A DNA stretch of 47,070 nucleotides. Source: Acidobacteria bacterium 13_1_20CM_3_53_8. Lineage in GTDB: Bacteria > Acidobacteriota > Blastocatellia > Pyrinomonadales > Pyrinomonadaceae. Below are positions 1 through 47,070 of the stretch, piece by piece. The notes under the pieces were generated by a model. That model was given only the letters and a program-made list of their open reading frames with translations, made no database searches and was not told where the DNA came from. How positions within the stretch are numbered: the first letter of the stretch is position 1; every line of letters starts with the position of its first letter. The translations under genes and the position numbers were made by a program. Where the stretch lies: NCBI GenBank assembly GCA_001920415.1, contig MNJR01000015.1, positions 3,410 through 50,479 on the forward strand, in the 5' to 3' direction.

Positions 1-524
1 CGGCCAGCGCGGGCGAGTTTCGCAGCGACCTCTTCTTCCGCCTGGCAGTCTTCCCGGTAGAGATTCCCCCTTTGCGCGAGCGCGGCGAAGACGCAATCTT
101 GCTCGCGCGCCATTTTGCCCAACAACTTGGCAAAGAGCTTCGCGGGCGTCCTGCAATTTTGAGCGATGCGAGCATCGCAGCCATCAAAGCGCACCGTTGG
201 CCGGGCAATGTCAGGGAGCTTGAGAACGCTATAGAGCGCGCCTGCATTCTAGCCGATTCTGCGATAATTGAGCCGCGTGATCTTGGCATAGCAGGCGGCA
301 CGCTCGACCGAAGCGCGACGCGCGACGATTCACAGATGATGGAAGAAATGTTCAATTCTTCCGTCGCGCTTTCGGAAGCCGCAGACCATGCGGTGCGCTT
401 CGTAGAGCGACGTAAGATTGCAGATGCTCTAAGCCAACACGGAGGCAACAAGACTCGCGCGGCGGAAGCGCTTGGCGTAAGCTACAAAACGCTCCTGACT
501 AAGATTAAAGATTACGATCTCTGA
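1..524 (+). CDS. Sigma-54-dependent response regulator/activator, C-terminal part
   Basis: The gene runs in from the left edge; the frame is open from base 3 and stops at 522-524. What remains is the end of the AAA+ domain that activates sigma-54 polymerase, shown by FRSDLFFRL...PPLRERGED and the lid motif HRWPGNVRELENAIERA. A Fis-type DNA-binding helix-turn-helix follows at the C-terminus (NKTRAAEALGVSYKTLLTKI). This is the NtrC-type architecture. The receiver or sensor domain and the Walker motifs lie outside the window, so the signal it responds to is unknown. murJ starts two bases after its stop, so the two are probably co-transcribed. PEP-CTERM/exopolysaccharide loci often carry such activators (PrsR type), but with the N-terminus missing I cannot assign it to that group. 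Confidence 0.93.
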   Translation, partial: ASAGEFRSDLFFRLAVFPVEIPPLRERGEDAILLARHFAQQLGKELRGRPAILSDASIAAIKAHRWPGNVRELENAIERACILADSAIIEPRDLGIAGGTLDRSATRDDSQMMEEMFNSSVALSEAADHAVRFVERRKIADALSQHGGNKTRAAEALGVSYKTLLTKIKDYDL

Positions 525-526
525 AG

Positions 527-2350
527 ATGAACCAGCAGCCAGACGAACAGCCCGGCCAATCTAATCGTCAACATCAAGACTCTGATGCCGTCAGCGACAA
601 AGACGCTCTCGCGCGGGACGACAATCCATCTGCACATAACGATGGGAAACTGAGCAAGCGGCGAGCGCACGATGATGCGAGTCGCATAGCAGGCGAAACG
701 GATTCGCCCGTCGGAGCGGTCGAAGGCAAGACAGCTACAGAACAGGAACGCGACGAGCACGAGCGGCGCGCTGCCACCACAGGCAAGTCCGCTTTCCTTG
801 TGGGCGCAGGCATTCTAATCAGCCGCATTGTTGGCTTGGTGCGCCAGAGAGTCTTCGCCTACTACTTCGGGACATCGGACGCTGCCGACGCTTTCAACGC
901 AGCTTTCCGAATTCCAAATTTTTTGCAGAACGTCTTCGGCGAAGGCGCGCTCTCGGCATCGTTCATCCCAGTCTATGCTGGACTCTTAGCGCGCGGCGAT
1001 AAGAAAGAGTCGGGCCACATAGCGGGCGCAGTCTTCACGCTCCTCGCTCTGGTTACTTCGCTTATAGTTCTCTTAGGAGTTCTCACAACGCCTTACATCA
1101 TCAGCGCGATTGCGCCCGGCTTCGTCGGCGACAAACGAGAGCTGACGATTCAGCTTGTAAAAATTTTCTTTCCCGGCGCAGGGCTTCTAGTTCTCTCTGC
1201 GTGGTGTCTTGGCGTTCTCAACAGTCACCGCAAATTCTTTCTCTCATACACAGCGCCTGTCATCTGGAACGTGGCGATTATCACGGCGCTAATCGCATAC
1301 GGCCATCGTTTGGGCCAATCTCAGTTAGCAGTAGTTACCGCATGGGGGTCTGTAGTAGGAAGCGCATTGCAGTTCGGCGTGCAACTTCCTACCGTCTTCA
1401 GACTCATCAAGCGGCTGCGCCCTGCGCTCGACATAGCCTCAGAGAACGTGTTGAAGGTCGTGCATAATTTTTTTCCGGTCTTCTTCAGTCGCGGCGTAGT
1501 GCAAATAAGCGCATTCGTTGACGCGCTGCTCGCAAGTCTTCTGGGCACTGGCGCAGTCGCGGCGCTCACCTACGCGCAGAGCCTTTACACGCTGCCCGTC
1601 AGTCTCTTCGGCATGTCTGTGTCGGCTGCGGAGCTTCCCGAAATGTCACGCGCGCAGGGGAGTTCAGAGGAAGTTGCCGCCGCTTTGCGCAAACGTTTGG
1701 ACGCTGGCCTGCGACAGATTGCTTTCTTCATAGTTCCATCTTCAATGGCCTTCCTGGCTTTAGGCGACGTAATCACTGCCGTATTGTACAGAACGGGAAA
1801 GTTCACAAACGAAGATACGCTTTACGTCTGGGCAATTCTGGCAGGCTCGACCGTTGGACTTCTGGCTTCAACCCTGGGGCGTCTCTATTCTTCGACCTAC
1901 TACGCGCTGCATGACACGCGCACGCCTCTCATCTTCGCAACGATTCGAGTCTTTTTGACGACAGCGCTCGGCTACCTCTTTGCGATTCCGCTGCCGCGCC
2001 TTCTTGGCATACCGCAACAGTGGGGCGCTGCCGGACTGACTTCTTCAGCAGGGATTGCAGGCTGGGTTGAGTTCTACCTGTTGCGCCGAACGCTCAATCG
2101 AAGAATTGGGCACACAGGGCTTCCAGCCTCTTACCTCTTGAAGCTCTGGGCGGGAGCGGCCATAGGCGCTGGCCTGGGTTGGGCAATAAAGCTATTCATA
2201 GGCACGCGCCATCCTTTCATCACGGCGGGGCTAGTCCTTATACCTTACGGCCTGACCTATTTCGCAATCACGACTTTGCTAGGACTTTCAGAAGCTAGAA
2301 CTCTCATCGGAAGATTCACCAGAGCCATGGGAAAAGCAAAGCGGAAGTAG
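527..2350 (+). CDS. murJ: Lipid II flippase MurJ (MviN family)
   Basis: MurJ flips the peptidoglycan precursor lipid II across the inner membrane. From about residue 85 the protein matches the family from its first helix (FLVGAGILISRIVGLVRQRV), through the AFNAAFRIPNFLQNVFGEGA motif, and has many hydrophobic helices, as expected of a 14-helix MOP-superfamily transporter. At 607 residues it is longer than the usual 500-550. The surplus is an N-terminal hydrophilic tail of about 85 residues rich in Asp, Glu, Arg and Gln. The start at 527 lies two bases after the preceding stop, which suggests translational coupling; an internal start nearer the first helix cannot be excluded. The stop codon abuts the first base of an inverted repeat. 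Confidence 0.93.
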   Translation: MNQQPDEQPGQSNRQHQDSDAVSDKDALARDDNPSAHNDGKLSKRRAHDDASRIAGETDSPVGAVEGKTATEQERDEHERRAATTGKSAFLVGAGILISRIVGLVRQRVFAYYFGTSDAADAFNAAFRIPNFLQNVFGEGALSASFIPVYAGLLARGDKKESGHIAGAVFTLLALVTSLIVLLGVLTTPYIISAIAPGFVGDKRELTIQLVKIFFPGAGLLVLSAWCLGVLNSHRKFFLSYTAPVIWNVAIITALIAYGHRLGQSQLAVVTAWGSVVGSALQFGVQLPTVFRLIKRLRPALDIASENVLKVVHNFFPVFFSRGVVQISAFVDALLASLLGTGAVAALTYAQSLYTLPVSLFGMSVSAAELPEMSRAQGSSEEVAAALRKRLDAGLRQIAFFIVPSSMAFLALGDVITAVLYRTGKFTNEDTLYVWAILAGSTVGLLASTLGRLYSSTYYALHDTRTPLIFATIRVFLTTALGYLFAIPLPRLLGIPQQWGAAGLTSSAGIAGWVEFYLLRRTLNRRIGHTGLPASYLLKLWAGAAIGAGLGWAIKLFIGTRHPFITAGLVLIPYGLTYFAITTLLGLSEARTLIGRFTRAMGKAKRK

Positions 2351-2457
2351 GGACGCGGAGACGCGGGGACGCGGGGACGCGGAGAAAGAAGAGCAATCTC
2401 AAGCAGCTAAACTCTCTTTTTCGCCGCGTCTCTGTGTCCCCGCGTTTCCGCGTCCCT
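2350..2457. repeat. Long imperfect inverted repeat, GACGCGGG octamer family
   Basis: The left arm (2350-2393) is a degenerate tandem of GGACGCGG-like octamers followed by a purine run. The right arm (about 2421-2457) is its imperfect reverse complement. The arms can pair over roughly 40 bp around a loop of about 27 nt. The left arm starts at the last base of the murJ stop codon. The same repeat occurs inside recG at 9655-9695. The remaining DNA up to the next gene at 2763 (2458-2762) is AT-rich and shows no convincing gene. Confidence 0.8.
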
Positions 2458-2762
2458 TTCTCATCCGCGTTTTGCGGAAATTTTCTTAATTTTTCTATTC
2501 CCTTACAGCCGTCTCTCGTTTATACTGACGCCCTCTCGCAGCAATAAAATCTGAATGTGGCTAAAAGGTTTTCTCTAAAATTTTTAGGAAACCCCGGCTT
2601 ATTGACCTTTTTTCTCTGGCAGGAGCTTAAAAAACAGGAATAGAGCGGCAGGCGCGCTCCATAGAGAGCAGCGACCAGCGCCCTCAAATCTTTGCCTACA
2701 AGGGATCAGCTTTTAGACAATTCAAGCCATCACCAACCGGGGTTAATGGGAGGAGTTCGAAG

Positions 2763-3488
2763 ATGCACAAAATTATGACCAAACTTGCACTCTGCTTCGG
2801 CGTGCTAATTCTTCTAGGGCTTACAGGAACGAGCGCACGTGCCGATATAGTTTTCGTAGGACCTAGCACGGATCATCCGACGGGCGTTGGAGTCGTCCCG
2901 ACGATTCTTTCGATTCAGTCGCCCGGCTCAAACACGCACGAGGTGGGCGGGGTGGGATATAACGGTCACGCCGATTTCACTACAGGCGACGCGATTCGCG
3001 GCAACACGCAGACGCGCTCGGCCAGCGAACTCGGCATCAGTGGCGGCAACGTGGCCTTGCACTTCAACATTAACGAGCCGATTGGGGGAGGCCGTTCTAC
3101 CGTCGTCGTTAACAACATCACGCTGAACGCTTACGACTCAAGCGGGCATGTGGTCTTCACTGCGAGCCTGGCACCGGCAAATCGTGGCATAACGCTTACC
3201 ATGCTGGGCAACGGTCAGGGCACTGCCGATTATATATTCAGCCTTGATGCAGCGTCGGCTGCGCAGCTTAGTGCAGCCCTTGCCGCCAATCCGAATCTGA
3301 GGTTCGGAATCTCAGCCGATATTAGTCAGGCACAGGGCGGCCCGGAGCACTTCTATCTGGGCGCTGGAGCAGGCCCGACTGCTGTTCCCGAACCGGCCTC
3401 TATGCTCCTCTTAGGCTCAGGCTTAGCCGGTCTGGCGGCAGCAGCCCGCAAGAGACGCAAAGCTAACAAAGAATCGAGTGAGCAATAG
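2763..3488 (+). CDS. PEP-CTERM sorting-domain secreted protein
   Basis: A 241-residue secreted protein. It has an N-terminal signal peptide (MTKLALCFGVLILLGLTGTSARA) and ends in a classic PEP-CTERM tail: the motif VPEPAS at about residues 208-213, a hydrophobic helix (MLLLGSGLAGLAAAA) and a basic end (RKRRK). Such tails are recognised by exosortase, which cleaves them and anchors or releases the protein at the cell surface, usually in exopolysaccharide-producing bacteria. The central domain (about 150 residues, Gly/Asn/Thr-rich, beta-like) is one I do not recognise. A good ribosome site (GGGAGGAG) lies 6-8 bases before the ATG. The gene stands alone, with a long leader and its own terminator. 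No exosortase is encoded in the window. Confidence 0.9.
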   Translation: MHKIMTKLALCFGVLILLGLTGTSARADIVFVGPSTDHPTGVGVVPTILSIQSPGSNTHEVGGVGYNGHADFTTGDAIRGNTQTRSASELGISGGNVALHFNINEPIGGGRSTVVVNNITLNAYDSSGHVVFTASLAPANRGITLTMLGNGQGTADYIFSLDAASAAQLSAALAANPNLRFGISADISQAQGGPEHFYLGAGAGPTAVPEPASMLLLGSGLAGLAAAARKRRKANKESSEQ

Positions 3489-3523
3489 CTAAATTCTAAG
3501 TGCTATCTCTTCAGACTCCAGGA

Positions 3524-3570
3524 AGAAGCCGGGGTAAAGCTGAGACTTTACCCCGGCTTCTAATTTTTTC
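3524..3570 (+). terminator. Rho-independent terminator of the PEP-CTERM gene
   Basis: A perfect 16-bp stem pairs 3524-3539 with 3546-3561 around a 6-nt loop (CTGAGA). It is followed by TAATTTTTTC and begins 36 bases after the stop codon. This is a textbook intrinsic terminator. Confidence 0.95.
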
Positions 3571-3669
3571 TTAATTTTGGAGAACTATTGCGATTGAGCA
3601 TTTATCTTAAATACAGCAAGGGTTATTAGCGCAGCGGCAGGCCGGGCGGCAAGAATTCAGCAATCATAT

Positions 3670-3722
3670 GGGCAAGAGTCAGGGCGAAAAGCAGCCCTTT
3701 AAGCTCTTGCCCTTTTACTTTC
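3670..3722 (+). repeat. Two-step hairpin upstream of nnr, terminator-like
   Basis: The outer stem GGGCAAGAG/CTCTTGCCC (3670-3678 with 3704-3712) encloses an inner AGGGC/GCCCT stem (3681-3685 with 3694-3698). TTTTACTTTCCC follows. The pyrimidine tail CTTTTACTTT...TTTTGCC resembles the AAAAGGC repeat family found elsewhere in the window. It may terminate transcription or be a degenerate member of that family. Confidence 0.55.
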
Positions 3723-3762
3723 CCTTTTGCCTTTCCAGCCCGCTCTCTTTATCATCCATCTC

Positions 3763-5481
3763 GTGCAGAAAGTCATCACTTCAGCGGAGATGCGCGCGAT
3801 TGACCGGCTGACCACCGAGCGCCTTGCTATTCCATCTATAACCTTGATGGAAGCGGCTGCCGAAGCCGCAGCCATAGAGATCGCATCCCGTTTTGCCAAA
3901 AATCTGGAAGGCAAAAGCGTGCTTGTGCTCTGCGGCCCCGGCAACAACGGCGGCGATGGCGCTTCGCTTGCTCGAAAGCTCTCTCTGATGGGCGCGCACG
4001 TTGATCTGGCTCTCTTCGGGCACTTCGAGAATACGAAAGGCGACGCACGCACAAATTTCGAGATCGTTCGCGGGATTGTCGGCAGCAGCAATGTAGGCGA
4101 ATCGAAAAGCACAGGTCACGTGGACGTTGAGCTATTTACGCCGTTCAGTAACTCGGCAGGCTCGCTCTCATTTTATGAATGTAATTCTGAAGATGAGATG
4201 CAGGAGTTCATATCTCTCAATCATGACATCTACGTTGACGCGCTCTTCGGCACTGGACTCACGCGCCCGCTCAGCGGAATCCATTTAGAAGGTGCTCGGT
4301 ATCTTCAGAGCCTTTATGAAGCTAGAACTAAACGGCCAGGAGACGCCGATTATCTAATCGTCGCGCTGGACATTCCGTCCGGCCTCAATGCGGATTTAGC
4401 AGAGCCAATCGGCGAGGCCGTCCATGCTGATTTGACCGTCACGTTCACCGCTCCGAAGCCTGCGAACGTTCTCCCTCCTGCGTCTGAATTCTGCGGCGAA
4501 CTTGTAGTGGCCGACATTGGTTCGCCCCGTAATCTAATTGTCGAATCGCCCTCGAAACTCTTCCTTATAGAAGCCGACGACGCGCGCAATTGGCTAGTGC
4601 GAACGCGCTACGCGCCTGACTCTTACAAGAACATGCACGGCCACGCGCTCGTCATTGGAGGATCACGCGGGATGACTGGCGCGCCTGCGCTCACCGCCAA
4701 TGCAGCTATGATCGCAGGCGCGGGGCTTGTGACAATCGCCACGCCTTCATCTGCCCAAACAATGGTCGCCGCGCACGCCATGCCGGAAGTTATGACGGCG
4801 GCGCTTGTGGAAACTGGTAAGGGCGCAGTAAGTTTTGACGCTTACGACCAGATTAAGAAGCTAGCCGAGCGAGCTGGCGTTTTAGCAATCGGACCCGGAT
4901 TAACCGCCGAAGACGAGAGCACGCGCAACGTTGTGCGCGCTCTGGTTGAAGAGCGCACGACGCCCGTTGTGATTGATGCGGACGGACTGAATTCTCTTGC
5001 GCCCTGGCCTGACGATTTGCGCGGCTCAATCGAACTCCCCTTGATACTGACGCCGCATCAAGGCGAGATGCTTAGACTCTTGGGAACAAACGACAAAGAA
5101 GCTTTATTGGATAGAGTCACAGCCGCGCGCGACTTTGCCACGAAGTTTCAACTCATTCTCGTCTTAAAGGGCACGCGCACCCTCACAGCTTCTCCCGACG
5201 GTCGAGTCTTCGTCAACCCTACTGGCAATGCAGGACTCGGCACGGCTGGCGCGGGCGATACGCTAACGGGCGTCATCACGGGCTTCGTCGCGCAGGAATT
5301 TGGAACGATGAGAGATGAACGCGACGCATTGATGGCGGTCGTTGCAGCCATCTACACGAGCGGCATGGCTGGCGACTTGGCCGCGCGTGAGCAAGGCATG
5401 CGCGCGATGGTCGCTTCCGACATCAGAAGACATTTGAGCGCGGCGATTCGCGCGCTTGACCCGGAAGGAGAGATGCCTTGA
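3763..5481 (+). CDS. nnr: Bifunctional NAD(P)H-hydrate epimerase / ADP-dependent dehydratase
   Basis: This enzyme repairs damaged NAD(P)HX. The N-terminal YjeF_N domain epimerises it (CGPGNNGGDG at about 66-75, DALFGTGL, LDIPSGLNAD). The C-terminal ribokinase-like domain dehydrates it using ADP (GHALVIGGSRGMTGAPALTA, VIDADGLN, LTPHQGEM, and NAGLGTAGAGDTLTGVI near the end). The frame is open from a TTG at 3727, but homologues begin just before the TSAEMRAID motif, so I prefer the GTG at 3763, giving 572 residues; no strong ribosome site supports either start. The epimerase half carries a variable insert (about residues 108-145). The next gene, tsaE, overlaps its stop by one base. Adjacent nnr and tsaE genes are a common bacterial pairing. 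Confidence 0.93.
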   Translation: MQKVITSAEMRAIDRLTTERLAIPSITLMEAAAEAAAIEIASRFAKNLEGKSVLVLCGPGNNGGDGASLARKLSLMGAHVDLALFGHFENTKGDARTNFEIVRGIVGSSNVGESKSTGHVDVELFTPFSNSAGSLSFYECNSEDEMQEFISLNHDIYVDALFGTGLTRPLSGIHLEGARYLQSLYEARTKRPGDADYLIVALDIPSGLNADLAEPIGEAVHADLTVTFTAPKPANVLPPASEFCGELVVADIGSPRNLIVESPSKLFLIEADDARNWLVRTRYAPDSYKNMHGHALVIGGSRGMTGAPALTANAAMIAGAGLVTIATPSSAQTMVAAHAMPEVMTAALVETGKGAVSFDAYDQIKKLAERAGVLAIGPGLTAEDESTRNVVRALVEERTTPVVIDADGLNSLAPWPDDLRGSIELPLILTPHQGEMLRLLGTNDKEALLDRVTAARDFATKFQLILVLKGTRTLTASPDGRVFVNPTGNAGLGTAGAGDTLTGVITGFVAQEFGTMRDERDALMAVVAAIYTSGMAGDLAAREQGMRAMVASDIRRHLSAAIRALDPEGEMP

Positions 5482-5936
5482 TGGCGGGCGCGTCGCAGCA
5501 GATTCAGATGGGCGAATGGAAATCGCTGAGCGAGCGAGAGACGTTCGAGCGCGGCGTGAGTTTCGGCAAGAGTCTAACTGGTGGCGAGATTATTCTTCTC
5601 AACGGGCAGTTGGGCGCTGGTAAGACTGTCTTCGTCAAGGGAGTGGCGCACGCGCTCGGCTACGACGTTGACGAAGTGACCAGTCCATCTTTCACGCTCG
5701 TTAACATCTACAACAGTCGCCTTCGTCTCTATCACGTAGACCTTTATCGTTTGAACGAAGGAGCGAGCGCCGCACACGCAGTTGATCTGGACGAGCTTCT
5801 AGCAGACGAGCGCGCCGTCATAGTCATAGAGTGGGCTGAACGAATGGGACGATACCCGCTCCCCTCGCCCGTCTATAACATCACGATCACGGGCGACGGC
5901 GAAGAGCCGAGAATGATCTCAATTAGAAATCTGTAG
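5481..5936 (+). CDS. tsaE: tRNA threonylcarbamoyladenosine biosynthesis ATPase TsaE
   Basis: TsaE is the small P-loop ATPase that works with TsaB and TsaD to make t6A37 on ANN-decoding tRNAs. The protein has the Walker A motif NGQLGAGKTVF (about residues 40-50), the SPSFTLVNIY switch region, the HVDLYRL motif and IEWAERMG near the end, all diagnostic. At 151 residues it is family length. The ATG at 5481 overlaps the nnr stop codon (TGATG), with GGAGAG upstream; an in-frame TTG at 5478 is less likely. The partner gene tsaD is at 17109 in the same window, in a different transcription unit. Confidence 0.95.
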   Translation: MAGASQQIQMGEWKSLSERETFERGVSFGKSLTGGEIILLNGQLGAGKTVFVKGVAHALGYDVDEVTSPSFTLVNIYNSRLRLYHVDLYRLNEGASAAHAVDLDELLADERAVIVIEWAERMGRYPLPSPVYNITITGDGEEPRMISIRNL

Positions 5937-6004
5937 GGACGAGGAAGAGCAAGGCGAAAGTAAGAAGAATGAAAGACTAGCTATTCGACTTTAGTGATTA
6001 TCGT

Positions 6005-6271
6005 ATGAAGCGTGTTTTGTCAGCACTCGCTAGTGGCATCGCTATCACTTTCTTGCCTTTGTTTGCCTTAGTCGTGCTCAAAGTGTTCCGTTATAGTGAC
6101 CCGTCGGATAAAACGACTATTTTGATAGTGCTATGGCCTATGGTTATAACATGGTTCGTTCTACCCCGAAGCACCCCAATGATTGTAAATATAGTCGTCG
6201 GGATAATCTTCACCGTGCTCTTGTACTCTTCAGTGATATATCTTCTTCTAAGATGGCGCGGAAAGCCCTAG
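6005..6271 (+). CDS. Small three-helix membrane protein, unknown
   Basis: An 88-residue open frame with three hydrophobic stretches: ALASGIAITFLPLFALVVLKV, an ILIVLWPMVITWFVL segment, and NIVVGIIFTVLLYSSVIYLLL. It ends in a basic RWRGKP, as in real small membrane proteins. I recognise no family. The region is more AT-rich than its neighbours and no clear ribosome site precedes the ATG. It sits between a purine-rich stretch (about 5940-5990) and a pyrimidine-rich stretch (about 6310-6365) that resemble opposite arms of the purine repeat family, so it may be cargo between two arms or just a gene beside repeats. Real but unassigned is my best estimate. Confidence 0.5.
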   Translation: MKRVLSALASGIAITFLPLFALVVLKVFRYSDPSDKTTILIVLWPMVITWFVLPRSTPMIVNIVVGIIFTVLLYSSVIYLLLRWRGKP

Positions 6272-6410
6272 TTTATTCAGACCTACACGGAATCACATTA
6301 CTACCGATTACTCTTTCCGCCTTTATCTTTCCTGCTCCTTACTTGTCTCTTCGTCTCCTTACAATATGCTAGAATAGGCCCAAGAATTCTGATGCTACAG
6401 GAGAACTTTT

Positions 6411-6851
6411 ATGCCTTATCCAGAACTAATGATTCGTCCGATGAGAGAAGAGCTTGCGAGGCTGGGTGTTGAAGAATGGAAGACGCCTGAACAGGTTGAC
6501 GAAGGAATCAAGAACACTAAGGGCACTGTGATGGTTGTCGTCAACTCCATCTGCGGCTGTGCTGCTGGAAAGGCTCGTCCCGGCATTACGCTCGCCCTTC
6601 AACACAATCCGCGCCCGGATAAAGTTGCGACCGTCTTCGCGGGCGCAGACATTGAAGCCACCGAACGAGCGCGCAGCTACTTTGAAGGCTATCCGCCATC
6701 GTCGCCCTCCATAGGGATTCTGAAAGACGGCCAGCTAATTTACATACTTGAGCGCCACCAGATTGAGAACAGGTTCGCCGAGCAGATTGCAGAGGAACTC
6801 ACCAATGCCTTCGATAAGTTCTGCGCTTCTCAAACCGGAGCCATCGCCTAA
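6411..6851 (+). CDS. BrxA/BrxB-family bacilliredoxin (YphP/YqiW-like)
   Basis: A 146-residue thioredoxin-fold protein with the Cys-Gly-Cys redox motif in NSICGCAAGKARPG (about residues 46-59), diagnostic of the BrxA/BrxB (DUF1094) family. In Firmicutes these remove bacillithiol from S-bacillithiolated proteins; in other phyla the thiol partner is uncertain. The end (GYPPSSPSIGILKDGQLIYILERHQIE in shortened form GYPPSSPSIGIL...RHQIE) also fits the family, as does the length. The ATG at 6411 follows ACAGGAGAAC, a good ribosome site. A perfect hairpin lies 35 bases after the stop. Confidence 0.92.
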   Translation: MPYPELMIRPMREELARLGVEEWKTPEQVDEGIKNTKGTVMVVVNSICGCAAGKARPGITLALQHNPRPDKVATVFAGADIEATERARSYFEGYPPSSPSIGILKDGQLIYILERHQIENRFAEQIAEELTNAFDKFCASQTGAIA

Positions 6852-6885
6852 CACGCCGTCAGGCCACAACTATCTAATAGAGTTC

Positions 6886-6927
6886 GCGCGTACGCAGCAA
6901 ATGCTCATCCGTTTGCTGCGTACGCGC
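6886..6927. repeat. Perfect 16-bp hairpin
   Basis: 6886-6901 (GCGCGTACGCAGCAAA) pairs perfectly with 6912-6927 around a 10-nt loop, 35 bases after the bacilliredoxin stop. No T-run follows on the plus strand, so it is not a standard intrinsic terminator. It may protect the mRNA 3' end or belong to the family of intergenic inverted repeats seen throughout the window. Confidence 0.85.
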
Positions 6928-6953
6928 TCAGTTAAGTGGGTAGGCTGAGCTAG

Positions 6954-7427
6954 ATGAAGATGCGGCGCTATCAGGTCTATGACGAGATTGAGATAGTTGC
7001 TCCTATCGAGCAGGTCTATGCCATAGCCGCAGACCCTGAATCTGTTCCATCTTATGTCCCGGAGATTGCTAGAATCGAGTTGGTGAATAGATTGAATGAA
7101 CGCTCTGCTTTGGTCAGGAGCTACGTACGCGTTGGCAGGTTAACTTTTGCTTATCTGTACAGGTATAGCTATCGTCCGCCGACGCATTACAGCGGAGTGC
7201 AGGAGAGCGGCAGGTTTCTGCGCGGCTATTTTAGTCTGGTATTCCGTTCAAGAGGTGATCGCACGCTTGTATCTCATGCTGAAGGAATCTTGAGTCCTGT
7301 TCCGTTTTTAGCCACAGTGATTGGATTCATCTATTTTCGCTTGTTGGCAGGTGTAGGAGCGAAAGAGGAGCTTGGCAGATTGAAGAGTTTAGTTGAGCGC
7401 AGTCTGGCTCAACAACAGGAGGTCTGA
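6954..7427 (+). CDS. SRPBCC (START-like, polyketide cyclase/COQ10-type) protein
   Basis: A 157-residue protein that opens with the pattern typical of the COQ10/SRPBCC fold: EIEIVAPIEQVYAIAADPES, then VPSYVPEIARIELVNR. These small helix-grip proteins bind hydrophobic ligands; the ligand here is unknown. A hydrophobic segment near the C-terminus (FLATVIGFIYFRLLAGVG) could associate with the membrane. It is followed after 5 bases by the multi-helix membrane gene, so the two form a pair. The start follows no strong ribosome site; an in-frame ATG lies two codons further on. Confidence 0.8.
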   Translation: MKMRRYQVYDEIEIVAPIEQVYAIAADPESVPSYVPEIARIELVNRLNERSALVRSYVRVGRLTFAYLYRYSYRPPTHYSGVQESGRFLRGYFSLVFRSRGDRTLVSHAEGILSPVPFLATVIGFIYFRLLAGVGAKEELGRLKSLVERSLAQQQEV

Positions 7428-7432
7428 GTCGG

Positions 7433-8044
7433 ATGAAAGTTGAAGCGGAAGCGGCACGTGAAGCGTCTACTGAGTCAGAGTCCGGCCTTATTGCATGGCT
7501 TGGCCTTTCGTGCATGGTTGCGGCAATCCTTTCCGGCATTCTAAAGGGACTGTGGGAAATGGCGCGACCCATTCTGGTTTCCACCGAAACATTCGCTTCT
7601 GCGCCGCGCGCACAATTATTGGGCTACGGAATCCTGGAGGTGATTAAATCAGCAGGCTTTCTAGCCGGGTTATACGGTCTCTATTTATGTGGCACGAGGC
7701 GCGGCACGATACTCAAAATTTTTATGGGCTTGGCTGTGCTGGGCGGAGCGTTCTTTGCCGCCGTCTGGATGGTGATGGCTTCCACTGCTCGACCGACAAT
7801 CGTTTATGTGCTCGGTGGTATGTGGTATCAGATGGTCGCGCCAGTGGCGTTGGGCATTGCCGCTCTGGTTGCTCATCGTATATCGCGTTGGAAAGCCGTG
7901 TGGGCGATAGTTGTGGGCGTTGTGAACTCACAGATTTTCCCTCTGCTAGGCCCCGGCAGAGCCATGTTGGTGCAGGGGATTATCTGGCTAGTGCTAGGAT
8001 ATGTTGTCTATACCTGTCGGCGTGGGCGCCTGACATCTATTTGA
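7433..8044 (+). CDS. Multi-pass membrane protein, unknown
   Basis: A 203-residue protein with about six hydrophobic segments, for example IAWLGLSCMVAAILSGIL, SAGFLAGLYGLYLCG, IFMGLAVLGGAFFAAVWMVM and LVQGIIWLVLGYVVYTC. I recognise no family. CAGGAGG lies about 10 bases before the ATG, and the gene follows the SRPBCC gene after 5 bases, so both are probably translated from one mRNA. Nothing in the protein suggests catalysis. Confidence 0.75.
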   Translation: MKVEAEAAREASTESESGLIAWLGLSCMVAAILSGILKGLWEMARPILVSTETFASAPRAQLLGYGILEVIKSAGFLAGLYGLYLCGTRRGTILKIFMGLAVLGGAFFAAVWMVMASTARPTIVYVLGGMWYQMVAPVALGIAALVAHRISRWKAVWAIVVGVVNSQIFPLLGPGRAMLVQGIIWLVLGYVVYTCRRGRLTSI

Positions 8045-8139
8045 GAATTCTGTAGAGAAAGCGGAGGCTGTGAGAGAAGAAGAAGCGGATTCATATTTGC
8101 CGCACACGCAACGCGGGCTGTTAGCACGTTGACCTTAAA

Positions 8140-8592
8140 TCAAACAGATTCTTTCTCGATTGCTTCAATCTCTTTATCCACATCAACCAGCATGCGCTGA
8201 AATCCAGCAGCAGGAACTTTGAGATTGAGCCTGCGAATCCTGGCGTTCAGTTCTTCAACTATTGAGCGAAACTCTTCGACTCTCTTTAGCCAGACAATCT
8301 CCGTGCCCTCTCTCTCCTTTCGAGAAGCGCTCGCCTTCTTGAACAGAACATAAGCGCGAGAGAGAATCTTTCTGGCCTCTTCAAGCTCGTTGTCAATCGC
8401 GCGTCTTTCGTCAATCCAGGGCAGTGAGTAGCCAGCGTCACGCAGCAGCTTATGTGCAGTCCTCAGATCAGGGTCTTCGTAAGGGTTCTCTTCCAGATTC
8501 AAACGCTCGCCCTTGCCCGGCAGGTCTTTGAACTCGCCCGCCTCCATAGCCTCACGAATCTTTTTATCAACCAGAGATTCCCACTTGCCCAT
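8140..8592 (-). CDS. DUF1992 protein (DnaJ-homologue subfamily C member 28-like)
   Basis: A 150-residue protein opening with KWESLVDKKIREAMEAGEF and then DLPGKG...LNLEENPYEDPDLR, the hallmark of the DUF1992 family (PF09350), found in bacteria and in human DNAJC28. The rest is charged and helical, probably coiled coil. Despite the eukaryotic name there is no J-domain. Its role is unknown. It is transcribed away from recG, and a 340-bp composite inverted repeat lies between the two starts. Confidence 0.9.
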   Translation of the reverse strand: MGKWESLVDKKIREAMEAGEFKDLPGKGERLNLEENPYEDPDLRTAHKLLRDAGYSLPWIDERRAIDNELEEARKILSRAYVLFKKASASRKEREGTEIVWLKRVEEFRSIVEELNARIRRLNLKVPAAGFQRMLVDVDKEIEAIEKESV

Positions 8593-8690
8593 ATAAAACT
8601 CCTCTGAAAGAATAAACGGTCTTCCTGCTAAACAGAACGAACCCGGCGCAACGCTTGTTCCCGAAGCGTGAGATTGAGATGAAGAAGGAT

Positions 8691-9029
8691 GAAGAGCAAG
8701 TAGGAAAGCGGAAGGATGAGAGATGAAAGAATAGTTACTTTAAGCCCGCGCAAGCGGGCGACAGCATAAAGCCCAGTGCGTTAGCACTGGGTAAAGATGG
8801 TAATTAAAATTAACGAAGCCCGCGTTAGCGGGCGACAGTGCGTAGTAATCAAAGGGCTGTCGCTATCTCCGATAGCTCTATTATTTTCTTGCTATCTCTA
8901 ACCCAGCCCTGACGGGCTGGGCTTTATTCTGTCGCCCGCTTGCGCGGGCTTAAACCCAAGTTTGCGTAAGATGAGTTACTCATCTTGAATAGCTACTGTT
9001 TCATCCTTCCGCCTTCCGCCTTGCTCTTC
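8691..9029. repeat. Composite nested inverted-repeat cassette D
   Basis: The outer arms are purine-rich (GAAGAGCAAG at 8691-8700 against CTTGCTCTTC at 9020-9029) and extend inward imperfectly through GAAGGATGA. Inside lie two oppositely oriented copies of a 51-nt double-hairpin unit, at 8742-8792 (+) and 8901-8951 (-). Each has a GC-rich hairpin, the linker GACAG(C/A)ATAAA and a second hairpin. Between them are a half-unit (about 8816-8837) and a GCTATC hairpin (about 8857-8877). Loops are GCAA, GTTA and GTCA. The cassette fills the region between the divergent DUF1992 and recG genes. Related cassettes lie at 19781-19989 and 38111-38465. Confidence 0.88.
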
Positions 9030-9061
9030 TGCGCCGTGCGTTATGCTATCATCTTTGCCCG

Positions 9062-11431
9062 ATGGCAGACGCCTCCTCCATAACGCTGGACACACCCGTT
9101 ATAACGCTTCACAGCTTCAAATTGCCGAGGCTGGGACAACCTTCCGCCCGAAAGCTTGCGCTGGCGCTTGCGACGCTTGTCGGCAAACAAGATGCTGGCG
9201 ATGCTACGGTCGAAGACCTGCTGAACTATCTTCCAATGCGATATGAAGACCGCTCGAATCTAGCGCGCATTGCGGATTTGCAGAACGGCATGGTCGCTTC
9301 CCTTGAGCTTTATGTTCGCGTCGCGGGCGGCTTTCAGGTCGGCAAGAACCGCTCGCCCAAACAGCCTAAGCTTTACATCTTCGAGGTTACGGCGAGCGAC
9401 CCAGAAAGAACCGCAAGACCCGTAGTCGTCTGGTGGTTCGTCTCAGGCCGCGCAGCCGAGCGCATCATCGCCTACAACCGCCAGCGCTTCACACGCGGCG
9501 CTCGTTTCATTGCATACGGCACGTGGGAGTTTGACGCGCGGCGTAATACATTCGCATTGAGATTGAATAAGCCGGACGAGTTGGAGATGCTGCCCGGCAC
9601 GTGGACGCCGCCTGAGCACGCGCTGCTGCGATTGGCAGAGGAGAACGGTGGCGAGGGACGCGGAGACGCGGAGACGCGGGGACGCGGCGAAGAGACGGAT
9701 GAAGAGAGCGCTGATGTTGAGAGTGAAGAGAGCGAAGAGAATGTGAGCGACCCTACGCTCGCTGCGATTCATGTTGGGCGGCGCGTTCCAGTCTATCGAA
9801 AGCTGGGAGAGTTTCGGACTAAACGTCTGCGCGAGATAATGCACGAGGTGTTGAGTCGTATTGATGACGAGGCGATAACTGAAACGCTGCCCGCAGATTT
9901 ACGCTCACGACAGAAACTCGTCAGCCGCGCAGAGGCAATCAGAAATATTCACTTCCCTTCCGAAGACGCGCCGCTTGCGGATTACGAGCGAGCGCGAAGC
10001 CCCGCTCATCTTCGCATGATCTTCGAGGAATTCTTCTGGGTCGCGCTCGTAATGGCGTTGCGCCGTAGCGAACGTGTGAAAGAGCCTAAAGGCGCTATCA
10101 TAGAGATTACTGAAAAGGTTCGTAAGCGCATCGCCTCAATTCTTCCCTTTCAACTCACTAGCGCGCAGGAGCGTGCCATCTCGCGCATCTTCGATGACAT
10201 GCAATCGGATGCGCCCATGAATCGCCTGCTTCAAGGCGACGTTGGAAGCGGCAAGACAATCGTTGCGCTCTCTTCTATGCTCGCTGCGATTGAGAACGGC
10301 TATCAGGCCGCGCTAATGGTTCCCACGGAAATTCTGGCAGATCAGCATGCGCGCAACATCAAACGCATTCTCGCCAAGACTCCGTATCGCACTGAACTTC
10401 TGACGGGAAGTCTGCGCGCGACAGAAAAGCGACGGCTGCACAAGGATGTGGCCGCAGGCGACGTTCACGCGATAATCGGCACGCATGCTCTGATTCAAGA
10501 AGCGGTCGCGTTTCATAAACTAGGCCTAGTCGTAATTGACGAACAACATCGCTTCGGCGTGTTGCAGCGTGCGGAACTGCGCTCACGCGGCTTCAACCCG
10601 GACGTTCTTGTGATGACCGCTACGCCGATTCCTCGCTCTCTTGCCATGACGGTTTACGGCGACCTGGACGTTTCCGTGATTGACGAATTGCCGCCGGGCA
10701 GGACTCCCATAAAAACTGTAGTGGTAGGCGAAGACAAACGCGCAGGAGTTTACAAAGGCGTAGAGCGTGAGGTGCGCGCCGGCCGTCAGGTTTACGTAGT
10801 CTACCCTCTGGTAGAAGAGTCTGAGAAGATGGATTTGAAAGACGCAACGCGCATGTACGAGCACCTGCGCGACCGCGTGTTTCCTAATTTCTCGGTCGGC
10901 CTGCTTCACGGCAAGATGAAGTCTTCCGAAAAAGATGAAGTGATGCGCCGGTTCGTAGCAGGAGAGATTCAAGTTCTGGTTGCGACCACTGTTGTAGAAG
11001 TCGGCGTTGACGTTTCCAACGCTTCCGTGATGCTGATAGAGCACGCAGAGCGCTTCGGGCTTTCGCAGCTACACCAGTTGCGCGGGCGCGTAGGGCGCGG
11101 CGCGGAGCAAAGCTTCTGCGTCCTTCTTGCTTCGGACAAGCAGACGAATGTTGCGCGCGAGCGGCTGGGAATTATGGAAGAGACTTCGGACGGATTCCGC
11201 ATCGCAGAAAAGGATTTGGAGATTCGTGGCCCCGGCGAAGTCCTGGGCACGCGACAATCCGGCCTCCCCACTTTTCGCGTAGGCAATCTTGTGCGCGATA
11301 TTCGTATATTGGAAGAGGCCCGCAGCGAAGCCGAACATTATCTAACGGCGCGTGCGCGTACGCGCGAAACCTCTAAGCTGATTGAACGCGTGCGCGCCGA
11401 TGCAAGATTCGGTCTGGCGGCAGTTGGTTAG
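9062..11431 (+). CDS. recG: ATP-dependent DNA helicase RecG
   Basis: RecG reverses stalled replication forks and migrates branched DNA. The N-terminal wedge/OB region ends with the DLLNYLPMRYEDRS motif early on. Superfamily 2 helicase motifs follow: Walker A LQGDVGSGKT (about residue 390), DEQH (about 494), MTATPIPRSLAMTVYGDLD, and the C-terminal QLRGRVGRGAEQSFC plus RGPGEVLGTRQSG, which are RecG signatures. At 789 residues it exceeds the usual 690-700. The extra length includes an acidic insert of about 40-45 residues (about 193-236) in the wedge region. Its first part (9655-9695) is DNA of the GACGCGGG repeat family, still in frame. The start at 9062 fits, but a slightly later one is possible. 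Confidence 0.95.
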   Translation: MADASSITLDTPVITLHSFKLPRLGQPSARKLALALATLVGKQDAGDATVEDLLNYLPMRYEDRSNLARIADLQNGMVASLELYVRVAGGFQVGKNRSPKQPKLYIFEVTASDPERTARPVVVWWFVSGRAAERIIAYNRQRFTRGARFIAYGTWEFDARRNTFALRLNKPDELEMLPGTWTPPEHALLRLAEENGGEGRGDAETRGRGEETDEESADVESEESEENVSDPTLAAIHVGRRVPVYRKLGEFRTKRLREIMHEVLSRIDDEAITETLPADLRSRQKLVSRAEAIRNIHFPSEDAPLADYERARSPAHLRMIFEEFFWVALVMALRRSERVKEPKGAIIEITEKVRKRIASILPFQLTSAQERAISRIFDDMQSDAPMNRLLQGDVGSGKTIVALSSMLAAIENGYQAALMVPTEILADQHARNIKRILAKTPYRTELLTGSLRATEKRRLHKDVAAGDVHAIIGTHALIQEAVAFHKLGLVVIDEQHRFGVLQRAELRSRGFNPDVLVMTATPIPRSLAMTVYGDLDVSVIDELPPGRTPIKTVVVGEDKRAGVYKGVEREVRAGRQVYVVYPLVEESEKMDLKDATRMYEHLRDRVFPNFSVGLLHGKMKSSEKDEVMRRFVAGEIQVLVATTVVEVGVDVSNASVMLIEHAERFGLSQLHQLRGRVGRGAEQSFCVLLASDKQTNVARERLGIMEETSDGFRIAEKDLEIRGPGEVLGTRQSGLPTFRVGNLVRDIRILEEARSEAEHYLTARARTRETSKLIERVRADARFGLAAVG
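9655..9695 (+). repeat. GACGCGGG-family repeat arm inside recG
   Basis: About 40 bases of tandem GGAGACGC/GGGGACGC octamers lie within recG and match the left arm at 2350-2393 with only a few differences. They encode GRGDAETRGRGEE within an acidic linker and keep the frame open. Only one arm is evident; I see no reverse-complement partner nearby. Confidence 0.85.
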
Positions 11432-11473
11432 CTCTATAGGAGCTTTCAGTTGAGTGAATTAAAAAGAGGATTT

Positions 11474-11613
11474 ACCACAGCAGAACACGGAGTCACACGG
11501 AGGAAGCACATAGAATTTTTAATCTTAAATTTCAAATCTGAAATCTCAAATTTGAGATTTGAAATTTCAAATTATCTATTCTTCTTCGGTGTAACTCCGT
11601 GTCCTGCGGTGGT
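11474..11613. repeat. Long inverted repeat, ACACGGAG family, with inner palindrome
   Basis: The arms 11474-11506 and 11581-11613 pair over about 33 bp with a handful of mismatches (ACCACAGCAGAACACGGAG against its complement). The loop (about 11526-11575) holds a second AT-rich palindrome built of AATTTCAAAT/GAAATCTCAAA units. It fills the gap between recG and the lipoprotein gene. Confidence 0.85.
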
Positions 11614-11677
11614 GAGCTTCTTAGCTCCCCTCGACTGAAAATTTGAAGTTTTATACTTTAGTCTTTTGAGGTGATTG

Positions 11678-12829
11678 ATGATACTGATGAAAGCCCAGAA
11701 AATTTTCGTCACTTTACTGCTTCTTGCAACTCTCTTCGCGCCGGGTCTTGCCTGTCGCAAGCAGACGAGCAGCAATGCAAATGAGGTGCAGGCAATCGCA
11801 AACGTCGAGCCTTCCTTGAATCAAGGCACGAACGTAAACACAGCGCAGCATGGCGAGCAACAATTTTTTCACGGGAACATAGGCGAGCGCTCCGTCACCA
11901 TGCAGCTTAGCCGCGCGGGGCAGAATCTTTCCGGCACCTATTATTACGATGGCATCGGAAAGAACCTAACATTGAAAGGCACTGTTGACGCGGAAGGTAA
12001 CGCGACTCTGCAAGAATTTGACGAGAATGGAAAGCAGACCGGAAAGTTTAAAGGCAAGTTCGGCCATGATGAGGATTATGACTTCCAGTACACGTTCAGC
12101 GGCACTTGGACTAATCCAGCCGGAGGAGGCGAGACCACCTTCTCGCTCACCGAGCAGGATGTCAAATTCTCTGGTGGGCTGCGCATAGAAACCAAATTGA
12201 TCTCGGAGCGCAGGTTTCACTTGCGAGCAGCTTACCCGCAACTCGTTGGCGCGAGCCGTCCGGCCATCAACATATTCAACCAGAAAATCGCCGCGATGGT
12301 GATGAAGGAAGTAAGGGCATTCAGCGCCGAACCGCCACCGCCAAACGGCAACAACATCTATTTCGACGGGAATTACACAATGCTGCTAGGTGATGACGAC
12401 ATCGTTAGCGTATTGCTAAACGAGGAGTTCTATTATGGAGGCGCGCACCCTGACGTAGCTTTCCAGACTCTGACATTTGACCTACGCAATGCCAGAGAGA
12501 TTCAACTCGCCTCATTGTTCAAGCCTAGATCGAATTACAAGAAAGTCCTTCAGCAGAAAACGCTCGATAGCATCAACCGCAGTATCAAACGGGCAGAGCA
12601 GCAGGACGCGCAACCACCCGCCCAGCAACAGCAAGAGAATCCAGGCCTTTCACTGGACGAGCTTGGTGAAATTAGCGGGTGGGCTATGACGCGAAATGGG
12701 TTACTCATCTATCACGATTTACCGCACGTGATAGCTGCCTTCGACTTAGCTTTCATACCTTACAGCGAGCTTTCCGGCGTACTCGACCCGAATGGCCCAG
12801 CCGCGAAGTTTGCGAACAGGAGCCGGTGA
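11678..12829 (+). CDS. Lipoprotein with C-terminal DUF3298 (RsiV-like) domain
   Basis: A 383-residue exported lipoprotein. The signal peptide is followed by a lipobox (LFAPGLAC, Cys near residue 26). The middle holds a beta-rich segment (about residues 60-160, GTYYYDGIGKNLTLKG) like small solute or copper-type lipocalin domains, but I cannot name it. The C-terminal 190 residues fit DUF4163/DUF3298, with the typical FYYGGAHPDVAFQTLTFDL and LFKP patterns, as in RsiV, the lysozyme-binding anti-sigma factor. No cytoplasmic anti-sigma helix is present, so only the extracytoplasmic fold is shared. TTTGAGGTG lies 5 bases before the ATG at 11678, which favours it over the ATG at 11687. Confidence 0.85.
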   Translation: MILMKAQKIFVTLLLLATLFAPGLACRKQTSSNANEVQAIANVEPSLNQGTNVNTAQHGEQQFFHGNIGERSVTMQLSRAGQNLSGTYYYDGIGKNLTLKGTVDAEGNATLQEFDENGKQTGKFKGKFGHDEDYDFQYTFSGTWTNPAGGGETTFSLTEQDVKFSGGLRIETKLISERRFHLRAAYPQLVGASRPAINIFNQKIAAMVMKEVRAFSAEPPPPNGNNIYFDGNYTMLLGDDDIVSVLLNEEFYYGGAHPDVAFQTLTFDLRNAREIQLASLFKPRSNYKKVLQQKTLDSINRSIKRAEQQDAQPPAQQQQENPGLSLDELGEISGWAMTRNGLLIYHDLPHVIAAFDLAFIPYSELSGVLDPNGPAAKFANRSR

Positions 12830-13122
12830 AAAGAGAAGGGGAAAAGGGGAAGAATCAGGCAGTCAGTTAATACTAGGAGTTACGCAGTTGAACGAACAAG
12901 TCAGTACCGCCTGCGGTAGCGGGCGGGTCTGTTAGCAAAGTCAAAAGTAAAAAGGTAAAAGTGAGAAGAAGCCAATCTTTTTATTTGCCTTTTTACTTTT
13001 GACTTCTTCACCCGCCCGCTACCGCAGGCGGTACTGACAAGGCTTGCGCTTTTCTGTCAACTGCGTAACTCCTAAATACATCTACCTTTTACCCATTTAC
13101 CCTTTTCCCCCTTCTCTTTTCA
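12827..13122. repeat. Four concentric inverted repeats of different families
   Basis: From outside in: (1) a purine arm 12827-12849 (GAAAAGAGAAGGGGAAAAGG) against about 13100-13122; (2) a perfect 18-bp pair, 12874-12891 (TAGGAGTTACGCAGTTGA) with 13057-13074; (3) a perfect 29-bp GC-rich pair, 12900-12928 with 13010-13038; (4) an inner AAGTCAAAAGTAAAAAGG arm (about 12938-12962) with about 12983-13005, one mismatch. All share nearly the same centre. Layer 3 recurs alone at 13743-13838, and layer 4 belongs to the AAAAGGC family seen at 27.65, 45.6 and 46.95 kb. No gene is evident inside. Confidence 0.93.
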
Positions 13123-13180
13123 TCCCTCATCCCTCTAATTGCGCTCGCTTCCGAAATTCATGTGTTAACATTTTCCTGTC

Positions 13181-13738
13181 ATGCAGGTGCTAGCGGGGAA
13201 GTACAGAGGTAAACATCTACAGAGTTCCACGTCGCCCAGGGTACGCCCTACTGCGCGGCGTCTGCGCGAAACGCTCTTCGAGATTCTTGGCGCGCATGTG
13301 GAAGGCGCGCGTGTGCTAGACCTTTGCGCAGGTTCTGGCGCCATAGGCATCGAAGCGCTGTCGCGCGGCGCATCGCACGCGACGTTCATTGACCGCTCGC
13401 GCCGAATGTGCATGTTTATAAGAAGGAATCTTGAGATTTGCGGCGTGCCTGACGAGCAGGCGGAAATCGTCGAGAGCGATTGCATCTCATTTCTGAAAAA
13501 TTCTCTCAGAGAGCGTCGCAGAGCGTGGGACATAATATTTCTAGACCCTCCATACTCCGCAGACTATATCCCTGTTCTGACAAGATTAAGCTCAAGCAGG
13601 ATAATCAACAGAGCAGGCGGCGTGCTCGTAGCAGAGCACGAGCGTAGTCTTCAATTGCCTGAAGATGTGGGCCAACTGCGACGCTTTTACACTGTGAGCC
13701 AAGGGGAATCCTGTCTCAGTTTTTACGCTAGTGTGTGA
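13181..13738 (+). CDS. rsmD: RsmD-family 16S rRNA (guanine-N2-)-methyltransferase, copy 1
   Basis: RsmD methylates G966 of 16S rRNA using S-adenosylmethionine. This 185-residue protein has the family start (VLAGKYRGKHL, RPTARRLRETLFEIL), the SAM-binding motif VLDLCAGSGAIGIEALSRGA (about residues 44-63), and the catalytic DPPY in IIFLDPPYS (about 122-130). It ends in SCLSFY like its neighbour. A second rsmD-like gene follows at 13848, roughly half identical by eye. The ATG at 13181 has no clear ribosome site. The same 29-bp inverted repeat lies on both sides of this copy (12900-13038 and 13743-13838). Confidence 0.9.
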   Translation: MQVLAGKYRGKHLQSSTSPRVRPTARRLRETLFEILGAHVEGARVLDLCAGSGAIGIEALSRGASHATFIDRSRRMCMFIRRNLEICGVPDEQAEIVESDCISFLKNSLRERRRAWDIIFLDPPYSADYIPVLTRLSSSRIINRAGGVLVAEHERSLQLPEDVGQLRRFYTVSQGESCLSFYASV

Positions 13739-13742
13739 ATAG

Positions 13743-13838
13743 GTCAGTACCGCCTGCGGTAGCGGGCGGGTGTAATGTGCTTTGTGACTAGCTTGCAAAT
13801 CAAACCACGACCCGCCCGCTACCGCAGGCGGTACTGAC
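13743..13838. repeat. 29-bp perfect inverted repeat between the two rsmD genes
   Basis: 13743-13771 and 13810-13838 are exact reverse complements (GTCAGTACCGCCTGCGGTAG...) around a 38-nt loop. The arms are identical to layer 3 of the nest at 12900-13038, while the loop is unrelated. The right arm ends nine bases before the GTG start of the second rsmD, so the hairpin would cover its leader and could affect its translation. Confidence 0.95.
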
Positions 13839-13847
13839 GCCAACACT

Positions 13848-14399
13848 GTGCGAATCATTGCTGGAAAATATCGCGGTCGCGTCCTTCGTAGTCCACCATC
13901 AATGCAGGTGCGTCCGACTTCGGATCGCCTGCGCGAAACTCTCTTCAATGTCATAGCCCCGCGCATTGAAGATGCACGCTTCCTTGATCTTTGCGCAGGA
14001 TCGGGCGCTGTCGGAATAGAAGCACTATCGCGCGGCGCATCGCACGCGACCTTCGTTGATCACTCGCGCAAGATGTGCGGCCTCATTGAATCGAATCTGG
14101 ATTTGTGCCGCATACCCGAAGACGAAACCGAAGTGGTCAAGAGCGAAGCAGCAGAATTCCTGCGCCGTGCCTCGCGTGATGGCCGCGCGTGGGACATTGC
14201 CTTCTTCGACCCGCCATACTCAATTGATTACTCGCCCGCGCTCGCCGTCTTCGGCTCAAGCGAGATTTTGAGCACAGATGGCCTGCTCATTGTCGAGCAT
14301 CATCACAAGAACGAGTTGAAAGACAATTACGGCTCTATTCATAGAACACGCAGGCTCAAACAGGGCGACTCGTGTTTGAGTTTCTATGAAACGAAGTAG
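13848..14399 (+). CDS. rsmD: RsmD-family 16S rRNA (guanine-N2-)-methyltransferase, copy 2
   Basis: A 183-residue paralogue of the preceding gene, with all key motifs: IIAGKYRGRVLRS, RPTSDRLRETLFNVI, FLDLCAGSGAVGIEALSRGA and catalytic DPPY in IAFFDPPYS. It is closer to the family start pattern (M-R-I-I-A-G-K-Y-R-G) and is probably the better candidate for the housekeeping enzyme. Translation starts at a GTG nine bases after the inverted-repeat arm; the arm end (AGGCGGT) is the only purine-rich stretch that could serve as a ribosome site. Since both copies keep intact SAM and catalytic motifs, the duplication is either recent or the copies have diverged in target. Confidence 0.92.
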   Translation: MRIIAGKYRGRVLRSPPSMQVRPTSDRLRETLFNVIAPRIEDARFLDLCAGSGAVGIEALSRGASHATFVDHSRKMCGLIESNLDLCRIPEDETEVVKSEAAEFLRRASRDGRAWDIAFFDPPYSIDYSPALAVFGSSEILSTDGLLIVEHHHKNELKDNYGSIHRTRRLKQGDSCLSFYETK

Positions 14400-14427
14400 T
14401 GGACTTCAAGTCAGTAAAGCGCAAAGG

Positions 14428-14763
14428 CTATATCACCGCCAGAGCAATGCGAAGCCGTGCCTGAACCTCTTGCCAGTCACGGTCTGACAATTGACCAATC
14501 ACTGCCACAACGCTCGTTGCCGGAAGGGTAGCAAGGTAAGAACGAAAAGCAGAGGGGCGACGTAAGCCCGCCGCAGACCAATCTTGAAGCAAATAGTCTG
14601 TTGGGCTAGTCGCACCTGCTGTCTGGCTAGTGACAACGGCAAAAATCACGTCCGGGCGCGCGGCGTGATAAGCGGCAGTCGAGACAATAACCGCCGGACG
14701 TCGCTTGATGCCCATAGCGCCGGGAAAGTCAACGGTGACGACCGTGCCCGGTTTAAGAATCAT
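14428..14763 (-). CDS. PemK/MazF-family toxin (endoribonuclease)
   Basis: A 111-residue protein with the MazF/PemK fold pattern: an early GTVVTVDFPGAMGIKRRPAVIVS strand pair (read as VVTVDFPGA then KRRPAVIVS), a middle VVTSQ strand and the C-terminal VVAVIGQLSDRDW. Such toxins cut mRNA. The gene starts inside the stop codon of the upstream 71-residue protein (ATGA overlap at 14760-14763), the usual arrangement of antitoxin followed by toxin. It is convergent with the second rsmD and ends 28 bases from it. Confidence 0.85.
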   Translation of the reverse strand: MILKPGTVVTVDFPGAMGIKRRPAVIVSTAAYHAARPDVIFAVVTSQTAGATSPTDYLLQDWSAAGLRRPSAFRSYLATLPATSVVAVIGQLSDRDWQEVQARLRIALAVI

Positions 14764-14975
14764 CCGCCGTCTCTGTTCGAGGCTGACTGAGAACTCAACG
14801 ATGCTGCCGTGAAATCGCGCAGGTCTTCATCAGTCCACGCATCGCTCTCGTCAATCATCTGCTGTCCGTACTGCGATTGTAAGAAGAGAATGAAGTCACG
14901 CGCTTCTTCAACTTTTTCAGACGGGAGTTGATTGAGCGCCTGCAAAATCTCCTCAACCTGTTTTTCCGTCAGCAT
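14760..14975 (-). CDS. Antitoxin of the PemK-type pair (DUF2281-like)
   Basis: A 71-residue acidic protein: ILQALNQLPSEKVEEARDFI, then FLQSQYGQQ and an acidic, disordered tail (DESDAWTDEDL). Early helices of the form LPxEKxxEARDFILFL are typical of DUF2281-type antitoxins. Its position immediately upstream of, and overlapping, the PemK-like toxin supports the role. The overlap implies translational coupling, and antitoxins of this kind usually repress their own promoter. The DNA-binding mode cannot be read from the sequence. Confidence 0.75.
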   Translation of the reverse strand: MLTEKQVEEILQALNQLPSEKVEEARDFILFLQSQYGQQMIDESDAWTDEDLRDFTAASLSSQSASNRDGG

Positions 14976-15046
14976 ATTTTCTTTCCCACAAGCACTCTAA
15001 AACTTCACGCCCGCGCCAGTCAAAAGTGTAAAGGCTAAAGTGTACG

Positions 15047-16945
15047 CTACTGAGTCCGCGCAACCGCCACAACGCGAAAACCTACGACGCCGTTGCTAAG
15101 GTCGGGCGCGAGGCCGATGAGGCGGGAGGCGGAGCGGCAATCGCCGTTGAGCCACGAATCGCCGCGCAACACCCGAAATTTTCCTCCTCCACTTATCCAT
15201 GCACTCCCGTCTGTTGGCGCTCCATTATAACTAAAACTATCATGAAACAAATCTTCGACCCACTCCCAAACATTCCCATGCATGTCGTATAATCCAAATC
15301 CATTTGGCTGCTTCTGCCCTACAGGGTGTGTCTGTCCTCCTGAATTATTTTTATACCAAGCCATCGAATCAAGATCGCCAGCGTAATCCCCTGACGTTCC
15401 CGCTCGACATGCGTACTCCCATTCCGCTTCCGTAGGCAATCTATAGGTATAGCCATCATTCATCGCATTCAACTTCTTGATGAACTCTTGCGCGTCGTTC
15501 CATGAAACATTCTCCACAGGACACTGGTCGCAGTTCTGAAAATGTGACGGATTATTTCCCATCATCTCTTGCCACATCTGTTTCCACTGCGCCTGCGTCA
15601 CCTCGTACTTGCCCATGTAGATCTGATAGTTAATCCTGACCTGGTGAACAGGCCTTTCAAAAGTAGCTCCATTATCCGAACCCATCATAAAACTTCCCGC
15701 CGGAATTAAAACGAACTCCATCCCGATGCTATTCTTCACCGATTGGGGAAGATTAGCTGTAGCAGGCATTCCAGATGGTTTAACGTTTTCCCTGCTGCTA
15801 TTCAATACCCACACAACCGTGCCGACAACTAAGAGAAATACCAATAGAGCGCCGACAATAAGCGGCACGCGCTTGGATTTACTCTGGCGCGGCGCTGCGC
15901 TGTCTCCGAATGATAAAGCAGCAGGCGGCACAACTTGAGCAGGAATCGTTGGCGCTGGCCGAGCATGAGCGGATGCGTCGAGCATCAATTCCTGCGCTGC
16001 GTTTGCATCCAAAACTTCTGTCGGAGGCAAGTTTGCGGACTGCGCTCTGCTCTGCGCCTCATTCGCCGCGATGGTCTGCGCTGGCACAGTCACGGCGGGC
16101 GCTTGCAAGGCTTCACGCAACTCGCGCGCAAACTCCGTAGCATCACGCTGCCGCTCCTCACGGTCTTTGGCGAGCGAGCGCATGATGACCCGTTCGAGCG
16201 CGGGATTCGCGCCAGCGCTTTTAGGCAATGGCGGCACGGCGTCGAAGAGATGGCGCGTGATTAAGCCCATAGGCGTATCAGCAGTGAAGGGCGGTTCGCC
16301 CGCAAGCATCTCGTAAACAATCGCGCCGAGACTATAGACGGCGTGCCCATCACCATGCCCGTCTGCGTCAGAGTCGTCACGCCCGCAGCATCGCGCAGTT
16401 TGGCTATGCCGAAGTCAACGACCTTCACGGTCTCGCGCTCGCGGTCTTCGTCCGGCGCAAGCACTATTACGTTGTCCGGCTTGAGGTCACGGTGAAAGAT
16501 GCCCTTGCGATGCGCCGCGCCGACTCCTGCACAGATGTCTCTCATCAAAGAGACTGCGCGCTCCGGCGCTAAACTCTTCTCTCTACGCAACAACTCGCGC
16601 AGAGACTCGCCCTCAATCAACTCCATGACGATGTAGGCTGGCGCGTCCGCGCCGCGCGCTTCGCTCATGTCAATGATCTGGACTATGTTCGGATGGCGCA
16701 ACTGTGCTGCGGCTCGCGCCTCACGACGGAAGCGTTCGAGCATCGTTACATCCGCAACGAACTGTTTATTCAGAACCTTGACGGCCACCTCGTCGCCTAT
16801 GTGCACGCGACGAGCGCGATAGACAATCCCCATCCCACCCACGCCTAAGCGCTCTAGTAGAAAATATTTTCCGTCGAGAGTTTGGTTGAGAAGCGTGTCG
16901 GCTTGCAGTTGAGCTTTCTCTTGATTATCGGCGGGGACAGATCAT
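15047..16945 (-). pseudogene. Ser/Thr protein kinase with C-terminal SUMF1 domain, frameshifted twice
   Basis: The pieces of one gene are clear. An ATG at 16945 with GAGGAC 8 bases upstream starts MICPR, the beginning of a zinc ribbon, then hits a stop. A second frame continues ADNQEKAQLQ...LDGKYFLLERLGVGGMG, the kinase N-lobe, with KVL, FHRDLKPDN and VDFGIAK. At about 16355 the frame is lost right after MVMGTP. The third frame resumes at YSLGAIVYEMLAG, so the SPE-containing end of the activation segment (about 19-20 residues) is missing. It then runs through a membrane helix (VPLIVGALLVFLLVVGTVVWV) and a SUMF1/formylglycine-generating-like domain (NYQIYMGKYEVTQAQW, YRLPTEAEWEYACRAG, LYDMHGNVWEWVED, GFRVVA). 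The product cannot be an active kinase as written. Assembly error is the alternative. Confidence 0.85.
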
Positions 16946-17108
16946 GAGTTATCGTCCTCAAGCCATCAAAGTCAATTATTAGAACAACCAACGGCCAATA
17001 AATAGCAACAAAACCGGCTTGAAAGCAAGCTTCATGATTTTAACGCTCGACTTCCTTTCGGTCTTCTTTGACGTTTGATGAATCAACTTCTAAACTGAAG
17101 AGACTGAC

Positions 17109-18185
17109 ATGCTTGTTCTGGGAATAGAAAGCTCTTGCGACGAGACCGCCGCCGCGATTGTGCGCGACGGGCGCGTGTTGGTCTCCTCCGTCATCTCTTC
17201 GCAGATAAAGATTCATGAAAAATTCGGCGGCGTCGTGCCTGAGCTTGCCTCGCGTGAGCATCTTGACAAGATCGTGCCCGTCGTTGAAGAGGCTTTCACG
17301 CGCGCTGAAGTTTCTAAAGAAGAGATTGACGGAATCGCTGTTACTATGGGGCCGGGTCTGGTTGGCTCGCTTCTGGTAGGCGTCTCATACGCGAAGGCTA
17401 TGGCCTATGCTCTCAAAAAACCTCTAGTCGGCGTCAATCACATAGAAGGACACATCTATTCCGTGGTCTTCGAGAACCCGCCGATTGAATATCCTGCGCT
17501 TGCGCTCATAGTCTCAGGCGGCCACACGAATCTGTTTCTAATCCCTGAGCCATGCAAGTACAAGGTGGTTGCACGTACACGCGACGACGCGGCTGGCGAA
17601 GCATTCGACAAAGTTGCGAAACTGCTAGGCCTTGGCTATCCCGGTGGGCCAATCATCGAACGGCTCGCGCGCGAAGGCAATTCCAGGGCAGTTCGATTCT
17701 CTGTTCCGCGCATGGGCGACGGCAAACCCGATTTCAGTTTCAGCGGACTGAAAACAGCCGTCTCGAAATACGTACGCGAAACCGGATTGCAGCCTGTGAA
17801 GAATGGCGAAGAACCATCGCAAGCGATCAAAGACCTCGCCGCGAGTTTTCAATCGGTCGTCGTACGCTCGCTTGTCGGCACAATGGAAAAACTTTCGGAA
17901 GAGCTTTATCCCAAGACTCTCATCGTAGCTGGCGGCGTGGCCTGCAACAACGCCTTGCGCGGAGCTTCAAGAGAAGCAGCCCAACGTCTAAACGTCCCCG
18001 TCTATTTCCCATCCCCGCATCTTTCCACCGACAACGCCGCCATGATCGCCGCCGCAGGAACTGTCAAACTTCAGGCTGGCGAGCGAGCAGGCTTTGACCT
18101 CAACGCCGACGTAACACTTCGTTTGCAGAATTTCGAGGTCGAAGACGAGGAATTGAGGAGAAGCCGAGTGCATTATAGGTTATAA
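17109..18185 (+). CDS. tsaD: tRNA N6-adenosine threonylcarbamoyltransferase TsaD
   Basis: TsaD transfers the threonylcarbamoyl group to A37 of tRNA, working with TsaB and TsaE (tsaE at 5481). The 358-residue protein begins [18 protein letters not shown] and has the metal-binding His pair in NHIEGHIYS (about residues 110-118), VSGGHTNLF, the [19 protein letters not shown] motif and the ASP/actin-like VAGGVACNN and [10 protein letters not shown] at the end. Length and motif order are standard. It is divergent from the broken kinase gene, with about 160 bases between (16946-17108) that should hold both promoters; I see no clear consensus there. It converges on the DUF5615 gene. Confidence 0.97.
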
Positions 18186-18216
18186 GATTTGAAAGCGACG
18201 CTTAGATATACCGAAT

Positions 18217-18549
18217 CTAATTCACCATTTCATCTGCCGTCACTTGATCGAGGATAGTTAATAAGCGACGAACAATCTCTTGGGGCGAACGGCGCACTGC
18301 GATGATTATACCGTAATGAGTTTGACTTGTTGAAAAGTATTGCCGGGCGAGAGATTCAAAATCCACACGATTGTGAGTGAGGAAAGCCTTTCGCTGTCCT
18401 ACGGCGAACTCTAATTGCTCTTCGTCTGTGCTGCCTAACAGTCCAGCTTCATGCGTGGTTACGGCTACAAACCCACGCGCTCGCAGCATGTCGGCTATGA
18501 GCACACTCACGTCTTCGTCCAGGTAAAATTCTATGAAGAGGCGATTCAC
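18217..18549 (-). CDS. DUF5615 PIN-like protein, putative toxin
   Basis: A 110-residue protein with the DUF5615 pattern: FYLDEDVSVLIADMLRARGF, HEAGLLGSTDEEQLEFA, then FLTHNRVDFESLA. The conserved acidic residues (DED, D of STDE and D of RVDF) resemble a PIN-type nuclease site. DUF5615 genes are regularly found next to DUF433 genes as here, so toxin-antitoxin function is inferred, not shown. It starts with a GTG whose G is the last base of the upstream TAG stop, so translation is coupled. Confidence 0.8.
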   Translation of the reverse strand: MNRLFIEFYLDEDVSVLIADMLRARGFVAVTTHEAGLLGSTDEEQLEFAVGQRKAFLTHNRVDFESLARQYFSTSQTHYGIIIAVRRSPQEIVRRLLTILDQVTADEMVN

Positions 18550-18827
18550 TAGCCCTCAACTAGCCTGTCGATTGACTCATCGGGAACACGATTGCGCTCT
18601 ATATGCGAGTTAATCTCCTCTTGATGATCGCTGTAGTAACTGAGCGCGTCGAAGATTTGCGCTGGCGTGAGGTGTGGCAGATGCTTTGGGATTTCTTCGG
18701 GCGCGATGCCTTGCCGCCAGAGTTCTACGATTGCGCGCACGGGCGTGCGTGTTCCTTTGATGATTGGCTCGCCGCCAAGAATCTGGCTGTCGGTGACGAT
18801 ATAAAGATGTTCTGTGGCCGTTGTCAT
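18549..18827 (-). CDS. DUF433 protein, putative antitoxin
   Basis: A 92-residue protein with the DUF433 core GGEPIIKGTRTPVRAIVELW followed by GIAPEEIPKHLPHLTPAQIF and DALSYYSDHQEEI. The last part is a helix-turn-helix-like DNA-binding segment, so it may repress its own promoter. It overlaps the DUF5615 gene by one base. In its family, pairing with DUF5615 marks a toxin-antitoxin locus. Confidence 0.82.
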   Translation of the reverse strand: MTTATEHLYIVTDSQILGGEPIIKGTRTPVRAIVELWRQGIAPEEIPKHLPHLTPAQIFDALSYYSDHQEEINSHIERNRVPDESIDRLVEG

Positions 18828-18848
18828 GTTAATGATTCTAGCCTCATT

Positions 18849-18932
18849 CCAGTCTCCGCAAAAGTGTAAAGACCAAAGTGTACACTACTGAGTCCGCGCA
18901 GCCGCCACAACACGAAAACCTATGTCGAAAAT
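18849..18932 (-). pseudogene. Remnant of the 3' end of a second SUMF1-domain gene
   Basis: On the minus strand, 18929-18885 encodes a C-terminal fragment FDIGFRVVAAARTQ ending in TAG, nearly identical to the last residues of the SUMF1 protein at 15047 (GFRVVAVARTQ). The match continues past the stop into the downstream spacer (18849-18884 against 15016-15046: AAAAGTGTAAAG...AAAGTGTAC). Upstream of the fragment the similarity ends abruptly. This is a truncated copy of the neighbouring locus and has no start codon. Confidence 0.85.
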
Positions 18933-19008
18933 GCTGTAGAAAACTTTTTTCTCATCCTTTCTCCTCCAACAGCAAATTAGAACAGAATACAGACGAAAAG
19001 ATATGATC

Positions 19009-19092
19009 CACGAAGACACACGAAGCGACACGAAAATAGCAGGAAAATTATTTGTATCTTTTTCTTCGTGTCCTTTCGTGTGATGCGCGTGA
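19009..19092. repeat. Inverted repeat, ACACGAAG family
   Basis: The left arm, about 19009-19037 (CCACGAAGACACACGAAGCG), pairs imperfectly with the right arm, about 19062-19092 (TTCTTCGTGTCCTTTCGTGTG). The unit is an 8-10 bp ACACGAA(A/G)G. The same family forms the arms at 34777-34893. The rest of the gap 18933-19131 shows nothing else. Confidence 0.8.
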
Positions 19093-19131
19093 ACTATCTT
19101 TTTACAGTTTACTCATGTTGCGCGTTTGGAT

Positions 19132-19701
19132 TTAGCCATTCTGGCTCAAACGCGCGCGCAACTCCTCTTCCGCCTTCTTATGCTTTTCGAGCGCGCGTGA
19201 GGTGTAGGCAAGATCGCGCCTCAATTCAAGCTGCGTCATGACCTGGCGACCTAGCATGCGCAGCGCAGCCACTTGTTCGGGCGTGAGGTCGCGCGGGATG
19301 CGGTCAATTACACAGAGCGTTCCTATGGCGAAACCTTCGGGCGAGATGAGCGGCGCTCCGGCGTAAAAGCGTATGTGCGGCTCAGATGTTACGAGTGGAT
19401 TGTCAGCGAACCTTTCATCCTGCATTGCGTCGCGTACAATCAACGGCATGTGATCCATTAGGGCGTGCGCGCAAAAAGAGATGTCGCGCGCGGTCTCCTC
19501 GGCATCCATTCCTTCGCGCGCCTTGAACCACTGGCGATGCTGGTCAATGAGACTGATGAGCGCTATGGGAGTGCCGCAGATGTAAGCCGCTAATCTGGTG
19601 AGGTCATTGAAAGTTTCTTCAGGGTCTGTGTCCAGAATCCCATACTGCCTGAGCGCTTCCAATCGCGCTGCTTCATTTGCGGGAGTTGGAGGTTTTATCA
19701 T
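19132..19701 (-). CDS. Stand-alone GAF-domain protein
   Basis: A 189-residue protein opening with the [20 protein letters not shown] motif and [11 protein letters not shown], then [28 protein letters not shown] and [14 protein letters not shown], the usual GAF region of bacterial sensor proteins. A short charged coiled coil follows and the protein stops. In most relatives this GAF region leads into PAS, histidine kinase or cyclase domains, so this is either a stand-alone sensor or a truncated one. The ATG at 19701 is preferred over the GTG one codon earlier; AAAGG lies upstream. The nearest downstream neighbour on this strand is the toxin-antitoxin pair. Confidence 0.85.
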
Positions 19702-19780
19702 CACAAACGGCCTTTCGTGAAAATGATGTGTGGGAGCAAGTTGCTTCTTAATTTATCTTACCCGATTAAAGCAGATTTTC

Positions 19781-19989
19781 AGCCGCTGAAGGCGGCGGCA
19801 GCATAAAGCCCAGTGCGAAAGCACTGGGAATAGAGTTGGAGTATGAAGAGCGAGCTATCGAAGACGAGCGACAGCCCATTATCTATCAAACGTCTGTTGC
19901 CCATTTCATGGGCTTCGGTAATCTTTATCGCTATCTGTTCCCGGCGCTTACGCACCGGGCTTTATGCTGTCGCCCACTCGCGTGGGCTT
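19781..19989. repeat. Composite inverted-repeat cassette J
   Basis: Two oppositely oriented double-hairpin units lie at 19781-19829 (+) and about 19940-19989 (-). Each has a hairpin, GGCAGCATAAA or GACAGCATAAA, and a second CCCAG/CTGGG or CCGG/CCGG-type hairpin. Loops include GAAA (CAGTGC-GAAA-GCACTG), GTAA and GCGA when read in unit orientation. A GCTATCGAAGACGAGCGACAG hairpin and its counterpart sit between them. The purine outer arms seen at 8691 and 38111 are not evident here. The cassette fills the gap between the GAF and kinase genes. Confidence 0.85.
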
Positions 19990-20060
19990 GAATCAAACAT
20001 TAACATAGCATCCGCTTCTTATGTCGAAGCGACAGGCTGAGTCAATTCTCTTGCGCGAGC

Positions 20061-22862
20061 TTACTTGAAATTGCTGATGAGCACCACATCGTTATTAATG
20101 TCGCCTCGCGCGAGCGCAAGCGCATGCCCATCGCGTGACCAGTCGAACGAAAAGATTTGATCCGACTTGAAATCCGTTAACTGTTTGAGTGCGCCTGCGT
20201 CAAACGCTATCCCCCAGATGTTCGAGACGCCTTCGCGCGTGTCAACGAAAGTGAGCATGCGCCCGTCGCTTGTCCAGCGCGCGGGTATAGCAGAGTTTGC
20301 TGAGGTCGGAACGTCCAGAACTTTCAAAGGCTCGCCGCCATCCATCGAGATTATGCCAATGCGCCAGGGCGTGCCTGAATCTTCGCGCAGCCAGCACGCA
20401 ATCAATTTTCCATCGGGCGAGATTGCAGGCCACTGCGAAAGTTTTTCTGTCAACTGCAAGGGGTCGCCCCCCTCAATAGAGACTTTCCAGAGCGTGAACT
20501 TGTTTGAAGCGGTCGAGGTGTAAACGACCCATTGTCCGTCCGGCGAGCACGAAGGAAACTCTTCGCCTGCGCCGCTCGTCAATTTTTGGGGATTTCCTCC
20601 GTCTAAACCCATGCGCCAGATGTTAGAGTTGCCCAGACGATTTGAAGTGAAGACTATGTAACGGCCATCACCACAGACCGAAGGATAAACGTCTGCGCGT
20701 GTTGCAACGGTCGTCAACTGCTTCTGCTCCGAGCCGTCCGCGTTCATTATCCAGACATCCTGGCTCCCGCTCACACGCGAAACGTAAGCGAGCCTTCCGT
20801 CAGGCGACCAAGACAATCCGCGCACGCCATCATACGCGCCGACGCCTTTCGTTATCTGCTGCGCGCGCGCGGTTGGTTCATTAGCGGGCGTGACCCATGT
20901 GTTGATTCTACCTTCGGATTGAATTGCTGCGAGAGTCTTAGAATTAGCAGTGAGGCTCAGGTCACGGTAATCGTTAAGGTCGTTCGTTATCCTCCTGACA
21001 GCGCCGCTCGTATAATCCAGCAGCCAGAGTTGAGAAACTGTCCCGCCCTGCTCTGTCGCAGCTATAACCAGTCCGCTTTCATCCGGCAGCCACACAACGC
21101 GCCCAACATCCAGCCAACTCTGCTGCGTTATAGCTCTCTCCGTCCCGTCCGAAACGCTAATCTCTACTACGCTCATAGAGCGCCCGCCGCTATTAGTCCC
21201 GGCAGCGCACGCTATAGCGTTTCCATCCGGCGACCATGAAGGCCCACCAGCGCCGACTACGCCAAAAAACTGTGTGCCCGTGCGCGAGGCAAGCTTGCGC
21301 TCCCCTGCGCCATCTGCGTTCGCTATGAATAGCGCATCTTCACCTTCGCTTCTGGCGCGGCGCAAGAAGGCGAAGCGCTGTCCGTCGGGCGAGAAGGTTA
21401 CGGGCGTATCAATGTCAACCAGAATTTTCTTCGGCGCGCCTCCGAGCGAAGGAACTTGATAGAGCACTTGAATGGGATTGTTTCTCTCCTGCACCACGTA
21501 ATCAATGTAGCTGCCATCCGGCGTAAACGTCAGTCCTCTGTAGGTCACGTCCGCAGGAGGAACAATCTGCACGTTGCTTGTCGTCGCCACCTGCCTGACC
21601 CAGAGGCTCTGTCGCCCCGCGTCATTTATGACGTGAACCACATACTTGCCATCGGGCGACATGACGGCGCGCGTAGCCTTGCCCGTCGCAGTCAGACGCG
21701 AAATCTTCATTGCATCCGTCCGAAAAACAGCGCCGCGCGTGCCCAAAAACTTGTAGACGCCGAAAGCGATTGCGCCAAGGATGAGTATGAGCGTGGAGAG
21801 AGCCAGAACGGTTTTCCAATTATCTCTCCTGATTCTAGGTTCGACGCGCGGGCTTGCGACCGTCCTGCGAGCAGGTTCTATCTCATCCGTACTTCTTGTT
21901 TTTTCGGGTCTCTCTTTTTCTGCCGCTCGAAGCGGCCCGCTGGTCACAGAGATAGTCGTTCCGCCGCTCGCCTGCGGAATGGTCGCTTGCTGAAATGCAA
22001 CCGAGAAATCCAGACGCTGCTTCAGGCTACGCAGATCAGCAAAAAATTCCCTTGCGGATTGGTAGCGTTCCTCTCTGTCTTTGCGAAGAGTTTTTAGGAC
22101 AATCCACTCGAACGCTTCCGGCACTTCGCGCGCGAAGCTTGCGAGCGGCGGCGGTTCACGTTCAAGAATCGAGACGATGACTTCGCCCTGCGAGCCGCCT
22201 TCAAAGGGCGAGCGTCCCGCGATCATTTCGTAAAGCACACAGCCCAGACTCCATATGTCCGTGCGCCCGTCAATGTCCGCGCCGCGCGTCTGCTCAGGCG
22301 ACATGTAAAATGCCGTGCCCATTACAACGCCGGGGTCTGTCGAATAACCAAGCGTCGAAGATGTTGGCTCAAACCCTTTCGCCTCTATGAGCTTGCACAG
22401 TCCGAAGTCAAGAACCTTAACAAGCTGGTCGCGGCGCAGCATTATGTTTTCAGGCTTGATGTCGCGGTGAACTATTCCCGAAGAGTGCGCGGCGATTAGC
22501 GCGCTTGCTATCTGCGCTCCAACGTCCAGCGCCTCTTTGACGCCCATGCGTCCCTGTCGAAGACGCTCGCGCAAAGTAATGCCGTCAATGAATTCTGTGG
22601 CGATGAAGTGGACTGAGGCGGCCTCGCCAATCTCGTGAATCGTGATGATGTTCGGATGGTTGAGCGCAGAGGCTGCGCGCGCCTCCTGCATAAAGCGCTG
22701 CATGCCTCGCTCGTTTTCTGCGAACTCTTCCGGCAGGACTTTCAACGCGACCGTGCGTTCAAGCTTTGTGTCGCGCGCAAGATAAACTTCACCCATGCCG
22801 CCTTTGCCTAGAAGCGAGATTATCTCGTAGCGGCCAAGCAGGGTACTCGCATCAAGGGTCAT
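20061..22862 (-). CDS. Membrane Ser/Thr protein kinase with C-terminal TolB-like beta-propeller
   Basis: A 933-residue intact member of the family. It has an N-terminal Hanks-type kinase domain: glycine loop [13 protein letters not shown] (about residues 18-30), catalytic Lys in ALKVLPEEF (about 41), HRDIKPEN (about 132), VLDFGLCK and MSPEQTRG. A low-complexity juxtamembrane region and one membrane helix (TLILILGAIAFGVYKFL, about residue 355) follow. The C-terminal 550 residues carry repeated TolB/WD40-type blades (SPDGKYVVHV, FTPDGSYIDY, WSPDGRLAYV, CSPDGQWVVY, ISPDGKLIAC), presumably outside the membrane as a sensor. The DFG motif is followed by Leu-Cys-Lys, still compatible with activity. 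The adjacent gene at 23136 is a broken paralogue in the same direction. Targets are unknown. Confidence 0.93.
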   Translation of the reverse strand: MTLDASTLLGRYEIISLLGKGGMGEVYLARDTKLERTVALKVLPEEFAENERGMQRFMQEARAASALNHPNIITIHEIGEAASVHFIATEFIDGITLRERLRQGRMGVKEALDVGAQIASALIAAHSSGIVHRDIKPENIMLRRDQLVKVLDFGLCKLIEAKGFEPTSSTLGYSTDPGVVMGTAFYMSPEQTRGADIDGRTDIWSLGCVLYEMIAGRSPFEGGSQGEVIVSILEREPPPLASFAREVPEAFEWIVLKTLRKDREERYQSAREFFADLRSLKQRLDFSVAFQQATIPQASGGTTISVTSGPLRAAEKERPEKTRSTDEIEPARRTVASPRVEPRIRRDNWKTVLALSTLILILGAIAFGVYKFLGTRGAVFRTDAMKISRLTATGKATRAVMSPDGKYVVHVINDAGRQSLWVRQVATTSNVQIVPPADVTYRGLTFTPDGSYIDYVVQERNNPIQVLYQVPSLGGAPKKILVDIDTPVTFSPDGQRFAFLRRARSEGEDALFIANADGAGERKLASRTGTQFFGVVGAGGPSWSPDGNAIACAAGTNSGGRSMSVVEISVSDGTERAITQQSWLDVGRVVWLPDESGLVIAATEQGGTVSQLWLLDYTSGAVRRITNDLNDYRDLSLTANSKTLAAIQSEGRINTWVTPANEPTARAQQITKGVGAYDGVRGLSWSPDGRLAYVSRVSGSQDVWIMNADGSEQKQLTTVATRADVYPSVCGDGRYIVFTSNRLGNSNIWRMGLDGGNPQKLTSGAGEEFPSCSPDGQWVVYTSTASNKFTLWKVSIEGGDPLQLTEKLSQWPAISPDGKLIACWLREDSGTPWRIGIISMDGGEPLKVLDVPTSANSAIPARWTSDGRMLTFVDTREGVSNIWGIAFDAGALKQLTDFKSDQIFSFDWSRDGHALALARGDINNDVVLISNFK

Positions 22863-22924
22863 AAGGGGAATTTCGGTCGAAGTAAAATATTCAGATACGA
22901 TATGAGCGCGCTTTAAATCCTCTT

Positions 22925-23042
22925 AGCGAGCTTAAGTTTTTAACTTTGCGCCTTTGCGAGAACCATCAATTCACATGAATCTTGAGCATTGAGAGAATTG
23001 CAGGTTCTCGCAAAGGCGCAAAGGAAAATGCTTAAGCTCGCT
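22925..23042. repeat. Inverted repeat, GCGCAAAGG family
   Basis: The arms 22925-22964 and 23003-23042 pair over 40 bp with about five mismatches (AGCGAGCTTAAG...TTTGCGCCTTTGCGAGAACC, written in part), around a 38-nt loop. The core CTTTGCGCCTTTGCG is shared with the element at 44088-44233. It lies between two kinase genes; nothing else is evident in 22863-23135. Confidence 0.92.
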
Positions 23043-23135
23043 ATGAGTTGGATGTCTTCTCACAGTTTGAGTAAATCTCGAAAAGCGTCTCCGTTTCGAC
23101 ACCATTTTAGATGAGTTGAGCCGCCGAGCGCCACA

Positions 23136-25848
23136 CTATCTGGCATTATCGCTAATCATAACAACGTCGCTCGTATTCAGCCCGCGCGAAGTTACCAGTT
23201 GGCCTCCGGGCAGCCAGTCGAACGCGAACATTGTGCTCTCCCTGAAATCCGTCACCTGCGTTGGCTTCCCGCCGTTGATTGAGAGCGTCCAGACGTTCGA
23301 CACGCCCGCAGTGTCAAGGAGGAAGTTCACAGACTTGCTGTCGGGAGTCCAGCGAATTGCCTCGTCCCAACCAACACGCGTGTTTTTCGGGATGTCCAGA
23401 GTCTTAACCATTCTGCCGTCCGGCGTGGAAAGAATTGCTATGACCTCACGCGCGTTTGGCGTATACATGCCTGTCTCCTGCCAGCACGTTATGTATTTTC
23501 CATCGGGCGAAATAGCAGGACGCATAGTAAACTCGCGCGTTAGCTGTTCGGGCTGGCCTCCGTCAATAGAAACTCTCCAGAGAGTTTGCGGCTGATTCGG
23601 CTCGGCGTGAATGTAATAGACCGCCTTGTTGTCTGCTGAGACCTGCGGCCAGTTGCTCTCCGAACTGTGGAAAGTTAATTGCTTAGGGTTGCCGCCATCC
23701 GCATCCATTCGCCAGACTTGCCAGATGCCGCCCGCGCGATTTGAATGGAAGACTATGTAGCGACCGTCAGGCGATGGCGAAGGCGCGTAGTTTCGCCCTG
23801 CGCCTGCCGTCAACTGCTTCTGATTCTTACCGTCTACATCCATCTGCCAGATGTCCGATCCGCCAGATACATCCGACGAGTAAAGAATCTTTCCAGCCGG
23901 TGTGACAACTATGTCGTAATAGGTTCCGAGTCCGGGCGTGATCTGTTGCGCGTGAGCAGAGTCGCCTTTCGAAGTTACCCAGACGTTCGAGACTTTCTGT
24001 ATCTGCGTTGCGACCAGAACACTCCCGTCGTTGGTTATGCTCAGGTCGCTGTACTCTGTGATGTCGTTAGTAACCTTCTGCACATCGCCTTCGGGGTACG
24101 AAACTTTCCACACCTGCCCCATAGGATTTTCGCCATCATTAGCCAGCACCAAGAAACCGCTGTCATCGCCCAACCACTTGGTCTCTCCTATCGTTACCCA
24201 CTTTTTCGCCGAGACAATCCTTTCCTCGCGTGAAGCGATATCAAGCACTGCAATGGCAGAGTTGTAACCTGTCGGGTCAGATTGTCTGAGCGAGTAAACC
24301 AATCTCTTTCCATCGTGCGAGAAGTTGGCCCAGCCGAAGGAGCTTGGCCGTCACAATCCGTTTGCCGTCGGGCGATATGCTTATGAAAGTTCTCACGTCT
24401 CCGGCAACCTTCGTCGGCGGGCCACCGATGACAGGAATTTTGTAGACGGCGGCAGGCTCGCGCCCGTTGTACGCGGCGTAGTAGATGAAATTGCTATCGG
24501 AAGAAAAATCCAGGCCAACGTATGAAATATCTGCGAGCGGGATGAGCCGTATGTTGCTTGCTACGGTCACCTGCCTGAGCCATAGGCTCTGCTTGCCGCC
24601 TTCGTCCATAGCGTAAACGATGTATTTGCCGTCAGGCGAAATCGCTGCGGTCTTAGCGTTGCCGTTGTTGGTGAGCTTCGTCACTTTCACGTTGTGCAGC
24701 GATTCTGCAAACTGACCTTTGCTCTTGCGCGCTCCCCAGAATTTGTAAAGGCCGAAAGCTACGCCAGCAAAGATTAGAAGCGCGAGGACGGAAGCAATCC
24801 ATACGACGCGTCTACGCTTTGCGCTTGCGCCGGGTTGTATGCTGGAAGTCTGTTGCTGAACTCCCTGCTCTGTGCGCTCGGCTGAATCAAGCGCAGTCGA
24901 GGCGGTGATTCTTCCGCTCGCCGTAGAAAATCTTCCGCCCCTAGTTGCGCCGGGCGCAAGCGAGCGCTCAAGCTCCGCGCCGACTTCCAGTTCGCGCCTC
25001 AAGCTCTTCAAATCGAGCGCCATGTCTTTGACTGTCTGGTAACGCTCGTCTCTATCTTTCCGAAGAGCCTTTCGGACAATTCGCTCCAACTCGGCGGGAA
25101 CTTCTTCAACAAAAGATGAAAGATGCGATGGCTCCTGCGAAAGCAGCGCGACTAGAAGATCGCTACGGGTTTCGCCCTCGAACGGAGCGCGGCCAGCAAC
25201 CATCTCATAAAGCACTACGCCCAGAGAGAAGATGTCTGTGCGCGCGTCAACCTCTTTCCCGCGCGCTTGCTCAGGCGACATGTACTGCATAGTGCCCATA
25301 ACTGTGCCGGGGTCAGTCTCGATTTTTGCGAGCGTGGGCGCTTGCGTGTCAACCACCTCTCCGCGTTGCTCCGCAAGTTTCGCCAACCCGAAATCCAGAA
25401 CTTTCACATACCCGTCTTTTCTGAGCATTATGTTTTCGGGCTTTACGTCGCGGTGAACAATCCCAGCCTCGTGCGCAGCCGTCAGAGCTTCTGCAACTTG
25501 AACTGCAACGTTCAGAGCTTCTCTTAGAGTCATCCCGCCGCGCTTCATACGTGCGCGCAGGGTTTCGCCATCAACGAACTCCATAGCAAGAAAGTGAATG
25601 GAATCGGCTTCGCCCACCTCGTGAATCGTGATGATGTTGGGATGATTCAAAGCTGATGCCGCGCAAGCCTCCTGCTCGAACCTTCTCAACCGTCCTTCGT
25701 CTTCCGTAAATTTTGCGGGCAAAAGTTTCAGCGCCGCCGGTCGTCTCAATCGCGTGTCCTGCACTAGATAGACTTCGCCCATACCGCCCGCGCCCAATTT
25801 CTGGACGACCTCGTAACGACCAAGCTTTGTGCCTTCCATTACAGACAT
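23136..25848 (-). pseudogene. Ser/Thr kinase/TolB-propeller gene with internal frameshift and deletion
   Basis: A paralogue of the gene at 20061. The N-terminal frame (25848 down to 24277) holds an apparently intact kinase ([51 protein letters not shown]), a membrane helix ([20 protein letters not shown]) and the first propeller blades, ending in [12 protein letters not shown]. The frame is then lost. The second frame resumes with [19 protein letters not shown] (about 24345 downward) and runs to the end at 23136. By comparison with the intact paralogue roughly 28-32 residues between the two blades are missing, so this is a deletion with frameshift, not a single-base slip. The truncated 523-residue product could still be a membrane kinase without its full sensor. 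An assembly error remains possible. Confidence 0.82.
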
Positions 25849-25980
25849 GAAAAGAGATTACGAATGAAAGATGAAGAACGGCTCACTATCAAGCGCTCGC
25901 CCGCTTTCTATTCAGAACTAACGTCAATTATTCTAGCCGCGTTCCGTCTGATTCTGCTAGCGACCGAAGTCAATAAAGAA

Positions 25981-26017
25981 AGTCAAAAGGCAAAAGGTAA
26001 AAGGCAAAAGTAAGGAA
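25981..26017 (+). repeat. Single arm of the AAAAGGC heptamer repeat family
   Basis: Tandem AAAAGGC/AAAAGGT/AAAAGTA units match the arms at 27.65, 45.6 and 46.95 kb. A convincing opposite arm is not visible nearby. The rest of 25849-26170 holds the kinase 5' region and the terminator below. Confidence 0.75.
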
Positions 26018-26067
26018 GGAATTCAACCTTTCGTTTTTGTGGAATGAGAAAACCCCTTCACTATAGA

Positions 26068-26106
26068 TAAAAAGAGAGCCGCAAGCTGCGAGGTTGCCTG
26101 CGACTC
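26068..26106 (-). terminator. Intrinsic terminator of the DUF5666-like gene
   Basis: On the minus strand GAGTCGCA pairs with TGCGGCTC (26106-26099 with 26083-26076, one G-T pair), followed by CTCTTTTTAT. It lies 65 bases after the stop of the gene at 26171. Confidence 0.75.
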
Positions 26107-26170
26107 CTCTTGTTGCCGGTAGCGCCTGTTAATGCGAGGGAGCGCTCAATAAAGCTAGCGCTATTGGCTG

Positions 26171-26533
26171 CTACCGGCGATTGTTACGGGCTACCTGTGT
26201 CGGCGCGGAGCCTATCGAAATATTCTTTGCAAACTTGATCTGCTTGTTCGCGTCCAGTTCCACTGTAACACGGTCGCCCACGCGCAACTCTCTGGCGGAA
26301 ACCACGCGGCCATTTCGCGTGACGCGAGTGGCAGCCCCGTCAATCGCTATCACGTGCTCCGAGCCGCTTTGCGCTATGATCGAGATATGCCCGTCTGCAA
26401 CCTCTACCACCTTCGCGTTGACGAACAATCCGTCTTCATCGTTATCAGAATTTCTAGTAGCCGAGATGCCAGCGCCCGAAATCAAGCCCAACATCAGAAC
26501 CACTAACAGACCTGATAAAATTCTACGACGCAT
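26171..26533 (-). CDS. Small secreted protein, DUF5666-like
   Basis: A 120-residue protein with a signal peptide (RRRILSGLLVVLMLGLISGA) and a beta-rich body: VNAKVVEVADGHISIIAQSG, HVIAIDGAATRVTRNG, and VGDRVTVELDANKQIKFAKN. The pattern of 'V...V..GxI.V.......V.ID..T.......V.DL..GDRV.V' fits the DUF5666/OB-like secreted proteins common in soil bacteria; function unknown. GAGGGC precedes the ATG. It is monocistronic, with its own terminator. The gap 26534-26839 up to the divergent oxygenase gene holds no gene I can support. Confidence 0.8.
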   Translation of the reverse strand: MRRRILSGLLVVLMLGLISGAGISATRNSDNDEDGLFVNAKVVEVADGHISIIAQSGSEHVIAIDGAATRVTRNGRVVSARELRVGDRVTVELDANKQIKFAKNISIGSAPTQVARNNRR

Positions 26534-26839
26534 GACAGCCCTCGTGTCCCTTTAGAATCCCCAATGATGAACGAACAGAATGCCTAGTCACGCATTTGAT
26601 GAGCAAGCAACATGCCGCCCGTAGCTCTATGATAAGAAGTGAGGCTAAATCACCTGTTTTCAACCGAAGAGACCGTCTGTTGCGAAATGATTGCTGCTGT
26701 TGAGATGCATGCTGGCAGTGCAGTTTGTTCGTATGATGAGGGAACGCTTGTACCAGAAATGAACGCGCGAGCAGCATGCCTCGCCGCTCTCGGTTGCTCT
26801 TTTCTCAGCGCCTCTTGTATTTTTGGCTCGTAGAATTTT

Positions 26840-27673
26840 ATGTCACAACTTAGCCCCGAACAATTAGCGAGATATGAACGCAATGGCTTTCTGGTGATTG
26901 AAGATTTCTGTAAGGCTTCGGACTGCGAACGGTTGCGTGCGCGCGTTGAGGTGCTGGTCGCAGAGTTCGACCCAAGAGTTGTCTCAATCTTTTCCACGCG
27001 CCAGCAGACGCGTTCGAGCGATGAATATTTTTTGGAATCAGGCGATAAGATTCGCTTCTTTTTCGAGGAAGAGGCGTTCGGCGCGGAAGGAAATTTGCGC
27101 GAGCCGAAGGAGCACTCGATTAACAAGATAGGCCACGCGCTCCATGATCTCGATCCTGTCTTCAAAGAATTTTCCCTAAACCCTGAACTGGTAGAGTTGG
27201 TCGTGGATTTAGGATTCTCGCGCCCGCTTATCTTGCAGTCCATGTACATCTTCAAGCAGCCGGGCATTGGCGGCGAAGTCACATGCCATCAGGACGCGAC
27301 GTTTCTCTACACAGAGCCGCTCGGCTCTGTCGTCGGTCTATGGTTCGCGCTCGAAGATGCCACGCGCGAGAACGGTTGTCTGTGGGCAATTCCCGGCGGT
27401 CACAAAATTGGACTCAAATCTCGCTTCGTTCGCGCGCCGGAAGGCGGAACTCGCTTTGAGATTTTTGATGACAGCGCATGGCCGCTCGATCAACTCGTGC
27501 CGTTGGAAGTTAAGAAAGGCGCGCTCATAGTCCTGCACAGTCTTCTACCGCACATGAGCCACGCCAACAGATCAACGAAATCACGCCACGCCTACACGCT
27601 ACATTTCATGGAGAGCGACTGCCACTACGCTTCGGACAACTGGCTGCAAAGAAAGGCAAAAGTAAAAAGGTAA
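26840..27673 (+). CDS. Phytanoyl-CoA dioxygenase (PhyH) family protein
   Basis: A 277-residue Fe(II)/2-oxoglutarate-dependent oxygenase. The iron-binding His-x-Asp is in TCHQDATFLY (about residues 152-161), and the distal His and 2-oxoglutarate-binding Arg are in LHSLLPHMSHANRSTKSRHA (about 237-256). The N-terminal YERNGFLVIEDFC opening is typical of PhyH. The substrate cannot be read from the sequence. The last residues (RKAKVKR) and the TAA stop are encoded by the AAAAGGC repeat arm that begins at 27651, so the original C-terminus may have been replaced. It converges on dnaJ. Confidence 0.9.
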   Translation: MSQLSPEQLARYERNGFLVIEDFCKASDCERLRARVEVLVAEFDPRVVSIFSTRQQTRSSDEYFLESGDKIRFFFEEEAFGAEGNLREPKEHSINKIGHALHDLDPVFKEFSLNPELVELVVDLGFSRPLILQSMYIFKQPGIGGEVTCHQDATFLYTEPLGSVVGLWFALEDATRENGCLWAIPGGHKIGLKSRFVRAPEGGTRFEIFDDSAWPLDQLVPLEVKKGALIVLHSLLPHMSHANRSTKSRHAYTLHFMESDCHYASDNWLQRKAKVKR

Positions 27674-27774
27674 AAGGTAAAAGGAAGGCTGAAACCAGCT
27701 TTTAATAAAATTTTGGCTTCCCCTCACTTTTGCCTTTTTACTTTTACCTTTTGCCTTCCCTTTACTTTTGCCTT
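27651..27774. repeat. Inverted repeat, AAAAGGC heptamer family, between phyH-like gene and dnaJ
   Basis: The left arm, about 27651-27698 (GGCAAAAGTAAAAAGGTAAAA and further units), pairs with the right arm, about 27715-27774 (units CTTTTGCCTTTTTACTTTTA). The loop is about 16-20 nt. The phyH-like stop codon lies in the left arm and the dnaJ stop codon touches the end of the right arm, so the two convergent genes meet in one hairpin that could end transcription from both sides. Confidence 0.88.
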
Positions 27775-28891
27775 ATCCAAAAATGTCTCTTACCTTGTCC
27801 ATCAGCCCCTTGTCTTCTAAATCATGGCTCTCGATTTCGGCCAGTTGTTCAAGAAGCTTTCGCTGGTCGCGCGTGAGCGTGGTCGGTGTGATGACTGTGA
27901 CGGCTACGAAGAGGTCGCCGTGACCGCGCCCGCCAAGCACGGGCACGCCCTGACCTTTCAGCCGAAAAACTGTTCCCGTTTGTGTGCCGGCGGGAATCTT
28001 CACCTGCTGCTGATTGTCTAGAGTCTGAACTATAATCTCTGCGCCGAGCGCTGCCTGCGCGAAAGTAATCGGGACGGATGAATAGAGGTTGCTTCCCTGA
28101 CGCTCGAACTGCTCGTGCTCCTTAACGTGTATGACAACGTAGAGGTCTCCGCTTGCGCCGCCGCTCGTTCCTGCTTCGCCCTCACTAGCTATACGCAGGC
28201 GCGAGCCTGTCTCGACGCCCGCAGGAATTTTCACCTCCATAGTCTTCTCGCGCTCTACGCGCCCAGTGCCGTGACAGTTATCGCAGGGATTCTTGATGAT
28301 GCGACCTGTTCCTCTACATGCAGTGCAAGTGCGAGCGACAGAGAAGAAGCCTTGCTGATAGCGAACCTGTCCAACGCCACTGCAAGTCTGGCAGGTTTCT
28401 GGCTGAGTGCCCGGAGCCGCGCCCGTAGCTTTGCATTTCTCGCACGCTTCTAGACGCGGGATGCGAAGCTGCGCAGTCATTCCTGCCGCCGCTTCTTCCA
28501 GAGTTATCTCAAGATCGTAGCGCAGATCAGCGCCGCGTTGCGCAGCCGAGCGGCGCGAGCCTGTGCGCGAGCCTGCGCCGAAGACATCGCCGAAGCCGAA
28601 CAGGTCGCCCAAAATATCTTCAAGTCCGCCGAAGCCCGGAGCGCCCCAACTCGCGCCCGCGCTGCTAGACACACCCGCGTGGCCGAAGCGGTCGTAACGT
28701 GTGCGCTGCTCCGCATCGGACAGAATAGAATAAGCTTCCGCAGCCTCTTTGAACTTCTCTTCAGCCTCTGCGTCGCCCGGATTTTTATCTGGATGATATT
28801 TGACTGCCAGACGACGATAAGCGCTTTTAATCTCCTGCTCGGTCGCAGTGCGGGTCACACCAAGTATTTCGTAGTAATCTCGTTTACTCAT
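27773..28891 (-). CDS. dnaJ: Chaperone protein DnaJ
   Basis: A Hsp40 co-chaperone of DnaK. The 372-residue protein has an N-terminal J-domain with HPD at residues 33-35, a Gly/Phe-rich linker, a zinc-binding region with four CxxCxGxG-type repeats ([32 protein letters not shown]), and the C-terminal substrate-binding domain ([19 protein letters not shown]). It is complete. The gene is the last of hrcA-grpE-dnaK-dnaJ, but a 430-bp gap with inverted repeats separates it from dnaK. No ribosome site is obvious before the ATG. Confidence 0.97.
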
Positions 28892-28920
28892 TGCGTTTCA
28901 CTTAAGTTTCAGGTTTCAAG

Positions 28921-29189
28921 TTTCAAGTTAGATAAAGCAAGCGTATGAAGTGAGCCGCGCTAGCGGCGCTGTTGATTTTAGCCCGGCGTTTCAACGCCGG
29001 GAGAGTGTGTGCCAATTTTTGATCCTCGTCGCGCTAGCGACGATTGAATTATCACCCTTTATCAACCGTCACTCACGCGACGCCTTTGCTCTCGTTGACT
29101 TGCGATTCCCGGCTTTGAAAAGCCGGGCTAAATTCATTTGCGCCGCTAACGCGGCTCACTTAGCACGCTTGCTTTATCTAACTTGAAAC
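28921..29189. repeat. Composite inverted-repeat cassette W between dnaK and dnaJ
   Basis: A perfect 23-bp outer pair (28921-28943 with 29167-29189, TTTCAAGTTAGATAAAGCAA...) encloses GTGAGCCGC-GCTA-GCGGC and CCCGGCG/CGCCGGG hairpins, repeated in inverted orientation on the right side (GCCGC-TAAC-GCGGC, CCCGGCT/AGCCGGG), plus a GTCGC-GCTA-GCGAC hairpin. The inner stems are mismatched between the two arms but each remains self-complementary. It resembles cassettes D, J and X but with different linkers. Confidence 0.9.
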
Positions 29190-29244
29190 CTTAAACCGAT
29201 TTATTCCTATTCCCTCTCTAATAATGATAACCATATTCAGCAAT

Positions 29245-29299
29245 CGGCGGCCAGCGCGCTCACGGCTTTTTGGTAAAGTCGAGGGCGCGCTGGCCGCCG
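29245..29299. repeat. 15-bp perfect GC-rich hairpin after dnaK
   Basis: 29245-29259 (CGGCGGCCAGCGCGC) pairs perfectly with 29285-29299 around a 25-nt loop, just after the dnaK stop (minus strand). There is no T-run, so it is either a stabilising 3' hairpin or a solitary repeat element. Confidence 0.85.
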
Positions 29300-29327
29300 G
29301 ATTTGTTGAGATACGAAAAAAATTCTT

Positions 29328-31169
29328 CTATTGTTTCGCCTCTGCCTCGTGCGCGTGCGCGCCCGTCGGTGAGTTCAGCATCATAGTCGTCAGTTGAACA
29401 GCGACGCGCTCAACGCCCGACAGCGCGCGTTCCAATTCGCCCGGATTCTCGGATTTCAGCGCCATCTCGCCCTCGCTCAACATGCGCTTGGCGATCTCTT
29501 TATCGTTCTCGGACAAAGACTCGCCGAACTCTGCAAAAGATTTTTTGGTGTTGCGAATCAGGCTGTCCAGCTTGTTGCGAATCGTTATGGCTTCGCGCAG
29601 GCGACGGTCTGTGTCGGCAGCCGCTTCGGCCTCTGCCATAAGGCGGCTTATCTCGTCCGGCGAAAGGCCAGAGGTGGGCGTGATTCTCATCTGCTGCTCG
29701 CGGCCTGTCTCCTTGTCGCGCGCCGAGACGGAAACGATTCCGTTCGCGTCCACCTCGAAAGCGACTTCAACCTGCGGGGTTCCGCGCAGCGCGGGCGGAA
29801 TACCAACAAGCTCAAATTTTCCAAGCGAGCGATTGCCCTGCGCTATCTCGCGCTCGCCCTGAAGCACGTGAATCTCTACGCATGATTGATTGTCCGCAAC
29901 GGTCGTGAACGTCAGACTGTTGCGAAGCGGAATGGTCGAGTTGCGCTCGATGATTTTCGTAAAGAGTCCGCCGCGCGTTTCCAGCCCCAGACTAAGTGGC
30001 AGAACGTCCAGCAGCACTATATCTTTCACGTCGCCCGTGAGCACGCCGCCCTGAATCGCCGCGCCCATTGCAACGACTTCGTCCGGGTTGATTTCTGCCG
30101 ACGGCTCTTTCCCGAAAATCTCTTTCACAGTGCGCGTGACAATAGGCGAGCGCGTTTGTCCGCCTACGAGAATCACTTTGTCAATATCGCTTGGCTGAAG
30201 CTTCGCGTCCCACAGAGCCTTCTGGCAAGGCTCGACCGTTTGCTCTACCAGATCGGAGACGAGCTTTTCAAACTGCTCGCGCGTCAACGTCTTCGTGAAA
30301 TGCTTCGGGCCGGATTGATCCGCAGCGATAAACGGAAGATTGATGTTCGTCTCCGTGACGGAAGAGAGTTCGCACTTGGCGCGCTCGGCTGCTTCTTTCA
30401 ATCGCTGAAGAGCAAGACGATCCTGCCTGAGATTTATTCCTGTCTCTTCCTGAAACTGCTCTACCATCCAGTTGATGATGCGGTCGTCGAAATCCTCGCC
30501 GCCCAAAAAGGTGTTACCGGAGGTTGCTAATACTTCAAAGACGCCGTCGTTCATCTCAAGGATTGAAACGTCGAACGTGCCGCCGCCCAGATCGTAAACG
30601 ACAAGGCGCTCGGTCTCTGTCTTCCCAAGCCCGTAGGCCAAAGCCGCAGCCGTAGGCTCGTTGATGATGCGCTCTACCTTCAACCCTGCGATCTTGCCCG
30701 CATCTTTAGTGGCCTGTCGTTGCGTGTCGTCAAAGTAGGCGGGCACGGTAATGATAGCGTCCGTCACAGACTCGCCCAGAAAATCTTCGGCTGCTGCTTT
30801 CAATCGCTGCAACACAATGCCTGAGATTTCCTGTGGACTGTAGGTGCGTCCCTGCACGCTTATGCGCGCGTCGCCGTTCGACGAGTCAACAATCTGGAAG
30901 GGCGAAGTGTCGCGCATGCGCTGTGATTCTGGCGAACCGTATTTACGCCCTATAAGACGCTTCACAGCGTAGACAGTATTCGCGGCGTTCGTGACAGCCT
31001 GACGCTTGGCGATCTGGCCTACTAGCCGCTCGCCCTTGTCAGTGAAGCCTACAACCGTTGGCGTAGTGCGACCGCCCTCTTTATTCGGCACGATCTGAAC
31101 CGCACCGCCTTCTAAAACCGCCACGCAGCAGTTCGTCGTCCCCAAATCAATTCCGATAATCTTAGCCAT
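29328..31169 (-). CDS. dnaK: Chaperone protein DnaK (Hsp70)
   Basis: A 613-residue Hsp70 with [18 protein letters not shown] at the start, [43 protein letters not shown], the linker [14 protein letters not shown] and the C-terminal lid. The frame is open for 24 further codons upstream, but those encode the inverted repeat at 31183-31270, so the ATG at 31169 is the start. Position 14 onward reads NCCVAV, a common variant of the usual NSCVAV. The C-terminal tail ends HAHEAEAKQ rather than the EEVD-like end of some relatives. It lies between grpE and dnaJ. Confidence 0.97.
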
Positions 31170-31182
31170 AGCGATTAAATCC

Positions 31183-31270
31183 AGTGCAGAATGCAGAGTG
31201 ATGAGTGATGAATTAAAACAAAGAAGTTCTTCTCTTATCATTCATCACTCTGCACTCTGCACTCATCACT
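31183..31270. repeat. Inverted repeat, GATGAGT heptamer family
   Basis: The left arm (31183-31214, CAGAGTGATGAGTGATGAATT) pairs with the right arm (about 31238-31270, ATTCATCACTCTGCACTCTGCACTC in part). The units are GATGAGT/GATGAAT and GCAGAGT/GCAGAAT. The loop is about 23 nt. It separates grpE and dnaK and would form a hairpin in the polycistronic mRNA. Confidence 0.88.
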
Positions 31271-31276
31271 TGCTTT

Positions 31277-32143
31277 CTACCTCGTTGCGACTTTTACCAT
31301 CGCGGGACGCAAGAGCCTCTCGCCTAGACGATAGCCGCGCACGATCTCTTGCATGACCGTGTCCGGCTCAAACTCATCAGTCTTTTCTGTAATAACCGCT
31401 TCGTGTACATGCGGGTCGAAAGGCTGTCCCACTGCCGGAACAGGCTCTACGCCCATTGATTCCAGCACGCCGTTCAACTGTTTGTAGATTAACTCGACGC
31501 CGTTCAAGAAATGGCGGAACTCTTCTGACTCTGTAGCTTCAATCGTAGCTTCCGCATCAAGCGCGCGTCGCAAATTGTCCAGAACAGGCAGAAGCTTCTT
31601 CGTCACTTCGGCAACCATACGGTTGTAGGTCTCGCCGCGCTCGCGCTCCTGGCGTTTGCGATAATTCTCGAAATCAGCCTGTCGGCGAGCCAGCTTGTCA
31701 AGAAAATCCGCTCTCTCCGATTCGAGCCGCTTCAACTCCGCCCTCGCTGCGACCAATTCTGCCATCAAAGGCCCGGCGGAAGCATCAACTGCGCGCGGGA
31801 CGTGCACATCATCCTCTTTCTTCTGGAATGAAAAGTCTTTCGCTGAACTGCCCGCTCCTGCTTCGTCTCTGTCCTCGCGCCTTTCCGGCGTCTCAGACGG
31901 GTCAGGCCCACCTGCTGTATCACTATCATCTGCGCGCGAACGATCTGCTTCAGAGTCTTCCTCCTGGTCGCGATCAATTCGCCTTTTAACTTCCGTCTCG
32001 TCCTCATAGGAGGAAGAGCGACCGATCTCTTCAGACGAAAGGCTGCCTGCGTCTGTCTCTTCTTCTTTGGGAGAAGAGTCATTCTCATCCACGAATCGTA
32101 CTGGAATCCGGTTAGACTTTTGCTTCTGTTTATCTGACATCAT
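31277..32143 (-). CDS. grpE: Nucleotide exchange factor GrpE
   Basis: GrpE drives ADP release from DnaK. The C-terminal half is standard: a long helix (ARRQADFENYRKRQERER), the LLPVLDNLRRALDAE segment, and the beta-domain ending with PFDPHVHEAV and RGYRLGERLLRPAMVKVA. At 288 residues it is about 90 longer than typical, owing to an N-terminal acidic, Ser-rich, low-complexity tail (about residues 15-110). There are two in-frame ATGs at the start. It lies 54 bases after hrcA. Confidence 0.95.
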   Translation of the reverse strand: MMSDKQKQKSNRIPVRFVDENDSSPKEEETDAGSLSSEEIGRSSSYEDETEVKRRIDRDQEEDSEADRSRADDSDTAGGPDPSETPERREDRDEAGAGSSAKDFSFQKKEDDVHVPRAVDASAGPLMAELVAARAELKRLESERADFLDKLARRQADFENYRKRQERERGETYNRMVAEVTKKLLPVLDNLRRALDAEATIEATESEEFRHFLNGVELIYKQLNGVLESMGVEPVPAVGQPFDPHVHEAVITEKTDEFEPDTVMQEIVRGYRLGERLLRPAMVKVATR

Positions 32144-32197
32144 TTCTTATAGGAGTTTCTTCGGACGAGAAAGGCAGGAGCGCGAGTGCGCGTGCCT

Positions 32198-33316
32198 TCA
32201 GTTCGAAGCGGGTTCTTCGCGGAGCATCCGTTCGATGAGCCGCGCCATGTAGTTTACCACCGCCACCACGCGACCATACTCCATGCGCATGGGGCCTACA
32301 ACGCCGAGCGTGCCCGTAGCACCCTCAACGCCTATTCTATACGGGGCTGTAATAATCGCGCAGTTTTGCAGAAAAGGCGCAGCGTTCTCGCGCCCTATTA
32401 AAACCTGCACGTCACTGCTAAAGAGATGGTCGCGCGAGATGCACTCGTTCAAGATTTTAACGAGCTTTGATTTCTCTTCAAAAGCCCGAAATAGTTCATG
32501 CATCCTTTCAAGGTCAACGAAATCAGGCTTGGTAAGAATGTTCGACGCACCATCAACGTAGATTTCACCAGTCGTTGATTCTTCACCTTCAAGACTTCGC
32601 TCGCAAAGAAGTATGGCATTTCTGAGCAGCCTGTCGTAAAGCGCCTTCTCTTCGCGCATCATCTCTACTATCTCTGCGCGAATCGCTGCGAGACTTTTGC
32701 CGCCGAACTCCGTGTTCAGATAACGAGCCGTGCGCTCCAATTCTTCCTGACTTAAATCTCCGTCCACGAGTATGATCTTGTTGTAGACGATGTTCGAGGC
32801 CGAGACTAGAACTACCAGAACGCGGCTGTCCGCGAGCCGCATGAATTCAATGTGATTAAGCACATTATCTGCAAGCGAAGGAGAAACCACGACACCAACG
32901 TTTTTCGACAGAGCAGAGAGCAGATGCGAAGTCTTCTCCATCAATCGGTCGGGCGCAGATGTTTCGCCTCCCGCAGTATTCAGTAATGAATTGATTGCAG
33001 CCAGATCGGCTTTCGACAATCGCGCGTCGCCCAGCATATGATCAACATAAAAGCGATAGCCTTTATCCGTCGGCACGCGCCCCGCCGATGTGTGCGGCTG
33101 CTCGACAAGTCCGGCGTCTTCAAGCTCTGACATTACGTTGCGAATCGTGGCCGAACTCCAACCTGCTGCATGCGCGAACCTGTCCGAGATTGTGCGCGAC
33201 CCTACAGGCTCGCCCGTCACCAAATGTTCTTTGATGATTGCGGCGAGCACCGCCTGCGCGCGAGCCTCAGGCATCTTCGCACTTAGATTAGAACTGATTA
33301 CGCTATGAACAGCCAT
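32198..33316 (-). CDS. hrcA: Heat-shock repressor HrcA
   Basis: HrcA represses class I heat-shock genes. The protein has the N-terminal winged helix (AVLAAIIKEHLVTGEPVGSR, SATIRNVMSELEDAGL, PHTSAGRVPTDKGYRFYVD) and the C-terminal dimer domain (GVVGPMRMEYGRVVAVVNYM). The frame is open to 33496, but that would give an untypical 60-residue extension upstream of a good promoter, so I choose the ATG at 33316 (372 residues); the ATG at 33274 is also possible. It leads hrcA-grpE-dnaK-dnaJ. I found no CIRCE operator in the promoter region. Confidence 0.94.
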   Translation of the reverse strand: MAVHSVISSNLSAKMPEARAQAVLAAIIKEHLVTGEPVGSRTISDRFAHAAGWSSATIRNVMSELEDAGLVEQPHTSAGRVPTDKGYRFYVDHMLGDARLSKADLAAINSLLNTAGGETSAPDRLMEKTSHLLSALSKNVGVVVSPSLADNVLNHIEFMRLADSRVLVVLVSASNIVYNKIILVDGDLSQEELERTARYLNTEFGGKSLAAIRAEIVEMMREEKALYDRLLRNAILLCERSLEGEESTTGEIYVDGASNILTKPDFVDLERMHELFRAFEEKSKLVKILNECISRDHLFSSDVQVLIGRENAAPFLQNCAIITAPYRIGVEGATGTLGVVGPMRMEYGRVVAVVNYMARLIERMLREEPASN

Positions 33317-33398
33317 TCTATGTCTAAAGTTGGAGGCTGCATGCTTGAGAGCAGCCGGGAAAGGCGTGCACACATCTGAAGGGTAAGCCCCGAAAGAT

Positions 33399-33427
33399 AG
33401 TATAACGATTTGAGTAGCCGACCGCAA
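33399..33427 (-). promoter_or_regulatory. Putative sigma-70 promoter for hrcA-grpE-dnaK-dnaJ
   Basis: On the minus strand TTGCGG (33427-33422) and TATACT (33404-33399) are separated by 17 bases, close to consensus. The predicted start would give a leader of about 75 nt to the ATG at 33316. This supports the shorter hrcA start. The leader contains a small GGCTGC/GCAGCC inverted repeat but no CIRCE. Confidence 0.65.
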
Positions 33428-33841
33428 AGCCCTTTTTGCAGAAAAATAAATTCGTTGTTCACGCCGGGATTGCCTGCCTAATTCAAGGTAAGACAAAGGT
33501 TTAGCACGAAACAGCGCAAATAATTCAAGACGATCTGGCTAAGCCATTGATAAAGCTAAACTTAAACCCTGCCCTTGTCTGCCCCCTTATTGGCCCAACA
33601 TTGGCCCAAGCTGCCATTTACCGTCAGGTCAACGGCTTAGACGTGCTCATTTTTAAAGCGATTGACGCCGCTCATAAACCGCTCGTAATATCAGCTTTGA
33701 CCGGGGGCCTCGTTTTCAAGTCCAGATCGAAGAGCTTTCAGCTACAGACTACTCTAGACTTTTCGACTTCAACCGAGACCGTGCGCGTCCGTCTTGCTCT
33801 TTAAGTTAAGCGACGGGTTTATTCGACCAAAGGGTTTGTCC

Positions 33842-34573
33842 ATGCAGCAGTCAAACAGTTCTCTAGTCAATTTTTTCATTGACGCATTCAAGCAGATAGC
33901 GCGTGACCGCATAGTGCCCGAAATCGAAGTCAAGTTGTATCCTTATGCGGGGCTGCATCACACCATTCGCCTGCGTTCCGGGCGAGTGTACGTGCGCCTC
34001 TCAGACATCTTCAAGAACGCTCCCGCCAACGTTCAGCGTGCGCTTGCATTCATACTCGTCTCGAAGATGCTCGCCCGAAAGGCTCCCGAAGTTCACGAGC
34101 GAGTTTATCGTGAATACGCCTTCTCACCAGAAATCCTGCGAGCGTCCGACCTTGCGCGACGCCAGCGCGGAAGAAAGAGGACGTCAACTGTGCGTGGCCG
34201 TGTTTACGATCTAGACCGTATGTTCCAGAAACTGAATCGCCACTATTTCGACGGAGGGATTACGAGGCCAGCGCTCACTTGGTCGCTGCGTAAGACGCGG
34301 CGCATACTGGGACATCATGACGCAGCACACGATATGATCGTCATAAGCAAGACGCTTGATTCAACTGAAATACCAGAGTGGTTCGTCGAGTTCATACTTT
34401 TTCACGAGATGCTTCACATCAAGCACCCCGCCCGTCTAATTAAAGGCAGACGCTACTATCACACGAACGCCTTTCGCGCTGAAGAGCAGAGGTTTCCCTA
34501 TTACGAAGAGGCTCAGGAATTGCTCGACCACCTGGCATACCAGCATCATTTCCTTCGCGCGCGCGCCGCGTGA
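33842..34573 (+). CDS. SprT-like zinc metalloprotease
   Basis: A 243-residue protein with the zinc-binding HExxH in LFHEMLHIKHP (about residues 186-196) and a C-terminal second-ligand region (YHTNAFRAEEQRFPYY), the SprT-like/WSS1-type fold. The LNRHYFDGGITRPALTWS motif is a SprT hallmark. Relatives include the DNA-protein crosslink proteases, but the bacterial proteins are poorly studied. An upstream TTG-type start at 33794 is possible, but the ATG at 33842, preceded by AAAGGG, gives a normal start. The DNA between hrcA and this gene (33428-33841) holds only a weak open frame I do not trust. Confidence 0.85.
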   Translation: MQQSNSSLVNFFIDAFKQIARDRIVPEIEVKLYPYAGLHHTIRLRSGRVYVRLSDIFKNAPANVQRALAFILVSKMLARKAPEVHERVYREYAFSPEILRASDLARRQRGRKRTSTVRGRVYDLDRMFQKLNRHYFDGGITRPALTWSLRKTRRILGHHDAAHDMIVISKTLDSTEIPEWFVEFILFHEMLHIKHPARLIKGRRYYHTNAFRAEEQRFPYYEEAQELLDHLAYQHHFLRARAA

Positions 34574-34648
34574 CGATGGGAAAATTTTGTGGAACTTTAC
34601 TCACCTCGAAACGTAAACACATTCAGGTAGGTAGGCTCCTCCAGGGAA

Positions 34649-34735
34649 GAGCGAGTGAGCGCGCCTTGCGTGAAACGTCAGTCCCTCCGACACGATCACG
34701 CAAGGCGCGCTCACTCACTCATCATTTTTCCTATC
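34649..34735 (+). terminator. GC-rich inverted repeat with T-run after the SprT-like gene
   Basis: The arms 34649-34673 and 34696-34720 (GAGCGAGTGAGCGCGCCTTG... in part) pair over 25 bp with one mismatch around a 22-nt loop. ATCATTTTTCC follows. It may end transcription of the SprT-like gene, although its arms are longer than normal terminators. Confidence 0.8.
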
Positions 34736-34776
34736 AGAATCATTCACACTTCCGAGCTTAATACAAACCAATCTCC

Positions 34777-34893
34777 ATTCTTCATTGAAGAAGAAGTCAT
34801 CCACTAAACCACACGAAACGACACGAAATTTCCGTACATCCTTTCGTGTCGTTTCGTGTTACTTCGTGGATAACTTCTTCTCTGAGAATGAAT
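34777..34893. repeat. Long inverted repeat, ACACGAAAC family
   Basis: The arms (about 34777-34831 and 34841-34893) pair over about 50 bp with roughly 8 mismatches. Inner part: CCACACGAAACGACACGAAA against its complement; outer part: ATTCTTC...AAGAAGTCATCC. The loop is only about 10 nt. The inner unit is the same ACACGAA family as 19009-19092. Nothing else is evident between 34736 and 35041. Confidence 0.9.
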
Positions 34894-35041
34894 CATCCCT
34901 TAGCGCAAAACTTTCAGGCTGGACAAGAAGCCCTACTGGTCATTAGACTACCCGGTTTGCTAGGATAACAAAACGTCATCCTTAGAGAACGCGAGCCTCG
35001 GCCTGCGGGCATCAATTTAATTCGGAGATTAATCTTTCATT

Positions 35042-35605
35042 ATGGCTATACCGGCAACACAGATTAGGCGCGGGATGGTTATCCTCTTCGAGGGACAGCC
35101 CTGCAAAGTTATTGAATTCCGTCACCACACGCCCGGCAACTTGCGCGCTATGGTTCAGACGAAGCTACGCAACATTCGCACGGGTTCGACGTTCGAGCAC
35201 AGGTTTCGCTCTGCGGATACAGTCGAGCGCGCAAATCTCGAACAGCACGAGATGGAGTATCTCTATTCTGACGGCTCGCATCATCATTTCATGAACACGG
35301 AGAATTACGAGCAGATAGGATTGAGCGCAGACGATCTGGGCGATGCGGTCGAGTGGCTGACGCCGGGGCTTAAGATTCAGACGGAGTTTTACGAAGGCGC
35401 ACCCATAGGCATTGATCTACCTCCTTCTATGGAGTTAACGGTCGTCCAGACAGAGCCGTCGCTCAAAGGCGCGACCGTCTCGAACGTCAACAAACCGGCG
35501 ACGCTCGAAAATGGCGCGACCGTTCAAGTCCCACCCTTCATAAACGAAGGCGACCGCATACGAGTTGACCCGCGCGAAGGGCGCTACATCGAAAGAGCAA
35601 AGTAA
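35042..35605 (+). CDS. efp: Elongation factor P
   Basis: EF-P rescues ribosomes stalled at polyproline. The 187-residue protein has three OB/KOW-like domains: the start [20 protein letters not shown], the domain I loop [15 protein letters not shown], and the end [20 protein letters not shown]. The loop-tip residue aligned with modified Lys34 of the E. coli protein is Asn33 here, so beta-lysylation at that position is excluded. GGAG lies about 12 bases before the ATG. The stop is followed at once by the repeat at 35609. Confidence 0.96.
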
Positions 35606-35608
35606 GAA

Positions 35609-35697
35609 GAGCAGTTTTCAGTTTTTAGTTTTCAGTTTTCAGTAAAAACTTTCTTCTTCTATCTGAAAACTGAAAACTAAAAACTAAAAACTGTCCT
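35609..35697. repeat. Inverted repeat, TTTTCAG heptamer family (copy P)
   Basis: The left arm (35609-35642, units TTTTCAG/TTTTTAG) pairs with the right arm (about 35663-35695, units CTGAAAA/CTAAAAA). The loop GTAAAAACTTTCTTCTTCT is the reverse complement of the loop in the copy at 42630-42731. It lies between efp and waaA. Confidence 0.93.
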
Positions 35698-35705
35698 TAT
35701 CACTC

Positions 35706-37070
35706 ATGTATTTTCTTTACAGTTTCCTGTACACCGTCGGCGTTGTGCTGCTATCGCCCGTAGCAGTTTACAAGGCGTTGAGGTATGGAAAGTATGTGAC
35801 TGGTCTTGGCGAGAGGTTGGGCAAGCTCCCTGAGATTAATGTTGGTGGAAAGCCAGTAATCTGGCTGCACTGTGTTTCTGTAGGAGAAGCGCAGGCCGCT
35901 CGTCCGCTCGTCAAATTGCTTGCAGAAGAATATCTTCAGCACGCGATTGTCGTCTCGACGATAACGCTGACGGGCAATCGCATGGCGCGCGAGCTTTTCG
36001 GCCAGACTGCTGTAAAAATCATCTACTTCCCTTTCGATTGGGCGTGGACTGTGAGACGCGCTCTGCTCAAAGTTAACCCTTGCGCAGTGCTCATCATGGA
36101 GACGGAGTTGTGGCCGCGTTTTCTGTTTGAATGCAGTAGGCGTGGCGTTCCAGTCGGTCTGGTCAACGGAAGAATTTCCCAAAAATCTTTTCGCCGCTAT
36201 CAACGGATTCAAAGCTTCATCAATCGCATAGTAAATAATCTAGACCTCGCGCTCATGCAATCGAGCGCGGACGCAGAACGTATGCTTCGACTTGGACTCT
36301 CCCAGAAACGTGTGAAGATTTCAGGCAACATGAAATTTGATGTCGGCGCTTCCGCAAATGAAGAGAAGCTTGTTGGCGAGCTTTCTCAAAGATTCTTTTC
36401 TGGTGAAGAGCGTCCGCTCATCGTGGCGGCGAGCACGCACGCGCCCGAAGAGCGGATTACTATTGAAGCATTCCGTCAGCTTCGCAAAAACGGTACGAGC
36501 GCGCACAGACTTTTGATTGCGCCGCGCCACCCCGAACGTTTCGCTGAAGTGGAATCGCTCATAGCGCAATCGGGCTTTACGTGGGCCAAGCGCTCCGCTT
36601 CTCCTTCTGCGAGCGACAAAACCTGTGACATTATTCTTCTGGATTCAATAGGCGAGTTGCGCGCTATCTATTCTCTAGCCGAAATCGTTTTCGTTGGCGG
36701 AAGCCTAGCCCCTACGGGCGGTCACAACGTGCTGGAGCCAGCGTCAGCAGGCGCGTGCATCGTCACAGGCCCGCATACTTCAAACTTTGCTGCAATCATA
36801 AAAGGTTTTCGGGAGAATCAAGCGCTCGTTGAAATAGCCGACTTGCCGGAAGCAGAATCGGTCGGCGCGCTTGCGAAACTTTTTGAGGAATTACTTGCTG
36901 ACGAAGAACGGCGCAAATCTCTAGCGGCAAACGCGCGCGCGGTGCTCGAAGCAAACAGGGGCGCGACCCGTAAGACTTTGAATCTTCTAACTCCAATTTT
37001 AGCTCAGTCATCCAACACTCCCTTGCTGTCTCAAACCGAACGCGCGCAGCACGGTGCGCTCTCTTCATGA
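35706..37070 (+). CDS. waaA: 3-deoxy-D-manno-octulosonic acid (Kdo) transferase WaaA
   Basis: WaaA attaches Kdo to lipid A precursors at the inner membrane. The 454-residue GT30 enzyme has an N-terminal membrane anchor (YFLYSFLYTVGVVLLSPVAV), the conserved WLHCVSVGEAQAARPLV, METELWPRF, GNMKFD, and GSLAPTGGHNVLEPASAG near the nucleotide-binding end. It is complete and overlaps lpxK by four bases (ATGA). No good ribosome site precedes the ATG, which lies just after the TTTTCAG repeat. Confidence 0.95.
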   Translation: MYFLYSFLYTVGVVLLSPVAVYKALRYGKYVTGLGERLGKLPEINVGGKPVIWLHCVSVGEAQAARPLVKLLAEEYLQHAIVVSTITLTGNRMARELFGQTAVKIIYFPFDWAWTVRRALLKVNPCAVLIMETELWPRFLFECSRRGVPVGLVNGRISQKSFRRYQRIQSFINRIVNNLDLALMQSSADAERMLRLGLSQKRVKISGNMKFDVGASANEEKLVGELSQRFFSGEERPLIVAASTHAPEERITIEAFRQLRKNGTSAHRLLIAPRHPERFAEVESLIAQSGFTWAKRSASPSASDKTCDIILLDSIGELRAIYSLAEIVFVGGSLAPTGGHNVLEPASAGACIVTGPHTSNFAAIIKGFRENQALVEIADLPEAESVGALAKLFEELLADEERRKSLAANARAVLEANRGATRKTLNLLTPILAQSSNTPLLSQTERAQHGALSS

Positions 37071-38122
37071 GTTCGACTGCGACAATTTTGTTAGCACCTC
37101 TGGGCGCGCTCTACAGCGCAGCGACAAGAGCGCGCCTCAGTCTATACCGCGCAGGTGCGCTCAAAGTTTACGACCTTGGCGCGCCGACCATAAGCGTAGG
37201 GAACATCACGGCGGGCGGCACGGGCAAGACCCCTATGGTCGAATGGGTCGCGCGAGTTCTGGCAGATGAAGGGCTGCGCGTCTGCATACTAACGCGCGGT
37301 TATGCGCGCGCCGACGTGCGCAAGAGAGTGGTTGTCTCGGATAGCGAGCGTGTTCTCGCTTCGGCGCGCGAGGGTGGCGATGAGCCTCGCATGCTGGCTG
37401 AGAAACTAAAGGGTAAGGCTGCTGTCATCAGTGACAGAGACCGCGTTGATGCTGGACTTTGGGCCAAAGAGAATTTTCACAGCGACGCTTTCATACTCGA
37501 TGACGGATTCCAGCATCTGCGCGTGGCGCGCAACCTGAACATAGTTATAGTTGATGCCACGAACCCGTGGGGCGGCGGAAAGCTTTTGCCACGCGGACGC
37601 TTGCGCGAGCCAAAGCGTGGCCTTGCGCGCGCAGATTGCGTCATCATCACGCGCGCGGATCAAACTTCTAATCTCGACGCGCTGCGCGAAGAGATTAAGA
37701 TTTTGAGCGGGAGCAAGCCCGACTTCATCTCACGCACAGAAACGGCTGGACTCAAGACTCTACTAGACGAAGAGGATGAGTCTGACGCAAGCGCGGCAGC
37801 CGTTGCTCAACCTGTTGGCGCGTTTTGTGCTATAGGGAATCCGCGACAATTTTTTTCTCAGATTGAGGTCGAAGGATACCAGCTTGCCTTCACGCGCTCT
37901 TTCCCGGATCACCATTTCTACTCGCAGCGCGACATTGATGCTCTTGTAAATGAAGCACGCTCAAGCGGCGCGCTCTCTCTAATCACTACGGCGAAGGATG
38001 CAGTTAAACTTAATGAGCTAAGTTTCGATCTGCCCTGTTTCGTGCTTGAGATTGAGATGAGATTTGAAGATGAAGACGGAATCCTCAAAATGATCTTGAG
38101 AGCGATGATGAAGAGCAAGTAG
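37067..38122 (+). CDS. lpxK: Tetraacyldisaccharide 4'-kinase LpxK
   Basis: LpxK phosphorylates the 4' position of the lipid A disaccharide. The 351-residue protein has the Walker A motif NITAGGTGKTP (about residues 46-56), ILTRGYARADVRKRVVVSD, DDGFQHLRVARNLNIVIVDA and SFPDHHFY. An ATGA overlap couples it to waaA. The last residues (MKSK) and the TAG stop come from the purine arm of cassette X, which suggests the native C-terminus has been altered. The gene confirms a Gram-negative outer membrane. Confidence 0.95.
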   Translation: MSSTATILLAPLGALYSAATRARLSLYRAGALKVYDLGAPTISVGNITAGGTGKTPMVEWVARVLADEGLRVCILTRGYARADVRKRVVVSDSERVLASAREGGDEPRMLAEKLKGKAAVISDRDRVDAGLWAKENFHSDAFILDDGFQHLRVARNLNIVIVDATNPWGGGKLLPRGRLREPKRGLARADCVIITRADQTSNLDALREEIKILSGSKPDFISRTETAGLKTLLDEEDESDASAAAVAQPVGAFCAIGNPRQFFSQIEVEGYQLAFTRSFPDHHFYSQRDIDALVNEARSSGALSLITTAKDAVKLNELSFDLPCFVLEIEMRFEDEDGILKMILRAMMKSK

Positions 38123-38465
38123 GAAGGCGTAAGGATGAAAGACAAGCTATTCAAGATGAGTAATGCATCATAAGCGGTTAGAAGTTTTCAGCCGTCGAAG
38201 ACGGCGACAGCATAAAGCCCAGCACGTAAGTGCTGGGTTTGAGTTGGAAAATAAGAATTGAGCTATCGAAGATAGCGACAGCCGTTTGATTATTATGGGC
38301 TGTCGCCCGCTCACGCGGGCTTTGGTAATCTTACTGCTATCTTTATCCCAGCGCTTACGCACTGGGCTTTATGCTGTCGCCCACTCGCGTGGGCTTAAAC
38401 CCAGATTTGCATAAGATGAGAATTATTCTTTCATCCTCCACCCCTTATCCTTCATCCTTGCTCTT
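38111..38465. repeat. Composite nested inverted-repeat cassette X
   Basis: The purine outer arms (AAGAGCAAG at 38111-38119 against CTTGCTCTT at 38457-38465) extend inward through GGATGAAAG-like blocks. Two opposite double-hairpin units lie at 38190-38237 (+) and about 38347-38396 (-), each with the GACAGCATAAA linker. Between them are a GCTATCGAAGATAGCGACAG hairpin and a half-unit (CCCGC-TCAC-GCGGG). The loops read in unit orientation are GTAA, GCGA and GTGA. Both flanking genes, lpxK (+) and the kinase (-), end within the outer arms. Confidence 0.9.
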
Positions 38466-40169
38466 AGTCGGCTGTACAAGCGGCGAACTGTCTGTGTTTG
38501 ACGGCTGCGGCAACTGTCTGGGTGTGGGCGATGGCGCTTCTCTTTGCTGAGGCGTTGCGGCAGGCTCCTGCGACTCGGCGGGCGAAGGAAGTGGGCGCGG
38601 CGTCGGGCTACTTTTTGTCTGTGGCGAATCGCTTGGCTTCTGCTGCGGCTCAGGAGACGGCGGCGCTTGCTCCTGCTGCGGGTTCTCGTTTCCCTGAGTA
38701 TTCTCTACGGACGGCTCAGGCTGACCGGGCGGACGAGTCTCGCCGGGATTGGCGGTTGCGGGGATTGCGCCGTTCGCGTTTGTTGTGACAGAAGGAACGA
38801 CCGCAGGAGCCGCAGGCAAAATTCCCTGCTCGCCCTGCCCCGTTGCGGGCGGCGCAGGTTGAACCGGGCGACCGTTCCGGTCAACAGGCATAGGCTGCGT
38901 GTTAGCGTTCGTCGCAGGCGCGTTTGAGTTTCGCCAGGAAGAGACTGCGTAGATGACTGCGAAGAGAACTAGTAAGCCAGCGAAAGCGGGAATGACTATG
39001 CGCCATGGATTGAAGCTTGATGCGGGCGCTGTTTCGACAGCCATCATCTTTTCATTAAGCGGAAGAGGAGCGCTAGTCTCTCTGGGTCTGACAACTGTCT
39101 CCTCATCGTCAGCTTCGCTGATCGTAGTTCTTGCAGCTTCGCTCTCGCCTGTCGGTACGACTATGCGGCTTGTAGAGCGTTGAGGCGTGTCCGGCACTGT
39201 GTCCGCTGCGGCGGCAGCGACAATCGGCGACTCTTCGGCTGCCAGGTTGAGCGCTTCTACGAGTTGGCTTGCCGATTGGTAACGATCTTCTGGACGCTTC
39301 GCCAAAGCTCGCGCTACGACCTTGTCAACCGCCGCAGGCAAATCCCTTCGCTCTTCAAGAACGGAAGGCGGCGGCTCTTGAAGATGCTTCATCATGATAG
39401 CCGTAGGGGATTCGCCCGTGAAAGGCACGTGGCCGACTAGCATCTCGTAAAGAATCACGCCCAAGCTGTAGATGTCAGAGCGCGCGTCAATGTCTGCGGC
39501 CTGCGAGCATTGTTCGGGCGACATGTATTGCGGCGTGCCGATTATCAGGTTCGGTGAAGTGAGCGCGGGGTCTTGCTCTATTGGCTGCACAATCTTCGCA
39601 ATTCCGAAATCCAGGACTTTAGCCCAATCTCCTTCGCCGCCCATGTCAACGAGCATTATGTTGTCGCTTTTGAGATCGCGATGCACAACGCCCTGCGAGT
39701 GCGCTTCGTCTAGCGCGCCGCTCACCTGCTTGATGATTTCAGTAGCGCGCGGCAGGGTTAGCGAGCCTTCTTCGTGTATGACCTCTTTGAGCGTGCGCCC
39801 GCGCAGGTACTCCATCACTAGAAAGACGATTCCGTTTTCTGCCTCGCCAAAATCCGTAACGCTCAGCGCGTGCGGGTGCGAGATTCTGGAAGCGGCCTTG
39901 GCCTCGCGCGTAAACCGGGCAACTATTTTGTCGTCTGCCGCAAGCGCCGGATGAAGAACTTTGATGGCGACAGTCTTGTCCATAAGCACATGCGTGCCGC
40001 GATAAACTGCGCCCATACCTCCACGATTCAGAAGCTCTTCTATACGATATTTGTCCGCGAGAGTGCGGCCTATGAGGTCGTCGCTGGTCTTCTCCAGAAC
40101 CGCGCCGTCAGACGGACACAAAGTGTTAGCGTCTTCGTATTCACGTCCACACTTTGGACACTTCTTCAT
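38445..40169 (-). CDS. Membrane Ser/Thr protein kinase with N-terminal zinc ribbon
   Basis: A 574-residue protein from the ATG at 40169 (MKKCPKCGREYED). It has a zinc ribbon (CPKCG...LCPSDG), then a Hanks-type kinase: LLNRGGMGAVYRG, AIKVLHPAL, HRDLKSDNIM, VLDFGIAK, MSPEQCSQ. A juxtamembrane region, one membrane helix (IVIPAFAGLLVLFAVIYAVSS) and a Pro/Gln/Asn-rich extracytoplasmic tail follow. All catalytic motifs are intact (Lys, HRD, DFG). The substrate is unknown. The end of the tail (TKSKDEG and stop) is encoded by the right arm of cassette X. An upstream TTG start at 40193 is less likely. Confidence 0.92.
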   Translation of the reverse strand: MKKCPKCGREYEDANTLCPSDGAVLEKTSDDLIGRTLADKYRIEELLNRGGMGAVYRGTHVLMDKTVAIKVLHPALAADDKIVARFTREAKAASRISHPHALSVTDFGEAENGIVFLVMEYLRGRTLKEVIHEEGSLTLPRATEIIKQVSGALDEAHSQGVVHRDLKSDNIMLVDMGGEGDWAKVLDFGIAKIVQPIEQDPALTSPNLIIGTPQYMSPEQCSQAADIDARSDIYSLGVILYEMLVGHVPFTGESPTAIMMKHLQEPPPSVLEERRDLPAAVDKVVARALAKRPEDRYQSASQLVEALNLAAEESPIVAAAAADTVPDTPQRSTSRIVVPTGESEAARTTISEADDEETVVRPRETSAPLPLNEKMMAVETAPASSFNPWRIVIPAFAGLLVLFAVIYAVSSWRNSNAPATNANTQPMPVDRNGRPVQPAPPATGQGEQGILPAAPAVVPSVTTNANGAIPATANPGETRPPGQPEPSVENTQGNENPQQEQAPPSPEPQQKPSDSPQTKSSPTPRPLPSPAESQEPAATPQQREAPSPTPRQLPQPSNTDSSPLVQPTKSKDEG

Positions 40170-40292
40170 CCGCCCATACCGCCTTGCACACAACTAATTT
40201 TTCGGAAAATGTGGCCTGAGCGTAGCACAAATGATGGCAAAAAGAAAAAGCTATTCATCGGGACTTTCGACTCAGCGCACGAGGAGAAAATT

Positions 40293-40430
40293 AAGGGATG
40301 AAAGAAGCAAGGAGGGGTAAAAGGGGAAAGGGGAAAAGGGGAAAAGGGGAAAGGAAAGGCTAATTGTCTTCTCCTTTTTCCCTCTTACCCTCTTACCCAT
40401 TTCCCCCTTCTTGCTTCTTTCATCCCTCTT
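40293..40430. repeat. Long purine/pyrimidine inverted repeat (AAAGGGG units)
   Basis: The left arm (about 40293-40341, AAGGGATGAAAGAAGCAAGG then GGGGTAAAAGGGG units) pairs with the right arm (about 40380-40430, ending TTGCTTCTTTCATCCCTCTT). The ends are almost perfect; the centre is slippery tandem AAAAGGGG. It lies between the LecA-like gene stop (40432) and the kinase start. Confidence 0.9.
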
Positions 40431-40431
40431 C

Positions 40432-41589
40432 TCAGTATCTGTTGTACTGCGGGAAAGTTATCCTCACGGTAAATTGCCCGCTGTTGTCGCTGTAGTTGTC
40501 GTCGTTGACGAGCAATATCAAACGACCATCTACGGGCGTGGTGAACGTCTGGTTGCTACCGATGAGGAACGGTTGAGACGCCTGTCCGTTCGTCAATCGT
40601 ATGTAGCCAATGAGCGCTCCGACGCCAGCATTAGGCACAGGATAAGTTCCGAAGATCGCGCCTGCACCGGCGCGTCCGCCGTCCGGTGTCACTTCTCCGG
40701 CACGTCGTCCGGCCACTATGCTGCCCGTCGCAGAGATTGCCACCTGATCGCCAGAGCGAAGGTCAATCCCTGTGTCAGTCCCGCGCGAATTGCCCGGCAC
40801 GTTGATTGTGGTTTCGTTCGTTCTGCCATAGCCGACCGACGAGCCTACTGCGCTATCGTTCGGCAGGCGCGGGCGAACAGGCGCAGGCTGGTTTGAGCCG
40901 TTGACACCAAATGGATCGTTGTCATTGATGTTTTCATCGTTACGGTTGTAGGTATCGTTCCTATTGTAAGCGCCGTTCCCGTTACCTCGACCCAACACGG
41001 CGTTGAGGTCTATCTCGCGGCGAATCTCTGCGCGGTACGAGCCGCGCGCATCCGAGTAGCCAGCGCGGTTGATTGTCAGGTACAGTCGCCCGGCGCGATC
41101 AGCAACGAACTCGCGGTTCGCGCCGATTTCAATGATAGGCGCATTCGGATCGTTCCCTACTACACCTATGAGAACGCCTTCGGACGCGCGAGGCAGCGGC
41201 GCATTCGGGTCTGTGCGACCGGTTCCGTTTGGCGTGATTCGCATTCGCCCGGCATAGATGACGCCGGAAGCATTGACGCGAACGCGCTCGCCCTGGCGCA
41301 AATCAACGCCCGTGTCAACCCAGTTCTGTCCCAGTTCGACATCCACCGTGCGGTTAACGAAACGCGCTTCGTCAATCGAGCGCCCTTCTATCTCAATCCG
41401 ATCAATCTGGTTTGGACGCAGAAAGATTATGTCGTTATTCAGATAGTCCACGCGCACAACGAAACGTCCCTGAACGAAACCCAGCACCGTGCCGCGAACG
41501 GTTCTTCCGTCTCGCAGGTAGATTGTGTCAGCCGCTGCGAACGTCGCAGCCATTAACGTGATAACCAAAGCAAGAATGATTCTCTTCAT
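40432..41589 (-). CDS. Secreted protein with two LecA (PA-IL)-like beta-sandwich repeats
   Basis: A 385-residue protein with a signal peptide (MKRIILALVITLMAATFAAA) and a short N-terminal domain (TIYLRDGRTVRGTVLGFVQG). Two similar modules follow, each opening with a pattern such as NWVDTGVDLRQGERVRVNAS or SRGTDTGIDLRSGDQVAISA, then GAL(I/L)G and YLTINR or LILLVNDDNYSDN, ending GxFxVRI. This matches the PA-IL/LecA-type galactose-binding fold; sugar binding is not established. An Asn-rich linker joins the modules. GGAGGAG lies upstream of the ATG. The gap 41590-41934 contains no gene I can support. Confidence 0.8.
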   Translation of the reverse strand: MKRIILALVITLMAATFAAADTIYLRDGRTVRGTVLGFVQGRFVVRVDYLNNDIIFLRPNQIDRIEIEGRSIDEARFVNRTVDVELGQNWVDTGVDLRQGERVRVNASGVIYAGRMRITPNGTGRTDPNAPLPRASEGVLIGVVGNDPNAPIIEIGANREFVADRAGRLYLTINRAGYSDARGSYRAEIRREIDLNAVLGRGNGNGAYNRNDTYNRNDENINDNDPFGVNGSNQPAPVRPRLPNDSAVGSSVGYGRTNETTINVPGNSRGTDTGIDLRSGDQVAISATGSIVAGRRAGEVTPDGGRAGAGAIFGTYPVPNAGVGALIGYIRLTNGQASQPFLIGSNQTFTTPVDGRLILLVNDDNYSDNSGQFTVRITFPQYNRY

Positions 41590-41934
41590 GATCTACTCTC
41601 CTCCTTCAGCGATTAACCGCGCATGAGGGAAGCTACCGATTTATGCTACTTGCGCGCGGGGAATTACTATAGTCGCAAGCAGAGGCGACTCTGTCTCGCG
41701 TCGCAAACTTTTTGATGGGGGAATTAATCGAATCTGGGAGAGACGTGCGTCAGGAGTCTTAAAAGCGCTCGTGACAACTCTTGTGGGGAACTTTCATGCA
41801 AAGGTTACACCTAAAAAACAGGCCGGGCAAGAAGGTCACAGAAACGAGATGGAGATTTCATACTAAAACCGCCTTTTTTCATAACGGACGTGTCCGGTTC
41901 ACACTGCTTCGCAAGAAAATCTTTAGACAAACAC

Positions 41935-41972
41935 AAAAAAGAGCCGCGAGAAAGATTAAGTTCTCGCAGCTC
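41935..41972 (-). terminator. Intrinsic terminator of the ATP synthase Fo operon (after atpE)
   Basis: On the minus strand GAGCTGCGAGAA pairs with TTCTCGCGGCTC (41972-41961 with 41952-41941), one mismatch, followed by TTTTTTG. It lies 28 bases past the atpE stop. Confidence 0.88.
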
Positions 41973-41999
41973 TCTTCTTATCTCTTCCGCTCTGTTTTG

Positions 42000-42323
42000 C
42001 TACGCCCTGGTAAACACAACGAGCAGCGCGAAGAGTACAAGCGATTCGATGAGCGCCAGTCCTAGAATCATCATCGTCTGTATGCGGCCCGCTGCGCCTG
42101 GGTTACGCGCCGCGCCTTCTACGGCAGCAGCCGCGATACGCGACTGGCCTATTGCGCCTCCGGCGACAGCGATGGCGAAGCCGAACACCGCAGCAATCGC
42201 TTTGTATTTGCTTACGGAGAAGCTGTTGTCTCCGACTTCTGTTCCTGCGCCTTGCGCGAACGCAGTCATCGTCATCATCAGGATACCGACGATCACGAAG
42301 AAAATGTTTCTCAACTTGTTCAT
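42000..42323 (-). CDS. atpE: ATP synthase Fo subunit c
   Basis: The ring-forming proteolipid of F1Fo ATP synthase. The 107-residue protein begins with an extra hydrophobic leader (MNKLRNIFFVIVGILMMTMT), which may be a cleaved signal, then two c-subunit helices: AAVFGFAIAVAGGAIGQSR and the loop VEGAARNPGAAGRIQ followed by MILGLALIESLVLF. The carboxylate that binds the ion is the Glu of LALIES. A Gln (GAIGQ) and a Ser next to the Glu resemble the sodium-type ligand set, but the Thr after Ser is missing, so coupling ion is uncertain. GGAGGA 7 bases before ATG 42323 fixes the start. The frame stays open upstream of it, but those codons lack a ribosome site. Confidence 0.95.
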   Translation of the reverse strand: MNKLRNIFFVIVGILMMTMTAFAQGAGTEVGDNSFSVSKYKAIAAVFGFAIAVAGGAIGQSRIAAAAVEGAARNPGAAGRIQTMMILGLALIESLVLFALLVVFTRA

Positions 42324-42413
42324 CTTGATTCCTCCGAAACTTTTTAGTCTTCTCTTACGGGAAGAATTTCGGGCGACGGCGCGAGATTGAAGTAGAGAGT
42401 CCGGCACTGTCCG

Positions 42414-42593
42414 TTATGATTTCGCCGACACCCGGTATTCCAGCCGCCCCTCGTACAACGGCGCTCCAGCGATGTCGAGCATATGAAGCGTTTTCCCTTC
42501 GGCGGGAGATATAATGAGCCGACCTCTAAATTTTTCCCGAACCTCTCTTCCCTTCAATTTCAAATCCCTTCGCTTCAACGTGCGCGAGCGCAT
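42414..42593 (-). CDS. Possible 59-residue basic protein in the atpB-atpE gap, unknown
   Basis: An open frame from ATG 42593 encodes a basic N-terminal half (RSRTLKRRDLKLKGREVREK) and a mixed C-terminal half (LIISPAEGKTLHMLDIAG). It lies on the same strand as the atp genes between atpB and atpE. There is no recognised family and no strong ribosome site. I list it because the 400-bp gap in an otherwise compact operon is otherwise unexplained apart from the repeat at 42630. Confidence 0.25.
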   Translation of the reverse strand: MRSRTLKRRDLKLKGREVREKFRGRLIISPAEGKTLHMLDIAGAPLYEGRLEYRVSAKS

Positions 42594-42629
42594 CTGCCCG
42601 CGCCGCTCGAAAGCGATTAAAAGCAGTGA

Positions 42630-42731
42630 TAAGAGCAGTTTTCAGTTTTTAGTTTTCAGTTTTCAGTTTTCAGATAGAAGAAGAAAGTTTTTACTTAAAA
42701 CTGAAAACTAAAAACTGAAAACTGCTCTTAT
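42630..42731. repeat. Inverted repeat, TTTTCAG heptamer family (copy Q)
   Basis: The left arm (about 42630-42672, units TTTTCAG/TTTTTAG) pairs with the right arm (about 42694-42731, units CTGAAAA/CTAAAAA). The loop AGAAGAAGAAAGTTTTTAC is the reverse complement of the loop of copy P at 35609-35697, so the two are the same element in opposite orientation. The TAA of atpB lies in its right arm. Confidence 0.94.
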
Positions 42732-43581
42732 GTCAGCACTGGAACAATAAACTCTTCGCTCTCGTCGTCAGCGTGCCCGTGCTCGCGTTGCGAGTCGTGG
42801 GGCGGGTGCGAGACCTCGCTGACGTAGATCGTGGAGAGCAGTATAAAGACGAAAGTTTGAATGAACGCGATCAAAAGACCCAACGGCATCAAAATTATGG
42901 GGATGAGCCAATAGGTGACGGGCGGGAAGATGGTGGCGAAAAGCTCTGCGACCTTCTCGTCCGCGAACATGTTTCCGAAAAGACGTATGCCGAGCGAGAA
43001 CGGGCGCACAAAGTTGCTTATCAGTTCTATGGGGAAGATCAACCAGCCTATCCACCAGATAGGTCCTGCGAAGTGCTTCAGGTGGCCCAACAGCCCGTTC
43101 TCTTTAACTCCGATGTAGTTGTAATAGATGAACGAAGTTATCCCTAGCGCGAAGGTGACGCTCGTCGCAGACGTTGGGGCCATGAAGAGCGGGAACATAT
43201 AATGTCTTCGAGCAGGCCGCGAATCGTAAGCACGCTCAGTTCAAGCGTCTGCTGGCCGTGCTCAGGCTCCTCCTGTGAAAGCCGTCCCTTCAGAATCCAG
43301 ATTATCGTCACGCTCAGGATGCACGCGATGATGAACATCACAGTGTACCAGGGTATTGCGTTCTCAGGCGTGTACGGGCCAAACGCCGCTTCTGGCGTCG
43401 TCTCAAATTTTGCAAGAAACCACGTCCAGAACGGGTGGGTGTACTTCATCTCGAAGTCGTAAGCGTACTGGCCCAGATAGTGATTGACGAATTGCACTAT
43501 GATGGGCACATGCTCTGCGCTCGTTTGTGCCTGCTCCGCTCCTTCTGTGGCCGGTTCTACGTGTTGCTGCAACCAGAACAT
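42728..43581 (-). pseudogene. atpB: ATP synthase Fo subunit a, frameshifted with internal deletion
   Basis: The first frame (43581 to about 43205) gives an N-terminal region with a long periplasmic segment, a membrane helix (WYTVMFIIACILSVTIIW) and then the family motif LSVLTIRGLLEDII, after which the frame is lost. The second frame resumes at MFPLFMAPTSATSVTFALG and contains HFAGPIWWIGWLIFPIE, the essential Arg region (RPFSLGIRLFGNMFADE) and the last helices. Normal a subunits have about 27 residues between those points (GP.GR...PL...LFIFI...N), a loop and most of a helix. The missing DNA must be 3n+1 bases. The single-copy essential gene would be inactive as written, so an intact copy elsewhere or an assembly error must be considered. 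Confidence 0.85.
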
Positions 43582-43584
43582 CCT

Positions 43585-44022
43585 TTAAGATTCCTCTCGA
43601 TAAACGATTGCGAAATAGAACTGAACGAAAGCTTCAAAGAATAGGGCCACTACGAATGAGCACATCCCTGCGAGTGTGGCCGCTACTTGTATCAGATTCA
43701 ACTTGTAGGCAAAGTAAACCGTTAAACTGATGATGAAATAGCGAAAGATGTAGCGCGAGGCTATGCGCGCGCGCGACAGTTTCTTCAGATTGCTCGCGCC
43801 AAGCGCCGCCGCGAGCGAGCTACGCATCCAGTGGAAATTCAGGAGCGACAGCATGCCTCCTAGCAGCAACCCTGTGGTCACGCGCCACGGCGCAAACATC
43901 GCGCTCGCCGCAACAGCGATTGCAACAGCGACGACCATGCCGCGAAAAAGACGACGCTCCAGCGCGCCCTCTTTATCCATAGCAAACGCACCACCGCCCG
44001 CATTGTGAGCTATTTCATTCAT
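43585..44022 (-). CDS. atpI: ATP synthase subunit I (AtpI-like)
   Basis: A 145-residue membrane protein with four hydrophobic segments: GMVVAVAIAVAASAMFAPWR, TGLLLGGMLSLLNFHWM, YIFRYFIISLTVYFAY and the last, ATLAGMCSFVVALFFEAFVQ. The GxxLGxxxSLLNFxWM element is typical of ATP-synt_I proteins, which assist c-ring assembly. It ends three bases before atpB. An ATG start at 44022 is chosen over the adjacent GTG. Confidence 0.8.
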   Translation of the reverse strand: MNEIAHNAGGGAFAMDKEGALERRLFRGMVVAVAIAVAASAMFAPWRVTTGLLLGGMLSLLNFHWMRSSLAAALGASNLKKLSRARIASRYIFRYFIISLTVYFAYKLNLIQVAATLAGMCSFVVALFFEAFVQFYFAIVYREES

Positions 44023-44087
44023 CACGAAGCCGATAATTTTACATGCTGAACCAACGGGATGTCGAGTTGCGAGAAAGCTTGTTGCTT

Positions 44088-44233
44088 ATTTCAAATCATC
44101 TTTGCGAGCTTTGCTCTTTTCTTTGCGCCTTTGCGTGAACCTGCAACTCTTAATAAGCTCGACTTTGATGAAAATTGCAGGTTCTCGCAAAGGCGCAAAG
44201 GGAAAACCAAAGCTCGCTAAGATGGTTTGAAAT
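44088..44233. repeat. 59-bp-arm inverted repeat, GCGCAAAGG family, between atpZ and atpI
   Basis: 44088-44146 pairs with 44175-44233 over 59 positions with about eight mismatches around a 28-nt loop. The core CTTTGCGCCTTTGCG and the AGCGAGCTT or GCGAGCTTTG outer block are shared with the element at 22925-23042. It interrupts the atp gene string. Confidence 0.94.
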
Positions 44234-44239
44234 GATTTC

Positions 44240-44482
44240 TTAGTCGGAAAGCTTTGAGATCAGTCTGTAAAACTCATAAAAGCCTGCGACTGCGCCCAGC
44301 ACAATGCCAGCGACAACCATCCAAGGGCTTGTGCCAAGCCAGCGGTCTAGAAACCAGCCCAATCCGAAGAACGTTAGCACTGAAAAGAAGAGCGCGAGCG
44401 CCGCAGCGTAAGCAAGGCCGCTCCGCCGGTTTACATTCTGCTCGTCTTCGATAGATTTACGCTGCTTCCCTTCCTCTTTCAA
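44240..44482 (-). CDS. atpZ: AtpZ/AtpI-like Fo assembly protein
   Basis: An 80-residue two-helix membrane protein (YAAALALFFSVLTFFGLGWF; WMVVAGIVLGAVAGFYEFYR) with the AtpZ/F0F1-ATPase gene1 pattern LGWFLDRWLGTSPW...GxxxGxxAGFYEFYR. The frame is open further upstream, but that part overlaps the radical SAM gene. The best start is a TTG at 44482, one base after the radical SAM stop, with GGTGG upstream. Position at the head of the atp genes supports the name. Confidence 0.8.
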   Translation of the reverse strand: MKEEGKQRKSIEDEQNVNRRSGLAYAAALALFFSVLTFFGLGWFLDRWLGTSPWMVVAGIVLGAVAGFYEFYRLISKLSD

Positions 44483-44483
44483 A

Positions 44484-45608
44484 TCAAGGCCACCTGTTCC
44501 GCATGAAGAAATTTTTCGGGACTTCGTATAAAAGCGCGCGGCGCGAGTGGCGCATTGAATCGTGTATGAAGCAGACGTGCGTGCACCAGCATGCGCGCCC
44601 ACCGTCAATCGCTTCCATCTCCGTCTGTCTGCCTTGCGCAGACCAAAGCTCTTGGAAGTCGTAATCGTAATCCGAGAGCGTCGCAAACTTCTCGCGCAGT
44701 TCGCACGCGCGAACGTCGCCGTTGTAATCAATCACGGCTGTGGTCTCGCCTGCTGTGCACGGGAAAGGCCAGGCTGTAGGTTTTGTGAAGTTAGAATGCT
44801 GCGTGCGGTAATGCGTCGTTATAGCGCCAACGTAGAGCATTGTTTTGACGAAACGCGCGCCTGCTTCATCATCAGCAAACATGCGGTCGCCGTAACGCTT
44901 CGTCAATCGCGCGGCGCGCTCGTACATCCCCGAAAGAATTTCCGGCGGCACTCTCTTAATGCCCTCTCCGACCAATGTTTCGCCGCGAATGATGTTGAAG
45001 TAGTGTCCGTCCAGACGGAAATTTTTCCAGAGAAAATCAGCAAGCTTCTCAAGCTCCGTGTAGTTTTCAGCGCAGACCACAGTGTTGACGTTCAAGCGAA
45101 AGCGATCCGTGTACTTTTCCTTGAGCGGGTAAAGAGACTCAATGCAATCAAGCGCTTTCGGCCAGTTGCCCGGCACGCCGCGTATGCGGTCGTGAGTTTC
45201 GCCATAGCCGTCTAGCGCAATGTTGAGATAAAGATCAATCTTCGGGTGCTGGCCCAGCGCGTGGTCAACCACATCGTAAACGCGAGATTTGATAAGCGCG
45301 TTAGTAGGCAGAATCACACGGTTCACTCCGTTGTTCTCTACGAAAGTGTCAATGACTTTCATGAGATCGCGCCGGAGCGTAGGCTCGCCGCCCGACAGCC
45401 ACAGATCAGTTATCTGCGGCATCGTGCGCGAGACCTTTTCTATCTGCTCAAACGTGAGGTCGCCCGGACGGTTCAACTCTTCATGATAAAAGCAGGTCTG
45501 GCAGAATGCATTGCACCGCGATGTGACGAAGAGTATGACCGTGCCCAGACGCTGCTCGCGCTTAGTCGAGCGAAACAGTTGAACGAGTTGTATGGCTTTA
45601 TTCGGCAC
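44484..45608 (-). CDS. Radical SAM protein with C-terminal SPASM-like cysteines
   Basis: A 374-residue enzyme that uses S-adenosylmethionine and a [4Fe-4S] cluster. The CxxxCxxC cluster motif is SRCNAFCQTCFYHEEL (about residues 31-46), followed by LWLSGGEPTLRRDL, the GGE SAM-binding motif. A C-terminal set of Cys (FPCTAGE, RACEL, ACWCTHVC) suggests an auxiliary cluster of the SPASM/Twitch type. The substrate is not identifiable. It starts with GTG (45608), with no clear ribosome site. It lies between a glycosyltransferase and atpZ, with atpZ starting one base after its stop. Confidence 0.88.
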   Translation of the reverse strand: MPNKAIQLVQLFRSTKREQRLGTVILFVTSRCNAFCQTCFYHEELNRPGDLTFEQIEKVSRTMPQITDLWLSGGEPTLRRDLMKVIDTFVENNGVNRVILPTNALIKSRVYDVVDHALGQHPKIDLYLNIALDGYGETHDRIRGVPGNWPKALDCIESLYPLKEKYTDRFRLNVNTVVCAENYTELEKLADFLWKNFRLDGHYFNIIRGETLVGEGIKRVPPEILSGMYERAARLTKRYGDRMFADDEAGARFVKTMLYVGAITTHYRTQHSNFTKPTAWPFPCTAGETTAVIDYNGDVRACELREKFATLSDYDYDFQELWSAQGRQTEMEAIDGGRACWCTHVCFIHDSMRHSRRALLYEVPKNFFMRNRWP

Positions 45609-45620
45609 GTCTTATTAGAA

Positions 45621-45743
45621 GGCAAAAGTAAAAAGGTAAAAGGCAAAAGTTAGGCGGAAACCACTTTTTAAGATTTAGAGAGAAAGAGTAATAGAATTTC
45701 TTTCATCCTTATCCCTTTTGCCTTTTACCTTTTTACTTTTGCC
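45621..45743. repeat. 29-bp perfect inverted repeat, AAAAGGC heptamer family (T)
   Basis: 45621-45649 and 45715-45743 are exact reverse complements (GGCAAAAGTAAAAAGGTAAA... in part) around a 65-nt AT-rich loop. The stop codon and last residues of the glycosyltransferase come from the right arm. The same 29-mer occurs at 46950-46978. Confidence 0.95.
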
Positions 45744-46944
45744 TTTTCATAATGTCAGTTTCCGTCGGCGATTTCAATTCGTAAGTAAGCCCGCGCCAGA
45801 CGATTTTTTGGGAAAGCGCAGCAGCGATAGCATTATGAAGATAGATGAAAGTCGCAAGCGGCCAGAGGAACAGATGCGCAAACTGTCCGCGCTTTAACCC
45901 TGCGGCGTGCTGAGCCAGAGGCAGTTTTATTGCCCTCCAGCGCACGTATGATTTCGCAATGCCGAGCAAGTAAATTACTATAAGCAAAATAATGGCGATG
46001 AGTACGGGTTTATGTTGAAACGCGCGAGTTGTGACCAAGATGATGCCACCAAAGAAAATTAGAACGAAGAATGCGCTTCCTGCAAAAACAGCTTTCCAGA
46101 GATGCGTGGCATAGACACGCGTGATCTTCAATTGTCGCGTAGTGAATTCCAGAAGCTCTGTGAAGCTGCAATCTTCAAATGAAGCTGTCAGGCAGTCTGG
46201 CACGAAATGAATAGGAAGATGTTCTTGTTGTAAAGCTCGCGTCAGCGCGAAATCGTCCGAGAGAGTTCCGCGCCAGCGCTCGCGCATATTCAATCGCTCG
46301 AAAGTCTCGCGGCGGATTGCTGTAGCGCCTCCCCAGCAGAAATTTTTCTCCCTTTGCGATCCTAATGCTGATGCGATTGAAGCGTTCCAAACAGAGCGCA
46401 TGTGTGACCAAAATCCGCCGCGCACAGGGATGAACCAGCGATACCCGCTCGCCGCTCCGACCGTTTCATCAGCAAGCGGCGCGATGAGTGAACCGAGCCA
46501 ACTCGCGTGCGGTCTCGCGTCGGTGTCAACGAAGACGAGAACTAGGCTCTCAGGATTAATCTCTTTAACGGCTGCGCGCAGGTTATGAACTTTCTGCCCG
46601 CTCTCAGTTGTTACGCCTGCAATGACAACACGCGAGTTAATCGAACGTAAGGATGCAAAATCACTCCTTACTTTTTCAACCAAAGCTAGCGCCGGGTCGT
46701 TTGCGCTGTCTGTGACGAAAAGAATTTCATAGGCCGGATAATCAAGCCGCCATAGAGCGCGCAAATTCTCTTCCAATCCCTGATCCAATCCTCTGCACGG
46801 CGCTATGATGGAAGCTGGCGGGGTGAAGTCTGACCCTTCTTTCTTCATCTCGTGGCGCACGTACTTAAGAAATTCTAGTCCGCCTTTCAGCGAACTGATG
46901 CCGAGCACGACTAGAACGAGAGCGAAGAAATAGAATGCCAACAT
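45733..46944 (-). CDS. Family 2 glycosyltransferase, HpnI/ceramide glucosyltransferase-like
   Basis: A 403-residue membrane glycosyltransferase. An N-terminal helix (AFYFFALVLVVLGISSL) is followed by the GT2 catalytic region: PASIIAPCRGLDQGLEENL, DTDARPHASWLGSL (DxD-like), WGGATAIRRETFERL, LSDDFALTRALQ (the ED/DD motif) and a variant of QxxRW (RQLKITRVY). Three or four helices follow at the C-terminus. This resembles ceramide glucosyltransferase/HpnI-type proteins that glycosylate lipids. The last residues (MKRQK) and stop come from the repeat arm. The neighbouring radical SAM gene suggests a shared lipid-modification role, but this is only a guess. Confidence 0.85.
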   Translation of the reverse strand: MLAFYFFALVLVVLGISSLKGGLEFLKYVRHEMKKEGSDFTPPASIIAPCRGLDQGLEENLRALWRLDYPAYEILFVTDSANDPALALVEKVRSDFASLRSINSRVVIAGVTTESGQKVHNLRAAVKEINPESLVLVFVDTDARPHASWLGSLIAPLADETVGAASGYRWFIPVRGGFWSHMRSVWNASIASALGSQREKNFCWGGATAIRRETFERLNMRERWRGTLSDDFALTRALQQEHLPIHFVPDCLTASFEDCSFTELLEFTTRQLKITRVYATHLWKAVFAGSAFFVLIFFGGIILVTTRAFQHKPVLIAIILLIVIYLLGIAKSYVRWRAIKLPLAQHAAGLKRGQFAHLFLWPLATFIYLHNAIAAALSQKIVWRGLTYELKSPTETDIMKRQK

Positions 46945-46949
46945 AGAAA

Positions 46950-47070
46950 GGCAAAAGTAAAAAGGTAAAAGGCAAAAGTTAGGACAAAGCCTTCGCCTCT
47001 AATTTTTAATTTATAATTCACGCCTGCAAGGCGTGTCCACACTTTTGACTTTTACCTTTTTACTTTTGCC
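46950..47070. repeat. Inverted repeat, AAAAGGC heptamer family (U), to the window edge
   Basis: 46950-46978 (same 29-mer as at 45621-45649) pairs with 47042-47070 with one mismatch. The loop contains a small GCCTGCAAGGC hairpin. The element may extend past the window. Confidence 0.92.

Follow-up and report, generated by a model that had tools for sequence, protein, structure and literature searches.

The region described here lies in a 47,070-nt stretch of contig MNJR01000015.1 (hereafter the window) from Acidobacteria bacterium 13_1_20CM_3_53_8, at the end of a PdaC-like open reading frame, and is followed by two RsmD-like (Cons_hypoth95) genes (13181–13738 and 13848–14399), which are adjacent, about 53% identical and separated by a REPIN. 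Several relatives also possess two adjacent RsmD-like copies, and in the relative G006 (locus L037) another heptamer-type hairpin is found between them. A direct repeat of 69 bp with 90% identity is located further downstream (15021–15089 and 18859–18927, 3.8 kb apart). An earlier note, made from the sequence alone, had claimed four concentric inverted repeats at 12827–13122, and these are real: all arm pairs are present (Table 1), with centres at 12974.5, 12974, 12969 and 12971.5 for layers 1 to 4, all within 6 bases. From outside to inside they are a purine pair, the pair TAGGAGTTACGCAGTTGA, the REP arms and the AAGTCAAAAGTAAAAAGG pair. Folded as single-stranded DNA the nest reaches −102.5 kcal/mol, compared to a mean of −34.5 for 100 dinucleotide shuffles (z = −17.3).

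Table 1: Features of the nested hairpin and its surroundings (positions in the window).
Feature	Position	Strand	Remarks
Left arm of layer 1, a GA-rich hairpin where the PdaC-like upstream ORF ends	12827..12849	+	pairs with 13100–13122; 23 nt, 91% complementary; overlaps the TGA stop
AATAC, left copy of the target duplication	12869..12873	+	5 bp
Y element, 201-bp MITE with IS701-type ends (TAGGAGTTACGCAGTTG...)	12874..13074	+	holds REPIN and inner hairpin; a relative carries an IS701-family parent
Layer 2, left terminal inverted repeat of Y	12874..12891	+	18 bp, perfect
Layer 3, left REP arm of the REPIN	12900..12928	+	29 bp, perfect
Layer 4, left arm; heptamer-repeat hairpin within the REPIN spacer	12938..12959	+	22 nt, 95%
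Layer 4, right arm	12984..13005	+	
Layer 3, right REP arm of the REPIN	13010..13038	+	
Layer 2, right terminal inverted repeat of Y	13057..13074	+	
AATAC, right copy of the target duplication	13075..13079	+	
Layer 1, right arm	13100..13122	+	
Second copy of the same REPIN, between the two RsmD-like genes	13743..13838	.	no MITE; 38-nt spacer

The intergenic DNA of this genome is full of hairpins. A sample of 40 stretches plus the window, 814 kb of the 6.1-Mb draft genome, contains 363 of them (about one per 2 kb), 323 mostly outside open reading frames; with the same finder 147 kb of locally shuffled sequence yielded no hit. Within the window, intergenic hairpins at 2349–2457, 27648–27762, 35601–35704, 42629–42731, 45612–45752 and 46950–47070 have arms made of degenerate 7- or 8-base tandem repeats with the units CAGTTTT, GGTAAAA and GGGGACGC, and such heptamer-type hairpins often begin at or beside a stop codon. 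The CTTTGCGCCTTTGCG hairpin family is present at 22920–23047 and 44088–44233 and elsewhere in the genome (L065:14197, L075, L082:15492 and others); its arms are well matched, its loop is partly conserved (ACATGAATCTTAAG-like) and both orientations are seen. Further concentric nests lie at 8691–9029 and 11474–11613, where GAAGAGCAAG arms enclose a TTTAAGCCCGCG/AGCACTGGG composite and ACCACAGCAGAACACGG arms enclose TAATCTTAAATTTC. That the inner families of the nest also exist alone in the window is correct for the REPIN (13743–13838) and for the heptamer hairpins (27652–27751, 45612–45752 and 46950–47070) but not for the 18-bp pair, which never occurs alone there.

A 201-bp unit with IS701-type ends, a REPIN and an inner hairpin

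The TAGGAGTTACGCAGTTG ends of layer 2 form inverted pairs throughout the genome that nearly always enclose the 29-bp pair. Of this element, named Y, 25 complete copies are present, and in 18 of them both flanks carry an exact direct repeat of at least 5 bp, with a chance expectation of about 0.1% per site; the copy in the window is flanked by AATAC. In the relative G007 an intact autonomous element with these ends and the duplication CATTG, about 1,044 bp long, encodes a DDE transposase of the IS701 family (NF049921, E = 2e-111). MITEs of about 100–125 bp with Y ends and no REPIN are found in the genome studied here (L093:9649–9751, duplication GAATG) as well as in G007, G068, G014, G027 and G036 (relatives' loci L140–142, L147, L152, L153 and L157). 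The MITE interior measures 28 nt in REPIN-bearing Y copies versus about 70 nt in the REPIN-less MITEs, so that the REPIN replaced interior sequence and did not enter cleanly. Layers 2, 3 and 4 are one 201-bp non-autonomous transposon, a MITE of an IS701-family element. An IS701-family transposase acting in trans would have moved it, as the matching ends and the target duplications suggest. No match to an IS701 transposase of the G007 type was found in the draft genome of the organism itself (G000; 155 contigs, about 96% complete), and the mobiliser of Y may therefore be lost, unassembled or different.

Target duplications are typical of DDE transposition, while single-strand insertion of the IS200/IS605 type leaves none and prefers single-stranded or hairpin DNA. 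The duplicated target sites of Y consequently point to a DDE transposase and not to a single-strand TnpA.

Layer 3 is a REPIN: it consists of inverted REP pairs with a less conserved spacer, and a RAYT gene is flanked by the same REP. The GTCAGTACCGCCTGCGGTAGCGGGCGGGT REP occurs in 132 forward and 130 reverse copies in this genome, mostly as inverted pairs, and the REPIN of layer 3 amounts to about 65 copies per genome. In short-loop Y copies the REP arms are 99.8% identical and the spacers 65% (shuffled 49%); nearly invariant arms and variable spacers have also been published for REPINs (PMC3116915). The search for a RAYT gene proposed in the earlier note was successful: a RAYT of 169 aa (L034/L097, G000:C23:1876–2590) has REPINs on both flanks, carries the HxH motif as HAH in NHAHVVV and matches the Y1_Tnp profile PF01797 with 25.9 bits (cut-off 23). 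The NCBIfam model REP_Tyr_transpos (NF047646) recognises it weakly, with 25.7 bits against a cut-off of 80, and we regard it as a divergent RAYT member. Its orthologues are almost confined to Pyrinomonadaceae and other Blastocatellia or Acidobacteria MAGs, and at least seven orthologue loci (L159, L160, L165, L169, L177, L179 and L182) have REP-like motifs on both flanks. Within the family, 58 of 119 genomes and 21 of 29 genera contain the REP motif itself; among the matches listed it starts with GTACC in some genomes and with GAACC in others, as expected for concerted evolution.

The heptamer-repeat hairpin that forms layer 4 occupies the REPIN spacer. It recurs in the REPINs of five other Y copies (L073, L080, L082, L089 and L090) and partially in two more (L070 and L085), and one REPIN outside any Y element (L103:6277) also contains an inner hairpin of the window type. 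Unrelated hairpins occupy the spacers of other REPINs (L023, L089:13904, L079:18802, L070:6288 and L092). A literature search on cyanobacterial heptamer repeats and on nested MITE/REP systems in bacteria returned nothing useful.

History of the locus

A search with the 201-bp unit, extended by 300 bp of flanking sequence to the left and right, gave block copies at L073 (90.7% over 216 bp) and L080 (91% over 202 bp), whose match to the window starts or stops at the ends of Y and whose flanks are unrelated. When the unit and one AATAC are removed from the window, what remains is a plain purine hairpin of 90 nt whose spacer is intact and whose predicted RNA folding energy is −35 kcal/mol. As the upstream gene adjoins rsmD in none of the relatives' loci compared (rsmD being present in 59 of 60 relatives), these loci offer no empty site for comparison. 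We distinguish two steps, both of which the sequence shows. First, a heptamer-type hairpin, the present layer 1, was resident at the end of the upstream gene, like others across the genome, and it is older than the composite unit. Second, the IS701-ended MITE, preloaded with the REPIN and a heptamer hairpin, entered the spacer of layer 1 as a unit and duplicated AATAC, layers 2, 3 and 4 having moved as one block into the gap of the older hairpin.

Serial insertion, in which each younger hairpin lands in the loop of an older one, had been considered the simplest explanation of the nest and holds only in part. The nest did arise through insertion, and the older hairpin could be recovered with its spacer undamaged, but the layers did not land successively at this site: layers 2 to 4 form a block with copies elsewhere, the match ending at the MITE ends. 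Movement of the whole block as one unit, which the earlier note had named as the finding that would speak against its own explanation, is what we see for these three layers. Serial nesting did take place earlier, during assembly of the unit.

How the unit was assembled is suggested by the frames in which REPINs are found. At least three MITE families (X, Y and Z), perhaps also a fourth (L100:14054), have REPINs at their centre, and 31 of 47 REPINs, about two thirds in this sample, lie within MITEs. In relatives the centre of Y is filled by other hairpins (L145, L146, L149, L150, L151, L155 and L158), and X in G036 likewise contains another hairpin (L210 and L217). Y copies with identical flanking spacers (AACGAACAG / ACAGAAAAGCGCAAGCCTT) have different cores, one and the same core recurs in Y copies of differing spacer subtype, and core types are seen in either orientation. 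A MITE would keep its mobility only after insertions that leave its ends untouched; central hairpins would then be the ones that get copied, and this could account for the concentricity. Later the cores may have been exchanged or flipped via the identical 29-bp REP arms, either by homologous recombination or by the RAYT, and the data fit RAYT re-insertion and recombination alike. Taken as a whole, a resident hairpin followed by entry of a composite MITE as a unit, together with survivorship and core exchange, is in our opinion the probable history of this locus. More tentatively, and with some doubt on our side, the 29-bp REP arms might serve as a docking slot through which cores enter, leave and invert within MITEs that are otherwise alike; RAYT/REPIN and DDE-transposon MITEs would then form a composite with exchangeable cargo, and other genera of the family would use the same MITE slot for their own hairpin families.

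New cores could also arise symmetrically within old arms by replacement of hairpin tips through template switching, when a polymerase strays from one hairpin arm onto a different hairpin during replication and subsequently uses its own strand as template. At L092:9877 both REP arms are cut at nearly equal depth (about 13 nt) around a GGATGAG hairpin, the spacer ends at L089:9619 are perfectly complementary (CTGTTAGCAAAG at each end), and where a new core is present the old spacer is not visibly kept. Such switching may explain L092 and L089 but not the window, where 9 nt separate the REP arm from the inner arm on one side and 4 nt on the other; these asymmetric junctions are not complementary, unlike the products of self-templated copying. 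As it also leaves the target duplication of the outer step unexplained, we consider it unlikely for the nest.

Landing inside hairpins

The earlier note further suggested an insertion mechanism that favours hairpin loops. A RAYT/TnpA-like activity seeking hairpin loops or single-stranded DNA would place each layer into the previous loop, and the REPIN-flanked RAYT with its HxH motif, the at least five unrelated hairpins in REPIN spacers and a census with 57 nested hairpins in loops and none in arms would fit such an activity. This census is biased, however, because leftover bases such as target duplications break the ungapped arm test, and the 57 include many copies of one and the same composite. 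An arm insertion was indeed found by eye, one further Y copy being located in the arm of a CTTTGCGCC hairpin (L086:16251). When flanks forming an inverted repeat with a score of at least 12 were counted as "inside", 4 of 25 Y sites lie inside an older inverted repeat compared to 14.4% of 500 random noncoding points, and none of the 16 REPINs outside X, Y and Z MITEs does (null 12.2%). The list of X insertions, in which some false hits are heptamer hairpins, shows no excess either. Elements fall inside hairpins at the rate predicted by chance, and this is to be expected, as about 10% of the noncoding bases are innermost hairpin spacer and another 17% hairpin arm. Single-strand insertion of the IS200/IS605 type was accordingly rejected, as Y has target duplications and neither Y nor the REPINs outside these MITE families show an excess in loops. 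With layers 2 to 4 forming one moving block and with duplications typical of a DDE enzyme, loop-seeking serial insertion is very improbable, and a preference for loops is not borne out. Selection of the whole four-layer structure as one functional DNA or RNA element (a terminator or an mRNA-stabilising hairpin) would suit its very stable fold and its intergenic position at a stop codon, but is the least credible of these alternatives, as the 201-bp unit occurs elsewhere with unrelated flanks, only some of its copies are enclosed by another hairpin, and the target duplication indicates that the outer arms are unrelated to the unit.

Relation to known systems and significance

Nests of this kind have relatives in the literature, and the impression that no such concentric nesting had been described was wrong. 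Di Nocera et al. (2013, PMC3733652) described REP dimers inside longer palindromes as GTAG-15 from Anabaena variabilis, CGTC-1 from Halothiobacillus neapolitanus and GTAG-23 from Thermomicrobium roseum, and encountered no REP-free target palindromes in the first two of these species. As in these cases a REP dimer is central in an unrelated longer palindrome with many copies; in contrast, the outer palindromes described here are at least three MITE families, one of them with an IS parent, target duplications and REPIN-less forms. In organelle DNA of Volvox carteri (PMC2670323) short hairpins are inserted in others, and larger units sometimes occur at several places. The hairpin within a hairpin is common to both systems, whereas the Volvox case concerns organelle genomes, and MITE ends or a RAYT are not described in the passages concerned. 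With the REPIN–RAYT systems (Bertels and Rainey 2011, PMC3116915) our elements share the inverted REP doublet, the less conserved spacer, the high copy number and a repeat-flanked RAYT, but they differ in that about two thirds of the REPINs are inside MITEs and some spacers hold other hairpins. Y resembles IS701-family MITEs in its 17-bp ends shared with an intact IS701-type element, its 5-bp duplications and its lack of coding capacity, while its centre consists of exchangeable hairpins and not of IS-derived sequence. What appears to be new is that the frame is identified as IS701-type, with target duplications and forms lacking the REPIN, that a single frame accommodates a range of cores, and that different hairpin families of related genera have come to fill the same MITE centre in parallel.

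In summary, elaborate nested hairpins can result from ordinary transposition, as a MITE would tolerate cargo only centrally and the copied hairpins would thus be concentric. For the association of REPs with palindromes, known from a few lines published in 2013 and left unexplained there, a parent element can now be named, and both REPIN-less forms and target duplications can be shown. Core exchange between identical MITE frames would make REPIN mobility testable by natural markers, and with a hairpin every 2 kb or so the genome of this acidobacterium is a good system for the spread of intergenic hairpins.

Follow-up and report, generated by a model that had tools for sequence, protein, structure and literature searches.

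The window, i.e. the whole stretch of 47,070 nucleotides analysed here, contained two long hairpins in gaps between genes (Table 1). Copy 1 (35612-35693, 20-nt loop) was located between efp and waaA and copy 2 (42629-42731, 25-nt loop) between atpB and atpE, as the first-pass annotation had placed them; all four neighbouring genes were confirmed by Pfam. That annotation had also claimed that both loci share arms and loop in opposite orientation. Indeed, a 29-nt stretch comprising loop and inner arm, GTAAAAACTTTCTTCTTCTATCTGAAAAC, was identical in both copies and occurred exactly twice in the window, at 35642-35670 (+) and 42666-42694 (-), versus 0 occurrences expected from 100 shuffles, even with three mismatches allowed. 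Heptad arms were present at both loci but were not identical, copy 2 carrying one additional right-hand heptad and point changes relative to copy 1, taken as the reference. A 13-mer of the arm had 13 matches with at most one mismatch, versus 0.06 expected. The hairpins were predicted to fold as RNA with energies of -38.6 to -50.1 kcal/mol (z -9.9 to -12.6), and no Rfam match at the gathering score was found at either copy.

Table 1. Genes, heptad hairpins and hairpin parts in the window.
Feature	Positions	Strand	Remarks
efp	35042..35605	+	upstream gene of copy 1; Pfam
Left arm, copy 1	35612..35642	+	heptads TTTTCAG/TTTTTAG
Loop, copy 1	35643..35662	+	degenerate version of the AAAAGC..GCTTCTT core
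Right arm, copy 1	35663..35693	+	heptads inverted
GTGATRA-type heptad remnant	35696..35705	+	just outside copy 1 right arm, abuts waaA ATG
waaA (KDO transferase)	35706..37070	+	downstream gene of copy 1; Pfam
atpE frame (subunit c)	42000..42407	-	downstream gene of copy 2; Pfam
AGTGATAAG, remnant of older GTGATRA-type hairpin	42625..42633	+	orthologous GTGATGA (G012) and GTGACAA (G036) hairpins
One arm, copy 2	42629..42667	+	
Loop region, copy 2	42668..42692	-	equals copy 1 in opposite orientation
Other arm, copy 2	42693..42731	+	atpB stop codon (42728-42730) inside its outer end
atpB, C-terminal part	42728..43198	-	upstream gene of copy 2; Pfam
AAAAGGY-type heptad hairpin	27652..27751	.	
TGCAGAR heptad hairpin	31183..31263	.	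with GTGATGA units
AAAAGGY-type heptad hairpin	45612..45752	.	
AAAAGGY-type heptad hairpin	46950..47070	.	at window edge

Both copies belong to a lineage-specific, dispersed family of several hundred TTTTCAG hairpins, the genome search suggested along with the original claim of a dispersed element having returned hundreds of copies. Exact matches to a 24-nt arm sequence numbered 256 in this genome versus 0-7 across 59 relatives (1-7 in five of them, 0 in the rest). Each element consists of a core of about 20 nt, usually a small hairpin itself (AAAAGC..GCTTCTT), flanked on either side by an array of about three to five heptads, the two arrays being inverted relative to each other. Among 118 family genomes, this core within TTTTCAG arms gave 198 overlapping matches here, 33 in G006, the sister of this genome in a three-gene tree (support 0.918), and at most four in any other. 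The copy ends had TAAGARCAG in common. Segmental duplication was rejected as the origin of the window pair, as the flanks of the two loci were not duplicated (best flank match 32 nt at 81%, E 0.048).

The loop, taken by the first-pass annotation as the conserved part, turned out not to be constant across the family, the exact loop of the window pair being carried by only those two of 89 copies. Six loop types were each shared without change by at least two copies (13 in all), and the five beyond that of the window pair recurred on different contigs. Among close pairs (less than 12 kb apart), 10 of 55 had loops within three edits of each other, versus 4.0 expected (p 0.004). Paired arm heptads were identical in 235 of 281 cases (0.836; maximum of 500 partner shuffles 0.813). 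It is very improbable that the family arose without dispersal, through heptad slippage generating similar repeats separately at every site. Such convergence would be in line with the genome-wide favouring of period 7 and with direct arrays of the same arm found in MAGs of Deltaproteobacteria, Chloroflexi and Prevotellaceae, but it is contradicted by identical loops of 20-23 nt at unrelated places and by the genome-specific amplification.

TTTTCAG is one among many arm families built of seven-base repeats in this genome. Period 7 led the periodic DNA, with 615 tracts in 1.63 Mb (period 8 came next, with 103), 504 of these tracts had an inverted partner nearby, and 210 of 225 period-7 hairpins were centred outside open reading frames, the tandem seven-base units thus lying in intergenic DNA. 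The AAAAGC loop core was also present in other heptad families. The core hexamer was found in the loops of 42/60 hairpins with TTTTCAG arms, 12/18 with GATTTTR, 8/12 with AGTCTGG, 5/9 with GGTAAAT, 7/18 with AAAAGGY, 3/7 with TTTCARG and 2/5 with GTGATRA, against a background of 184/7160 intergenic pieces. Furthermore, 35 of 118 genomes had the core enclosed by GTGAYRA arms.

An older GTGATRA layer could be recognized around the TTTTCAG hairpins. Remnants of this type adjoined both window copies and, genome-wide, 23 of 89 copies, versus 1 of 354 control pieces. Intact nested hairpins, with GTGATRA as the outer and GGTAAAT or TTTCARG as the inner heptad, were also present. No TTTTCAG tract enclosed by a pair of intact GTGATRA tracts turned up in the nesting search; the nesting of the TTTTCAG family therefore rests on remnants. 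Outer flanks forming intact inverted repeats exceeded the shuffles only weakly (at score 10, four versus a shuffle mean of 0.67 and maximum of 3; at score 8, five versus a shuffle maximum of 7).

Relatives carried other heptads in the same gaps. Between efp and waaA, a hairpin with period-7 arms (lag identity of at least 0.75) was found in 10 of 29 relatives, none with TTTTCAG, and some heptad hairpin was retained by seven of the nine genomes of the clade. In G036, the context TCACT(T/C)ATGTATTTTC, also found beside copy 1, adjoined a GTGACAA hairpin. Similarly, the atpB-atpE gap contained a GTGATGA hairpin in G012 and a GTGACAA hairpin in G036, with alignable downstream sequence, and this genome and G036 had the ACATAAGAGCAG boundary in common. 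Arms, loop core and place are therefore partly independent. Empty efp-waaA and atpB-atpE gaps, which the first-pass annotation had proposed to look for, do exist: most relatives had no hairpin at atpB-atpE, the gap being empty in G006 and G025. Since G006 is the sister genome, ancestral occupancy of this gap requires loss or parallel insertion.

Co-directional gene pairs flanked 68 of 83 scored copies (background 856/1234), and the median gap holding a copy was 103 bp, barely longer than the element. Convergent pairs flanked 8/83 copies versus 192/1234 in the background, so the enrichment between converging genes expected of an intrinsic terminator was not seen. The placement, the strong folds, the co-varying arms and the retention of some efp-waaA hairpin in the clade would all suit a host-selected intercistronic RNA structure, which would protect or cut polycistronic mRNA as an exonuclease barrier or RNase III site; as selection would act on pairing only, the arm sequence would drift freely. 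As the primary cause this seems improbable, however, since it leaves unexplained the identical loops at distant sites, the hundreds of copies with the same sequence within a single genome and the missing atpB-atpE hairpin in most relatives. At the RNA level, an intercistronic duplex of about 30-40 bp should be cleaved by RNase III or block exonucleases, a role that is probably secondary.

A non-autonomous transposon resembling a MITE or REPIN, whose hairpin would be recognized by a transposase coded elsewhere and pasted into intergenic DNA, is a possible but rather unlikely source. Inverted repeats, a length of about 90 bp, hundreds of intergenic and lineage-specific copies, the common ends and four Y1_Tnp genes in this genome speak for it. 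However, the target-site duplications expected of a simple mobile element, suggested earlier as a check, were not found when 60 copies were examined for duplications of length 2-9 at offsets of 0-24; the best excess in this large set of tests was 3, versus 0.4 expected. Single-strand Y1 transposition normally produces no such duplication. Three of the four Y1_Tnp genes had no TTTTCAG-type hairpin within 1.5 kb, and the fourth was flanked by hairpins of another family. Among the draft assemblies compared (89-96% complete), G006 combined its 33 core-in-arm matches with no Y1_Tnp match (89% complete), and the heptad-rich G134, G034 and G010 were without Y1_Tnp, whereas the heptad-poor G013 had 13. 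With neither linkage nor co-occurrence, a Y1/RAYT transposase was rejected as the driver, as was a reverse transcriptase, no RVT_1 match being found in this 96% complete draft; the searches for mobility-enzyme genes covered Y1_Tnp and RVT_1. Loss of SbcCD, letting palindromes accumulate, was likewise rejected. Among 25 family genomes, SbcD reached the cut-off only in G001, which is not the genome studied here; its absence does not account for the hairpins, as G001 has an efp-waaA heptad hairpin and several SbcD-poor genomes had none in 40 kb.

The reading tentatively preferred, at somewhat less than even confidence, is that a lineage-specific palindrome spread into or over older heptad hairpins by hairpin-templated replication or recombination. 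That the family spread is evident from its copies; as to how, a single-stranded hairpin may have been copied by template switching or gene conversion in the course of replication or recombination, with a preference for heptad hairpins already present in the short intervals that separate co-directional genes. Copying of this kind would turn over the arms but preserve place and core, slippage by seven bases could afterwards lengthen or shorten the arms, and no dedicated transposase would need to be assumed. Against hairpin-templated spread count the modest arm matching (45 elements had every paired heptad identical, as in the best of 500 shuffles, with a mean of 34.3), the weak excess of intact outer flanks, the lack of TTTTCAG tracts between intact GTGATRA tracts and the missing atpB hairpin of G006. 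A wider version, which we consider doubtful, would be one evolving heptad-palindrome system in which genomes overwrite older hairpins with a favoured heptad from the centre outward, both arms being rewritten together and place and core kept, through hairpin-templated copying in seven-base steps without transposase or reverse transcriptase.

Searches of the open-licence PMC literature turned up no account of palindromes with heptad arms from Acidobacteriota. MITEs are likewise dispersed and non-coding with inverted arms, but here target-site duplications were not found and the arm sequence is interchangeable. The SDR elements of Nostoc punctiforme, said to be the subject of Elhai et al. in 2008, reportedly consist of a 21-27-nt hairpin core inside tandem heptamers, these forming direct arrays, with nested insertions, copies in many places and RNA intermediates proposed. 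A short hairpin core recurs in different heptad contexts here too, but the heptads flank it as inverted arrays and RVT_1 is not matched. REPINs are long intergenic hairpins with hundreds of copies (PMC3116915, PMC2817692); here, there is no linked RAYT gene, and the arms consist of heptad arrays and lack an inner REP palindrome. The GGGAATC repeats of Xanthomonas are mostly intergenic arrays of about four units, generally without association with mobile elements; convergent inverted pairs, of which 70 are known from Xcc and 75 from Xac, could form hairpins there (PMC4692102). Intergenic heptad arrays and inverted pairs are common to both, but that system, as portrayed there, has one G-rich heptad type, and a conserved loop core, arm interchange and nesting are not described for it there. 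The TAACTGA heptads of Beggiatoaceae, intergenic, often near start codons and scattered across Gammaproteobacteria, Cyanobacteria and Bacteroidetes, differ in being a single heptad in direct arrays, with only one indirect repeat reported in the portion of the paper drawn on (PMC4679880). Heptad repeats are over-abundant in bacteria, and their cause is not agreed upon in the excerpts of these two papers (PMC4692102, PMC4679880). Here, the heptads are mostly inverted pairs around a common core, and orthologous gaps were caught as empty, with one heptad, with another or as composites, so that both comparison and work in culture can test how heptads originate and how short palindromes spread. A conserved hairpin position would thereby be able to mask complete sequence turnover.

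The first-pass annotation reported two matching TTTTCAG hairpins with a common loop in the window; they are genuine and well above chance, and Pfam confirmed that they lie in the efp-waaA gap (copy 1) and the atpB-atpE gap (copy 2). A 29-nt stretch spanning the loop is identical in both, in opposite orientation, and has no third occurrence in the window with up to 3 mismatches allowed, and RNA folding of both copies is far more stable than that of shuffled sequence. Segmental duplication, the other origin considered there, does not apply, as the ~2-kb flanks lack notable similarity. Next to copy 2, atpB is apparently split, its open frame measuring 170 aa versus about 300-340 in most relatives; the PF00119 match of this C-terminal ORF begins only at position 77, and a 145-aa ORF in a different frame lies directly upstream, the frameshift being either real or assembly-derived.

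Coordinates of hairpins and neighbouring features (window positions unless a contig of the window's own genome, G000, is named)
Feature	Position	Remark
Hairpin copy 1	35612-35693	efp-waaA gap
Hairpin copy 2	42629-42731	atpB-atpE gap
GTGATRA-type leftover beside copy 1	35696-35705	directly outside one arm
GTGATRA-type leftover beside copy 2	42625-42633	directly outside one arm
Apparently split atpB	42728-43581	
GTCAGTACCGCCTGCGGTAGCGGGCGGGT hairpins flanking Y1 transposase gene	L074 (G000:C23) 1288-1380, 1916-2010	
GTCAGTACCGCCTGCGGTAGCGGGCGGGT hairpins within window	12900-13038; 13743-13838	REPIN-like; the first has an AAAAGGY heptad hairpin nested in its loop
TTAAT-rich-arm relative, examples	near G000:C24 130452; C1 141137 and 179095; C44 126172	
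GGGGAAA-like and GACGCGG (period 8) repeat-arm hairpins	40294-40427 and 2349-2457	
Acido-Lenti-1 (RF01687) matches	8902-8950; 38190-38237	
Large inverted repeats overlapping these matches	8739-8954; 38203-38381	
Similar large inverted repeat	19794-19974	

The element is dispersed throughout its own genome, a draft assembly comprising 155 contigs and totalling 6,102,709 bases. Copy 1 as query gave 336 first-look candidates, 40 of which were scored (88-100% identity, better orientation taken). Exact matches to a 24-nt arm numbered 256; searching with a palindrome pattern gave 102 hits per strand (reversed control, 0). A sample of 834,870 bases contained 46 arm-like clusters, 39 of them palindromic, and one of 1,634,870 bases contained 89 palindromic copies. 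Of 59 relatives, five contained the 24-nt arm, each between 1 and 7 times. Similarly, the AAAAGC core of the loop lay between TTTTCAG arms in 198 overlapping matches in the own genome, 33 in the sister genome G006 and at most 4 in every other one of 118 family genomes (reversed control, at most 1). This concentration indicates that the family expanded in this lineage. A diverged relative with TTAAT-rich arms (AATTTTTAATCTTTAATTC type), whose loop AAAAG..GCTTCTTTCTT is similar, is also present in the own genome.

Six loop types of at least 18 nt recurred unchanged, accounting for 13 copies; for five, the copies lay on separate contigs, the sixth being the window pair. The arms of such loop-identical copies vary by change, gain or loss of heptads. 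Pairs less than 12 kb apart shared similar loops in 10 of 55 cases, against an expectation of 4.0 (p 0.004); the window pair, whose members are separated by 7 kb, is thus in line with a resemblance among close neighbours. Centres of 85 of the 89 copies fell outside ORFs of at least 100 aa, which make up 85% of the sequence. With gene calls that were simple ORF picks, 68 of 83 scored copies lay between co-directional genes (background 856/1234) and eight between convergent genes (192/1234), the median gap being 103 bp. Element ends have a common TAAGARC consensus that weakens outward.

Seven-base arms extend beyond this family. Period 7 accounted for 105 of 127 periodic-arm hairpins in a first sample and for 225 in a larger one, with 27 of period 8, 7 of period 10 and 336 hairpins not classed as periodic. 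Plain tracts numbered 615 (period 7), 103 (period 8), 55 (period 6) and at most 41 for each remaining period between 4 and 12; a trinucleotide shuffle of 760 kb gave 3 period-7 tracts. An inverted 11-mer partner lay within 200 bp of 504 of the 615, and among 70 distinct heptads that of the TTTTCAG family was commonest. In 40-kb samples of 20 other genomes, period 7 was the leading tract period in many (19 tracts in G019, 14 in G134), and such tracts were absent from those of G028, G126, G021, G046, G050, G013 and G020; in G060, G037, G029 and G102 they were not arranged as inverted pairs.

The AAAAGC core or its complement, counted in loops of up to 45 nt with longer loops excluded, was found with TTTTCAG (42/60), GATTTTR (12/18), AGTCTGG (8/12), GGTAAAT (5/9), TTTCARG (3/7), GTGATRA (2/5), GGATGAG (0/1) and other arms (3/8), and with AAAAGGY arms in 7/18, only 18 of 64 such hairpins having loops this short. 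Period-8, period-10 and aperiodic hairpins gave 6/21, 0/7 and 39/226, and the background was 184/7160 intergenic 25-nt pieces. With GTGAYRA arms on either side, the core was present in 35 of the 118 family genomes and in 20 of the 29 genera (controls, at most 1 per genome). The core is thus not bound to a single arm sequence.

Orthologous gaps were compared in 29 relatives in addition to the own genome. At efp-waaA (locus L085 stopping short of waaA), ten carried a hairpin with period-7 arms (lag identity of at least 0.75), none with TTTTCAG arms; the heptads were GTACTTT, CCAAGTC, ATTTTCC (three times), GTGACAA, TGAGGAC, GTGATGA, CGTCAAT and GTAATGA. Beyond these ten, L088 and L089 had weaker period-7 hairpins, and the remaining gaps were short or empty, the extreme being a TAATG stop-start overlap in G126. 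A midpoint-rooted three-gene tree paired the own genome with G006 (0.918) inside a nine-genome clade, seven members of which carried a period-7 hairpin at efp-waaA, G014 and G035 falling below threshold. At atpB-atpE, unmeasurable in three relatives, heptad hairpins occurred only in G012 (GTGATGA) and G036 (GTGACAA), and G002 had a hairpin of a different kind. The downstream sequence was alignable by eye among the own genome, G012, G036, G006 and G025, indicating that the gap is orthologous; it is empty in G006 and G025. G036 and the own genome share the left boundary ACATAAGAGCAG despite their different arms.

GTGATRA-type heptads, the arms of some relatives' hairpins at both gaps, also persist as leftovers beside both window copies. 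Genome-wide, leftovers of this type adjoined 23 of 89 copies, seven of them on both sides, versus 1 of 354 control pieces 250-450 bp away. Intact nesting was found for GTGATRA outside GGTAAAT or TTTCARG and for AGTCTGG outside GATTTTR; no TTTTCAG copy had both flanking GTGATRA tracts intact, and inverted matching of the outer flanks of these copies was only slightly above that of shuffled partners. Taken together, the comparisons show that whole units have been copied, that a given place carries different arms in different genomes, and that hairpins are layered.

Concerning the copying step, the target-site duplications that the first-pass annotation proposed to look for were not found around family copies. 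The own genome has four genes matching the Y1 transposase profile (Y1_Tnp), none with a TTTTCAG hairpin within 1.5 kb, and no match to the reverse transcriptase profile RVT_1. One Y1 gene has another hairpin kind, GTCAGTACCGCCTGCGGTAGCGGGCGGGT, on both sides, which would be the arrangement expected of a REPIN/RAYT pair. Y1_Tnp was absent from G006, which has the second-most TTTTCAG core hairpins, and from the heptad-rich G134, G034 and G010; G013 has 13, yet no heptad tracts in its sample. A transposase acting in trans on the hairpins is possible. Because neither target duplications nor, in the Y1_Tnp and RVT_1 searches, a linked enzyme were found, and because arms co-vary and most arm families have seven-base steps, hairpin-templated replication or recombination is favoured as the probable copying step. 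Indeed, paired heptads were identical in 235 of 281 cases (0.836), versus a maximum of 0.813 in 500 shuffles; fully matched elements numbered 45, a count also attained by one shuffle. SbcD (TIGR00619) reached the cut-off in 1 of 25 family genomes and in 4 of the 15 genomes from elsewhere in the class; its loss was rejected as a cause, the protein being sub-threshold in most family genomes without tracking the hairpins.

Regarding known families, both Acido-Lenti-1 matches in the window overlap large inverted repeats, and this Rfam family may here be part of a dispersed repeat. An exact 31-nt arm had at least 11 matches in other MAGs, among those listed Pyrinomonadaceae, Acidobacteria gp4, Acidobacteriota, Deltaproteobacteria, Niabella, Chloroflexi, Prevotellaceae and Bacteroidales; among the matches listed, it was palindromic in acidobacterial MAGs and formed long direct heptad arrays at L110, L113 and L114 (Deltaproteobacteria, Chloroflexi and Prevotellaceae MAGs). 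Together with the Acido-Lenti-1 matches, this distribution would put the source organism of the window close to Pyrinomonadaceae. SDR elements reportedly occur in Nostoc heptamers. The TAACTGA repeats of Beggiatoaceae are direct, according to an excerpt of PMC4679880. As far as the excerpted text of PMC4692102 goes, convergent inverted heptad pairs are few in Nostoc, and GGGAATC heptad repeats are generally without mobile-element association. In the same excerpt, convergent inverted pairs of GGGAATC heptads number 70 (Xcc) and 75 (Xac) in Xanthomonas, which resembles the present genome in having heptads as inverted pairs.
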